A stretch of 44,493 nucleotides of DNA from Fibrobacteria bacterium (lineage in GTDB: Bacteria > Fibrobacterota > Fibrobacteria > UBA11236): NCBI GenBank assembly GCA_025360005.1, contig JANYDA010000047.1:1-44493 (forward strand), written 5' to 3'. The notes below the pieces were generated by a model. The model searched no databases. It was not told the origin of the DNA and saw only the letters and a program-made list of their open reading frames with translations. Position 1 is the stretch's first letter, and each line of letters starts with the position of its first letter. Shown here piece after piece: positions 1 through 44,493 of the stretch. A program made the position numbers and the translations under genes.

Positions 1-597
1 CTCAGCACCGCGGCCTCGGTATTCTTCGGCACCCTGGCCGGATACGGATTCAGCCGCTTCACCTTTCGCGGCGGCCGCGACGCGCTCTTTTTCGTCTTGT
101 CAACACGCATGTTACCCCCCCTCGCCGTCGCCGTCCCCATCAGTTTCATGTACAGCCGCCTCGGCCTGCTCGATACGCGCTTCGGGCTCATCTTGCTTTA
201 CACCTGCTTCAACCTTTCCTTCAGCACCTGGATGATGAAAGCCTTCATCGACGAGATCCCCACGGCTTACGAAGAGGCCGCCATGCTGGACGGCCACTCC
301 CGCCTGGAAGCCCTCTGGCGCGTGGTCCTGCCCCAGGCCATGCCCGGCATCGCCGCCACCGCCGTCTTCTCGCTCATCTCCGCCTGGAACGAATACGCCT
401 TCGCGCTCACCCTCACCAGCACGGACGCCGTCACCATGCCCGTCCGCATCCACGCCATCATCGGCGACAACAGCTCCATCCCCTGGGGCCCTTTGTCCGC
501 CGCCGCCGTCCTGTTCCTCCTGCCCATCGTCTTCTTCGGCCTGGCCATGCGCAAGCACCTCATCCGCGGCGTCACCTTCGGGGCGGTGAAAGGATGA
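1..597 (+). CDS. ABC sugar-type importer permease, MalG family (5' end cut off)
   Basis: Inner-membrane permease subunit of a carbohydrate-type (CUT1) ABC importer. The reading frame is open from base 1, so the N-terminus lies outside the window; about 198 residues remain. The cytoplasmic EAA loop that docks on the ATPase is clear at about bases 268-350 (EEAAMLDGHSRLEALWRVVLP), followed by hydrophobic helices and the usual basic C-terminal tail (RKHLIRGVTFGAVKG). It is followed on the same strand by a small membrane protein and two ATPases, so it belongs to one transport operon. The substrate cannot be read from this fragment; polyols, glycerol, glycerol-phosphate or a sugar are all possible because the binding protein is not in view. 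Confidence 0.9.
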   Translation, partial: LSTAASVFFGTLAGYGFSRFTFRGGRDALFFVLSTRMLPPLAVAVPISFMYSRLGLLDTRFGLILLYTCFNLSFSTWMMKAFIDEIPTAYEEAAMLDGHSRLEALWRVVLPQAMPGIAATAVFSLISAWNEYAFALTLTSTDAVTMPVRIHAIIGDNSSIPWGPLSAAAVLFLLPIVFFGLAMRKHLIRGVTFGAVKG

Positions 598-824
598 GGG
601 AAAATGCAAAAGGCAAAGTGCAAAATGAAAAGTTTTAAGAGGGAAGGGGCGGCTGGGCAGCACGGCGGGGCATTCCACGCCGCTTCCAAGGGGCGTAACA
701 GAAAAGTTACCCAAGCCACCCAGGCCCGGCCCACTCCATCTTGCGCTTCGCATTTCGTCCTGCTTGCTTTGGCTTCTCTTCCATTATGCATTATGCACTT
801 TGCCTTTTGCATTTTGACTTTCCC
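598..824. repeat. Inverted repeat built from 7-base words (copy 1)
   Basis: Bases 601-622 and 794-815 are perfect 22-base inverted copies of each other, about 171 bases apart. Both arms have a 7-base period: the left arm reads TGCAAAA, GGCAAAG, TGCAAAA, TGAAAAG; the right arm reads CATTATG, CATTATG, CACTTTG, CCTTTTG, CATTTTG. The element fills the gap between the permease stop and the next small gene, with a GC-rich centre. A related element is at 29032-29162. The transcript could fold into a long hairpin. Nothing in it codes convincingly. Confidence 0.8.
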
Positions 825-839
825 CTGCACGGGCCTCGC

Positions 840-1055
840 ATGAAACGCGAACTCACTTTGCAACGCACCACCCTCCTCTGCATGGCGTTCGGCCTCTTCA
901 TGATTGTGCAGCCCTGGTCCCGGCTCCTCTTCGCCGCGGGCTTTCCCTTCACCTTGGCCGCTATCATCGGCTACAACGCGGCGGGCTGGATCAGCGGGGA
1001 GCGCGCGGAGAAGTCCCGCGACGATGAATTGAAACGCGCGGAAGGCCCGCGGTGA
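840..1055 (+). CDS. Small two-helix membrane protein of the ABC importer operon
   Basis: A 71-residue protein with two hydrophobic stretches (about residues 10-30 and 32-48) and a charged tail (SGERAEKSRDDELKRAEGPR). The ATG at 840 is chosen because the stop at 1053-1055 overlaps the GTG start of the next ATPase by four bases (GTGA), a translational-coupling arrangement. Small membrane proteins accompany some ABC importers; the rhizobial glycerol system GlpSTPQUV, which also has two ATPases, includes the small membrane protein GlpU. I do not recognise a sequence match to that family here, so the link is by position only. The start lies just past the right arm of the 7-base-word repeat. Confidence 0.6.
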   Translation: MKRELTLQRTTLLCMAFGLFMIVQPWSRLLFAAGFPFTLAAIIGYNAAGWISGERAEKSRDDELKRAEGPR

Positions 1056-2185
1056 CGGGCCCGGAAGCGCGCATCCGCCTGGACGGGGTGGCCAAGAAAT
1101 TCGGCAAGGTGATCGCGGTCTATCCCACCGACATGGAGGTGGCGCCGGGCGAGTTCACGGTCATCCTGGGCCCCAGCGGCTGCGGCAAGACCAGCACCCT
1201 GCGCATGATAGCGGGACTGGAGGCGCCGTCCCAGGGCCGCGTTTTCATCAACGGCAGGGACGTCACCGCCTTGCGCCCCGGCGATAGGGATATCGCCTTC
1301 GTGTTCCAGATGTTCTCCCTGTATCCGCATCTCACCGTGCAGGAGAACGTGGCTTTCACCATGCTGGCGCAGGGCCTGTCGCGCCCGGAAGCCATGCGCC
1401 GCGCGGGCGATACGCTGCGGCATCTGGGTTTGGGCGGCCTGGCGGGCATCCGTCCCGGCAGCCTGTCCGGCGGCGATCAGCAGCGGGTGTCGCTGGCGCG
1501 CGCCTTGGTGCGCACGCCCCAGGCCTTCCTGATGGACGAACCGCTCGGCACCCTGGACGGGGGCATGCGGGAAGAGATGCGCGAGACCCTGCGCGCCATC
1601 CACAACCGCTCGGGCGCCACCACCGTTTTTGTCACGCATGATCAGGAAGAGGCCATGGGCCTGGCCGATCGCATCGCCGTGATGCGGGAAGGGCGCGTGG
1701 TCCAATTCGATCACCCCCGTAACATCTATGCTAACCCGGCGGATCTGTTCGTCGCCGATTTCGTGGGCTCGCCCGGCATGAACATCCTGCCCGGCATCCG
1801 CCGCGGGGAATGGGTGGACGTGCCATCCCTAAGCATGCGCTTGCGCGTGACGGATAACGGCGGCGGGAATCCGTCCGGGGCCGCCGCCGGCCTGGCCGCG
1901 GGGGGCGAGTGCCGCCTGGGGGTGAGGCCGGAAAACGTATTGCTCAGCGAAACGGGCGCGCCCTGCGTGGTGGAGCATACCCTGGCGTTGGGATCGCACA
2001 ACATGCTTTCCCTGCGCGTCCAAGGAGTCTTCCTCAAGGCCTGGATCCCGGCGGGCATCCGCTTCCGGGAAGGCGAGACCGTAGGGACCACCTTCCTGCC
2101 GTCCGGTTGCCGCTGGTTCGACGCCGTTTCCGGAACGGCCCTGCCCTGGAAAACATTGGAGGCGGCATGCCGGCCTACGCGATAG
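1052..2185 (+). CDS. ABC importer ATP-binding subunit 1, MalK/UgpC type
   Basis: A 377-residue cytoplasmic ATPase that powers the importer. It shows Walker A (GPSGCGKT, about residue 40), the Q-loop (FVFQMFSLYPHLTVQENV), the signature LSGGDQQRVSLARAL, Walker B (AFLMDEPLGTLD) and the switch histidine (VFVTHDQEEA). A C-terminal regulatory TOBE-like part follows from about residue 240, as in MalK and UgpC. It starts with GTG at 1052, inside the stop of the small membrane gene. Its 3' end overlaps the next ATPase gene by 19 bases. Length and motifs are normal for an active subunit. Confidence 0.93.
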   Translation: MTGPEARIRLDGVAKKFGKVIAVYPTDMEVAPGEFTVILGPSGCGKTSTLRMIAGLEAPSQGRVFINGRDVTALRPGDRDIAFVFQMFSLYPHLTVQENVAFTMLAQGLSRPEAMRRAGDTLRHLGLGGLAGIRPGSLSGGDQQRVSLARALVRTPQAFLMDEPLGTLDGGMREEMRETLRAIHNRSGATTVFVTHDQEEAMGLADRIAVMREGRVVQFDHPRNIYANPADLFVADFVGSPGMNILPGIRRGEWVDVPSLSMRLRVTDNGGGNPSGAAAGLAAGGECRLGVRPENVLLSETGAPCVVEHTLALGSHNMLSLRVQGVFLKAWIPAGIRFREGETVGTTFLPSGCRWFDAVSGTALPWKTLEAACRPTR

Positions 2186-3192
2186 AAGGCGTGAGCGCCG
2201 CATACGGCACCGGCTCGTCCCAGCGTCCCGCCCTGTCCGGCGTGGGCTTCCAGGTGGGCGCGGGGGAATTGCTGGTAGTTCTGGGGCGTACGGGAGCGGG
2301 CAAGACCACCTTGCTGCGCGTGCTGGCGGGCCTGCAGAAAACCACCGGCGGCCGCATCCTGGAAGCCGGGGATCCGCAAGGTCCCAAGGATATTTCCGCG
2401 CTGCCGCCGCACATGCGAGACATGGCCATGGTCTTTCAGAACTTCTCGCTTTATCCCAACATGGACGTGCGCGAGAACCTGTCCTTCCCCTTGCGGGCCA
2501 AGGCGCTGGGTCTGCCCGGCTCGGAAATCGCCGCGCGCGTCGCCCAGGCCGCGGAGACCTTGGGCCTCGCCGACAAGCTCGCCCGCCGCCCGCACGAACT
2601 GTCCGGGGGAGAGTTGCAGCGCGTGGCCATCGGACGCGCCTTGGTGCGCCGTCCCAAACTCTTCTTGATGGACGAACCGTTGGCCAGCCTGGACGCCAAG
2701 CTGCGCGAACGCATGGTCCTGGAAATCCGCCGCCTGCAGCGCTCGCTCGGCTGCGGCATGGTCTACGTCACCCATGATCATGTGGAGGCCATGAGCCTGG
2801 CCGATCGCATCCTGGTTTTGGACCGGGGCAAGCTGCTCCAGGAAGGCCCGCCCGCCGATATCTACCGGCATCCCGCGGACAGCCGCGTGGCGCGCATGCT
2901 GGGGCGGCCCGGCATCAACCTGCTTTCCCATGAAGAGGCCGCCCGCATGGGCCTTCCTCCTTCCGGAAACCGCCTGGTGGGCATCCGCCCGGAGAGCTGG
3001 AAGGTGACCGCCGATCCCAAAGGTCCCGCCCTCGCCGCCGTGGTTGAGCAGCTGGGACCGCAAATGGCGCTGGTGCTGGATGTGCAGGGCATCGTGCTGC
3101 GGGTGACCGCTTCGCCCTTGCTGCGCGCCAAGGCCGGCGACCGTTTCCGCCTGGGAGTGGATCCCGCCGAGATCCTCTACTTTGATACCTGA
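2167..3192 (+). CDS. ABC importer ATP-binding subunit 2, MalK/UgpC type
   Basis: A second 341-residue ATPase in the same operon, divergent from the first. It has Walker A (GRTGAGKT), Q-loop (MVFQNFSLYPNMDVRENL), signature LSGGELQRVAIGRAL, Walker B (LFLMDEPLASLD) and switch histidine (VYVTHDHVEA), then a TOBE-like C-terminal part. The frame is open far upstream, but the ATG at 2167 gives the normal N-terminus and a 19-base overlap with the previous gene. Two intact ATPase genes in series suggest a heterodimeric engine like GlpS/GlpT rather than a MalK homodimer. That is inference; the second could instead serve a different permease pair. Confidence 0.92.
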   Translation: MPAYAIEGVSAAYGTGSSQRPALSGVGFQVGAGELLVVLGRTGAGKTTLLRVLAGLQKTTGGRILEAGDPQGPKDISALPPHMRDMAMVFQNFSLYPNMDVRENLSFPLRAKALGLPGSEIAARVAQAAETLGLADKLARRPHELSGGELQRVAIGRALVRRPKLFLMDEPLASLDAKLRERMVLEIRRLQRSLGCGMVYVTHDHVEAMSLADRILVLDRGKLLQEGPPADIYRHPADSRVARMLGRPGINLLSHEEAARMGLPPSGNRLVGIRPESWKVTADPKGPALAAVVEQLGPQMALVLDVQGIVLRVTASPLLRAKAGDRFRLGVDPAEILYFDT

Positions 3193-3283
3193 AGCGGGGC
3201 GCTTTCGCGCGCGGCGATTTGGGACGGATTTTTTATTGACTAAATTCCGGATGGGATTTCCAGGTCCCGGGGGGAAATCGAAA

Positions 3284-4480
3284 ATGCTTAGACTACGCAC
3301 TTATGCGGCCGCCGTCATTGCCGTCGCCGCGTTCGCCTTCCTGCTTCCCGGGGCGGCCGCGGCCCATCCCAGCGGGGTTTCCAAGGTGGACATGAAGTTG
3401 CTGGCGGATACCCTGGAAGGCCGCATCGACGTCAACCGCGACGATCTGTTCTACGCCCTCGGCTTTAAGCAGATGAAGGATATCCCCAAATCCGAATACG
3501 GTTCCATGGCCGACCGCATCGCCTATTATTACCAAACGCGCATGGACGTGAAAATCGACGGGCGCGAACCGGACCTAAAGGTGCTGCAATACAAAAAGCA
3601 CGGCACGGACGTGGCCCTGAAAATGGACAGCCTGGATCTGAGCGATACCACCATCGCTTTGCGGCTGGGCTGGGCCATCCCCAGAGGGGCCAAGCGCTTG
3701 GAAATGGGGAGCAAGCTGTTCGCGGAGCTGGAGGTGCAACCGCTTTGCCATCTGCGCGTCGAATACCGGGGCCAGGAGATCCAACGCAAGTTCCTGGGCG
3801 TGGACGATCGCTTCACCCTTTCCCTGGAGCCGGATTCCCTGCAGGCCATGTATACGGCCGCGGCAACGCCTGCCGCCGTTGCGGCTCCGGGCGCCGCGCC
3901 CTCCTCCCGGAACCAGGAATCCGTGGTGGGGCGATTCATCTGGCTCGGTTTCACGCACATCCTCCCGGAAGGCACCGATCATATCCTTTTCGTGCTGGGG
4001 CTCTTCTTTTTCTCCGTAATGCTGCGTCCCCTGTTATTGCAGGTCACGGCCTTTACCGTCGCCCATTCCATCACCTTGGGGCTTTCCCTGCTGGGGGTCT
4101 TCTCATTGCCCTCCCGCGTGGTGGAACCGCTGATCGCCTTCTCCATCATGGTGGTGGCCGTGGAGAATATTTTCTTCCGCAAAATGCGGCCCTCCCGGTT
4201 CCTGATAGTGTTCGGCTTCGGCCTCATCCATGGCCTGGGTTTCGCCGGGGTTTTGAAAGGCCTGGGGCTGCCCGAAGGGCAATTCTTCCAGGTCCTAATC
4301 AGCTTCAATGTCGGCGTGGAGTTGGGCCAATTGACCGTCATCGCCGCCGCCTTCGCCTTAACGGCCTGGATGAGGAAAAAGCCCTGGTATCACCAGCGCG
4401 TAGTGATACCGGTCAGCGCCCTAATCGCGGCAGTGGGCCTGTTCTGGTTTATCCAGCGGATCCTTCTGGTTTCCGGTTGA
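3284..4480 (+). CDS. HupE/UreJ-like membrane protein with exported N-terminal domain
   Basis: A 398-residue protein. The ATG at 3284 gives a clean signal peptide (LRTYAAAVIAVAAFAFLLPGAAAA, shortened here as a description of residues 3-26) followed by a soluble region to about residue 200 and then a HupE/UreJ_2-type membrane domain. Family marks are GFTHILPEGTDHILFVLGLF, the histidine-bearing TVAHSITLG helix and GLIHGLGFAGVL. HupE/UreJ relatives are linked to nickel or other metal uptake, but this extended type is mostly unassigned. It starts 91 bases after the second ATPase and may be transcribed with it, with no evident functional link. Confidence 0.8.
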   Translation: MLRLRTYAAAVIAVAAFAFLLPGAAAAHPSGVSKVDMKLLADTLEGRIDVNRDDLFYALGFKQMKDIPKSEYGSMADRIAYYYQTRMDVKIDGREPDLKVLQYKKHGTDVALKMDSLDLSDTTIALRLGWAIPRGAKRLEMGSKLFAELEVQPLCHLRVEYRGQEIQRKFLGVDDRFTLSLEPDSLQAMYTAAATPAAVAAPGAAPSSRNQESVVGRFIWLGFTHILPEGTDHILFVLGLFFFSVMLRPLLLQVTAFTVAHSITLGLSLLGVFSLPSRVVEPLIAFSIMVVAVENIFFRKMRPSRFLIVFGFGLIHGLGFAGVLKGLGLPEGQFFQVLISFNVGVELGQLTVIAAAFALTAWMRKKPWYHQRVVIPVSALIAAVGLFWFIQRILLVSG

Positions 4481-4912
4481 GCCCGGGCCGGGCGGGACGC
4501 GTCGAATACGCCTCACCCCCCCTCATCCAGACGCCCTTCGCCAATCGCTCTCCGGCAGGGAGCGGGAAGATCCCAAATCCCCCCCAAACGGATAAGGCAT
4601 TGCGGTATGATATTAGAGCTATGGGAACGATGGATATGCGCGACGAAAGGGAAGGCCATCGGGTCGTCCTTCCCGGGCATTATGTAGCCGATTCGGGTGG
4701 CTATTGCGACATGATTGCCGCGCAGATAGGTCGATTCCCGTGCATTTGACCAGTATTTTCCCGGGTCGGAGAGTAGATTGGGTAGGCCGTTTTACCATTT
4801 TTTCAAACAGAAAAACTCGGGGTTTCGTCGGAAAATTGATTAATTATTGTGCTCTCGGGTTTTTCAACTTTGGTCCGATCGTTGGGTTCGGGCTTTGAGG
4901 GGTTCAGCGAAT
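4481..4912. other. Gene-poor gap of 432 bases
   Basis: I find no supported gene here. The first half is GC-rich; the second half (about 4780-4870) is AT-rich and probably carries the promoter of the cytochrome gene, but no clear paired -35/-10 hexamers stand out. One short frame (4621-4749, 42 residues) is considered in the rejected list. Confidence 0.5.
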
Positions 4913-6418
4913 ATGTATAAATCAGGTTTGGCCAAGAAATTATTAATCGCCCTGGGACTGCCCGTGCTTGCGGGAGCCCAGACCTTTAAGTACTGGGATG
5001 TCACCGCGCCGGACAGTCTTAAGAAGACCCCGGCTTTATTGTCTTTGACGGGCATGTACACGGACATAGCGGCCGCAAAGAAGAAATATCTCACCAACGT
5101 TTACCAGTTCGACGTGAACTCGGCGCTGTGGAGCGACGGCGCGCATAAGACGCGTTGGGTGATGCTGAAACCCGGTACCTCCATCAAGTACGCGGAGAAG
5201 AGCGACTATTGGGGCTATCCGGACAGCGCCGTCTTCATCAAGCAATTCGCCATCGACACCGTTCCCGGCGACACCACCACCCGCCTGCTGTGGGAAACCC
5301 GCTTCCTCATCAACCGCAAGGAAGTTCCGGACACGGCTTTTCCCACCGTCAAAATGGACCGTTGGTACGGCTATAGTTACAAGTGGAACCGGGACGGCAA
5401 GGACGCCAAGCTTGTGCCCGCATTGGGCGCGGACGACTCGGTCAAAATATTCCCCAGCGGCAAGAACACCGCGGGAGTGATGAAGAAATGGCGTTTCCCT
5501 TCCCGCGAGCAATGCACCTTTTGTCATCGCGTGGATTATTCGGACACCCTGCATGGCCGGTCGGTATTGGGCTTCTTCACCGCCCAGCTCAATCGCCCCT
5601 CTCCCGTCACCCCCACCATCAACCAGCTGGAGGATTTGTTCACCAAGGGAGTGCTCACGGGAACCAAGTCTAACTGGAAGGCATCCACCACTCCCCATTG
5701 GTACGCTATCGATGATTCCACGGCCAGCGTGGATATCCGCGCCCGTTCCTACATCGCCGCCAATTGCTCCGGCTGCCACGGCACGCGCGGCATGGCCACC
5801 GGCGCCACCTTCGGAGTGGATTTGAATTACGATTTCTTCACCATGGAATCGCAGATGGAGTTCCGGCACAAGTCCACCTCTTGGCCCTTCGGCTTGGACA
5901 CTATCGCCCCTTTCTTCTATCCCAAGACCGGTGACTTGAATAACCCCCTCGGCAAGGATTCCCTGGAAATCCAGCCCGCCCTGGTGGTGCCTGGTTATCC
6001 GGGGAAGTCCGTGATCCTTTTCCGTCAGAGAAGCCGCAATACGCGGCCCAGCGACTATGATCCCGATCGCAACCAGATGCCGCCTTTGGCATCCTTCGAG
6101 GTCAACGTCCCGGCCACCGACCTCATCGCCAAGTGGATCAAGGACTGGACTCCCATCGCCGCCCCGGGCGCCCTGGGAGTCCGCACCTGGGTGGTCCGCA
6201 CCAACCTGAAGGGCCCCGGCATCCAAGGCAACCTTGTGGTCCTGCCCATGGAATTGGCGGGTCCCGGCCAAGTAAAGGTTTCCTTGATCGGCATCAACGG
6301 ACGCAAACTGGACTTGGTCCAGAAGAGCCGCACCGCCTATGCGCTGCCGGCGAATCTGGCTCCCGGCATCTACATCATCAAGGTCAACAGCAAGAGCTTC
6401 ACCCGCTACCTGTTCTAA
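4913..6418 (+). CDS. Exported diheme c-type cytochrome (SO2930/HNE_0200-like) with T9SS-like tail
   Basis: A 501-residue exported protein resembling the TIGR03806/SO2930 family of diheme cytochromes of unknown redox partner. The ATG at 4913 opens a signal peptide (LLIALGLPVLAGAQ). The N-terminal half has the family pattern YQFDVNSALWSDGAHKTRW and WYGYSYKWNRDG. Two heme-binding CxxCH motifs are seen: CTFCH (residues 201-205) and CSGCH (residues 285-289). The last 75 or so residues are a separate beta-rich tail (VKVSLIGINGRKLDL, then LAPGIYIIKV) like T9SS C-terminal sorting domains, which fits with SprA elsewhere in the window. It is monocistronic by appearance: a long upstream gap and a strong terminator just downstream. 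Confidence 0.82.
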   Translation: MYKSGLAKKLLIALGLPVLAGAQTFKYWDVTAPDSLKKTPALLSLTGMYTDIAAAKKKYLTNVYQFDVNSALWSDGAHKTRWVMLKPGTSIKYAEKSDYWGYPDSAVFIKQFAIDTVPGDTTTRLLWETRFLINRKEVPDTAFPTVKMDRWYGYSYKWNRDGKDAKLVPALGADDSVKIFPSGKNTAGVMKKWRFPSREQCTFCHRVDYSDTLHGRSVLGFFTAQLNRPSPVTPTINQLEDLFTKGVLTGTKSNWKASTTPHWYAIDDSTASVDIRARSYIAANCSGCHGTRGMATGATFGVDLNYDFFTMESQMEFRHKSTSWPFGLDTIAPFFYPKTGDLNNPLGKDSLEIQPALVVPGYPGKSVILFRQRSRNTRPSDYDPDRNQMPPLASFEVNVPATDLIAKWIKDWTPIAAPGALGVRTWVVRTNLKGPGIQGNLVVLPMELAGPGQVKVSLIGINGRKLDLVQKSRTAYALPANLAPGIYIIKVNSKSFTRYLF

Positions 6419-6448
6419 GCAGGAAGCGGATATCCGTTCCCACTCAAG

Positions 6449-6478
6449 GGCCTTGCCGTTGCGGCAAGGCCTTTTTTT
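6449..6478 (+). terminator. Rho-independent terminator after the cytochrome gene
   Basis: A perfect 10-base-pair stem (GGCCTTGCCG at 6449-6458 with CGGCAAGGCC at 6462-6471) with a 3-base loop, followed directly by seven T residues. It lies 31 bases after the cytochrome stop codon. Confidence 0.93.
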
Positions 6479-6554
6479 ACGCCCGGCGCGGGCGGAACCT
6501 TGAGGGGGCCAAGTCCCCCGGCAATCAGGTCATAGCGAGTCAAGTGTTTGCTTT

Positions 6555-7310
6555 TTATTCATAACTCGGGAGCCGGGAACCATAGCGGGATTTGCCGGAG
6601 AAGGTCTGGATATATCCGGTAGCCAGCAGCTTCCCGCGCGTGGATCTTTCAAAACCCATGCATCCCACCCCGCGGCGGAAATGATAATAGGTGACGGTGT
6701 CCCCGTAGGTTTCCCGGAACAACAGGGTGGGATGCCTCTGGAAGCCATGCTGGATGGGGGCTTTGGCTTCCTCATCCGCGCCCTGGAACAGAATCTCCGT
6801 ATAGAAGGCCGTGTCCGCCTTCACCAATTCCATCATCCGCCCGGGTTCTATGCTCCAGGCGGCGCCTGGCCTGGGGAATTGCGGGAGCCATAGCACGGGG
6901 TTGGAATCCAACGCCAAAGCCGAGTCGCGGAAGCTTCCCATGATATAGACCCCGGCGGAATCCCGGTTCCCGTTCCCGTCCTTCCAGGAAAGCAGGTAAC
7001 CGCTGCGGGGGCTCTCGAATGCGTACCCATAAAGATCCTTACCCTTGGGGATGATGTGCAGCTCCAGATGCTGCCTCATCACCAGGCTTCCCGTCGTATC
7101 GAACTCTACGTAATTGAAGCTGGAGTAGGCCTCCTGTTCCAGCGGGATAATCGATTCCCCCAAAGGCTTGGGAAAGGGGTCGATTACGTCGTTAGCCGCA
7201 CCCGCGGTACTTTGTTCAGAGGCCAGGCAGCCGCAAAGCAGAATGGAAACGGCCCATCCCGCGGCCGGCAATAAGTCCCGGAATCCCGGGCGCGTGATCT
7301 TTTCCTTCAT
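6555..7310 (-). CDS. Lipoprotein, last gene of the sigma/caspase operon
   Basis: A 251-residue lipoprotein of unknown family. The start at 7310 is chosen because its ATG overlaps the TGA of the caspase gene (ATGA), and it gives a lipoprotein signal ending in the lipobox LLCGC (about residue 27). The mature part is soluble, with no repeats or recognised catalytic motif; several aromatic and acidic segments suggest a beta-rich fold. Being translationally coupled to the caspase/barrel gene, it may be its lipid-anchored partner, substrate or inhibitor, but that is positional inference only. Confidence 0.75.
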   Translation of the reverse strand: MKEKITRPGFRDLLPAAGWAVSILLCGCLASEQSTAGAANDVIDPFPKPLGESIIPLEQEAYSSFNYVEFDTTGSLVMRQHLELHIIPKGKDLYGYAFESPRSGYLLSWKDGNGNRDSAGVYIMGSFRDSALALDSNPVLWLPQFPRPGAAWSIEPGRMMELVKADTAFYTEILFQGADEEAKAPIQHGFQRHPTLLFRETYGDTVTYYHFRRGVGCMGFERSTRGKLLATGYIQTFSGKSRYGSRLPSYE

Positions 7311-9358
7311 GGGTATCTCCGTGGGGATCGCGAGGGGGCGGCGGCCTGGCTCCGCCCCAGCAGGCCAAGGCTCAGGACGGCGGTGCAACCTTTTTCGGAT
7401 GCACTGAAATCTTCGCCTTCCGCATCATAAATATCGGCCACCCGCATGAAATAAGGCGAAAGCCGGAATCCCAGGGCCAGTCCCTTGCCCAGCCAACGCT
7501 GCGGGACGCGGACGCGATAAGCCAGGCCGGCTTCCACGCGCACGCCTTCGCCGGTGAAATCCACCGTGCTGGATTGCACGGATTCGTACAAAGGCCGCGC
7601 CAGGGTACGCTCGCCGCGCATATCGCGGGATACCAGCGAGGCCCCCATTTCCAGGGACAACCCTTGCGCTTGGGTAACCCAAAAGTTACGTGCCAGATAA
7701 GCGCCGACGCGTGAATCGGATAGGGAATAGCTGCGCGAAAGGTTAACGGGATATCGGAAACGGGCGGAATCGGGAAGGCTGTTCAAGGGCTCCCGTCCCA
7801 CGGACGATAGGGAATAATCCAGAGCCGAAAAGGCGAACCGAAGGTCAATGGCCCATGCCCCGGTCACGGTGAAATCCAAATCGATCCCGAAATCGGGTTT
7901 TGATTTCCGGTTCCGGAAACCGTCCGTAGTCCCGAAATAGCGATCGATTCCCGACTGGGCATTCAGGTTCCTCTCCAGCACGGCATCGGAGAAACCGGCC
8001 GCGCCTCCCCATGCCGTATAACCCATGCGGGTCCAAAGCCCGGCGCTGCGCATTTCCGGACCTTGCGGATCGGCATCCGCGTCCTCCTCTCCGGGGAAAG
8101 CGGATCCTTTGGCCAAGGCTTGCTCCGCGACCTGGGATTGGAAGGCGGTGAAAGGCAAAGTGGCCATGGCCGCGTTGGCCAATTCAAGATCGGCGGACTG
8201 GGCCGGACCGTGGCCGGGTTTACCCGGCACGCTCGGCACATATACCACCCGGTAACGTCCCGGTTCCAGGGCCAAGGTGAACTCTTCGCCCTCCGGCATC
8301 CGCAGCTCCCCGATCTGGATGCCCCTTTGCATATCGACCACGTTGTATAGCCCCGCAGGGCAACCTTTGAACAGGATGCCTGTTCCTCCGCGCAGCAGGC
8401 GGGCCAGGGTGACGTCCCGCGCGCCCGTCAAATCCATCTGGAAGGAGGGATGCTGCGGCCTGTCCAGGGTTTCCGCGGAATAGCCGGAGGTGCGGTCATA
8501 AGCGTAATTGTAGGCCTCGAAGAGGGTAACCTGCCCGTCACGGTTGCGATCGCCCGCTCCGCGCAAGGCCATGATCCAATGGCTGGTGAAAATCGATCCT
8601 CCCAGGTTCTTGACTTCGTAGGCCTGCTCGTCCAGGGAAGAGGAGCTGATGGTGACCTCGCCGCGGGCGGCTTGATCCATGTCCATCTGCAATTGCACCG
8701 GTGGGGCGGTCCGGAATCCCTTGGCATTGAAAAAGGAAGCGCCGAAACAGACATCCAACACGTACACGCGCGCATCCGCGCTTTCCCCGCCCAAGGCGGC
8801 TTTCACTTCATCGAAGGTCAAGGTCCCATCCGAGAAATGGAAACGTTTGGCGCCTCCGTGTCCGGAGTAATAGAATTGGAGGAATACCTTGCGGTGCCGT
8901 CCCTTCAATTCCGCTATTCTTCGCCCCACGGCCAGCAGGGAACTCCGGAACCCTTCCCGGTCCTCCGCCTTCAGCAGGATAAGATTGGCGGGTTCGATTT
9001 GCCCCACGGAGGAGAGCATGGCGCCCAGCCGTTCGCCATCCCGATAGGCATATCGCAGGGGCTGATCCCCGTCCAGGCCTTTGGCCGAAGCAGCCACCAC
9101 GGCCAAGCGGACCCAGGAATCGTCGATGACGGAGCCTGGATCTACGCCGGCTCCGGAAAGGGTACCGGGCGTCCCCTGCGTCCGGGACAAGCTGGGCGCG
9201 CCGGATGCGTACAAGGTCGATGGGGCGGGGATGAGAGGGCCCGCCGCCTGCAGCGGCGGTATCGAGAGGCAAAGCGACACAAGCCAAGCCGCCGGCATTC
9301 GACCGGGTCGGGCGCGGAAAAGGGGGTACGCCGCGCGACGCGATCCGGGGAGCTTCAT
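7307..9358 (-). CDS. Exported caspase-fold protease fused to a probable outer-membrane beta-barrel
   Basis: A 683-residue protein. The ATG at 9358 overlaps the stop of the upstream gene (ATGA) and gives a hydrophobic export segment (about residues 22-39). Residues 82-320 are a peptidase C14 (caspase/metacaspase) domain: strand RLAVVAAS, the catalytic histidine in YYSGHGG (H167), the catalytic cysteine in VYVLDVCFGASFF (C204), and the downstream TISSSS/GGSIFTSHW segment. An EF-hand-like loop GDRNRDGQVTLFEA sits at 269-282. Residues about 330-400 look like a small beta domain (PEGEEFTLALEPGRYRVVYV). From about 440 to the end, alternating strands with aromatic ends (DLDFTVTGAWAIDLRFAFSAL, LALGFRLSPYFMRV) suggest an outer-membrane barrel. 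Bacterial caspase-like proteins prefer basic residues; the target here is unknown. Confidence 0.85.
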   Translation of the reverse strand: MKLPGSRRAAYPLFRARPGRMPAAWLVSLCLSIPPLQAAGPLIPAPSTLYASGAPSLSRTQGTPGTLSGAGVDPGSVIDDSWVRLAVVAASAKGLDGDQPLRYAYRDGERLGAMLSSVGQIEPANLILLKAEDREGFRSSLLAVGRRIAELKGRHRKVFLQFYYSGHGGAKRFHFSDGTLTFDEVKAALGGESADARVYVLDVCFGASFFNAKGFRTAPPVQLQMDMDQAARGEVTISSSSLDEQAYEVKNLGGSIFTSHWIMALRGAGDRNRDGQVTLFEAYNYAYDRTSGYSAETLDRPQHPSFQMDLTGARDVTLARLLRGGTGILFKGCPAGLYNVVDMQRGIQIGELRMPEGEEFTLALEPGRYRVVYVPSVPGKPGHGPAQSADLELANAAMATLPFTAFQSQVAEQALAKGSAFPGEEDADADPQGPEMRSAGLWTRMGYTAWGGAAGFSDAVLERNLNAQSGIDRYFGTTDGFRNRKSKPDFGIDLDFTVTGAWAIDLRFAFSALDYSLSSVGREPLNSLPDSARFRYPVNLSRSYSLSDSRVGAYLARNFWVTQAQGLSLEMGASLVSRDMRGERTLARPLYESVQSSTVDFTGEGVRVEAGLAYRVRVPQRWLGKGLALGFRLSPYFMRVADIYDAEGEDFSASEKGCTAVLSLGLLGRSQAAAPSRSPRRYP

Positions 9359-10194
9359 ATGCGCGTTCCTCCCTTGGTGATGGCGAAGATTTGCAGGTAG
9401 AGGCCTTTCTGGAGACGGAAGGGCGGGGCTTTCTCCATGGGCAGGAAGGGAGCGCGTTTCAGGGCCGCTTCCGCATCCGCGATCCGGAAGGGCGCGACGG
9501 CGGTAACGCAGATGAGACGGTTCTCGGCCATATCCTGCAAGAGCAGGGCCGGAGGCGGGTCCAGGCGCGACACGCGGCGGGATTGCTCGCCATCCTTGGG
9601 GAAAAGCCGCACCAAGCCTTGGCGCGCGTCCCAGCCCAAGAGAACAAGGTGCTGGGCCTCCGATCCCAACGGCATCACTTGCAGCGTATCCGTGGCGGCC
9701 ACCTTGGCGGCCTGGTTCTCCACCCGGTAGGCGATATCGCCCTTGACGAAAAGGCTCACGCCCAGGCCCCGGCCTTTGGCGATAAAATCCGGATCCGAAA
9801 CGGCGGAGGCGTCGAATCCCGTCGGGACGGAGTCCGGTTGCATTCCCTTTGCCCGCGTGCCCGGGAAGAAGGGTAACACGCATAATACCATGAGGGCGAA
9901 TGCGCAGGCCAGCCCGGGAACTTGCGCGCTTGCGCCCGGGAACCGCGGGAATGCGGGGGTGCGGGCCGATCGCGCGGGGGCCTGACCGCCGGCGGCGTGG
10001 GCAACGTGGGGATACAGCGACCTTTGCAAGCGCGGCATTTCCCGTTCCCGGTAGGCGGCGTTCCGTTCCCGCAAGGATCGCAACTCGGCGCGCAAGCCTC
10101 CGTCAACCAACAACGCCCAATCCATCATCAGCCGCTTGGAAGCCGGCAGGGCGCCCGCCAGGTACAATTGCAGATCCGTCGCGCTCAACTTCAT
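9355..10194 (-). CDS. Membrane-anchored anti-sigma-like protein with DUF4384-like exported domain
   Basis: A 279-residue protein between an ECF sigma factor and the caspase gene, overlapping both by four bases. The cytoplasmic N-terminus (SATDLQLYLAGALPASKRLMMDWALLVDGGLRAEL) resembles the helical start of anti-sigma proteins but has no HxxxCxxC zinc motif. One membrane helix lies at about residues 92-112 (VPGLACAFALMVLCVLPFF). The exported C-terminal part (residues about 135-279) has the look of domains that accompany bacterial caspases: FVKGDIAYRVENQ, then LVLLGWDARQGLVRLFP, then LLLQDMAENRLICVTAVAPF. The probable job is to hold the sigma factor until an envelope signal arrives. Start chosen from the ATGA overlap with the sigma gene. 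Confidence 0.72.
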   Translation of the reverse strand: MKLSATDLQLYLAGALPASKRLMMDWALLVDGGLRAELRSLRERNAAYREREMPRLQRSLYPHVAHAAGGQAPARSARTPAFPRFPGASAQVPGLACAFALMVLCVLPFFPGTRAKGMQPDSVPTGFDASAVSDPDFIAKGRGLGVSLFVKGDIAYRVENQAAKVAATDTLQVMPLGSEAQHLVLLGWDARQGLVRLFPKDGEQSRRVSRLDPPPALLLQDMAENRLICVTAVAPFRIADAEAALKRAPFLPMEKAPPFRLQKGLYLQIFAITKGGTRI

Positions 10195-10670
10195 TTTCCG
10201 GCCTTGCGATCGGAATGTTTGGCCAGTATATCCTTGCGGGCCGAATGGGCGCGCTTGCGTGCGCCCGCTTGGGAAATGCCCAGGCGCGCGGCCACTTCCT
10301 CCCAGGTCAACTCCCACAGGTATTTCAGAGTCAACACTTCCCGGTACTTGGGCTTGAGGTCCGTGAACAAGGTTTCCGGGTCGGGCGGGTCTTCCTCGGC
10401 CTGGGGGCCTCCCTGGCCGGAATCGGCGCCGTGGCTCTCCGGATCCAATTCCGTTTCCGGGAATCGGCGCCTGCGGCGGTACCGATCGATGCAGAGGTTG
10501 CGGGCCGTTACCGCCAGCACCCGTCCCAATTCTTCCGGGGTCAGGTCCGGTCGCTCGCGCAGCAAGGCGGGCACCTTATGGGCGAATAAATCCTGCACCA
10601 AATCCTCCGCATCCTCGCGGGTCTTCAATATGGACAGCCCGATGGAGAAGGCCATAGGCGAGAACCGCAT
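10191..10670 (-). CDS. ECF-type RNA polymerase sigma factor
   Basis: A 159-residue sigma factor of the extracytoplasmic-function class. Region 2 is short at its start but clear (REDAEDLVQDLFAHK, then ARNLCIDRYRRRRRF); region 4 follows (PKYREVLTLKYLWELTWEEVAARLGISQAGARKRAHSARKD) with the helix-turn-helix. No in-frame ATG, GTG or TTG lies between this start and an upstream stop at 10689-10691, so region 2.1 is truncated relative to many ECF factors. It is the first gene of a four-gene unit joined by ATGA overlaps. The 140-base gap upstream shows no strong terminator for the preceding lipoprotein gene, so read-through is possible. Confidence 0.9.
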   Translation of the reverse strand: MRFSPMAFSIGLSILKTREDAEDLVQDLFAHKVPALLRERPDLTPEELGRVLAVTARNLCIDRYRRRRRFPETELDPESHGADSGQGGPQAEEDPPDPETLFTDLKPKYREVLTLKYLWELTWEEVAARLGISQAGARKRAHSARKDILAKHSDRKAGK

Positions 10671-10809
10671 GAATATTTCTTCCAGAAATCACTCCATATC
10701 TGGGACAAGAACGAATGGAAAGGTGTTGGCTGCTACCTTTTGCCGGACTTAAAACGGTTCTAAAAAGCCCAAAGGCTTGCGGAAAAGTAACCTATGGGGA
10801 AAGGCGGGG

Positions 10810-12282
10810 CTACTTGAGCGAAGAGTAGAAGACGAACTTTTTCTCGCCGGGCTTGACCGAGATATTGTCGAAAGCCTTGGAGCCGAGGGTGCGCCCGGAA
10901 GCGTCATGCGCTTCCACGTTGAAGGAGTGGTTGCCCGGTTTGACGGGAATGCGCGCTATCTGCACGGTGCGCGGCAACAAGAACCATGCGCGCGTGTCGG
11001 CCTGTTCCAGTTGATCGGCGAGCAAATCCGTGCCGATGTTCAGGATCAGGTTGATCAGGGGATTGCCGCCGGAGACGGCCGACTTGGTTTCTTGCGCGGT
11101 GATAGTGCGGGCCACCACGCGGATCACGGTGCGGGTGAGCATGGCGGCGTGGTTCTCCTCCAGATAACGGCTCATCAGGGGCTCCAGATTGGTCAGCGCT
11201 TCGGTCTTGACCGGCGTGGGCGCCGCCTCCCCGGCCACGGTGAAGAAGCGCGTATTGGAAGGCGCATCCTTCATGGCTGGCAGGGCGAACTTGACGTGGA
11301 AGGTGGTGCCGGATTGGGTACGGCGACCGTTGCCGGCGCCTTGCAACTGGGAGGCCGGCAATCCTGGGGCAGGTAGCACCTGCGTTACCTCCTTGCCCTG
11401 GGCGTCGTGGTAATGGATGACCAGCACGCCGTCCCGTTCCCAGGTGCCCCAGAATACGTTCTGGCCCAGAGCTGGGCTGCGGCCCGCTTCGCCCATCACG
11501 ATGATCTCCGCGCCCTCGCCGTCCGCGAACAACTCCGTCCCTCCGGCATCGGCCGTCGTGGCCGGAGCGCTGGGCAATTTCAACTCATCGATATCGCTTT
11601 GGCGATCACGCGCCTTCAAGGCCGAGTAGGCCCCGCGAGCGACCGTAAGCGGCAGGGCGATGGGCCCGCTCCGGTAGGCTTTCACGGACTGGTACATGGA
11701 AATGGCTGCGTCGTCTTTCCGCCCTTGCGCCTGATAGGCGATCCCGGTCAGGTAGCGGAACATGCCGTCATCGGTGTATTTGCCCGCATCCTTGCCGGCT
11801 TTCCGTTTCAGCTCGTCCAGGTACATTTGGGTTTGCCGCGACTCGACCACGGCGTCGTCGTATTTACCCAGGGCCAGGTAGTCGAAAGCCAGGAACTGGT
11901 GGAGCAGCACCACTTCATAGGGCTTGCCGCGATAGGGGCGGACATTATCGTTGGCGAGGAAGGAAAGCGCCTCGTTGCTGACGGACTTGGCGAACAGTTC
12001 GTCCTCGATGGCCGATGCCTTGGACAACTCCGCCAGGCTGGAATCGTATTGGCCCGCGTAATGTTGCAGGATGCCCAGATCCATGTGGTAGAGGAGTTGG
12101 CTGGCGCTCCCGTAGAGGTCCTGGTTTTTGCGCACGTCCGCCACGGCTTTGGCGTAGTCGTCCTTCTGCGCGCTGCCGGCAATCTTTTCGAATCGCAGCA
12201 GGCTCTTGTCCGCGCAGCCAGAAAGGAGGCTTAGGGCCAACATTGCGTATGGGAGTTTCCCGATGGGAAGGGGCGCGGACAC
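10810..12282 (-). CDS. COG3014-like lipoprotein with TPR-like repeats
   Basis: A lipoprotein of about 490 residues resembling COG3014 envelope proteins of unknown function. The GTG at 12282 is preferred because an AGAGG sits about seven bases upstream and it gives a normal-length signal ending in lipobox LLSGC; the frame is open to an ATG at 12336, which would give an overlong leader. Residues about 40-200 form helical, TPR-like repeats (YHMDLGILQHYAGQYDSSLAEL; FLAFDYLALGKYDDAVVESR; YLTGIAYQAQGRKDDAAISMY). The C-terminal part has a conserved block ARTITAQETKSA and ends with FNVEAHDASGRTLG. COG3014 genes are commonly found beside LpoB-like genes, as here. Confidence 0.78.
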   Translation of the reverse strand: MSAPLPIGKLPYAMLALSLLSGCADKSLLRFEKIAGSAQKDDYAKAVADVRKNQDLYGSASQLLYHMDLGILQHYAGQYDSSLAELSKASAIEDELFAKSVSNEALSFLANDNVRPYRGKPYEVVLLHQFLAFDYLALGKYDDAVVESRQTQMYLDELKRKAGKDAGKYTDDGMFRYLTGIAYQAQGRKDDAAISMYQSVKAYRSGPIALPLTVARGAYSALKARDRQSDIDELKLPSAPATTADAGGTELFADGEGAEIIVMGEAGRSPALGQNVFWGTWERDGVLVIHYHDAQGKEVTQVLPAPGLPASQLQGAGNGRRTQSGTTFHVKFALPAMKDAPSNTRFFTVAGEAAPTPVKTEALTNLEPLMSRYLEENHAAMLTRTVIRVVARTITAQETKSAVSGGNPLINLILNIGTDLLADQLEQADTRAWFLLPRTVQIARIPVKPGNHSFNVEAHDASGRTLGSKAFDNISVKPGEKKFVFYSSLK

Positions 12283-12403
12283 TTCTGGACCTCTTGTCGC
12301 GAGCGGTTTACGGAATGGCTCGGGCCGGAGCTGCATACGGAACGGAATTCAGTAAGGGCGGGGCAGCGCCGGTCGTGCGAAAGACCGGGTCACCCTTTCC
12401 TTC

Positions 12404-13012
12404 TCAGAACTTGGTCTCGCTGCGCTCGACGAATTTCTTGATCTTCTTATCGCCGATCCAGAGTTTCTTGTGGGTTTCGATTTCCACCAGCTCCAGGTTG
12501 ACCTGGTAGAAGACCACGGCCTTGCCGCCTTCCTGATCGACGATGGAGTTGAGTTCGCCGATCATCATCAGCTTGGCGCCGCTCTCTTCACCCGCGTCCT
12601 GACGCGTGCCGACCGAGGCGTTGCTGGCCTGGTCGGCCTTTTCGTCGCGGATCTGGCCGCGTTCCGCCTTGTTGGCCACGAAATCCACCTTGCCGGAATT
12701 GATCAAGGCGCGTTGGATATCGTTGATGAAGGTTTCGGTGCTGATATGCTCATGGCTCTTGTTGCGGATTTCCCCCACCACTACGGTAGGCGTAGTCTTG
12801 GAGGCCGCGTATTTTGCGTACCAGCCGCCGCCCACTGCGTCCTTCACCATTTCCTCCGCCGTGAGGCGGGAATCCGTATCGTTCCACTTTCCGGTGATAT
12901 CGATAGTGGAATCATGGCTCACGCGGGTAACCTTGGTGGAACATCCCGCCAATATGGCAATCGCCAGAACGGATGTGAGCAAGCGGCTGGTGGAAAAGGG
13001 CGAACGGATCAT
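12404..13012 (-). CDS. LpoB-like lipoprotein (penicillin-binding protein activator family)
   Basis: A 202-residue lipoprotein with lipobox ILAGC (about residue 24). It matches the LpoB/YcfM family pattern: DSTIDITGKWNDTDSRLTAEEMVKDAV, then PTVVVGEIRNKSHEHIST, FINDIQRALINSGKVDFV and the closing KLWIGDKKIKKFVERS. In enterobacteria LpoB reaches from the outer membrane to activate PBP1b; whether this relative does so is unknown and no penicillin-binding protein gene is in view. A perfect AGGAGG (13018-13023) lies five bases upstream of the ATG. It is followed on the same strand by the COG3014-like gene. Confidence 0.85.
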   Translation of the reverse strand: MIRSPFSTSRLLTSVLAIAILAGCSTKVTRVSHDSTIDITGKWNDTDSRLTAEEMVKDAVGGGWYAKYAASKTTPTVVVGEIRNKSHEHISTETFINDIQRALINSGKVDFVANKAERGQIRDEKADQASNASVGTRQDAGEESGAKLMMIGELNSIVDQEGGKAVVFYQVNLELVEIETHKKLWIGDKKIKKFVERSETKF

Positions 13013-13108
13013 AAAAACCTCCTATCGGCGCTATTAGTTTACTTAAATGGATCGGCCCGGCAAAGGGCGCGGGCCAATCCATCCATCCCGGGGCGCACGG
13101 GTGGGAAT

Positions 13109-13114
13109 ATTATA
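13109..13114 (-). promoter_or_regulatory. Candidate -10 box (TATAAT) for the LpoB-like gene
   Basis: On the minus strand a perfect TATAAT lies about 97 bases upstream of the LpoB-like start, preceded directly by TG. No good -35 hexamer is seen at 16-18 bases, so this would be an extended -10-like promoter if real. Confidence 0.3.
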
Positions 13115-13162
13115 CATTCTCTTACGTGTCCGCCTGCCTGGTCGGCCTGCCGTTACGGCCTC

Positions 13163-13201
13163 CATAGCGGATTAACGCATGGGACGCGTCAATCCGCTAT
13201 G
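13163..13201. promoter_or_regulatory. Strong hairpin/dyad between divergent genes
   Basis: CATAGCGGATT (13163-13173) and AATCCGCTATG (13191-13201) are perfect 11-base inverted repeats. After one mismatch the stem continues for four more pairs (ACGC with GCGT), leaving a 7-base loop. It lies 58 bases upstream of the ATG at 13259 and no T-run follows, so an operator or a leader-RNA structure is more likely than a terminator. Confidence 0.55.
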
Positions 13202-13258
13202 CAACCAAAGAATACCGTCCTCGGGTAGGGGGCGGACCGGATTGTCCAAGGAGGAATC

Positions 13259-13819
13259 ATGAAATACCATCTCGCAGCCATTTCGGGCCTTGCCCTTTCC
13301 TGCGGCATCGCCATCGCGGCGGAAGCCGCCAAAGACAAAACCGAAAGGAAGAATATCACCGTGATCACGGCCCAAGGGAATGCCGATGGGAGCACGGAGA
13401 TCAGCCGGGAAGCGGTCAAGGAGTGCATCGTCACCCTTCCCACCGCGGAAGCTCTGGAACCGGAGGTGGTTTCGGATTCCCGCTTCCTCAAGGAGATCAA
13501 CGGTGATCCCAATAAGAACGAATGGACCAAGGTCTATACCGCCAAGATCACCATCAACTACCAGGTGTACAAGAAGGATCTGCTCATCGTAGCCACCAAA
13601 TCCGTGGAAGGCAGAGAACCGACCCTGAAGGACGTGGAAAAGCGCCTGCCGCAATCCAAGGAGTTCCTGTCCAACCCCGCGGACGGGGATACCTATGCCG
13701 GAAGGTCGAACCGGCAATACTATTACACCAGACAGGAAGCCGCCGTGGCGGATGTGAAGGGCCGGGCCAAGGTCTGGTTGAAGCAGCAGGGGCCGCTTCT
13801 CTGCTCGGAAGCCAAATAG
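13259..13819 (+). CDS. Exported protein of unknown function
   Basis: A 186-residue protein with a signal peptide (AAISGLALSCGIAIAAEA, about residues 5-22). A strong AAGGAGG lies six bases before the ATG. The mature part is hydrophilic, rich in Lys, Glu and Asp, with a likely beta-rich core (WTKVYTAKITINYQVYKKDLLIVATKS) and a Tyr-rich patch (NRQYYYTRQEAA). Two cysteines remain in the mature protein (KECIVT and LLCSEAK), which could form a disulfide. I do not recognise the family. It is preceded by a strong dyad and ends at a shared hairpin with the convergent gene. Confidence 0.7.
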   Translation: MKYHLAAISGLALSCGIAIAAEAAKDKTERKNITVITAQGNADGSTEISREAVKECIVTLPTAEALEPEVVSDSRFLKEINGDPNKNEWTKVYTAKITINYQVYKKDLLIVATKSVEGREPTLKDVEKRLPQSKEFLSNPADGDTYAGRSNRQYYYTRQEAAVADVKGRAKVWLKQQGPLLCSEAK

Positions 13820-13828
13820 GGCCGGTGG

Positions 13829-13853
13829 GGTCCCGCCCGGCGCAAGCGGGACC
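13829..13853. terminator. Stem-loop between convergent genes
   Basis: GGTCCCGC (13829-13836) pairs with GCGGGACC (13846-13853) around a 9-base loop in the 39-base gap between two convergent genes. There is no immediate T-run on either strand, so it is at best a weak bidirectional terminator. Confidence 0.4.
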
Positions 13854-13858
13854 TTGAC

Positions 13859-14383
13859 TCAGACTTTTTTGCGCGTCATGCTGAAAGAGTGGATATCCTT
13901 CTTGGCGCCTTTGTCGAACAAGGTCCAATCGGCAACCAAGTGATCCTTGTCGGGAGTGGATAGGGTGAGCGCATGCATGTGCATGGACGCGACTGGGGCG
14001 GAACCTTCCACGAAACCGAACTCTAGCTTGGTCGGCTCGGACTTCTCCAGCTTCATGGACGGATGGTTGCCCAGGGAGCAATAATGCGTCAGTTGCACCT
14101 TGCCGTCCTGATCATAGAACACCGTCGTCATTTCCATGGGCGTGCCGGGCATAATGGTTTCTTCGACGGCGCTGCCGCCGCCGGTCACCTTGTAAGTAAT
14201 CGTGGTCATTTGATCCTTGGCCATGGGGGTCTTGCCCTCCCAGGTGCCTGCCAGGGCCTTGAGGCGCTCCAGTTCGGCGGAACCTTTCGGGGCTTGCATG
14301 GGATGATCATGCATGTCGCCCGCGCCCACCAGCGCGGGGATGAGGAGGGCCGATGCCAGCGAGATAATCTTCAGGGTTTTCAT
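13859..14383 (-). CDS. Exported DUF1579-like protein
   Basis: A 174-residue exported protein. The ATG at 14383 gives a signal peptide (IISLASALLIPALVGAG) and has AAGGAAA upstream; an open frame runs further upstream without a convincing start. The mature protein fits the DUF1579 pattern: LKALAGTWEGKTPM, ITYKVTGGGSAVEETIMPG, MTTVFYDQDGKVQLTHYCSLGNHPSM, and a closing TLFDKGAKKDIHSFSMTRK. The family has a lipocalin-like beta fold and no established reaction. His-rich segments (DMHDHPM, MHMHAL) could bind metal, but this is a guess. Confidence 0.75.
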   Translation of the reverse strand: MKTLKIISLASALLIPALVGAGDMHDHPMQAPKGSAELERLKALAGTWEGKTPMAKDQMTTITYKVTGGGSAVEETIMPGTPMEMTTVFYDQDGKVQLTHYCSLGNHPSMKLEKSEPTKLEFGFVEGSAPVASMHMHALTLSTPDKDHLVADWTLFDKGAKKDIHSFSMTRKKV

Positions 14384-14527
14384 GGGGTTTCCTTTTCCGG
14401 ATGGGGGTTTCCGGGGCTTACTGCGCCGCTGCCCGGCGATTCCCAGTAGCCCATCGGAACGGCGAATATAAGAACATCCGGAAAAAGATAAAGGCATGCT
14501 CTTTATTACAAAACGAAATCGAAGGTA

Positions 14528-15106
14528 TCAGTACTTCAGCTTCTTCACCTTGGTGTTGCGCAAGGGGGAGGAGAAAAGCAGACCTACGTCCAGGCCTACC
14601 CCGCGGTCCCCGGCGTCATTGGCTACGATGTGGAAGGGAACGCGGATGCGTAGTTGCATTTCATCGAGCACGTCCAGGATCATGCCCACATGCACGGTTC
14701 CGGAAGCGCCGATATCATGGCCGAAATCCGATCCTGCCTTGTCGAAGTAGCGGAAGCCGCCGCCCGCTCCGATAAACGGTTTGAAATTGCCGGTGGCGAG
14801 CAGGTAGTCCAGGCTCAATTCGCCGCCCCAGTTCTGCCCGGGCAGCAGCCAATCCATGTCCAGATCCATGTTCCAACGCTCCGCGAAGTGGATGGATTGG
14901 ATCACGGATAGTTTGAGGAAGGCCGGGCTTTCATCCATGAGCTCCGTATTGAGGGCGGAAATCACGCCTCCGCCCACGCCGATGCTATAAGGGGAAAGCG
15001 ATACCGTGACGGTATCGGGTTTCTCGTTGAGGTTGAGTTCTTCGGCCTTTACCGTGCCTCCGGCGAGCGCGAAAGCGAAGGCCAAAGTGAGCAAACGTGT
15101 CTTCAT
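14528..15106 (-). CDS. Outer-membrane beta-barrel-like exported protein
   Basis: A 192-residue protein with a signal peptide (LLTLAFAFALAGGTVKAEE). The rest consists of alternating hydrophobic/polar strands typical of small outer-membrane barrels: YSIGVGGGVISALNTEL, WGGELSLDYLLATGNFKPFIGAGGGFRYF, GTVHVGMILDV, RGVGLDVGLLFSS. The ATG has a good AAGGAG five bases upstream. No specific family was recognised. It lies next to, and may be co-transcribed with, the DUF1579-like gene downstream (144 bases apart). Confidence 0.7.
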   Translation of the reverse strand: MKTRLLTLAFAFALAGGTVKAEELNLNEKPDTVTVSLSPYSIGVGGGVISALNTELMDESPAFLKLSVIQSIHFAERWNMDLDMDWLLPGQNWGGELSLDYLLATGNFKPFIGAGGGFRYFDKAGSDFGHDIGASGTVHVGMILDVLDEMQLRIRVPFHIVANDAGDRGVGLDVGLLFSSPLRNTKVKKLKY

Positions 15107-15262
15107 TTCATCTCCTTGTCTTGGGTAAGGGCTGTCAACCCCAAAAATACAATCCGGGCCGACCCAAAACCCACAATTCCGGAAACGTCGGGACTGGGGT
15201 AAGGCGGTCCATGGTCCACTGGACGCATTAATAGCTAAATTGTGCTACGGGAAACCCACCAA

Positions 15263-15901
15263 ATGGCGCTCATTTTCGCGAGCCTGATCTTTTTACTGCT
15301 TTGCGCCGTTACCTTCTTTCCGGCGATGCGTGTCCTGTACGCCAGGAACCCGGCCTTTGTGGGAATGATCTTGACCCTGGCCGCCTGCTTCCTGGGCGTT
15401 TACGGCGCTTTGGAGTTCTCCCGTTCGGAGGAACGGCATGATCGCATGGCGCGGGCCGCCACCTTGATGGAGATGACCAAGGAAAGCCTTACCGCCAGCC
15501 GCATGGAAGCGCGCATCCTATCCCAGTTGAAACATGAACCGGGAGCGCCGACCGACAGCCTGGGCCTCACGGGGATGCCCTCGTACTCCCGGCCCGTTTC
15601 CGGATCCCCAAAAGAACTGGGAGAACTGCTCAATAACGGAGCGGTTCTGGAGCAGATCAGCCCGCAGAGCCTAAAGGCGCTCCTTGCGTGCCAGGTGACC
15701 ATGGAGCGCGAGTTGCAATACATGGCGAGCACCAAAGATAGGGAAAGGCGCCACCATCTGAATGGTTACCTGCGCGAACTGGCATTCGCCCAAGGGGTGC
15801 TGGCCGCTGAAGCGGAATTCCAGCGTGGCAATATCGGCAGGGGAGACCTCACCGAGATCCTGCAGGACTGGTCCGTCAAGAAAGCCTCTCCGCAGATCTG
15901 A
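15263..15901 (+). CDS. Two-helix membrane protein of unknown function
   Basis: A 212-residue protein with two N-terminal membrane helices (residues about 2-20 and 31-52) and a soluble, partly coiled C-terminal region. Start options are GTG at 15242 and ATG at 15263; the ATG begins right at the first helix and is preferred, weakly. The soluble part contains RHDRMARAATLMEMTKESLTAS and a helical stretch ending in QRGNIGRGDLTEILQDWSVKK. No known family is evident. It is divergent from the barrel-like gene, and the amidotransferase follows on the same strand after 43 bases. Confidence 0.6.
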   Translation: MALIFASLIFLLLCAVTFFPAMRVLYARNPAFVGMILTLAACFLGVYGALEFSRSEERHDRMARAATLMEMTKESLTASRMEARILSQLKHEPGAPTDSLGLTGMPSYSRPVSGSPKELGELLNNGAVLEQISPQSLKALLACQVTMERELQYMASTKDRERRHHLNGYLRELAFAQGVLAAEAEFQRGNIGRGDLTEILQDWSVKKASPQI

Positions 15902-15944
15902 TCCCCCCCTGTAACTTTCAGGGGACGTCACCGGAAGAATACCT

Positions 15945-16694
15945 ATGCAGCCCCTCCGACCCCTGCGCATCGAAATCCTGCAGCATGTGGCCTTCGAGGG
16001 GTTGGGCTCCATGGAGGCCTGGTTCAAGTCCCGCGGCCATGAATTGCGTTACACGCGCCTTTACGCGGGCGAGCTGCCCGCCGACCCGGCCGGAAAAGGA
16101 TCGCCCGCCGATTGGCTTGTCATCATGGGCGGCCCCATGGGCGTGCACGACGAGGCCGAATTCCCGTGGCTGGTTCCCGAGAAGCGCGCCATCGAGGCCG
16201 CCCTCAAGCGCGGCGCGGCGGTACTGGGAGTGTGCCTGGGCGCGCAACTGCTGGCGCATGTGCTGGGCGCGGAGGTGGGTCCCAATCCCGAAAAGGAAAT
16301 CGGCTGGTTTCCGGTGGATCCGGCGCCGGATACCGCCGCTACCTGGTTGGGGAAAACATTCCCGGGCCGCTTCACGCCGTTCCATTGGCATGGGGACACC
16401 TTCGCCATTCCCGCAGGAGCGGTTCCCTTGGGAAGTTCCCATGCTTGTAAAAACCAAGGCTTCCTGTATCGGGAAAATGCCCTGGGCTTGCAGTTCCATC
16501 CGGAGATCACGCCGGATGCCCTGGCTGGATTGCTGAGGCATTGCGGCGGGGAATTGGCGATCGCGGGAACCGAGCAGGGACGTTATGTGCAACCCGAAGA
16601 CAGGCTCAAGGCCGGTCTTATCCATGCCGATGGGGTTAACGCCATGATGGCATCGGTCTGCGAACGCATGGAAAACCGCGCCGCCTGCATCTGA
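15945..16694 (+). CDS. Class I glutamine amidotransferase-like protein
   Basis: A 249-residue stand-alone amidotransferase domain like those of the GMP-synthase/YfeJ-type group. The catalytic triad is visible: nucleophile Cys97 in GVCLGAQLLA, with His185 and Glu187 in LQFHPEI. The oxyanion segment IMGGPMGVHDE is also present. No synthase domain is fused, so the ammonia acceptor is unknown; related proteins act as gamma-glutamyl hydrolases or side-reaction transferases. A C-terminal extension of about 60 residues beyond the core has no recognisable motif. The gene may be co-transcribed with the membrane protein before it. Confidence 0.85.
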   Translation: MQPLRPLRIEILQHVAFEGLGSMEAWFKSRGHELRYTRLYAGELPADPAGKGSPADWLVIMGGPMGVHDEAEFPWLVPEKRAIEAALKRGAAVLGVCLGAQLLAHVLGAEVGPNPEKEIGWFPVDPAPDTAATWLGKTFPGRFTPFHWHGDTFAIPAGAVPLGSSHACKNQGFLYRENALGLQFHPEITPDALAGLLRHCGGELAIAGTEQGRYVQPEDRLKAGLIHADGVNAMMASVCERMENRAACI

Positions 16695-16894
16695 ATCATT
16701 TCACTCCCTGCCTGTCGAGCGTAAGCGGCCAACCCATCTCTCCGGATTTTTTGTAGACATTTCGCGAGGTTTGCCGCCGCCAGGAGGATTTTTTCAACAC
16801 CTTGGTTAAGGGAGTCCCCATCATTTTTTGTTGACAATCTTATCCCCCCAATTTTTTTGCCCGACCATGACGGTCCGCGGTTATTTTAGATCCA

Positions 16895-18319
16895 ATGAAG
16901 AAACTCTTCGCAACAACTTTGCTCCTGGCCTGCGCCTCCGTCATGGCCCAGACCATGAACCTTAAAGGCCGCGTGCTGGATAAAGCCAACATGCAAGGAG
17001 TGCCGGGAGCCACGGTCAACGTGGTTGGCTCCGCTTTCACGGCGACCACGGACACCGCGGGCCGCTTCGTCATTACGGGCGCCTCCCCCGCCTTAGGCCG
17101 TGTCCGGGCCGAATCCGGCGAACCGTATTTCCAGGGCGGTGCTTTGTGGGTAGAGGCGTTGGACGCGGGCCAAGTGGCCTACGTGCAGATCTTCGGGGCG
17201 GCTGGCGAAAGCCTGGCGGCCTCCCGGCAACCGCTCAAGACGGGAAGGAACCGCCTCAATCCCCTGCCGGAACGGGACCGCGATTTCGTGGGCTTCGCCC
17301 GCATCAGAATCGGGGGGGATAGCTGGATCAAACCGATGCTGCATACCGCGGGACCGGTATCGGGCTCCTGGTCGGCCCGCATTGCGACCGCCGCGCGGGG
17401 ATTGGCGAAGGCGTCCGCTTCCGGCCAAGTGGAAATCTCCGCCGACAAGCTCGTCAAGAAAACCGTGCCCTATGCCAGCGAGTCCGCGAACCTGGGGGAC
17501 ATCGTAATGGATTATCCCGATCGGAAAATCGGCGTCGGCGCGGCTCCCATTTATGGGGCCACGGTCCTCTTCGACGGCCGCAAGGGCAATGCCGCCGCCG
17601 CTGCGGAGTTGCAGGCGAAATGGAAGGATTGGCCGCGCTTCACTCCTTCGGACATCAAGTTCCGCATTGTCAGGGATCCGGAGTTTCCCAATGATACCAA
17701 CCGCGCCGCTTTGCAAAGCTGCTGCAACACAATCTGGGGTTATGACGACATCCAGGCCAAGGTAGGGATATACGCTGATTTCCAGGCGCATGTCGAATTC
17801 ATCGGGATGGGGGAATATGATATTCCTTACGATGTCGCCGCCCCCAATCCCAACGCGACGGATCCTTCCTTGGCCGACCAACCCGGCTATATAAACAGCG
17901 GGGTGTACGTCGCCAGCCGCTTTGAGGTCCAAATCCAGACCTTCAGCACCGATGCCGCCAATATTCCCGCGATCCATGACATGGGCGCTATCGTGAACGA
18001 TTATATCCCGTTGTCCAACCAGAACAAACCGAACGGAGTCTGGCAGGCTTATGATATCACGTACCGCAACGCCCGCTTCAATGGCGCCACGATGACATCC
18101 AATCCTTACATGTCCATCTGGTGGAACGGCGTACAGACGCACAACAACCGCAAAGTGAACGCCGCGGCTTCGGGTTTGGCCAACCATAGCGGCGAAGAGT
18201 TCCTGGACACCACCCTCTACGGCCTCAAGTTGCAGAGCGAAGGACGCGACGTCCGCTTCCGCAACGTATGGATCAAGGAGCTGAAGATCGCGGATACCCA
18301 GACGAACTTCGGATACTGA
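16895..18319 (+). CDS. Secreted DUF1080 (LamG-like) protein with carboxypeptidase-regulatory-like domain
   Basis: A 474-residue exported protein. After the signal peptide (LLLACASVMAQ) comes a carboxypeptidase-regulatory-like domain (LKGRVLDKANMQGVPGATV, about residues 22-72), then a short module (VAYVQIFGAAGESLA ... LKTGRNRLNPLP) resembling the T9SS-type tail but placed internally. The C-terminal half is a DUF1080/3-keto-disaccharide hydrolase-like jelly roll: PGYINSGVYVASRFEVQIQ, MGAIVNDYIPLSNQNKPNG, WQAYDITYRNARF, and LQSEGRDVRFRNVWIKEL. Such domains bind or cleave sugars outside the cell. A TTGACA (16831-16836) lies upstream, but no good -10 is seen with it. Confidence 0.82.
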   Translation: MKKLFATTLLLACASVMAQTMNLKGRVLDKANMQGVPGATVNVVGSAFTATTDTAGRFVITGASPALGRVRAESGEPYFQGGALWVEALDAGQVAYVQIFGAAGESLAASRQPLKTGRNRLNPLPERDRDFVGFARIRIGGDSWIKPMLHTAGPVSGSWSARIATAARGLAKASASGQVEISADKLVKKTVPYASESANLGDIVMDYPDRKIGVGAAPIYGATVLFDGRKGNAAAAAELQAKWKDWPRFTPSDIKFRIVRDPEFPNDTNRAALQSCCNTIWGYDDIQAKVGIYADFQAHVEFIGMGEYDIPYDVAAPNPNATDPSLADQPGYINSGVYVASRFEVQIQTFSTDAANIPAIHDMGAIVNDYIPLSNQNKPNGVWQAYDITYRNARFNGATMTSNPYMSIWWNGVQTHNNRKVNAAASGLANHSGEEFLDTTLYGLKLQSEGRDVRFRNVWIKELKIADTQTNFGY

Positions 18320-18349
18320 AGGCCGGAATCGGCCCGGGTTCGCCGGGGC

Positions 18350-19180
18350 CTAATACCACAGGTATTGCATGGCAGGCCGTCCCGCCACCAGCAGGGCAAT
18401 GGCCAGATTGGTCAGGGCATGTACCGCCATGCAGGTCCGGAGCGATTTTGTTTTTGCGTAGAGCCAGGTGGTGAAGGCGTAGTAGAGGACGGCGGGAATC
18501 CAGGCCGCAAAAGGATGCCCCAAGGTGAAGAATGCCAAAGGACCCACTATGCCGACGGCATTGAGAGGCAGAGCCGCGAGTTTTTCCGGGTGCATTTCCG
18601 GCCTCCGGGATAATGCGGAGAGGAATCTTTCCACGCCATTGCCGGTATGGCCCTCCGCTTTGGCGGCATCCCGGCCCGCGCCGTAGAAAAGCTCGGTAAG
18701 ATAAACGCGGCAAAACAGCTCTTCAAAAATGGGCACCCATAAGACGGAGTTTGCCGTCCGGGCCAACCAATAGATAAGAGACGGTCCGGCCGCTTTGGCG
18801 CTTTCCACGGGTCCTAGGCCGGGCAGGGAAAGTGAAAAACGGTAGCCAGCCACCCATAATCCGGTGGCGAAAACCGCGGCGGGGATGCAGAGCCAAGCCA
18901 GGGGCGGAGTCAAACGGGCGCCGAACCGGTAGCTGCGGCGGAAAAACCACAGCAACGCGCCGATGAGGGCGAAGCGTAACACATCCGTTACCTCGGCTCC
19001 CAAGGGACTGGGCAAGGCCCGCAGGCCGGCATATGCGGCATAAGGAAGGATGAAGGCGGGCAACAGCCCCGCAAAGGTCCTATCCCGGGGCAGGAGACCG
19101 AACCCGGAACGGTTTTTCTCGTGATCCGTACCGGCATCCCCTTCCCGTCCGCTCCCTGTCTGGGTTCCGCTATCGGACAA
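18350..19180 (-). CDS. CPBP-family intramembrane protease (CAAX-related)
   Basis: A 276-residue membrane protein of the CPBP/Abi family. Expected motifs are present: EELFCR (EExxxR), FFTLGHPFAAW with the second-motif histidine, and HALTNLAIA with the third. Seven or so hydrophobic segments surround them. A TTG at 19180 is preferred: it has GGGAG five bases upstream and starts 35 bases after the agmatine deiminase stop; an ATG at 19327 would overlap that gene by 112 bases. The segment RTANSVLWVPIFEELF resembles the CAAX-related proteases found with PEP-CTERM/exosortase systems, and a PEP-CTERM protein is encoded 4.7 kb away. Substrate unknown. Confidence 0.83.
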   Translation of the reverse strand: MSDSGTQTGSGREGDAGTDHEKNRSGFGLLPRDRTFAGLLPAFILPYAAYAGLRALPSPLGAEVTDVLRFALIGALLWFFRRSYRFGARLTPPLAWLCIPAAVFATGLWVAGYRFSLSLPGLGPVESAKAAGPSLIYWLARTANSVLWVPIFEELFCRVYLTELFYGAGRDAAKAEGHTGNGVERFLSALSRRPEMHPEKLAALPLNAVGIVGPLAFFTLGHPFAAWIPAVLYYAFTTWLYAKTKSLRTCMAVHALTNLAIALLVAGRPAMQYLWY

Positions 19181-19215
19181 TGAAGCTCCCGGCTTTGTGG
19201 ATGATGCGGCCGGCG

Positions 19216-20310
19216 TCAGCCGGTTTTCACTTCGGTCGCGGCTTGGGATGCGGCCGTCTCGGATTCGGCCGGTTCCTGCATACTGCTGCAATGGATGGCT
19301 CCTTGCCCGAATACCAGGCTGCGGCAATCGATGGGGACGATGGCGCGGCCGGGAAAATACTTTTCAAAAGCCTGCAGGGTGTTGTCATCGCGCTTGTCCA
19401 GGAAAACGGGCACCAGCACGGCATCGTTCAGGATCAGGAAATTGAGATAGGTAGCAGGCGTGCGCAAGCCGGCGCGGACCTGGCGCGCGGGCATGGGGAC
19501 TTCCACCACTTCCAGATCGGTGTTGCGGCTATAGCGGTTAAGCGCCTGGATATTGCGTTTGAGCGCATCGAAGTTTTCGTCCTTGGCATCGGTTTCGATG
19601 GCGCAGAAAACCGTGCGCGCATCCGTGAACCGGGCCAAGTCATCCACATGCCCGTCGGTATCGTCCCCGTTGATGCCGGATTCCAGCCACAGGATTTCGG
19701 AAACGCCCAGCCAATTATGCATCACCTGTTCGATTTGGTCCCGTCCCAAGGCGGGATTGCGGTTGGGGTTCAGCAGGCATTGCGTCGTGGTCAGCAATTT
19801 GCCGCGGCCGTTCACGTCGATGGATCCGCCTTCCAGGACAAAGTCCACCTGGAACAGTTCCCGGCTGCGGTGGCCGGCCATGAAGGCGGGAGCCGCATCG
19901 TCCTTGTCCCAGGGAGGGTATTTCCCGCCCCAGGAATTGAAGGTGAAATCCAAGGCGGCCAATCTGGTTTTGGAGCCGTCCGGCACGCGCACGGTAATCG
20001 CCCCGTAGTCACGGATCCAACTGTCATTGGTCGGATACTCCAGGATTTCCAGGTGGAAGCGGGCGTCCGAGGAGATGGGCCCCAGCTCATCCTGCAAACG
20101 GCGGCGCAGGGCGCCATCGTTGACGAGCAGGTTCACATCCTGGAAGCGCAGGGATGCGCGGATGATTTCCCTATAGGCAAGCTTGGCGCCCTCCCACACC
20201 GGCGTCCACGTGTCCGGGTTCTGCGGCCAGGTATACCAGATGGCGCTTTGCCTTTCCCACTCGGCAGGCAGGAGCATGGATTGATACGGAGGATGGAAGG
20301 GATTATGCAT
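19216..20310 (-). CDS. aguA: Agmatine deiminase
   Basis: A 364-residue cytoplasmic enzyme that converts agmatine to N-carbamoylputrescine and ammonia. It belongs to the peptidyl-arginine-deiminase-like guanidino-modifying family. Signature pieces include NDSWIRDYGAI, FVLEGGSIDVNG, the catalytic histidine in NGDDTDGHVDDLARF, and the nucleophile Cys341 in GQGAIHCSSMQEP. Length is normal. It begins 16 bases after the N-carbamoylputrescine amidase gene, so the two consecutive steps to putrescine are made from one transcript. An XRE regulator precedes the pair and a CPBP protease follows. Confidence 0.95.
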   Translation of the reverse strand: MHNPFHPPYQSMLLPAEWERQSAIWYTWPQNPDTWTPVWEGAKLAYREIIRASLRFQDVNLLVNDGALRRRLQDELGPISSDARFHLEILEYPTNDSWIRDYGAITVRVPDGSKTRLAALDFTFNSWGGKYPPWDKDDAAPAFMAGHRSRELFQVDFVLEGGSIDVNGRGKLLTTTQCLLNPNRNPALGRDQIEQVMHNWLGVSEILWLESGINGDDTDGHVDDLARFTDARTVFCAIETDAKDENFDALKRNIQALNRYSRNTDLEVVEVPMPARQVRAGLRTPATYLNFLILNDAVLVPVFLDKRDDNTLQAFEKYFPGRAIVPIDCRSLVFGQGAIHCSSMQEPAESETAASQAATEVKTG

Positions 20311-20326
20311 GGAAGGGCCTTTGTCC

Positions 20327-21214
20327 CTAGCGGGAGAATCGTTTCAGCAAATCGGAATAAGCATCGATACGGCGATCACGCAGAAAGGGCCAGACGCGGC
20401 GATGGTTCTCCACTTCCTCCGCGGCGATATCGCGGATGAGCAGACCTTCGCGGGTATCGTCCAGGCGATCGAGCACTTGTCCGCCCGGATCGCAGACGAA
20501 GGAGTTGCCCCAGAAGCGCAGGTGGCCTTCCTGGCCCACGCGGTTGACCGCGGCCACGTAGACGCCGTTGGCGATGGCGTGGCTGCGCTGCATGGTGACC
20601 CACGCGTCCAGCCATTTGCCGTTCAAGGCTTTGGCCTCCGGGGGCGTCAAGCCTTCCGTTTCCCTTTCGTCGAATCCGATGGCGGTGGGATAGACCATCA
20701 GGTCGCAACCCTGCATGGCGGTGAGGCGCGCGCCTTCCGGGAACCACTGGTCCCAGCAGATAAGCACGCCGATGCGCCCGTAACGCGTCTGGAAGGCCTG
20801 GAAGCCCAGGTCGCCCGGGGTGAAGTAATATTTTTCATAGAAGCCGGGATCGTCCGGGATATGCATCTTGCGGTAGAGCCCGGCGCGGCTGCCGTCCGCA
20901 TCGTATACGATGGCGGAATTATGGTAGAGGCCCGGCGCCCTTTTTTCAAAGAAGGGGACCACGATGACGATGGCCCGTTCCCGCGCCAAGGCGGCCAGGG
21001 TTTCCAGGGCGGGATGGTCCAGACCCTGGGCCAGATCGAAATGGCGCTGATCCTCTTCGATGCAGAAATAATCGTGGAAGATCAGCTCCGGCAGGATCAC
21101 CACCTGGGCGCCTTGCACCGCCGCCTGGAGAATGCGCTCCTGCAATTTGGCGAATCGATCCGGTTGCAGGCAATTGCCCTTGGTCTGGATCAGCGCGAGT
21201 TTGAAGCCCTGCAT
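20327..21214 (-). CDS. aguB: N-carbamoylputrescine amidase
   Basis: A 295-residue nitrilase-superfamily enzyme that hydrolyses N-carbamoylputrescine to putrescine, CO2 and ammonia. The catalytic Glu-Lys-Cys triad is visible: Glu43 in ILPELIFHDYF, Lys116 in GLYRKMHIPDD, and Cys153 in VLICWDQWFPE. The family pattern PGFYEKYYFTPGD is also present. The ATG at 21214 fits the usual N-terminus; a TTG at 21229 would add five residues. It is the second gene of a probable XRE-aguB-aguA-CPBP operon. Confidence 0.94.
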   Translation of the reverse strand: MQGFKLALIQTKGNCLQPDRFAKLQERILQAAVQGAQVVILPELIFHDYFCIEEDQRHFDLAQGLDHPALETLAALARERAIVIVVPFFEKRAPGLYHNSAIVYDADGSRAGLYRKMHIPDDPGFYEKYYFTPGDLGFQAFQTRYGRIGVLICWDQWFPEGARLTAMQGCDLMVYPTAIGFDERETEGLTPPEAKALNGKWLDAWVTMQRSHAIANGVYVAAVNRVGQEGHLRFWGNSFVCDPGGQVLDRLDDTREGLLIRDIAAEEVENHRRVWPFLRDRRIDAYSDLLKRFSR

Positions 21215-21275
21215 GGTACCTATCCTCAATCAATCAGGCTCAATGAACGAAGTAGGCAAAATATAAAAAGCGGAA

Positions 21276-21653
21276 TCAATGTTTCCGGGATGCCGCGGCC
21301 TTTAGCATGGCCAGAAATGCGGCCCGGATCTTATCGTCGCCCGTTTCCCGGAAGGCTTTCAAAAGGTCCCGCTCCTCCCTGCTCACAGGGGTGTATTCCG
21401 ATCGCGGTTCGGAAACATGACCGCCCTCTCCGCCCACCACCCCGCCGGGCAGAAAGGCGCTGAAGGGCTGATCCAGGGCTTTCGTCAGCCTAAGCAAAGT
21501 GTCCACGCTCATGCGGCTGATTCCCCGCTCGTACTTCTGCACCTGTTGGTAGGAGACTCCCAGCTTTTCCCCCAACTCCGTCTGGGATAGCCCGGCCAGC
21601 TCCCGGCTTTTCCGCACCTTTGCGCCTAACGCTTTCCCTTCTTTCTCGGCCAT
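21276..21653 (-). CDS. XRE-family transcriptional regulator
   Basis: A 125-residue DNA-binding protein. An XRE/Cro-type helix-turn-helix fills residues about 8-65 (GAKVRKSRELAGLSQTELGEKLGVSYQQVQKYERG, cited here in part). A short, acidic C-terminal tail follows with no ligand domain. The ATG at 21653 is chosen to give the normal N-terminus; the frame is open further up. It leads the aguB-aguA genes on the same strand (61-base gap) and is divergent from a receiver gene, with an inverted repeat in the shared promoter region that could be its own operator. Confidence 0.87.
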   Translation of the reverse strand: MAEKEGKALGAKVRKSRELAGLSQTELGEKLGVSYQQVQKYERGISRMSVDTLLRLTKALDQPFSAFLPGGVVGGEGGHVSEPRSEYTPVSREERDLLKAFRETGDDKIRAAFLAMLKAAASRKH

Positions 21654-21761
21654 GCCTATCCAGGGACCGCTAAGAAGTACGCGGGGGAAAGCGAAAACGC
21701 CGGCAACGCTGATTGCATGCCACCAGAATAGATAAGGCCAGGACCGGCGCACACTTCTTTA

Positions 21762-21792
21762 AGGTTGCATAGTGAATTGTAAAAAGCAACCT
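21762..21792. promoter_or_regulatory. Candidate operator between the XRE and receiver genes
   Basis: AGGTTGC (21762-21768) and GCAACCT (21786-21792) are perfect inverted repeats with a 17-base spacer. A further direct half-site, GGTTGTATA at 21795-21803, echoes GGTTGCATA at 21763-21771. On the plus strand TTGTAA (21777-21782), a 17-base spacer and TATATT (21800-21805) look like a promoter, but this would leave a leader of only a few bases before the ATG at 21818. Confidence 0.45.
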
Positions 21793-21817
21793 ATGGTTGT
21801 ATATTAAGGATGCCGCC

Positions 21818-22204
21818 ATGGAAAAAATGCCTCGCATTCTGCTGTTGGAAGATGAGACTCTGCTGCGGGGCGCGCTGGCCATGGCTCTGGGAACCCAGGG
21901 CTACCGCATAATGGCCGCCGGCTCGCCGGAAACGGGGGAAACCTTGCTCCGTATCCTGGGTTGGCAATGGATGGATCTGGTGATCTGCGATGCCGATATG
22001 AGTCGGGAGCCTGGCGCCGCCCTGGGGCATGCTTTCCACGCCCGCTGGCGGGCCCGTTTTCCCGTCCCACCTTTCATCTTCATGCATGCGGGCACGGACT
22101 TTACCGCTTTCGTGAGGGATGGGGATTGCCGGGTTTGCCATATCCTCAAGCCCTTCGCCCCGGGCGAGCTGCTCCTGCTTATTCGCGCCGTCCTGGCGAA
22201 CTAG
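21818..22204 (+). CDS. Stand-alone response-regulator receiver domain, atypical
   Basis: A 128-residue CheY-like receiver with no output domain. The acidic pocket (LLEDE, residues 9-13), probable phospho-acceptor Asp58 (LVICDADM) and conserved Lys111 (ILKPFAPGEL) are present. The usual Thr/Ser of the fourth strand is replaced by His90 (FIFMHAG), so switching may differ from CheY. The ATG at 21818 follows an AAGGA. No histidine kinase is encoded nearby. It is divergent from the XRE regulator and lies 42 bases before the M32 carboxypeptidase gene. Confidence 0.78.
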   Translation: MEKMPRILLLEDETLLRGALAMALGTQGYRIMAAGSPETGETLLRILGWQWMDLVICDADMSREPGAALGHAFHARWRARFPVPPFIFMHAGTDFTAFVRDGDCRVCHILKPFAPGELLLLIRAVLAN

Positions 22205-22246
22205 CTCCGGACAATCGTATCTTTACGGAATCGCCGAGGTTCCGAA

Positions 22247-23749
22247 ATGAATACATCTTTCCAATCACTGCTGGAATACAGCCGCGACCTTTACGCCTTG
22301 CGCTCCGCCGTGGGCGTCCTTTCCTGGGATCAGGAAACCATGATGCCGCCCAAAGGAGGCGAGGGCCGGGCCAGATCCATGGCGTCCCTTTCCCGGGTCA
22401 TGCATCAACGGTTTTCCGATCCGCGCCTGTTGGAGCTCCTGGAGGCCTCCGCGGCCGTGCGGGACCTTTCCCCGGAAGAAGCCGTGATCGTACGGGAGTT
22501 CCGCCGCGATCGCGACAAGGCCATAAAGGTTCCCGAATCCCTGGCGGCGGAAATCGCCGAAACGGTTTCCTTATCGCAACGGGCGTGGGCGGAGGCCCGT
22601 CCCAAGAACGACACGGCCGCCTTCAATCCCTGGTTGGAAAAAGTGATCCGGCTCCGCCGCCAGGAAGCCGAATGCCTGGGATACTCGGAAACGCCTTACG
22701 ATGCGTTGCTGGAGAATTATGAACCCGGCGCGCGCACGTCCTATATCCGCACCCTCTTGAACGATCTTAAAGCGGAATTGATACCGTTGTTGGGCAAACT
22801 CTTGGAGGTCCAGGGCAATGCCAAGCCCGCCTTGGAAGGCAAGGTGTTCCCCATCCCCGAGCAACGCGTTTTCAACCTGAAGATCCTGAAGGCCATGGGC
22901 TTCGATATGGAGGCGGGCCGTTTGGATGAATCGGCGCATCCCTTTACGGAAGGATCGCATCCCCGGGACGTAAGACTTACCACCCGTTACAGTGATCACG
23001 ATTTGATGTCCGCCCTGTTCAGTACCTTGCACGAAGGCGGACACGGCATCTACGAGCAGGGCTTCCAGCCCCGGTTCTACGGCACTCCCATGGCGGAGGC
23101 GGTTTCCCTGGGGGTGCATGAATCCCAATCTCGCTTGTGGGAGAACCAGGTAGGCCGCTCTCGGGATTTCTGGGCGCGCTATTATCCGGATCTGCAGAAG
23201 GCCTTCCCGGTCCAATTGAGCGCGCTCGATTCGCATGGCTTCCTGAAGGCTATCAATCGCGTGCGGCCTTCCCTTATCCGCGTCGAAGCGGACGAAGTGA
23301 CCTACAACCTGCATATCGTGCTGCGCTTTGAATTGGAGACCGCCTTGTTCGGCGGCGAAGTGCAGCCGAAGGATTTGGAAAGCGCGTGGAACGAAGGTAT
23401 GCGCCGCAACCTGGGCGTGGTTCCGGACAAGCCTTCGCTGGGATACATGCAGGACGTGCATTGGAGCTGCGGTTTGCTGGGATACTTTCCCACCTATACC
23501 CTGGGTAATCTGCGTTCGGCGCAGTTGTTCGAGTCGGCCCAAAAGGCCATGCCCGGCTTGCGGAACGACATCCGCTCCGGACGTTTCGAGGGCCTGAAAG
23601 AATGGCTTAATACCCAAGTCCATGCACCCGGCCGCCGCTACGATGGGGATGCCCTGATGGAAAAAGTCACCGGTAGTAAAACCCTTGCGGCGCCCTTCCT
23701 GGCCTATCTGCGCGCCAAGTATTCCGATTTGTACGGTATCGCGCTTTAA
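22247..23749 (+). CDS. M32-family metallocarboxypeptidase
   Basis: A 500-residue cytoplasmic zinc (or cobalt) carboxypeptidase of the M32 family, which trims C-terminal residues from peptides. The zinc site HEGGH is at residues 262-266, and the typical downstream blocks are present: [12 protein letters not shown] (metal-ligand glutamate), [13 protein letters not shown], and [19 protein letters not shown]. The N-terminal helix with [17 protein letters not shown] is also characteristic. Length is exactly that expected, and it appears intact. Confidence 0.95.
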
Positions 23750-23834
23750 CAGGGTGCTGAAAAAGTAATGCGTCGGCCAAAGGCCATGCGAGAAGGGCCG
23801 GAATTTTTCCCGGATGGAATACCGGGAACGGGTG

Positions 23835-24509
23835 TTAAACCTTGCGAGGCTTGCGGGCCCTGCGAACCTGGGAAAATCCCAGTCCCAGAACTCCTACTCC
23901 GAACAAAGCGAGCGTGGACGTCTCCGGCACGGCTTCTGGTGCGGACCCGGGCAAAGTCACCGCCAGAGGATTGACATCGCTGATATCGACCAGGGCCAGG
24001 ATCGATGTGGCTTCGATGGTACGTGAATTCGAATAGGTGTAGTTCACACCCTGGAAGATTTGCCCCACCGCCCATTCTTCTATCAAGCTGTTGCTGCTGG
24101 AAATGGAGAGTACATCGATGCCGGAAGGATCCGAATTGCTTCCGGAAATGAAGGAGTTCTTGGTTCCGGCCAGCGGGTAAGAATAACCGTAATGCCAAGC
24201 GTAGGAATATGGCGCACCGGGAGTGTCCGCGGTGATGATGTCACCGCCGACCAGTTCGGAACTGAAAAAGTCGACGTAGTCCGAGAAATACCAATAGTCC
24301 GCTTCCGGGTAAACATTGCCGTTGTATACATAATAGCCGTCCGTGGCGTGATCCACTGCCAACACATAGTGTACCGTTTGGCCGACTGCGATGCCGGGCG
24401 CGTTGGAGTTATCCACGGTTCCTTCAAACGACATGTAAATAGGAGCTGCGAATGCGCTCATGGCCGTGATGGCGAGCATGCTGCCCAAGACTGAAAGAAT
24501 GCGTGACAA
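23835..24509 (-). CDS. Exported PEP-CTERM sorting-domain protein
   Basis: A 224-residue exported protein. It starts with TTG at 24509, five bases after a clear GGGAGG. The signal peptide (LGSMLAITAMSAFAA) is followed by a Tyr/Ser-rich, probably beta-rich region (YYVYNGNVYPEADYWYFSDYVDFF). The C-terminus is a PEP-CTERM-like signal: VPETSTLALFGVGVLGLGF, then a basic tail (QVRRARKPRK). Such tails direct processing by an exosortase, which is not encoded in this window. The variation VPET rather than VPEP is minor. Function beyond surface or matrix association is unknown. Confidence 0.8.
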   Translation of the reverse strand: MSRILSVLGSMLAITAMSAFAAPIYMSFEGTVDNSNAPGIAVGQTVHYVLAVDHATDGYYVYNGNVYPEADYWYFSDYVDFFSSELVGGDIITADTPGAPYSYAWHYGYSYPLAGTKNSFISGSNSDPSGIDVLSISSSNSLIEEWAVGQIFQGVNYTYSNSRTIEATSILALVDISDVNPLAVTLPGSAPEAVPETSTLALFGVGVLGLGFSQVRRARKPRKV

Positions 24510-24603
24510 TCAAACCTCCCTGATGAAGGAGGCCCCTGCGCAAATTTTATGCCCCGAGCCGGCAATGGTAATACGGAAAATTTAAGCAGGATCGAAACAA
24601 CTA

Positions 24604-24642
24604 TTGTAAAGTTCTTCAAAGAATTCGCGAAAAGCTTTACAA
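24604..24642. promoter_or_regulatory. Nested palindromes upstream of the PEP-CTERM gene
   Basis: TTGTAAAG (24604-24611) and CTTTACAA (24635-24642) are inverted repeats. Between them lie TTCTTCAAAGAA (5-base arms) and the perfect palindrome TTCGCGAA (24624-24631). The cluster is 95-135 bases upstream of the PEP-CTERM start and is a candidate regulator-binding region; the minus strand contains a -10-like TACAAT inside it. Confidence 0.4.
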
Positions 24643-24697
24643 CCTCAAAAACCCGGGAGCCGGCCATCTATTAGGGGAAGGTGAAAACTGGGAAGAA

Positions 24698-24728
24698 ATA
24701 AAAAAGCCCGGGTTGATTCCCGGGCTTT
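24698..24728 (-). terminator. Rho-independent terminator of the sigma factor gene
   Basis: A perfect 10-base-pair stem (24703-24712 with 24719-24728, AAAGCCCGGG type) with a 6-base loop. Read on the minus strand it runs directly into a T-run (24698-24704). It lies 34 bases after the sigma gene stop. Confidence 0.92.
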
Positions 24729-24761
24729 GAGATTAAGAAGGCTTGCGCCTTGTTAAGCAGG

Positions 24762-25574
24762 CTAGTTCGACAGAGCTTGGAGATAACCCTCATACTTCTC
24801 GCGGAGCACTTCCTTGTTCTTGTTCTTCCGGATTCGGCGCAGGGCCTGATCGCGGAGCTGGCGAACGCGCTCATGGGAGATGTTCAGGGTTTCGCCAACC
24901 TCGCGCAAGGTTTGCGGCGCCTCGTGGTTGATGCCGAACAGGCCTTTAATGACCTGGGCTTCGCGCTCGGGCAGCTCGGACAGTAGATCCTTGGCCAAGT
25001 GTTCCACGGCTTGGATTTCCGCTTCCGCCTCAGGATTGACGGCCTTGTCATCCGGCAGCACTTCCTGATAAGTGGTCTTGGTATCCGTCTTCAGCGGAGC
25101 GTCGAAGGAAATCCCGGCTTCGCCCAACTGAATCAACTCCCGGATATCATCACTGAGTTCCTTGCCCTTGGACTTCTCCTTTAGGGCCTTGCGGACGCGG
25201 AGATGTTGGTTGGCCGGCAAGCGTATCAAAGAGCCCTGCTCATTGATGGCGCGGGTGATATACGCCTTAATCCACCACACGGCGTAAGAGATGAACTTGA
25301 GGCCGCGCGAATGGTCGAAGCTTTCGATAGCGCGGATAAGTCCCATGGCGCCTTCGCTGACCAAGTCCGGAAGCGGAATGGGGCAGCCACGGTATTGCAG
25401 GGCTACTTTAAGGACGAAGCGCATATTGGCGCTCACCAGCTTTTCACGGGCGGCGCGATTGCCTTCGCGGCAGAGTTTGAAGAGCAGGTGCTCATCTTTG
25501 CGGTCGATGGGGCTGGTTTTCCGGATGTCTTCCAGATAACGCTTCAGTGTCTCATCGGTGGTGTCAAAGGTCAT
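24762..25574 (-). CDS. Sigma-70 family RNA polymerase sigma factor (RpoD/RpoS-like, compact)
   Basis: A 270-residue sigma factor with regions 1.2, 2, 3 and 4 but no region 1.1. Region 1.2 is DETLKRYLEDIRKTSPI; region 2 contains LVSEGAMGLIRAIESFDHSRG and FISYAVWWIKAYITRAI; region 4 ends in TLREVGETLNISHERVRQLRDQALRRIR. This size matches the compact primary sigma factors of Bacteroidetes-like phyla or a group-2 alternative factor; the sequence alone does not decide. It is not FliA, although flagellar genes are divergent from it. It has its own terminator and an AT-rich regulatory gap upstream. Confidence 0.92.
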   Translation of the reverse strand: MTFDTTDETLKRYLEDIRKTSPIDRKDEHLLFKLCREGNRAAREKLVSANMRFVLKVALQYRGCPIPLPDLVSEGAMGLIRAIESFDHSRGLKFISYAVWWIKAYITRAINEQGSLIRLPANQHLRVRKALKEKSKGKELSDDIRELIQLGEAGISFDAPLKTDTKTTYQEVLPDDKAVNPEAEAEIQAVEHLAKDLLSELPEREAQVIKGLFGINHEAPQTLREVGETLNISHERVRQLRDQALRRIRKNKNKEVLREKYEGYLQALSN

Positions 25575-25824
25575 TTACCTGTCCTTGTAGTTGATGGGTT
25601 CGGAAATATCGTAAGCAATAGCTGTTCCAGCGAGTGAGTGCTATTTTCAACCTAATTTGTAAAGGTTTTTTCCAACAAATTCTTTGAAAGTCATTGTTTA
25701 TGACTAATATTAAAATATCGTCATGTGATGTGACAAAGTAAAGCTTTTTTGAAGATTATATTGGGGATATTCAATCATAAAATCAATAACTTCTGCAAAT
25801 TCACCCGGAATAGAACGGTTTTTT

Positions 25825-25839
25825 GTCATAAATTATGAC
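25825..25839. promoter_or_regulatory. Perfect dyad GTCATAA-A-TTATGAC
   Basis: Seven-base arms GTCATAA and TTATGAC flank a single central A. The half-site TTATGAC recurs at 25698-25704 and GTCAT at 25720-25724, which suggests binding sites for one dimeric regulator between the divergent sigma and fliD genes. Confidence 0.5.
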
Positions 25840-25880
25840 GACGCTCTGGCCGAGGCCGATTTAATTGGGGGGATTGAGGC

Positions 25881-25908
25881 TAAAGCCCTCTCCCCCTTCT
25901 GTCGATAA
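25881..25908 (+). promoter_or_regulatory. Possible sigma-28 (FliA-type) promoter of fliD
   Basis: TAAAGCCC (25881-25888) and GTCGATAA (25901-25908) resemble the flagellar sigma-28 elements TAAAGTTT and GCCGATAA. The spacer is 12 bases against the usual 11. The site is 38 bases upstream of the fliD start, which fits a late flagellar gene. Confidence 0.42.
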
Positions 25909-25945
25909 CCCATATGGATACACGATCTAGGGGAGCGGGAGATCC

Positions 25946-28045
25946 ATGGCAGACGGTAGTTTATCAGTAGGTGGTTTAGCCTCTGGCCTGGATACCACTT
26001 CCATTATCAATGGCCTTATCTCCATCGAAACCCAACGGGTCACCCGCGAACAGGACAAAAAGTCGGCTGTTGAACTTAAGCTGGCGACCTTCAACGATCT
26101 GAAAACCAAGCTTTCCGACTTCCAAGCGCAAGCGCAGGAGATGAACAAGACCTCCGTTTTCAATGTGTTCTCCGCTACGTCATCGGACGAAACCGTGGCC
26201 AAAATCTCCGGCGAAGACAGCGCAACCCAGGGCAATTATGACGTCAAGGTGATGGGGCTGGCCAGTTCGCTCAAAGTCGCTTCAAAATCGTTCGCTGCCT
26301 CCACCGCATCGTTGGGATTTACGGGCAGCTTCAACGTCTCGGTTTCGGCCGCCGCCATTAAGGCCGATCCCACCGTCCCCACGGTGCAGGTGGATATTTC
26401 CGCGACGGATACCCTGAAGGATATCGCGGGCAAGATCAACAGGACCAAGGGCACCGGCGCCACCGCTTCCGTGATACAGATGGGGACCAATGATTATCGC
26501 CTGATGATCACGGCGGTGGACGAAGGTTCGCGCGCTTTCACCATGGAACCGGTCTCGGGCCAAGGCGTGCTTTCCAACGGGCTTGATTTGCTTCAAGAGG
26601 CGGCCCCGGGGGTTTCTTCGCGCGAATCCATCCGCACGGATTTCGATTTCCGCTTGGCCGCGGGCGGCCCTGCTGCCGCCGCCACCACCTTTTCCAGCCT
26701 GTTCAACAGCATCGGCGCCTCCAGCGCCATCACCGCCAACGACAAGATCAACATCGCGGGCACCAAGGCGGATGGAACGGCTGCAAGCGGCACCTTCAAC
26801 ATCGGCGTCCCGGGCACCAACACCGTGGGCGATTTGATGACGGCGGTCCAGACCGCGTTCGGAGGCGCGGGCGCCGTCGACGTGAGCCTGAACGCATCCG
26901 GTGAAATCGTCGTGACCGACAAGACCCTCGGCACCACCAACATGGCCATGACCCTGAGCTTCAATGATGCGGACGCATCCGGATCCTTGCTGGGCGTGGG
27001 GACAAGCAAGGTGCGCTCGGAGTTCAAGAACGTGATCTCGGACGGCAAGAAAGCCTTCTACCTGATGAACGACATGTCCGTTTCGTCGCAGACGAACAAG
27101 GACAATACCACGGTCGCGGGCACCGTTTTTGAATTGAAGAAGGCCGATCCCACCCAGGACGTCAAGCTTACCCTGGATTACGATAAGGAAGGCATTAAAA
27201 AGAAAGTCCAGACCTACCTGGACAGCTACAACCAGCTGCTGAAGTTTCTGGACGACAACTCCAAGATCGAAGTGAAGCAGAACAAGGACGCCAGCGCCGC
27301 TACCAAAACCAATAAGACCAGCATCGTCAAGGGACCCTTCGCGGGCGATTCATCCATCCTGGGGTTGAAGTCCCAAATCCAGGGTATGATGACGAGCAAT
27401 ATTTCGGAACTGAGCACTCAGAATCTGAGCAAATATTCCAGCCTTGCATCCATGGGAATCACCTCCGATCAGAATACCGGATTCCTGGTCATCAACGACA
27501 CGTCCTTCAACACGGCCCTTGACCAGGACTTTGAAGGCGTGAAACGGGTATTCATTACCAACGGGTACATGACCAATTCCGCCCACACATTCGGAACCTA
27601 CACCAAGGATACCAAGACCGGCGTCTATGATATCGATCCCGCCACCGGAAACTTCGACACCGATAAAGGAACGGGGACCACATTCGCTCCGGCTACCATA
27701 TCCGGCGATGGGGATTTGATGAATTCGGACAGCGGCGACTCCATGGGCATGGCAATCCAGGCGGCGCCCGGAAGCGGCGTGGGCAAGGTGGTGTTCGTCC
27801 GCGGCGTGGCCGGGCAGATCAAGGATTTTTACGATAAGATCAACAATTTCGTGGACGGCTTCCTCAGCACCACGGTCAAAACCTACAACGATCAGATGAA
27901 GGACGAGGATACGCAGATCACCAAGTTGGAAGCCCATGTGGCTTCGGTGAAGGAGCACCTCACCACCCAATTCGCGAACCTGGAGCTTAACATCTCCAAA
28001 CTGCAGTCCCAGAGCGCCGCATTCTCCGGCCAAGTGAAGAAATAA
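25946..28045 (+). CDS. fliD: Flagellar filament cap protein FliD (hook-associated protein 2)
   Basis: A 699-residue protein that caps the growing flagellar filament and guides flagellin folding. The N-terminus is typical (LSVGGLASGLDTTSIINGLISIE) and is followed by a coiled region and large variable middle domains (about residues 70-480). The conserved C-terminal coiled coil is clear (MKDEDTQITKLEAHVASVKEH, then FANLELNISKLQSQ). It is somewhat longer than enterobacterial FliD (about 470), because of the middle domains. A GGGAG precedes the ATG. fliS follows after 11 bases. Confidence 0.93.
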   Translation: MADGSLSVGGLASGLDTTSIINGLISIETQRVTREQDKKSAVELKLATFNDLKTKLSDFQAQAQEMNKTSVFNVFSATSSDETVAKISGEDSATQGNYDVKVMGLASSLKVASKSFAASTASLGFTGSFNVSVSAAAIKADPTVPTVQVDISATDTLKDIAGKINRTKGTGATASVIQMGTNDYRLMITAVDEGSRAFTMEPVSGQGVLSNGLDLLQEAAPGVSSRESIRTDFDFRLAAGGPAAAATTFSSLFNSIGASSAITANDKINIAGTKADGTAASGTFNIGVPGTNTVGDLMTAVQTAFGGAGAVDVSLNASGEIVVTDKTLGTTNMAMTLSFNDADASGSLLGVGTSKVRSEFKNVISDGKKAFYLMNDMSVSSQTNKDNTTVAGTVFELKKADPTQDVKLTLDYDKEGIKKKVQTYLDSYNQLLKFLDDNSKIEVKQNKDASAATKTNKTSIVKGPFAGDSSILGLKSQIQGMMTSNISELSTQNLSKYSSLASMGITSDQNTGFLVINDTSFNTALDQDFEGVKRVFITNGYMTNSAHTFGTYTKDTKTGVYDIDPATGNFDTDKGTGTTFAPATISGDGDLMNSDSGDSMGMAIQAAPGSGVGKVVFVRGVAGQIKDFYDKINNFVDGFLSTTVKTYNDQMKDEDTQITKLEAHVASVKEHLTTQFANLELNISKLQSQSAAFSGQVKK

Positions 28046-28056
28046 AGGGGTACTAG

Positions 28057-28485
28057 ATGTCCTACGCGCATCAAAGCTATAAAACGGCCGCGATCACCAC
28101 TGCCGACCGGGGCAAGCTGGTGATCATGATCTACGACCACTGCATCAAGTGGACGAAGAAGGCGGAAGAAGAGCTGGCCGGGGTGCGCATTGAGCCGATG
28201 GTACGCGCCGTGCAGCGCGTCCAGAACGGATTGACGGAGCTGATGTGCGCGCTGGACATGGAAAAGGGCGGCGAAATCGCCAAGAACCTTTTCCGCCTTT
28301 ACGAGTTCTATTCACGGCACTTGACCAAGGCCATCAAGGATCGTTCCGTGCAATACCTGCGGGACGTGGCGGGGATGATGAGCATGCTGCGCGAAGCCTG
28401 GCTGGTGGCCATTGAAAACGTGCGCCGGGAAGATCATGGGTCCCTGTCCGACAAAGCGTCGGCCCAACTGTCCCTGGTGTCCTGA
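28057..28485 (+). CDS. fliS: Flagellin export chaperone FliS
   Basis: A 142-residue helical chaperone that holds flagellin before export. The family pattern is visible: SYKTAAITTADRGKLVIMIYDHCIKW, then IEPMVRAVQRVQNGLTELMCALDMEKGGEIAKNLFRLYEFYSRHL (cited in part), and a closing MLREAWLVAIENV. An AAAGGGG lies seven bases before the ATG. It is the second gene of the fliD-fliS-chaperone unit. No flagellin gene is in this window. Confidence 0.93.
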   Translation: MSYAHQSYKTAAITTADRGKLVIMIYDHCIKWTKKAEEELAGVRIEPMVRAVQRVQNGLTELMCALDMEKGGEIAKNLFRLYEFYSRHLTKAIKDRSVQYLRDVAGMMSMLREAWLVAIENVRREDHGSLSDKASAQLSLVS

Positions 28486-28501
28486 GCGGAAAAAGGAAAA
28501 C

Positions 28502-28921
28502 ATGCATCCACTGACGCAGAAAATCGTCGCTGAATTGGATATGCTTTACGGCCTGTACCAGATGGCGGTGGATCTGACCAAGCGGATCCAGCCTCAGGAC
28601 GAGGACAAGACGCGGCGCGTGCTGGATGCGCGGCAGAAGATCCTGGATCATACCGATAAGGGTTCCAAAGAGCTGACGGAATTGCTGAAAGCGTTCCGGG
28701 CCGAGCGGCTGATCCCTTCCAATGAGATGGCTTTGGTAGAGGAAAAGAGAAATCTCATCCTGGACGTGACGGCCCGGATTCAGGCGGTCGATCATCAGAT
28801 GATCCGCCAGATGCAGGCCAAGATGACGGAGATCCGCAAGGAACTGGCGGCCCAGACCGAGCGTAAGAATGCGGTCAAGGCTTATATCAAGGCCCCGCGG
28901 CCGAGAATGATGACCCAGTAA
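28502..28921 (+). CDS. Small coiled-coil protein, probable FliT/FlgN-like flagellar chaperone
   Basis: A 139-residue, almost entirely helical protein. The ATG at 28502 has AAAAGGAAAA upstream; the frame is open further into fliS but without a credible start. Heptad-like charged helices dominate (MVDLTKRIQPQDEDKTRRVL region; IQAVDHQMIRQMQAKMTEI). Its size, coiled-coil content and place directly after fliS suggest a FliT- or FlgN-type export chaperone for FliD or hook-associated proteins. Sequence similarity is too weak to name it. Confidence 0.65.
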   Translation: MHPLTQKIVAELDMLYGLYQMAVDLTKRIQPQDEDKTRRVLDARQKILDHTDKGSKELTELLKAFRAERLIPSNEMALVEEKRNLILDVTARIQAVDHQMIRQMQAKMTEIRKELAAQTERKNAVKAYIKAPRPRMMTQ

Positions 28922-29031
28922 ATTCCCCCGACCGCCCCTGCGGCCGGTCCCGGCACCCTCCCAAACGGCGGTAAGATGCGCCCGCCGCGCCGGGTCCGGT
29001 CCCAGAAGCGGAAGGACCGCTTGGGGCTGGA

Positions 29032-29162
29032 GGGGAAAAGGCAAAGTTCAAAAGTCGAAATGCAAAGCGCAAAATTGTAAGCGGGGAACCGCGTTCCCAA
29101 TGCTTTCAACCGCAGCGTGAATGAGATCCTCTCCTGAATTTTGCACTTTGACTTTTGAATAC
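29032..29162. repeat. Inverted repeat built from 7-base words (copy 2)
   Basis: The left arm (29032-29077) reads in 7-base steps CAAAGTT, CAAAAGT, CGAAATG, CAAAGCG, CAAAATT. The right arm (about 29133-29162) is its inverse with fewer steps; TTCAAAAGTC (29047-29056) and GACTTTTGAA (29150-29159) are perfect inverses. The arms differ by whole 7-base units, as expected from slippage. It sits in the gap between the convergent flagellar chaperone and rsmA genes and touches the rsmA stop codon. Confidence 0.72.
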
Positions 29163-30100
29163 TATCCCGCGACGTCCTCATCGCTGTCGCCGATCAGATC
29201 ATTTTCAATGGCGATGCCTTGTCCGGGGCGGGCGAGTACGCCGGGAGGCGGGCCCAAGCGCTTGAAAGCCTCTACGAATTGATCCACCGATAAATCCTCG
29301 GCGCGGGAATGCTCTCCCACCGCCACGATCGCTTCTCCGTCTTCGCCCACCGTATCGGATTCGGCGCCCAGGGCATTCAGCACTTCCACCACCTTCTCTT
29401 TGCGGTAGAAGGAAAGCAGGGAATTGGAGAGCTTCTTGCGCTTTTGCGAGAAAGCGATTTCCACGAAGCGGAGGAACAGCGGATCCGTGGTCTTGGGTTT
29501 GGGCAGCGGCGTGAGCCTAACCGTGGCGGAAAGAACCTTGGGCCGCGGGCGGAAAGCGTCCTGGCCGATTTTCTGGAGTAGTTCGGCTTCCGCGTAATTC
29601 TGGATGAACACGGAAAGGAAGCCGAAGTTGCGGGAATGCGGCTTGGCGCAGATGCGTTTGCCCACCTCGTACTGGACCATGATGTTCATGGCCTGGAAGC
29701 GTTGGATGAAGGGCAGGAAACGGAACAGGATGGGCGCGGCGCGATTGTAGGGGAGATTGCCGACCACGAGCGGCTTCCGGGACGCGTCGCGATTGAGCAG
29801 TTCTTCCACGTCCACGCGGGTGGCGTCGGCCTGGATCACTTCCAGGTTGCCCCACTCGGTTTTGCCGAGCAGATGCTCTACCCACTTGGGGTCGATCTCC
29901 AGCGCGGTCAGCTTGGCGCATTCGGGCAGCAGCCTGCGGGTGATGGAACCGGCGCCGGGGCCGATTTCGATTACCCAATCGCTCTTGCGCGGCGCCACGT
30001 CCTCGGCGATTTTCCGGATCACGGTTTCATCGATCAGGAAATTCTGGCCGAATTTCCAGCGCTTTTTCCGGTCATCGTCTTCAGGTTCGGGTCTTCGCAT
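29162..30100 (-). CDS. rsmA: 16S rRNA dimethyladenosine transferase
   Basis: A 312-residue methyltransferase that dimethylates two adjacent adenosines near the 3' end of 16S rRNA using S-adenosylmethionine. Seen motifs are FGQNFLIDETVI, the SAM-binding IEIGPGAGSIT, LTALEIDPKW, and the catalytic NLPYN (VVGNLPYNRAAPIL). The ATG at 30100 is preferred; upstream in-frame starts give an unlikely leader. A C-terminal acidic tail (NDLIGDSDEDVAG) is extra relative to E. coli RsmA. It is divergent from sprA. Confidence 0.93.
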   Translation of the reverse strand: MRRPEPEDDDRKKRWKFGQNFLIDETVIRKIAEDVAPRKSDWVIEIGPGAGSITRRLLPECAKLTALEIDPKWVEHLLGKTEWGNLEVIQADATRVDVEELLNRDASRKPLVVGNLPYNRAAPILFRFLPFIQRFQAMNIMVQYEVGKRICAKPHSRNFGFLSVFIQNYAEAELLQKIGQDAFRPRPKVLSATVRLTPLPKPKTTDPLFLRFVEIAFSQKRKKLSNSLLSFYRKEKVVEVLNALGAESDTVGEDGEAIVAVGEHSRAEDLSVDQFVEAFKRLGPPPGVLARPGQGIAIENDLIGDSDEDVAG

Positions 30101-30440
30101 GCTATGGTAATGTTTGCCGAGGGGTTCAAGGCCGTTGCAAGCAGGCCGGCTGGGCCCCTGGTTGCCGGGGGGAGGAAAGGTAGTAAAAGCACGTCTTACT
30201 CCCAGCAATATCAACCGCTTGTGACAAAAAAAAGTTGCGGGCCAAACAGGTTTGAACCTGCCTTTTTCGTATAATAATCCGGCCGTCGGTGAATTGGCCG
30301 GCGTTGAATCCGTCCGGCCCGGAAGCTCCCCATGAGCTTAAGGAAACCACGGTCAGGTTCGCGAGGAATTTGCATGCTGGGTTTCGCAGGCAGGGCGCCC
30401 GCCGCCACGCTAAGTCACCGCCCATATCCGCGAGCGGGGG
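30101..30440. other. Divergent gap between rsmA and sprA with a -10 box and a small dyad
   Basis: No gene is supported in these 340 bases. A perfect TATAAT lies at 30270-30275 on the plus strand, about 165 bases before the annotated sprA start. Just upstream is CAGGTTTGAACCTG (30247-30260), an inverted repeat with 6-base arms that overlaps where a -35 box would be and could be an operator. Confidence 0.45.
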
Positions 30441-33400
30441 GTGGAGCGCATTTTCGTGCCTGAGATCCGTTCCCATCAACTGCCGCGAACCGGTCGGGGC
30501 GAGGAGGCTCGACCTGCCGACCCCGGCGACCGACTCGACCAGACGGACTTGCGCGTGGGCAAAGCCCGGGCGCGTTCGGATTTCCGATCTTGTCGCCGTT
30601 TCTTCTCCACCTTGTTCTGCCTGGTTTTGGGAACGGTTCCCGGCGATGCCATCTACATCGAGGAGCAATCCTACCTGAACGTCCCGGAAGCGGCCAAGCC
30701 GCTGGACGAACTGTTGCCGCAGAAAGGCGTGGAGAGCACCGGCGGCCGCGGCATGCTCCAGATCAACAGCGTTTACCTCAAACGCAAGCACAATATCAAC
30801 TTCGAGACGCGCGAAGTGGAAATCATCCGCTATGTGGGATTGCCTCCCGCGGACGCGCAACCGGGATCCCAGGATACCACTCCCGTGTGGTCGTCCTACT
30901 ACCGCGAGCTCAACTCCTACTCCGTCGACATGAGCGATCTGGCCCTGCGGCGTTTGTGGCTGAGCCAGTTCATCGGGCAAGAGGACGCTTCGACGGCGGG
31001 CGGTCCCGGCATGCTGGACATCGTATTGCCCGTCAACGTTCCCGATTGGATGAAACGCATCGGCGTGGACAAACCGCGCTTGCGGATCAACGGGTCCTAC
31101 AAGCTGGTGGTGGAAGGCACGCGCCTTTCCGGCAGCGGCACGCCCAACGGCGGGGACACCTTCTTCCCCAGCCTCCATATGGATCAACAGCCCGCCTTTT
31201 CCGTGAAGGGATCCATCGGCCGCCTCATCAACATCGAGATCAACAGCGAGGAAGGCTTCGGCACCAATCTCAAGGAGCAGCTGAAGATCACCTACAAGGG
31301 CGAAGGCGACGAGCTGGAGGACGACATCATCCAGGAAATCGAGGCGGGCAACACCTCCCTGGCTTTGACGGGAACCAGCCTGACGGGATACACGGAAGAT
31401 CACAAAGGCCTTTTCGGCCTCAAGATGCGCATGAAGTTCGGCGGGCTGGAGGTGACGACCATCGCCTCCCAGGAAGGCGGATCGCAGGAGCGGCAGAAAC
31501 TGGGCGTAGGCACCGTGCTCACGGATGCGGTGCGGGAGGACCGGGACATCGATCTGCACCGGCATTTCTTCCTGCTGTTGAGCGATTACGATAGCTATAA
31601 GGATTCCAAGAATTGGCAGGCGAACACTTCGCTTTACCTCAACGGCGGCGCGGGCCGCCGTCCCGTGCAGGTGTTCCAATTCCTGGCGGGCAACGAGGAG
31701 CCCACCCTCAAGGACACGGCGACGGCCTGCCCCTATACCCGGGATGGCGCCGTGATTTCGGAGCGTTGCGAGCGCGGGCGGTGGAAACCCATGAAGGACG
31801 GCACGGAATTCTATTACGACGAGCGCATGCGCATGCTGACCGTGCCCAGCGGCAACCGCAACATGTCCATCGCCGTGCGCTGGCAAGGGGACGTCATCAA
31901 GCCCGCCTCCGATCTCAGTAAACTGATCCTCATCCACTCGCGCTCTGCCATCGGGGTTCCGGAACTGGATCAATTGATGTGGCGCAACGTTTACGCCATC
32001 AGCCGCATTTCCAAGCAGGATAAGGAAAGCTTCCGCATCAAGATGGTGAAGAATTCGGATAGCCTGGAACGCAGCCAAGGCGACACCGTCACCTATATCC
32101 GCAAGCTGGGCCTGGAAAAACCGGACAAGCCCGGCCAGGTCAATATCGATGATCCCACTTTGTTCAACCTGGACCAGGGATATATGGTGCTGCCTTGCCT
32201 GGGCGGCATAAGCCAGGATGACGACGCCAAGAACTGCATCACGCCCATGAAACGCGTGAACCCGGAAACCCGCATCTACGATGACAACGTGGACGAGGTC
32301 CAGAGCGGCTCCACCGTTTACAAGTTCGTCATCACGGGCAAGCAGCGCAAGTCCACCTTCGACGTCAAGGAGAATTCCCATTCGGTGAGCGGATCCTCCT
32401 GTATCGATATCGAGAAGGATACGGAAAAGCTGGTGCTGAACGGATCCACCGTGCTGGTCCGCAATGTGGACTACGAAGTCCTCTACGAGACCGGGCAGAT
32501 TACTTTGCTTTCCCCGCGCGCCAAGGATCCCAACGCGGACATCGACGTCAGTTACGAATGCAATCCCCCTTTCCAGATCCAGGATAAGATCCTGTTGGGC
32601 GCGCGCGCGGAATACAAGCTGGACGGCATTTCCGATGAAAGCCTGTTGGGCGCCACCTTGCTTTACAAAAGCCAGAGCACCACCGCCGAGCGGCCGGAAT
32701 TGGGACGCGAGCCTTTCAACCAGTTTCTGTGGGGCTTCAATGCCCGCCTGACGGGAAATCCCAAGTGGATGACCAGTCTGGCGAACCTCTTCCCTTTCGT
32801 GCAGACGGAGGCGCCCTCCAAGGCCAATTTCGAATTCGAAGTGGCGCAGAGCTCTTACAATCCCAACACCAAGGAAAGCGCCTACCTGGACAATTTCGAG
32901 AGCAGCGAGAACAGCCTCTCCATGCCCATGACCATCTACAGCTGGTTCAAAGCGTCTCCGCCCGCCTTCGATGATAACGGTAAACCGGACGAGACGCTGG
33001 ACTTCCGCCACCAAGGGCGGTTCATCTGGCACTCCAGCCGCAAGGAGCCTTACTCCAACATCTATGGGACCACGGGGAACGGTTATACCGACAGCCGTGA
33101 ACAGACGCTCTTGCAGATGACGCTCCTCCCCAACGACAATCTGGAAGGCCATTCCTGGGGCGGCGTGATGAGGGCCCTGAGTCCGGGCCTGTTCAACCAA
33201 AGCCGCAAGCGCACCCTGGAAGTGGTGGTCTTTGGGCATGAAGGCGCCCTGACCGTGGACATGGGCCAGATTTCGGAGGATATCAGCATCCCCGGCCTCA
33301 ACAATGCGCAACCCGACGGAAAGCTGGAATCCGAAATCGACGTGTTGGCGGGCGAGACCGTCAACAAGAATGACGCCGGCCTGGATGGCACCAAGTTGCC

Positions 33401-36400
33401 CAATGAGAAAGGGGTACGCTGGGAGTGTAAACCTACGTGTTACTCCATTTCCACGGACGCGAATAACTTGGACCCGGGCCAGGACAATTACGCGGATCCG
33501 AATGGCGCGACCGAGGAATCCTATACCGTCGATGGGACGGAAGGCAACAATAAGGGAACCCAAGGTTATTCATACGATACGGAGGACCTGGACCGTTCCG
33601 GGGTGCTCGATACCAAGAATGTCTACCTGCGCTACGTCATGCGCCTGGATAGCGCTTGCGAAGCCCGCTTCAATTGCGAGGAGATGAAGAACGGTTGGCG
33701 TAAGTACCAGATTCCCCTGTACGGCACCGGCAGCCGCATCGGCGCGAACGCCGGGGAAAGCGAAACGCAAATCCTCTCCAACGTTAAGATTGTACGCGCA
33801 TGGATGGGCCGCCTGCCTCCCCGCATCACGCGCAGCCAAGTGCTTTTGGCGCGCCTGAACATCCTGGGCAACAATTGGGAAGAGGGCGATCGCAACCGGG
33901 ATTTCGAGATCGATTCGGATCGGTTCGCTTCCGGCGATCTCAGCGATAGCGCCGCCATCCGCCTGCCGCCCAGCGTGCCCGACAGCAACCGCCTGAAGGT
34001 CTCCGTCATCAACAAGCAGGAAGTGAAGTCGTACATCCCTTCGCCCAACACCAAGATCGAACGGGATACCCGCACCGACGAACCCCTGCCGGAACGCGCC
34101 CTGGTGCTCAGCTATGCCAACCTCCATCGCGGCGAAGTGGTGCACGCCACGCGCCTGTTAGGGAGCGATCCCAAGGACCTGACGCTGTACGATCGCATCC
34201 GCATGGAAATCCACCCCGACTCCAACTCCGTCCCGCACAGCACGCAGTACGACCCCAACAAGAACCGGATCAGCTTCGGGCTGCGCATCGGCAAGGATCA
34301 GGGGAACCGGGATTCCAAGGACTACTACGAAATCCGCCTCCATATGGATACCATGGGCGTTTATGATCCAAAGCAGGTCCCGTTGTGGGAACGCAATTCC
34401 TTCGACGTGCACATGAAGGATCTCTCCAGCCTCAAAAACGACTTGGCATACCAGGCTTTCGCGGGCCGGCCTGTAGGCCGACGGGCATGGAATTCCGGCC
34501 GCCAGGATTCCTCGCTGACGCTTTCCGTGGTGGGCAATCCCTCCCTGGCGCGCGTGGACTGGATGAGCCTGGTCATCTACGTGGATTCCGGCGCGGGCGT
34601 GACGCCGCAATCCGGCGAAGTGTGGGTTAACGATTTGCGGTTGGAAGGCGTGGACCATTCGCTCGGCAGCAGCATGCGCACCTTGTTGCAACTCGACTTC
34701 TCCGATTTCGTAAGCGTGTCCGGAAACCTCACCTACCGCAACGGCGGGTTCACCACCATGAGCGAAACAAAGACCACCCCGGCGAATTCCCAGACCACCC
34801 TGGACTACAACACCAACCTGAGCGTGCAGGCCAATAAGGTCTTCCCGGACCAGTGGGGAGTCAGTATCCCTTTGGCCCTTCAATACCACGGTTCCGTTTC
34901 GCGCCCCTTCACCAAGCCCGCCTCCGATCTGAGCCTGGGGGGCACGGACTTCATGGATATCGTCCGCGACATCTCCGATAACCACCTGACCATCCAGGAT
35001 GCCCAGGACAGCGCCAACGACGTGGCAAACCAGTATTCGCGGGTGTATCAGACCACGGTATTCGATCAGAAGTTCTCCGCCGCGTACAAGAAGGATCACC
35101 GCTCCGCCAGCCGCATCAACCAGATCCTTTTCGAGCGTCCGGATCTGCAATATTCCTATTCCTCCTCGCAACGCAACGAATTCTTCTCCAGCAACCAAAC
35201 GCGCAATTACAACACCAAGGTGATGTACAGCCTTTCCCCCTTCGACAACAAATCCTACAAGCCGTTGTCCTTTTCGGATAAATGGAAATTCATGCCGGCC
35301 TTCCTATCCGGCATGGACTTCACGCCCTACCCGGACAAGCTGAACCTGACCGTCGCCGATCTCTCGTTCGTGCGCACGGAGACCGTGAACAAGCCCCGCA
35401 GCGAGACGGACGTTCCCGTGGCCGTGCCCGCCCTCTATACGGTGGAGCTGACCCATGGCGTGGATCTGGAATGGCGGTTGCTGAGCTTCTTCAACTTCGG
35501 ATACCGCCTGGCGGTGGATCGCTCCTTCGACAACGATCACGAATGCTTCGATGAAACCTTCTTCGGCCAGGAAAGCAACACCGGGCTGAGCCCGGATCAC
35601 AAGTGCAATGACGGAACCGGCGCCGGAAACGGTTTCATGGCCAGCAACCTGGTGTTCGCGTGGGATGATGAAGAGAGGAACCGGGGCCATCTAGGCGACG
35701 AATTCGGCATCATGTACCGGGAACGCAACCGCACCCAGAGCTTCCATTCCGATTTCAATCCCAACATCTTCTCCTGGCTCACCCTGGGGGCAAACTTCAA
35801 TTCCGGCTACCACCAGACCCGGGCGGATTCCGTAAAGGACCGCTACAGCAACGGCGTCACCAGCCCGGAACATTTCGACGCCAACGCCGATCACGATATC
35901 AAGCTGAACGGTTCCTTGAGCCTGCCCGCCCTGATCGGCCCTTCCGGGGACGGCAAAGGCCTGCTGGGTGTATTCCGGAAGAAGATGGAGGATTGGCGGC
36001 TGCGCAATTTCGACGTCAGTTACGCGGTGGGGCACAAGTACAACAATGAAGCCTTCACTTACGATTACCTGAGCAAGAACAACGACTGGTTTTCCTATTA
36101 CGCCTACCAATTGGGCTGGGTGTACGACGATATCGGATCCTTGTTCAGCACCCTGTTCCAAGGAGAACCGAATCCATACTGGATGGATTACCTGTCGGCG
36201 CCGGATCCAAGCCTCAATTCCAACACCACCTTCAGCCATGGCGTGAGCCGCAGCTGGGACGGCGGCACCGGATTGACCGTGCCCTGGGTGGATCTGAGCA
36301 TGTCCTTCAACGTCAAGTACACCAAGGAGTACACCTTGTTCCGCGCCTTGACCGCCAGCGATACTTCGGTTGTATGGCCGGACATCACCGTGACGGGGAC

Positions 36401-37076
36401 TTTCAACGACTTCGCGGGCAAGATCCCGGCGCTCCGGAAAACCTTCCGCTCCATGACATCCACCACCACCTTCAACTTGCGGAAGGAGGACAAGCACGCC
36501 TTGTTTTCCTCCGCGCCGGAAACCGACAAGATCTCGTACAAGTTCGATCCGTTGATGCGCCTGGCGGCCACCACCAACAAGGACGTGCGCGGGGAGCTGA
36601 GTTTCAAGGGCGGACTGGAAAAGGCAATCGACTACGACAAGGCTCAGGACAAGGTGGCATTCGCGAAATACTGGCAAAAGGATACGCTGCTTCCCACCTA
36701 CACCCGCAGCAAAGGCACCAACACCAAGCGGGACGCGTTCAACGTGGGCGGGGACGCCTCCATCGGCTACGATGTGGAGACCCAGAAGGGGATCCAGTTC
36801 TGGCGCTACTACGTGAAGCTGGAGAACAACCTGCGCCTGAAAGTGACGGGCAGCTGCAATTACATGTACACGGAGCGTACCCCGCCCGATCAGCCGCCCC
36901 GCAAGGATCAGAACGTCCTGACCCTCATCGCCAAACCTGAAATGTCCTACAACTTCACCAACAACGTGGATGCGCTTTTTTACACCCAGTACAAGTATGA
37001 CAAGCTGTGGCACACTCCCAATGACGAATCGACCCATGAGTTGACCGTGCATGGCGAATTCACCATGCGCTTCTGA
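30441..37076 (+). CDS. sprA: SprA-family type IX secretion translocon protein
   Basis: A giant protein of up to 2211 residues matching SprA (Sov), the outer-membrane beta-barrel channel of the T9SS. Family features seen: a repeated SprA_N-like module (GMLDIVLPVNVPDWMKRIG; INIEINSEEGFGTNLKEQLK; GLFGLKMRMKFGGLEVTTIA), a domain with FEFEVAQSSYNPNTKESAYLDNFES, LNILGNNWEEGDRNRDFEID, WVNDLRLEGV, and many strand-rich segments up to the C-terminal Phe. The true start is unclear: GTG at 30441 gives a long basic leader, whereas TTG 30549 or GTG 30555 start closer to a signal-like segment (RFFSTLFCLVLGTVPGDA). Other T9SS genes are not in the window, but proteins with matching C-terminal tails are. Confidence 0.87.
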   Translation: MERIFVPEIRSHQLPRTGRGEEARPADPGDRLDQTDLRVGKARARSDFRSCRRFFSTLFCLVLGTVPGDAIYIEEQSYLNVPEAAKPLDELLPQKGVESTGGRGMLQINSVYLKRKHNINFETREVEIIRYVGLPPADAQPGSQDTTPVWSSYYRELNSYSVDMSDLALRRLWLSQFIGQEDASTAGGPGMLDIVLPVNVPDWMKRIGVDKPRLRINGSYKLVVEGTRLSGSGTPNGGDTFFPSLHMDQQPAFSVKGSIGRLINIEINSEEGFGTNLKEQLKITYKGEGDELEDDIIQEIEAGNTSLALTGTSLTGYTEDHKGLFGLKMRMKFGGLEVTTIASQEGGSQERQKLGVGTVLTDAVREDRDIDLHRHFFLLLSDYDSYKDSKNWQANTSLYLNGGAGRRPVQVFQFLAGNEEPTLKDTATACPYTRDGAVISERCERGRWKPMKDGTEFYYDERMRMLTVPSGNRNMSIAVRWQGDVIKPASDLSKLILIHSRSAIGVPELDQLMWRNVYAISRISKQDKESFRIKMVKNSDSLERSQGDTVTYIRKLGLEKPDKPGQVNIDDPTLFNLDQGYMVLPCLGGISQDDDAKNCITPMKRVNPETRIYDDNVDEVQSGSTVYKFVITGKQRKSTFDVKENSHSVSGSSCIDIEKDTEKLVLNGSTVLVRNVDYEVLYETGQITLLSPRAKDPNADIDVSYECNPPFQIQDKILLGARAEYKLDGISDESLLGATLLYKSQSTTAERPELGREPFNQFLWGFNARLTGNPKWMTSLANLFPFVQTEAPSKANFEFEVAQSSYNPNTKESAYLDNFESSENSLSMPMTIYSWFKASPPAFDDNGKPDETLDFRHQGRFIWHSSRKEPYSNIYGTTGNGYTDSREQTLLQMTLLPNDNLEGHSWGGVMRALSPGLFNQSRKRTLEVVVFGHEGALTVDMGQISEDISIPGLNNAQPDGKLESEIDVLAGETVNKNDAGLDGTKLPNEKGVRWECKPTCYSISTDANNLDPGQDNYADPNGATEESYTVDGTEGNNKGTQGYSYDTEDLDRSGVLDTKNVYLRYVMRLDSACEARFNCEEMKNGWRKYQIPLYGTGSRIGANAGESETQILSNVKIVRAWMGRLPPRITRSQVLLARLNILGNNWEEGDRNRDFEIDSDRFASGDLSDSAAIRLPPSVPDSNRLKVSVINKQEVKSYIPSPNTKIERDTRTDEPLPERALVLSYANLHRGEVVHATRLLGSDPKDLTLYDRIRMEIHPDSNSVPHSTQYDPNKNRISFGLRIGKDQGNRDSKDYYEIRLHMDTMGVYDPKQVPLWERNSFDVHMKDLSSLKNDLAYQAFAGRPVGRRAWNSGRQDSSLTLSVVGNPSLARVDWMSLVIYVDSGAGVTPQSGEVWVNDLRLEGVDHSLGSSMRTLLQLDFSDFVSVSGNLTYRNGGFTTMSETKTTPANSQTTLDYNTNLSVQANKVFPDQWGVSIPLALQYHGSVSRPFTKPASDLSLGGTDFMDIVRDISDNHLTIQDAQDSANDVANQYSRVYQTTVFDQKFSAAYKKDHRSASRINQILFERPDLQYSYSSSQRNEFFSSNQTRNYNTKVMYSLSPFDNKSYKPLSFSDKWKFMPAFLSGMDFTPYPDKLNLTVADLSFVRTETVNKPRSETDVPVAVPALYTVELTHGVDLEWRLLSFFNFGYRLAVDRSFDNDHECFDETFFGQESNTGLSPDHKCNDGTGAGNGFMASNLVFAWDDEERNRGHLGDEFGIMYRERNRTQSFHSDFNPNIFSWLTLGANFNSGYHQTRADSVKDRYSNGVTSPEHFDANADHDIKLNGSLSLPALIGPSGDGKGLLGVFRKKMEDWRLRNFDVSYAVGHKYNNEAFTYDYLSKNNDWFSYYAYQLGWVYDDIGSLFSTLFQGEPNPYWMDYLSAPDPSLNSNTTFSHGVSRSWDGGTGLTVPWVDLSMSFNVKYTKEYTLFRALTASDTSVVWPDITVTGTFNDFAGKIPALRKTFRSMTSTTTFNLRKEDKHALFSSAPETDKISYKFDPLMRLAATTNKDVRGELSFKGGLEKAIDYDKAQDKVAFAKYWQKDTLLPTYTRSKGTNTKRDAFNVGGDASIGYDVETQKGIQFWRYYVKLENNLRLKVTGSCNYMYTERTPPDQPPRKDQNVLTLIAKPEMSYNFTNNVDALFYTQYKYDKLWHTPNDESTHELTVHGEFTMRF

Positions 37077-37183
37077 AGCGGAGCGGCACTCCGGCTCCGG
37101 TGGCGCTGCGCGATGCTGCTCCCATTGGCTTTTTCCCCGCGGTAAATCCCGCCCTGCCAGCACTCGGATGAATTGGAGTGGCG

Positions 37184-37213
37184 TTGACAAGGATTCTTAA
37201 AAAACCGTAAAAC
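37184..37213 (+). promoter_or_regulatory. Possible sigma-70 promoter of the TIGR02147 gene
   Basis: TTGACA at 37184-37189 is followed 18 bases later by TAAAAC (37208-37213). The spacer is long and the -10 is poor, so this is a weak candidate; the leader would be about 140 bases and include the palindrome at 37309. Confidence 0.28.
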
Positions 37214-37308
37214 CATTCCAAAAACGACAGAACCGGGAAGCGTTAGATGCGTTGATAGGCCGGCAGCAACGGATATTCCCGGTACCGGCAGCCGAAGGAA
37301 TGGGTCCG

Positions 37309-37322
37309 ACCTATATATAGGT
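37309..37322. promoter_or_regulatory. Perfect 14-base palindrome ACCTATATATAGGT
   Basis: The two halves ACCTATA and TATAGGT are exact inverses, and the centre contains a TATATA that could also serve as a -10 box. It lies 42 bases upstream of the TIGR02147 gene start, a fitting place for an operator of that regulator or of a global regulator. Confidence 0.5.
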
Positions 37323-37363
37323 GTGCCGCCGCCGGTGGGAGCCGGGCAACGCGTAAAGGCCGG

Positions 37364-38269
37364 ATGATCAATATTTTCGATTACCTGAATTACCAATCCT
37401 TCATGAAGGATTATTATGAGGCGCGGAAAAGGCAGAATTCCTTTTTCTCATATCGCTTCATGGGCAAGGTACTGGGCATGGATCCGGGATTCCTGGTCAA
37501 GGTGATGCAAGGCAAAATCCTGCTGCCGGAGCGCGCCATCCCGACGGTGGCCAAATTGTGCAAGCTGGGGGAGGAGGAATCCGAGTATTTCGAGGCGCTG
37601 GTCCAGTATGGCCGCTCCAAGACGCCGGAAGACATCAAGCTCCGCTTCGAGAAATTGATCGCATTGCGCGGCCTGGAATCGCGCCCGCTGGAGCCCAACC
37701 AATACGATTACTATAAAAAGTGGTATAACGGCGCCATCCGCGCGCTCCTTACGTTCTGGGATTTCCGGGGCGATTATGCGGCGTTGGCGGCCCGCGTGCA
37801 TCCTCCCATCAGCCAAGAGGACGCGCGTGAGTCCGTGGATCTGCTGGAAAAGACCGGCATTATCCGCCGCAACGCGGCCGGGAAATTCGAAGTGCTGGGC
37901 CCTCCCATCACTACGGGCGAGAAATGGCAATCGACCGCCATCCGCAATTACCAGCAGGAGAGCATCGAGCTGGCCCTGCAATCGCTGGTCAAGGATCCCA
38001 AGCGCATCCGCGATATCAGTACCGTCACCGTGGCGGTGCGCTTCGCGGATCTGGAGGAGATCAAGGCGCGCATCAAAGAGCTGCGGCAATCCATCATGCA
38101 CATGATGGTAGACAGCGGCGAACCCGATTGCGTGTACCAGATCAATTTCCAGGTTTTTCCCATGACGGTCGTGGATGATTCCGTCGCCGCCATTGATCCG
38201 GGAAAGGCCGACGCGGCTTCCGGGCCCGGGGCGCAAGCGCCGGAACGCGATGAGGGGGGAAAGGCATGA
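37364..38269 (+). CDS. TIGR02147-family (Fibrobacter paralogous) putative regulator
   Basis: A 301-residue protein of the TIGR02147 family, known chiefly from Fibrobacter and relatives and thought to act in transcription. The N-terminus is typical (INIFDYLNYQSFMKDYYEARK), followed by a helix-turn-helix-like block (MGKVLGMDPGFLVKVMQGKILLP) and the family region ELGEEESEYFEALV-like (here LGEEESEYFEALVQYGRSK). A winged-helix-like part lies at about residues 150-185 (SQEDARESVDLLEKTGIIRR). Its stop overlaps the ATG of the LamG lipoprotein (ATGA), so the two are translated together. It is the best single marker for Fibrobacterota in this window. Confidence 0.88.
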   Translation: MINIFDYLNYQSFMKDYYEARKRQNSFFSYRFMGKVLGMDPGFLVKVMQGKILLPERAIPTVAKLCKLGEEESEYFEALVQYGRSKTPEDIKLRFEKLIALRGLESRPLEPNQYDYYKKWYNGAIRALLTFWDFRGDYAALAARVHPPISQEDARESVDLLEKTGIIRRNAAGKFEVLGPPITTGEKWQSTAIRNYQQESIELALQSLVKDPKRIRDISTVTVAVRFADLEEIKARIKELRQSIMHMMVDSGEPDCVYQINFQVFPMTVVDDSVAAIDPGKADAASGPGAQAPERDEGGKA

Positions 38270-39918
38270 TGCGCCCGTTCTTGCGCCTGTTCGCGGCCCT
38301 GCCCCTGGCGTTACTCTGCTTCGCTTGCGAGGGCGGCGGCAATTCGGGATCGGAAACCACCAACGGGCTGACCGGCGTAGTGAAGGACGTGGAAGGCCGG
38401 CCGGTGGCGGGCGCCCGCATCCTGCTGTTGCCGGAGGAATTCAATCCCGCCGGGAGCGATAGCGTCTACCCTCTCGTTTCTGCGCGGACCGATGGGAAAG
38501 GCGCCTATAAGCTGGAGGACCTGGCTCCGGGACATTACCATGTGGAGATTTCCGATAGCGCGCAGGGGACGCTGGCTTTGATCCAGGGCGTAAGCATGGG
38601 CTCCGAAGGCGTGGATACCGTTGACGGTACGCTGGGGAAGCCGGGCGCTTTGTCGGTGCGCGTCATCGATTTCCTGGGTGCGGGGGAAAAAGGATACCTC
38701 TACATCCCCGGTACCACGGCCTTGCAGCGCTTGGATTCCTCATTCCGCTCGGAAGGCGCGGTGACTTTGAAGCACTTGCCCGTGGGACGTTTTTCCCGCC
38801 TGGTGCTGGTGCTGGATGCTTCGGCGGACAGGAAGATCATCACCTTGGCGCAGGACCTGGAAGTGTTGGCGGAATCCACCGCGGCGGTGGCTCCCTTCCA
38901 ATCGTGGAAGTACGCCCGCAAGCTCGCCGTCAATACCCAGTCGGCCGGCGTGAAGGGAGCGGTAACGGATTTCCCCTACTTGGTGCGGCTCAACGCCGGC
39001 AATTTCGATTTCAGCCAAGCCGAACCCAACGGGCAGGATCTCCGCTTCTCCCAAGCGGACGGTACGCCCATCCCTTTCCAGATCGAACGCTGGAACGCGG
39101 CCACCAAAATGGCCGAGGTCTGGGCGCGCTTGGATACGGTGGCGGGAAACGGTTCCCAATCCTTCACCATGCATTGGGGCCGCGGGCTCACAGCCCCGGA
39201 CCCGCCCGGTCCCAAGGTGTTCGATTCATCCATCGGTTTCGCGACCGTCTACCATCTGGATGAACCCGCCAACCAGGATGCGGGCGGATACAAGGATGCC
39301 ACTCCCAACGGCAATGACGCTACCGCCATGGCCGTCAATCCGGACTCGCAATCGATAGGCGTGATCGGGAGCGCCAAGGATTTTTCGGGCGCGCCGCTTT
39401 CCACGCTGGGGGTCCTGACCGCCGCCATGCCCATGGGTTTCCGGGCCGATAAGGCCTTCACGGTTTCCTTTTGGGTGAAGTTCAAGCCGACGCAAAAGCG
39501 CCAAGCCATCCTCGATTTCGGGACCCTAGCCACCTTGAAGGACATGCATTTTCTGATCCGCGCGGACACTCTGTCCCAATTCGGCGCCTACGACGCGAAC
39601 AAATCCTCCGGGGCGGATCCGGCCACCTGGCAGAATGTATTCAGCTTGGCCGCCGACGTGGGCGCGTGGACCTACGTGGCCACCGTATACGATCCGGCCA
39701 AAGCCGTGCTCACGTCCTATATAAACGGGGTTAAGGTCCAGGAAACCGCCACGCCCCCGTTGCAGTTGGATGCCGCGGGGGGGCTGCGCATCGGCAAGGC
39801 GTTGGATACCAGCCCGGGCGACTTTCCGTTCAACGGATCCCTGGACGAAATCCGTTTCTGCAATCAGGCCCTTTCACCCGATCGCATCAAGCTGGACTAC
39901 GAATCGCAAAAACCCTGA
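38266..39918 (+). CDS. Lipoprotein with regulatory-like, DUF2341 and LamG domains
   Basis: A 550-residue lipoprotein (lipobox LLCFAC, about residue 21). A carboxypeptidase-regulatory-like domain covers about residues 36-110 (LTGVVKDVEGRPVAGARILLL). A DUF2341 domain follows at about 205-310 (WKYARKLAVNTQSAGVKGAVTDFPYLVRL region; MAEVWARLDTVAGNGSQ). A LamG/concanavalin-like domain ends the protein (AFTVSFWVKFKPTQKRQAIL; GSLDEIRFCNQALSPDRIKLDY). Such proteins bind glycans on the cell surface. The gene is coupled by ATGA to the TIGR02147 regulator, suggesting that the regulator and surface protein work as one unit. Confidence 0.87.
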   Translation: MMRPFLRLFAALPLALLCFACEGGGNSGSETTNGLTGVVKDVEGRPVAGARILLLPEEFNPAGSDSVYPLVSARTDGKGAYKLEDLAPGHYHVEISDSAQGTLALIQGVSMGSEGVDTVDGTLGKPGALSVRVIDFLGAGEKGYLYIPGTTALQRLDSSFRSEGAVTLKHLPVGRFSRLVLVLDASADRKIITLAQDLEVLAESTAAVAPFQSWKYARKLAVNTQSAGVKGAVTDFPYLVRLNAGNFDFSQAEPNGQDLRFSQADGTPIPFQIERWNAATKMAEVWARLDTVAGNGSQSFTMHWGRGLTAPDPPGPKVFDSSIGFATVYHLDEPANQDAGGYKDATPNGNDATAMAVNPDSQSIGVIGSAKDFSGAPLSTLGVLTAAMPMGFRADKAFTVSFWVKFKPTQKRQAILDFGTLATLKDMHFLIRADTLSQFGAYDANKSSGADPATWQNVFSLAADVGAWTYVATVYDPAKAVLTSYINGVKVQETATPPLQLDAAGGLRIGKALDTSPGDFPFNGSLDEIRFCNQALSPDRIKLDYESQKP

Positions 39919-39928
39919 TGGGGCGGGC

Positions 39929-40467
39929 ATGCGCGGGATTCCGCGCCCAGGTATCCTACGCGATACCCTGGTGATGGCGCGGGCCCGGACGGCCGGCGGG
40001 GAAGCCGCGCCCGGGGCGGCCAAGGTGGGCGAAGTGCCCAAGGAGATGGCATTCAACGGGGATCGCGCGCATAACGGCATCACCTCCTTCGGCGAAGACT
40101 CCTACGGTAACATGTATGTGACCATGCTTTCTTCCAGCTCCACGGGCGCTTTCGCCTGGCACGACATATACCGCATGTCCCATCCGCAGATGAAGCCCTT
40201 GGAGATGGCCCGGGACCAAGTCTTCCCGTCCGGCATCGCCCAAAACCGGATAGGGCCGTTCGGCCGACCCGTTTCGACAATCTGATCGTCAATGGCGCCG
40301 GATCCGCCCGGATAGAGATTCCGGAAGGCTTTTCCCGGGTGGCGCTTTACCACCTGAACGGGAAGCTGCTTTGGACCGGCAAGGCGGAAAATATGGACGC
40401 GAAAACCACCTTTCAACTTCCCAAGGGCCTGGAGGCGGAAACCTTGGGTATCCGCTTCCTGCCTTAG
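39929..40467 (+). pseudogene. Frameshifted C-terminal remnant of a PQQ-sugar-dehydrogenase-like gene
   Basis: The first part (frame ending at the TGA 40283-40285) encodes HNGITSFGEDSYGNMYVTML and AFAWHDIYRMSHPQ, nearly identical to the end of the intact gene at 40686-42413. After a net one-base shift between about 40255 and 40273, the homology continues in another frame to the TAG at 40465-40467 (IEIPEGFSRVALYHLNGK, then ETLGIRFLP), including the sorting tail. The catalytic propeller is missing. A 46-base run (40140-40185) is identical to 42085-42130. This is a truncated, frameshifted paralog; a sequencing error could explain the shift but not the missing front part. Confidence 0.82.
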
Positions 40468-40685
40468 TTTTTTTCGATGCTTTTTCGACCTTGAAGGCAG
40501 AGGGCGGAAATCGGGGGGTTCCCAAAATCCGCCACGGAAACTTGCCGCCCTTTCCCGTTCGGGGACGCGCTTATCGCTTATATTAAACGGGTCCATTCTC
40601 ATTAGTCCGATACATTCACGGGGATGGCTGCGGGGTCCGTCGAAACCTTCCCATCCGAGCTTTCCGTTCAAGAGGAAATCCAACC

Positions 40686-42413
40686 ATGAAAACATTTCTC
40701 CGCTCCACCTTCGCCGCCGTCGTTCTCCTGGGCTTTTTGGCCGGGGCCCGGGCGCAATTGCCCACCGGCATGACCGTGGTGCCTTTCTACGATACCAACA
40801 AGGCCGGCCTCAGCTTCGCCAAGGACAAGCAATCCGTGGTGGGCATGTGGGAAGTTCCGGGCAAGCCGGAACATTTCCTGGTGCTCGGCTTTTGGGGCTA
40901 CGTCTGGTCGCTGTATCCGGACACTACCAAGACCTATGCGGCCGACGCCATCAAGGATTACGCCAAAAAGCAGCTGGCCGACTTCAACACCGTGGTCATG
41001 AAAGGCTGGGAACAGGGCGCGCTGGGCGGGGCCTTCGATCCCAACTTCGCCAGCAATCGTTTTTTTTACATCATCTACAACAAATATGCCAGCCCCTCCA
41101 GCTACCATGGCGGTACCACGCCGACCGGTGTCGATGGAATGACCCAGCAGGGCCTGGTGGTGGTGGAGCGGTGGAAGCTTTCCAACGATTGCAAATCCCT
41201 GACCAAGGACACCACGCTTTTCACGGCCAACCATTACAACGGGTACGGCGCCAGCAACATGGTATTCGGCAAGGACGGGCTGCTCTACATCACCACCGAC
41301 TCCTACAGCCAGAACAGCTGGGACAGCACCATCTACATGCGCAAGATCCTCCGCATCGACGTATCCAAGCCGGAGGGCGGCAAACTGTATACCATCCCGC
41401 CCGGCAACCCCTGGTACAATGCCGCCAATCCGGCGGTCAAGAAGGAGGTTTTCGCATACGGATTCCGGAACACTTACTCCATCCAGGCGGATTATCTCAC
41501 CGGCCATATCTGGGGCGGAGAAGTGGGACAGGGCACTTGGGAAGAGGTGAACATCATCCAGGCCGGCAAGAACTACGGCTGGGGCAACGGCGGCGACGGC
41601 GCCGCGGTAGGCAGGAACAGCATCGGCATCGAAGGGCCATGCTCTTCCACCGGCGGCGGCTTCACCAGCATCGGCAACGATACGGGCAATACTTCCGGCG
41701 TCACCCAGATGGCGAGCTATTCCCGCACCTATAGGGGCCGGACCTATACCTGCGCGGACTTCACCAATGGGACGTGGAACTTCAATCATGGGGGCGCCGA
41801 CGCCTACGGCAGCAAAACCGCGCTCCCGGGTACGGGCATCAGTTGCATCATTTTGAGCCAGGCTTTCCGGGGAGACCCGGCCTCTCCGTTCTACGGCTAC
41901 CATTTCGTCACCGACGTGGCCAGCAATTATTTCATAGCGGTGAAAGAGGGCGTGGCCGGCGCGCAGAAGGTAGGCGGCGTTCCCGGCGGCATGGTATTCA
42001 GCGGGGACAGGCAACATAACGGCATCACCTCCTTCGCAGAGGACGCCTACGGAAACATGTATGTCACCATGCTCTCTTCCAGCACCACGGGCGCTTTCGC
42101 CTGGCACGACATATACCGCATGTCCCATCCCCAGCTGAGGCCCTTGACCGTGCCGCGGGACCAGGTAGTTCCCACCGCGATTGGGGAAACCCGGTTCATT
42201 ACGGGCCGCCACCCTAGCTTCGATAAGTTTGTCTGGAAGGGCGCCGGACCCATTTGGATAGCCGTTCCGGAAGGCTTTTCCCGGGTGGAACTCTATAATC
42301 TGGGTGGAAAACGGATTTGGACCGGCAAGGCGGAAAGCAAGGGGTTGAAGGCCTCCTTGCCGATTCCCGCGGATTTGGAAATGGGTATCCTGGGTACCCG
42401 CTTTCTACCTTAG
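40686..42413 (+). CDS. Exported PQQ-dependent sugar dehydrogenase-like protein with sorting tail
   Basis: A 575-residue exported protein of the glucose/sorbosone dehydrogenase (soluble quinoprotein) group, a six-bladed propeller that oxidises sugars with PQQ. A signal peptide (FAAVVLLGFLAGARAQ) and GAGGAAA ribosome site support the ATG. Family segments: GWEQGALGGAFDPNF, MVFGKDGLLYITTDSY, VFAYGFRNTYSIQADYLTG, IWGGEVGQGTWEEVNII, GKNYGWGN. The last 60 residues form a T9SS-type tail (VPEGFSRVELYNLGGKRIW, then ILGTRFLP), matching that of the adjacent remnant. Whether PQQ or another cofactor is used cannot be told. Confidence 0.85.
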   Translation: MKTFLRSTFAAVVLLGFLAGARAQLPTGMTVVPFYDTNKAGLSFAKDKQSVVGMWEVPGKPEHFLVLGFWGYVWSLYPDTTKTYAADAIKDYAKKQLADFNTVVMKGWEQGALGGAFDPNFASNRFFYIIYNKYASPSSYHGGTTPTGVDGMTQQGLVVVERWKLSNDCKSLTKDTTLFTANHYNGYGASNMVFGKDGLLYITTDSYSQNSWDSTIYMRKILRIDVSKPEGGKLYTIPPGNPWYNAANPAVKKEVFAYGFRNTYSIQADYLTGHIWGGEVGQGTWEEVNIIQAGKNYGWGNGGDGAAVGRNSIGIEGPCSSTGGGFTSIGNDTGNTSGVTQMASYSRTYRGRTYTCADFTNGTWNFNHGGADAYGSKTALPGTGISCIILSQAFRGDPASPFYGYHFVTDVASNYFIAVKEGVAGAQKVGGVPGGMVFSGDRQHNGITSFAEDAYGNMYVTMLSSSTTGAFAWHDIYRMSHPQLRPLTVPRDQVVPTAIGETRFITGRHPSFDKFVWKGAGPIWIAVPEGFSRVELYNLGGKRIWTGKAESKGLKASLPIPADLEMGILGTRFLP

Positions 42414-42627
42414 TCTCTTTTCCATGCCGAAGGCATTTACCGGAATTACCGTTATCCGGGATTGGCGATTATCAAACGCGGCGGGTTTTTTGCAGGGGTA
42501 CCGCCGCCCCGCCTCTAGTAATATTACCTTTACTGCCACACATGCCGAAGCCAAACCGGGTCCTAAAGGCTTGGTTTCTTCCGCTTTATGAAAGAATTTC
42601 ATTATCCAAACAACACCCGAACTACCA

Positions 42628-44232
42628 GTGGAGCCAATGGAGAAAGCCATCAAAAGGGGCGGGAGGGTCACCTCTAACCAGCTTAATCGCCCTCTGAAAT
42701 CCAAGCGCGAAATCCTGATCAATGTCCGGCCCTACGAAAAGCGCATCGCCATTCTTGAAGACGGACGCCTGGCGGAAATCGTGTACGAACGGCCGGAAAG
42801 CAATCGTCTGGTCGGCAACATATATAAAGGCGTGGTCAACGCCGTTCTCCCGGGCCTGCAAGCGGCCTTCGTCGATATCGGCCTGGAAAAAGCCGGCTTC
42901 CTCCACGTGGAAGACGTGGCCGGCCGCCCCAACCTGGAAGACTATGATGATGATGACGGCGACGCCCGTCCCGCGCCGCGCCAGGACGAAGGCAAGACCA
43001 TCGATCAATTGCTCAAGACCGGCCAGGAAATCCTGGTCCAGGTGACCAAGGAACCCATCAGCACCAAGGGCCCGCGCCTCACCGCGCATCTTTCGTTCGC
43101 GGGACGCTTCCTGGTCTGCATGCCCGGGACCGATTTCATCGGCGTCAGCAAAAAGAGCCGGGATCCGCAACAACGCCGCACCCTCAAGAAATTGATCCGC
43201 GATCTCAAGTCCCCGGAATGCGGGTACATCGTGCGTACCATCGGCCTCAACGAATCCGAAAACGAATTCGGCATCCAGATGAAGCAGTTGGAATCCAAAT
43301 GGGAAACCTGCAAGGCCCAGTCGGAACTGGTCCAGGCCCCCTCCCTGGTGCATCAGGAGTCCGATTCCAGCGAAACCACCCTGCGCGACTATTTCTCCGA
43401 AGACGTGGACGCGGTGTGGATCGACGACAAGAGCGAACACAAGACCGTGGTCAGTTTCCTCAAGGTCCTGTCCGCGGACATGGTGGACAAGGTCAAGCTG
43501 TACGAAGGCGACCTCTCCCTCTTCGATCATTTCGGCATCGAAGAAGAATTGGAAAAGACTTTCGCCCGGCGCGTGCAACTCAAGCGCGGCGGCTACCTCA
43601 TCATCGATCAGACCGAAGCGCTCGTCTCCATCGACGTGAACACGGGCGGCAAGGTGCGCGGCCGCGACCAAGGCAAGAACATCGTGGAGACCAACATCGA
43701 CGCGGCCTGGGAAGTGGCCAAGCAAATGCGCCTGCGCGATCTGGGCGGCCTCATCGTAGTCGATTTCATCGACATGGATTCCGAAGAGGACAAGGAAAAC
43801 GTCGTCCGCGAATTCAAAAAAGCCATCCGCATCGACAAATCCCCGGTCTCGTTCTCCAACCTTTCGCAGTTCGGCCTGATGGAAATCACGCGCAAGCGCG
43901 TGCGCCCCAACGTGGTCAAGGAACAGAGCAACGTATGCCCCACCTGCAAAGGCGACGGCTATATCCCCTCGATGGAAACGGTAGTGGGCTCCATCGACCG
44001 CTGGCTCCGCCGCTTCCGCGCCAAGCGCGGCGAGAAGGAGATCACCATGGCCCTGCATCCGCAAATGATCGCGCACGTGGTCGAAAACCGCGGCGTCATC
44101 GTCAAATACTGGGAGCGGTCGCACAACATCCGCATCCAATTGGTGGAAGACGAGAATTCCAACTTCAGCGAATTCCGCATCTTCTCCACCGGCAGCGGCG
44201 ACGAAATCACCCAAACCGGCGAGGCCCGATAG
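42628..44232 (+). CDS. rng: Ribonuclease G (RNase E/G family)
   Basis: A 534-residue endoribonuclease that processes rRNA precursors and decays mRNA. The start is taken as GTG 42628; ATG 42637 is equally possible, and both add about 25 residues before the usual beginning KREILINVRPYEKRIAILEDG. An S1-like RNA-binding region (NIYKGVVNAVLPGLQAAFVD) is interrupted by an Asp-rich insert (YDDDDGDARPAPRQDE). Catalytic blocks SIDVNTG (about residue 334) and VVDFIDMD (about 378) carry the metal-binding aspartates, and the zinc-link CPTCKGDGY is at about 437. No C-terminal degradosome scaffold is present, so G rather than E. Confidence 0.94.
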   Translation: MEPMEKAIKRGGRVTSNQLNRPLKSKREILINVRPYEKRIAILEDGRLAEIVYERPESNRLVGNIYKGVVNAVLPGLQAAFVDIGLEKAGFLHVEDVAGRPNLEDYDDDDGDARPAPRQDEGKTIDQLLKTGQEILVQVTKEPISTKGPRLTAHLSFAGRFLVCMPGTDFIGVSKKSRDPQQRRTLKKLIRDLKSPECGYIVRTIGLNESENEFGIQMKQLESKWETCKAQSELVQAPSLVHQESDSSETTLRDYFSEDVDAVWIDDKSEHKTVVSFLKVLSADMVDKVKLYEGDLSLFDHFGIEEELEKTFARRVQLKRGGYLIIDQTEALVSIDVNTGGKVRGRDQGKNIVETNIDAAWEVAKQMRLRDLGGLIVVDFIDMDSEEDKENVVREFKKAIRIDKSPVSFSNLSQFGLMEITRKRVRPNVVKEQSNVCPTCKGDGYIPSMETVVGSIDRWLRRFRAKRGEKEITMALHPQMIAHVVENRGVIVKYWERSHNIRIQLVEDENSNFSEFRIFSTGSGDEITQTGEAR

Positions 44233-44493
44233 CAGACCCCCCAGGCGCGCAAAGCCCTGGGACTACCGACCCCCTCCGGGACTCCCGACTCACCGTCTGG
44301 ACCAAACCCCCGCAGGTACCGGTAAAAGCAAAAAGCCTCAGACCACCCGTAGGAATAACGACGTGGTCTTTAAACAGGGAACCTGCCTGGGTCGCAATGC
44401 CAAGGCGGGCACGTATTCGCGGAGACGGTTTCTTCAGGTCATATCGACGGAAGTCCTCGTCTTCAAGCGGAGTAAGGCTCCCCGCGGAAATGG
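44233..44493. other. Unassigned end of window
   Basis: No gene is supported in the last 261 bases. AGACCAC (44340-44346) pairs with GTGGTCT (44363-44369) around a 16-base loop, which could be a weak terminator for rng. A plus-strand frame is open to the window edge but has no start codon and no recognisable protein; a structured RNA cannot be excluded. Confidence 0.4.

Follow-up and report, generated by a model that had tools for sequence, protein, structure and literature searches.

A sigma factor, anti-sigma factor and exported caspase unit in Fibrobacterota as a possible trans-envelope signalling system

A four-gene unit encoding an ECF sigma factor, an anti-sigma factor, an exported caspase and a lipoprotein is present in a contig of a Fibrobacteria bacterium (the window, meaning the whole 44,493-nucleotide stretch of DNA analysed). 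We suggest, tentatively and at a little short of an even chance, that this unit is a copy of a widespread trans-envelope signalling system in which the caspase frees the sigma factor by cutting the anti-sigma factor. Relatives of caspases in bacteria are mostly discussed in terms of cell death or immunity, and little is known of what they cut. In the present case a caspase lineage keeps company with a single type of anti-sigma factor across at least nine phyla, together with a candidate cut site, a shared promoter and, in relatives, apparent target genes in the TonB system. The question of which proteins exported bacterial caspases cut can in this way be put to a direct test by two point mutations. 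If the reading is true, these caspases, long known but functionally blank, would gain a role in signalling rather than in cell death. The reading would also provide a context for DUF4384 and a new way to carry a signal across the envelope.

Organisation and distribution of the unit

The original prediction of four minus-strand genes joined by ATGA was borne out, with all four open reading frames present and consecutive frames overlapping by exactly these four bases, at 10194-10191 between the sigma and anti-sigma genes, at 9358-9355 between the anti-sigma and caspase genes and at 7310-7307 between the caspase and lipoprotein genes. Such overlaps are frequent in bacterial operons, and for this reason a lone ATGA carries little weight. 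In three same-genus orthologues (L032, L033 and L034) ATGA is found at all nine equivalent junctions, and the lipoprotein frame begins at the junction ATG in each. A more distant orthologue (L035) retains the gene order but not the overlaps. ATGA coupling across the unit is a genus-level feature only, and the tight stoichiometric coupling that had been read from it is likewise limited to that level.

Of 80 caspase loci, drawn from at least nine phyla, 76 show the order sigma factor, anti-sigma factor, caspase, and three of the four other loci are truncated by contig ends. For the collection scan for the caspase a four-row alignment was used, broad alignments being too divergent. Since this core recurs so broadly, it looks like a widespread, unstudied outer-membrane signalling route that a caspase relative probably triggers. 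A tblastn search of plasmids with the Fibrobacter caspase returned only C-terminal matches, in Persicobacter.

The last gene (6555..7310, minus strand) encodes a predicted lipoprotein of 251 aa without a known family, having no match in Pfam, NCBIfam or PADLOC; a lipobox is present and is clearest in the orthologues. Homologues occur in 16 of 168 genomes of the phylum, directly downstream of the caspase every time, and all four genes are in order in each of the 16, as expected had the unit been co-conserved. The lipoprotein is, judging from these homologues, a Fibrobacterota addition to a three-gene core. In a FastTree phylogeny of the caspase, the backbone of which is weakly supported, the four-gene clade of the window (5 tips) lies apart from another four-gene clade (11 tips), and a single origin of the four-gene form is consequently not demonstrated.

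Sigma factor and anti-sigma factor

The sigma gene (10191..10685, minus strand; 164 aa if the CTG start is used) matches Sigma70_r2 (26.3 bits, cut-off 24) and Sigma70_r4_2 (39.1 bits, cut-off 25.7) in Pfam as well as TIGR02937 (61.2 bits, cut-off 42.9; E 9e-17). Regions 2 and 4 are present without region 3, as in ECF sigma factors. The ATG at 10670, previously taken as the start, is not conserved and is replaced by GAG in L033, whereas all four same-genus sequences share a GGAG (10695-10692 in the window) followed after six bases by an in-frame CTG GAA GAA/GAG, and for this reason translation probably begins at CTG 10685. A frameshift in the sigma N-terminus had been suspected from a plausible upstream frame, and was ruled out by the in-frame CTG start of the orthologues.

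The adjoining gene (9355..10194, minus strand), directly following that of the ECF sigma factor, has a single membrane helix, predicted at residues 96-109 within a hydrophobic stretch. In an AlphaFold2 model (pLDDT 78 overall, above 90 in the helical N-terminus) the protein comprises a helical anti-sigma domain (1-70), a membrane helix at about 94-112, a flexible linker containing IAK140-G141 and a C-terminal DUF4384-type sandwich at about 142-277. The proposed ECF/anti-sigma pairing is supported on the sigma side by direct Pfam and TIGR02937 matches and on the anti-sigma side by a family profile rather than by a direct Pfam match. The window protein itself matches no Pfam family, DUF4384 included, and does not carry the zinc-finger Cys/His pattern. 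Among its relatives, zf-HC2 is found in 8 of 34 and DUF4384 (PF14326) in 17 of 34 and 12 of 48; no FecR domain occurs in the 34 or the 48, DUF4384 being present instead. Comparison with PDB profiles gave nine weak matches (E 0.03-0.7), among them the anti-sigma factors ChrR, 3hug_B and RsiW. Searches of the model with Foldseek and VIA-align returned only immunoglobulin-like sandwiches with Z of about 5-6, which is background level, and a fold is therefore not claimed. A search of 15 genomes from other phyla gave 17 DUF4384 matches, each immediately upstream of a caspase of this kind, and no DUF4384 protein without a caspase was found in these genomes.

Exported caspase and candidate cleavage site

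The third gene (7307..9358, minus strand; 683 aa) encodes a protein for which AlphaFold2 predicts a signal sequence, a caspase domain (82-297), a small beta domain (305-402) and an 8-stranded barrel (443-667). By Foldseek, the caspase domain of the model resembles legumain and caspase-3 and the barrel resembles OmpA and Ail; no Plug or TonB receptor match was found in the protein. The earlier view of an exported caspase with a surface barrel, unlike the cytoplasmic death modules, agrees with these predictions, which also support the envelope-facing role suggested for the unit. The window caspase scores 18.6 bits, below the Pfam cut-off of 21.4, and its motif reads DVCFGA instead of the DACxSG of most relatives. 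The dyad residues H167 and C204, together with D107, S165 and D202, are invariant in 46/46 and 38/38 alignment rows, and the modelled caspase fold with its His/Cys dyad indicates an enzyme of C14B type (metacaspase/orthocaspase). Metacaspases cleave C-terminal to Arg or Lys. The S1 pocket of TbMCA2 is formed by Asp95, Ser156 and Asp211 (PMC4357240), to which D107 and S165 correspond by alignment and D202 by the D-x-C motif, and from this correspondence the caspase appears to keep the metacaspase-type acidic S1 pocket for Lys/Arg.

A candidate site for such an enzyme is present in the juxtamembrane linker of the anti-sigma factor, at K140-G141 (codons at 9772..9777, minus strand). Among 143 non-redundant anti-sigma proteins, position 140 is Lys in 142 and Arg in one, the following residue is Gly in 141, and Arg stands two residues before in 99. 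This R-x-K/G motif (the slash marking the candidate cut) is near-invariant, in a linker whose adjoining residues are modelled with low confidence. Two Asp residues in a domain of the anti-sigma factor are invariant to an equal degree and, because Arg almost never replaces it, K140 may be a structural rather than a P1 residue.

Promoter and candidate regulon

A spaced motif, GTAGCA-N16-TCGTT (10710..10736, minus strand), is a candidate autoregulated ECF promoter, with the -35 box at 10736-10731 and the -10 box at 10714-10710. Upstream of the sigma gene these 11 bases recur unchanged, the two boxes again 16 bases apart, in five of five orthologues, one of which belongs to another family and cannot be aligned over the rest of the intergenic region. 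The cross-phylum form upstream of the sigma gene is GTAACA-N16-GTGTT, with the same layout as the window element. Across the 80 loci the promoter pattern gave 97 matches, against 4 for the reversed pattern. The unit reaches upstream of the sigma gene as far as this promoter-like element.

In Fibrobacter the promoter is also present upstream of a TonB receptor, of DUF4249 and of ExbB/ExbD/TonB genes, and at two further loci it lies upstream of divergent ExbB/ExbD genes. These matches suggest that in relatives TonB/ExbB genes are under the control of the sigma factor, and the evidence for a TonB regulon comes from there rather than from the window's own copy. The genome of the window (4.98 Mb) contains one other exact match, C25:76089, which lies inside a long protein-coding stretch, looks like chance and was rejected as a real target. 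The description of the system as self-contained accordingly suits the window copy, with its one other match in the genome, but not the wider family with its TonB/ExbB targets.

Proposed mechanism and alternatives

The sequence itself supports a putatively autoregulated operon for the ECF sigma factor, for an anti-sigma factor that spans the inner membrane and carries an exported DUF4384 domain, and for a caspase of metacaspase (Lys/Arg) type, likewise exported, which in the window is tethered by its predicted OmpA-like 8-stranded barrel and joined by the lipoprotein. In the proposed mechanism, barrel and lipoprotein would hold the caspase in the periplasm and silence it as long as the state of the outer membrane, or of a bound ligand, is normal. 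A change in either would lead the caspase to cut the anti-sigma factor after K140, between the membrane helix and the DUF4384 domain, and intramembrane and cytoplasmic proteases would clear the residual membrane stub in the usual way, freeing the sigma factor. The latter would then transcribe its own operon and, in relatives, genes for a TonB-dependent receptor and ExbB/ExbD/TonB, restoring outer-membrane function. The caspase as sigma-releasing protease is the reading we favour, with cleavage inferred. The original prediction had not decided between signal-processing protease and output as the role of the caspase, and the near-invariant motif in the linker together with the conserved basic-P1 pocket tilts the choice towards the protease. 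A point against is that an outer-membrane caspase has to reach an inner-membrane substrate. The broader proposal, that an outer-membrane-tethered caspase-clan protease makes the site-1 cut, as its dedicated task, in a widespread ECF anti-sigma pathway which monitors the outer membrane and drives TonB-dependent transport, is possible but clearly below an even chance.

It is somewhat unlikely that the caspase and lipoprotein are instead the output, processing or destroying surface or periplasmic proteins in a stress response or self-killing, while a separate DegS/RseP-like protease frees the sigma factor. The overlaps and the motif do suggest that the caspase is co-transcribed under the sigma factor's own promoter, the operon may be the whole regulon given the single, protein-coding match elsewhere in the genome, and lipoprotein families vary between paralogous units. 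However, an exchangeable output would not need to be tied to one anti-sigma type over great evolutionary distance, the anti-sigma factor bears the conserved linker motif, and the sigma factor in relatives has other, more obvious output genes.

Binding rather than cutting, with the exported anti-sigma domain holding or inhibiting the caspase or reading its conformation and other enzymes proteolysing the anti-sigma factor, is judged slightly less likely again. In cell-surface signalling, contact of outer-membrane proteins with the periplasmic domains of anti-sigma factors is an established arrangement, for which the reading of the FecA signalling domain by FecR offers a parallel, and the linked TonB genes resemble cell-surface-signalling targets. 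Fusions of DUF4384 to orthocaspase polypeptides (PMC7475262, PMC6426788) also suggest direct contact. Nevertheless, neither the catalytic dyad nor the S1 pocket varies, and pure binding would not require such constancy. Grouping by chance, or in an operon whose four genes share no function, is highly improbable: the commonness of ATGA overlaps in bacteria could be cited for it, but it is contradicted by the conserved promoter and by the gene order in 76/80 caspase loci and 16/16 lipoprotein genomes.

Relation to known systems

Metacaspase genes in predicted sigma-70 operons were described by Asplund-Samuelsson et al. in 2012 in Myxococcus, Anaeromyxobacter, Haliangium, Sorangium, Ralstonia and Fibrobacter (PMC3501461). 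That account is a single paragraph, without anti-sigma factor, DUF4384, export, barrel, promoter, regulon, cleavage site or lipoprotein; sigma-caspase operons were thus already known, though with neither anatomy nor mechanism described. Caspase domains are also found near ECF sigma genes at some loci of the EACC1/EACC2-caspase systems (Kaur 2020; PMC8195603), but these are conflict systems with variable effectors, unlike the window unit, and the window caspase scores 40.5 bits against the EACC1-associated model NF047832, below the cut-off of 140.

Cleavage of a sigma inhibitor, Csx30, by a caspase-like protease, Csx29, has been reported (PMC10028731), and Craspase/CASP-sigma (type III-E CRISPR) therefore resembles what is proposed for the window unit. 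However, Craspase is a cytoplasmic, RNA-guided TPR-CHAT protease acting without a membrane anti-sigma factor, whereas the window caspase is predicted to be exported and carries a barrel. PADLOC gave no match for any of the four proteins, to Craspase or to a defence family.

As in RseA/DegS/RseP and RsiW, a site-1 cut in the periplasmic part of a single-pass anti-sigma factor is proposed to free an ECF sigma factor, but the proposed site-1 enzyme here is a caspase-clan cysteine protease from the same operon. FecI/FecR/FecA and PupI/PupR/PupB likewise pair an ECF sigma factor with an anti-sigma factor of the inner membrane that has an exported domain, and add an outer-membrane barrel component. 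In the present unit, by contrast, a caspase bearing an 8-stranded barrel takes the outer-membrane place that a TonB receptor and its signalling domain fill there, and the exported anti-sigma domain is of DUF4384 type. TonB-linked target genes, here those of relatives, are a further feature in common with Fec/Pup cell-surface signalling.

Distribution and co-conservation

Sigma, anti-sigma and exported caspase genes form a co-conserved core that extends well beyond Fibrobacterota. Scanning 84,980 species genomes with peptide patterns from Fibrobacterota caspases, and thus sampling one caspase subfamily, gave 80 loci, and the order sigma, anti-sigma, caspase is kept in 76 of them; three of the exceptions end at a contig edge and the other (L140) has an anti-sigma gene with no sigma gene found. 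The loci belong to Fibrobacterota, Myxococcota, Spirochaetota, Acidobacteriota, Latescibacterota, Pseudomonadota, Gemmatimonadota, Bdellovibrionota and Eiseniibacteriota, and further ones come from unassigned records, several titled Aminicenantes. A search that did not start from the caspase agrees on this linkage, as all 17 Pfam DUF4384 matches in 15 genomes picked from the 80 loci immediately precede a caspase of the window's family. The anti-sigma family is present in 138/168 Fibrobacterota genomes and the lipoprotein family in 16/168; in all 16 the four-gene order proposed in the original prediction is retained, with the lipoprotein directly 3' of the caspase.

Additional units occur within single genomes. 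Myxococcota genomes G168-G171 (L213-L229) have up to five DUF4384 anti-sigma/caspase units each, suggesting parallel pathways. The window's genome (G000) has a second sigma/anti-sigma/caspase unit (contig C17, 105813-107521; L002, L036), whose caspase is 33% identical and whose promoter has no match to the motif described below, and a third Peptidase_C14 gene (592 aa; contig C57, 86962-87570; L099) without sigma or anti-sigma neighbours.

The unit represents a kind of ECF/anti-sigma signalling. Sigma-70 genes within metacaspase operons have been reported in Myxococcus and relatives, Ralstonia and Fibrobacter (Asplund-Samuelsson et al. 2012; PMC3501461), and in Csx29/Csx30 a caspase-like enzyme cleaves a sigma inhibitor (PMC10028731), so that what is apparently new is limited to the anatomy, promoter, regulon and candidate cut site. 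Within the literature searched, which lacks most subscription journals, none of the five papers mentioning DUF4384 was also retrieved for anti-sigma factors.

Gene junctions and protein architecture

The window's four genes (minus strand, 6555-10685) are indeed joined by successive four-base ATGA overlaps. Isolated ATGA overlaps are common; here, ATGA is present at 9/9 equivalent junctions in three same-genus orthologues (L032, L033, L034), in which the lipoprotein frame begins at the overlap ATG. In an orthologue from another family (L035) the gene order is kept and the overlaps are gone. The sigma start first placed at ATG 10670 needs revision, as this codon is GAG in one of four orthologues, and the probable start is CTG 10685, since GGAG, six bases and an in-frame CTG GAA GAA/GAG are common to all four. 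Ahead of this probable CTG start and its GGAG, conserved in four species (10683-10698), stands an in-frame ATG GAG TGA that is conserved as well.

Matches to Pfam sigma regions 2 and 4 and to TIGR02937 (9e-17) identify the product of the first gene as an ECF sigma factor. The window's anti-sigma protein itself has no direct family match; among aligned relatives, zf-HC2 is found in 8/34 and DUF4384 in 17/34, and the family profile gave nine matches against the whole PDB, all weak and all at the N-terminus, including the anti-sigma factors ChrR, 3hug_B and RsiW. AlphaFold2 models the window's anti-sigma protein with a helical N-terminus at high confidence, then a membrane helix near 96-109, a disordered linker and, last, a beta sandwich. 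In the model of the caspase protein, a signal sequence leads into a caspase domain (82-297), which is followed by a small beta domain (305-402) and then by eight long strands (443-667); in Foldseek, the parts resemble legumain and caspase-3, and OmpA and Ail. The H167/C204 catalytic pair does not vary in alignments of 38 and 46 relatives. Both ends of OmpA-type barrels face the periplasm, so the caspase domain is likely to sit there, in the same compartment as the exported domain of the anti-sigma factor. The last of the four genes encodes a predicted lipoprotein that falls in no known family.

Two neighbouring genes were also observed. A lipoprotein-like gene 5' of sigma (10810-12336) is syntenic in same-genus orthologues, yet is located 5' of the unit's own promoter. 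A convergent plus-strand gene (4847-6418) has CxxC motifs, haem-type or related, and its C-terminus, of the GIYIIKV type, may serve as a secretion signal.

Candidate promoter and predicted regulon

Upstream of sigma, GTAGCA-N16-TCGTT is identical in the window and four orthologues, and its layout is that of the cross-phylum motif GTAACA-N16-GTGTT. An unsupervised spaced-word count recovered GTRACACTT-N12-GGTGTT upstream of sigma genes, the top pair occurring in 47/154 regions, against 5 for the best pair in shuffled sequence. In 50/80 loci the joint pattern falls in the 150 bases 5' of sigma, in every listed phylum but Eiseniibacteriota (one locus); in total it has 97 matches, compared with 4 when the pattern is reversed. 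The strict form is present in 43/61 genomes of the class (reversed-pattern control: 3 among the matches listed).

Sites in Fibrobacter stand 24-102 bases ahead of the sigma/anti-sigma/caspase unit itself, FMN-reductase-like genes, a Plug-domain gene resembling those of TonB-dependent receptors, the gene for a DUF4249 lipoprotein and a DUF3450/ExbB/ExbB/ExbD/TonB operon, the last three being the predicted regulon of the single Fibrobacter copy. Fibrobacter loci with the recurring caspase-linked motif include L260, L262, L264, L266, L272, L274 and similar. Sites also precede divergent ExbB/ExbD genes in L116 (unassigned bacterium; with TonB) and L128 (Myxococcota). The regulon of the window's sigma factor may be limited to its own operon, because the sole other exact site in its genome falls inside a protein-coding stretch.

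Candidate cut site and proposed mechanism

Metacaspases cleave after Arg or Lys. Between the membrane helix and the DUF4384 domain, one position is Lys in 142 of 143 non-redundant anti-sigma proteins and Arg in the remaining one, with Gly following in 141 and Arg two residues before in 99; the window counterpart, K140-G141, borders a stretch of low model confidence. In the window caspase, the counterparts of the reported TbMCA2 S1 residues (PMC4357240) are D107, S165 and D202, which never vary among aligned relatives. As sequence features, the K-G site and S1 pocket look as would be expected of a dedicated protease-substrate pair, which is not proof of one: two Asp residues of the DUF4384 domain are as invariant as the candidate Lys, which could itself be structural, given the near-absence of Arg.

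The reading tentatively favoured, at a little short of even confidence, is that the caspase responds to a putative signal as a site-1 protease, cutting the anti-sigma factor so that downstream proteolysis would release the sigma factor. That the caspase is instead the output of the sigma/anti-sigma pair appears unlikely. Binding without cutting is slightly less probable still. Sequence directly documents the gene order, the domains, the conservation of active site and promoter, and the target genes of relatives; where the proteins sit, the cleavage, the later proteolysis, the signal and what the lipoprotein does are inferred. The lipoprotein would seem to be an exchangeable sensing or anchoring part, because the lipoproteins next to paralogous units (L037-L039, L066) come from other families. 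Such genes neighbour sigma or caspase at L037, L038, L039, L049, L050, L057 and L066, and the junctions are frequently ATGA overlaps.
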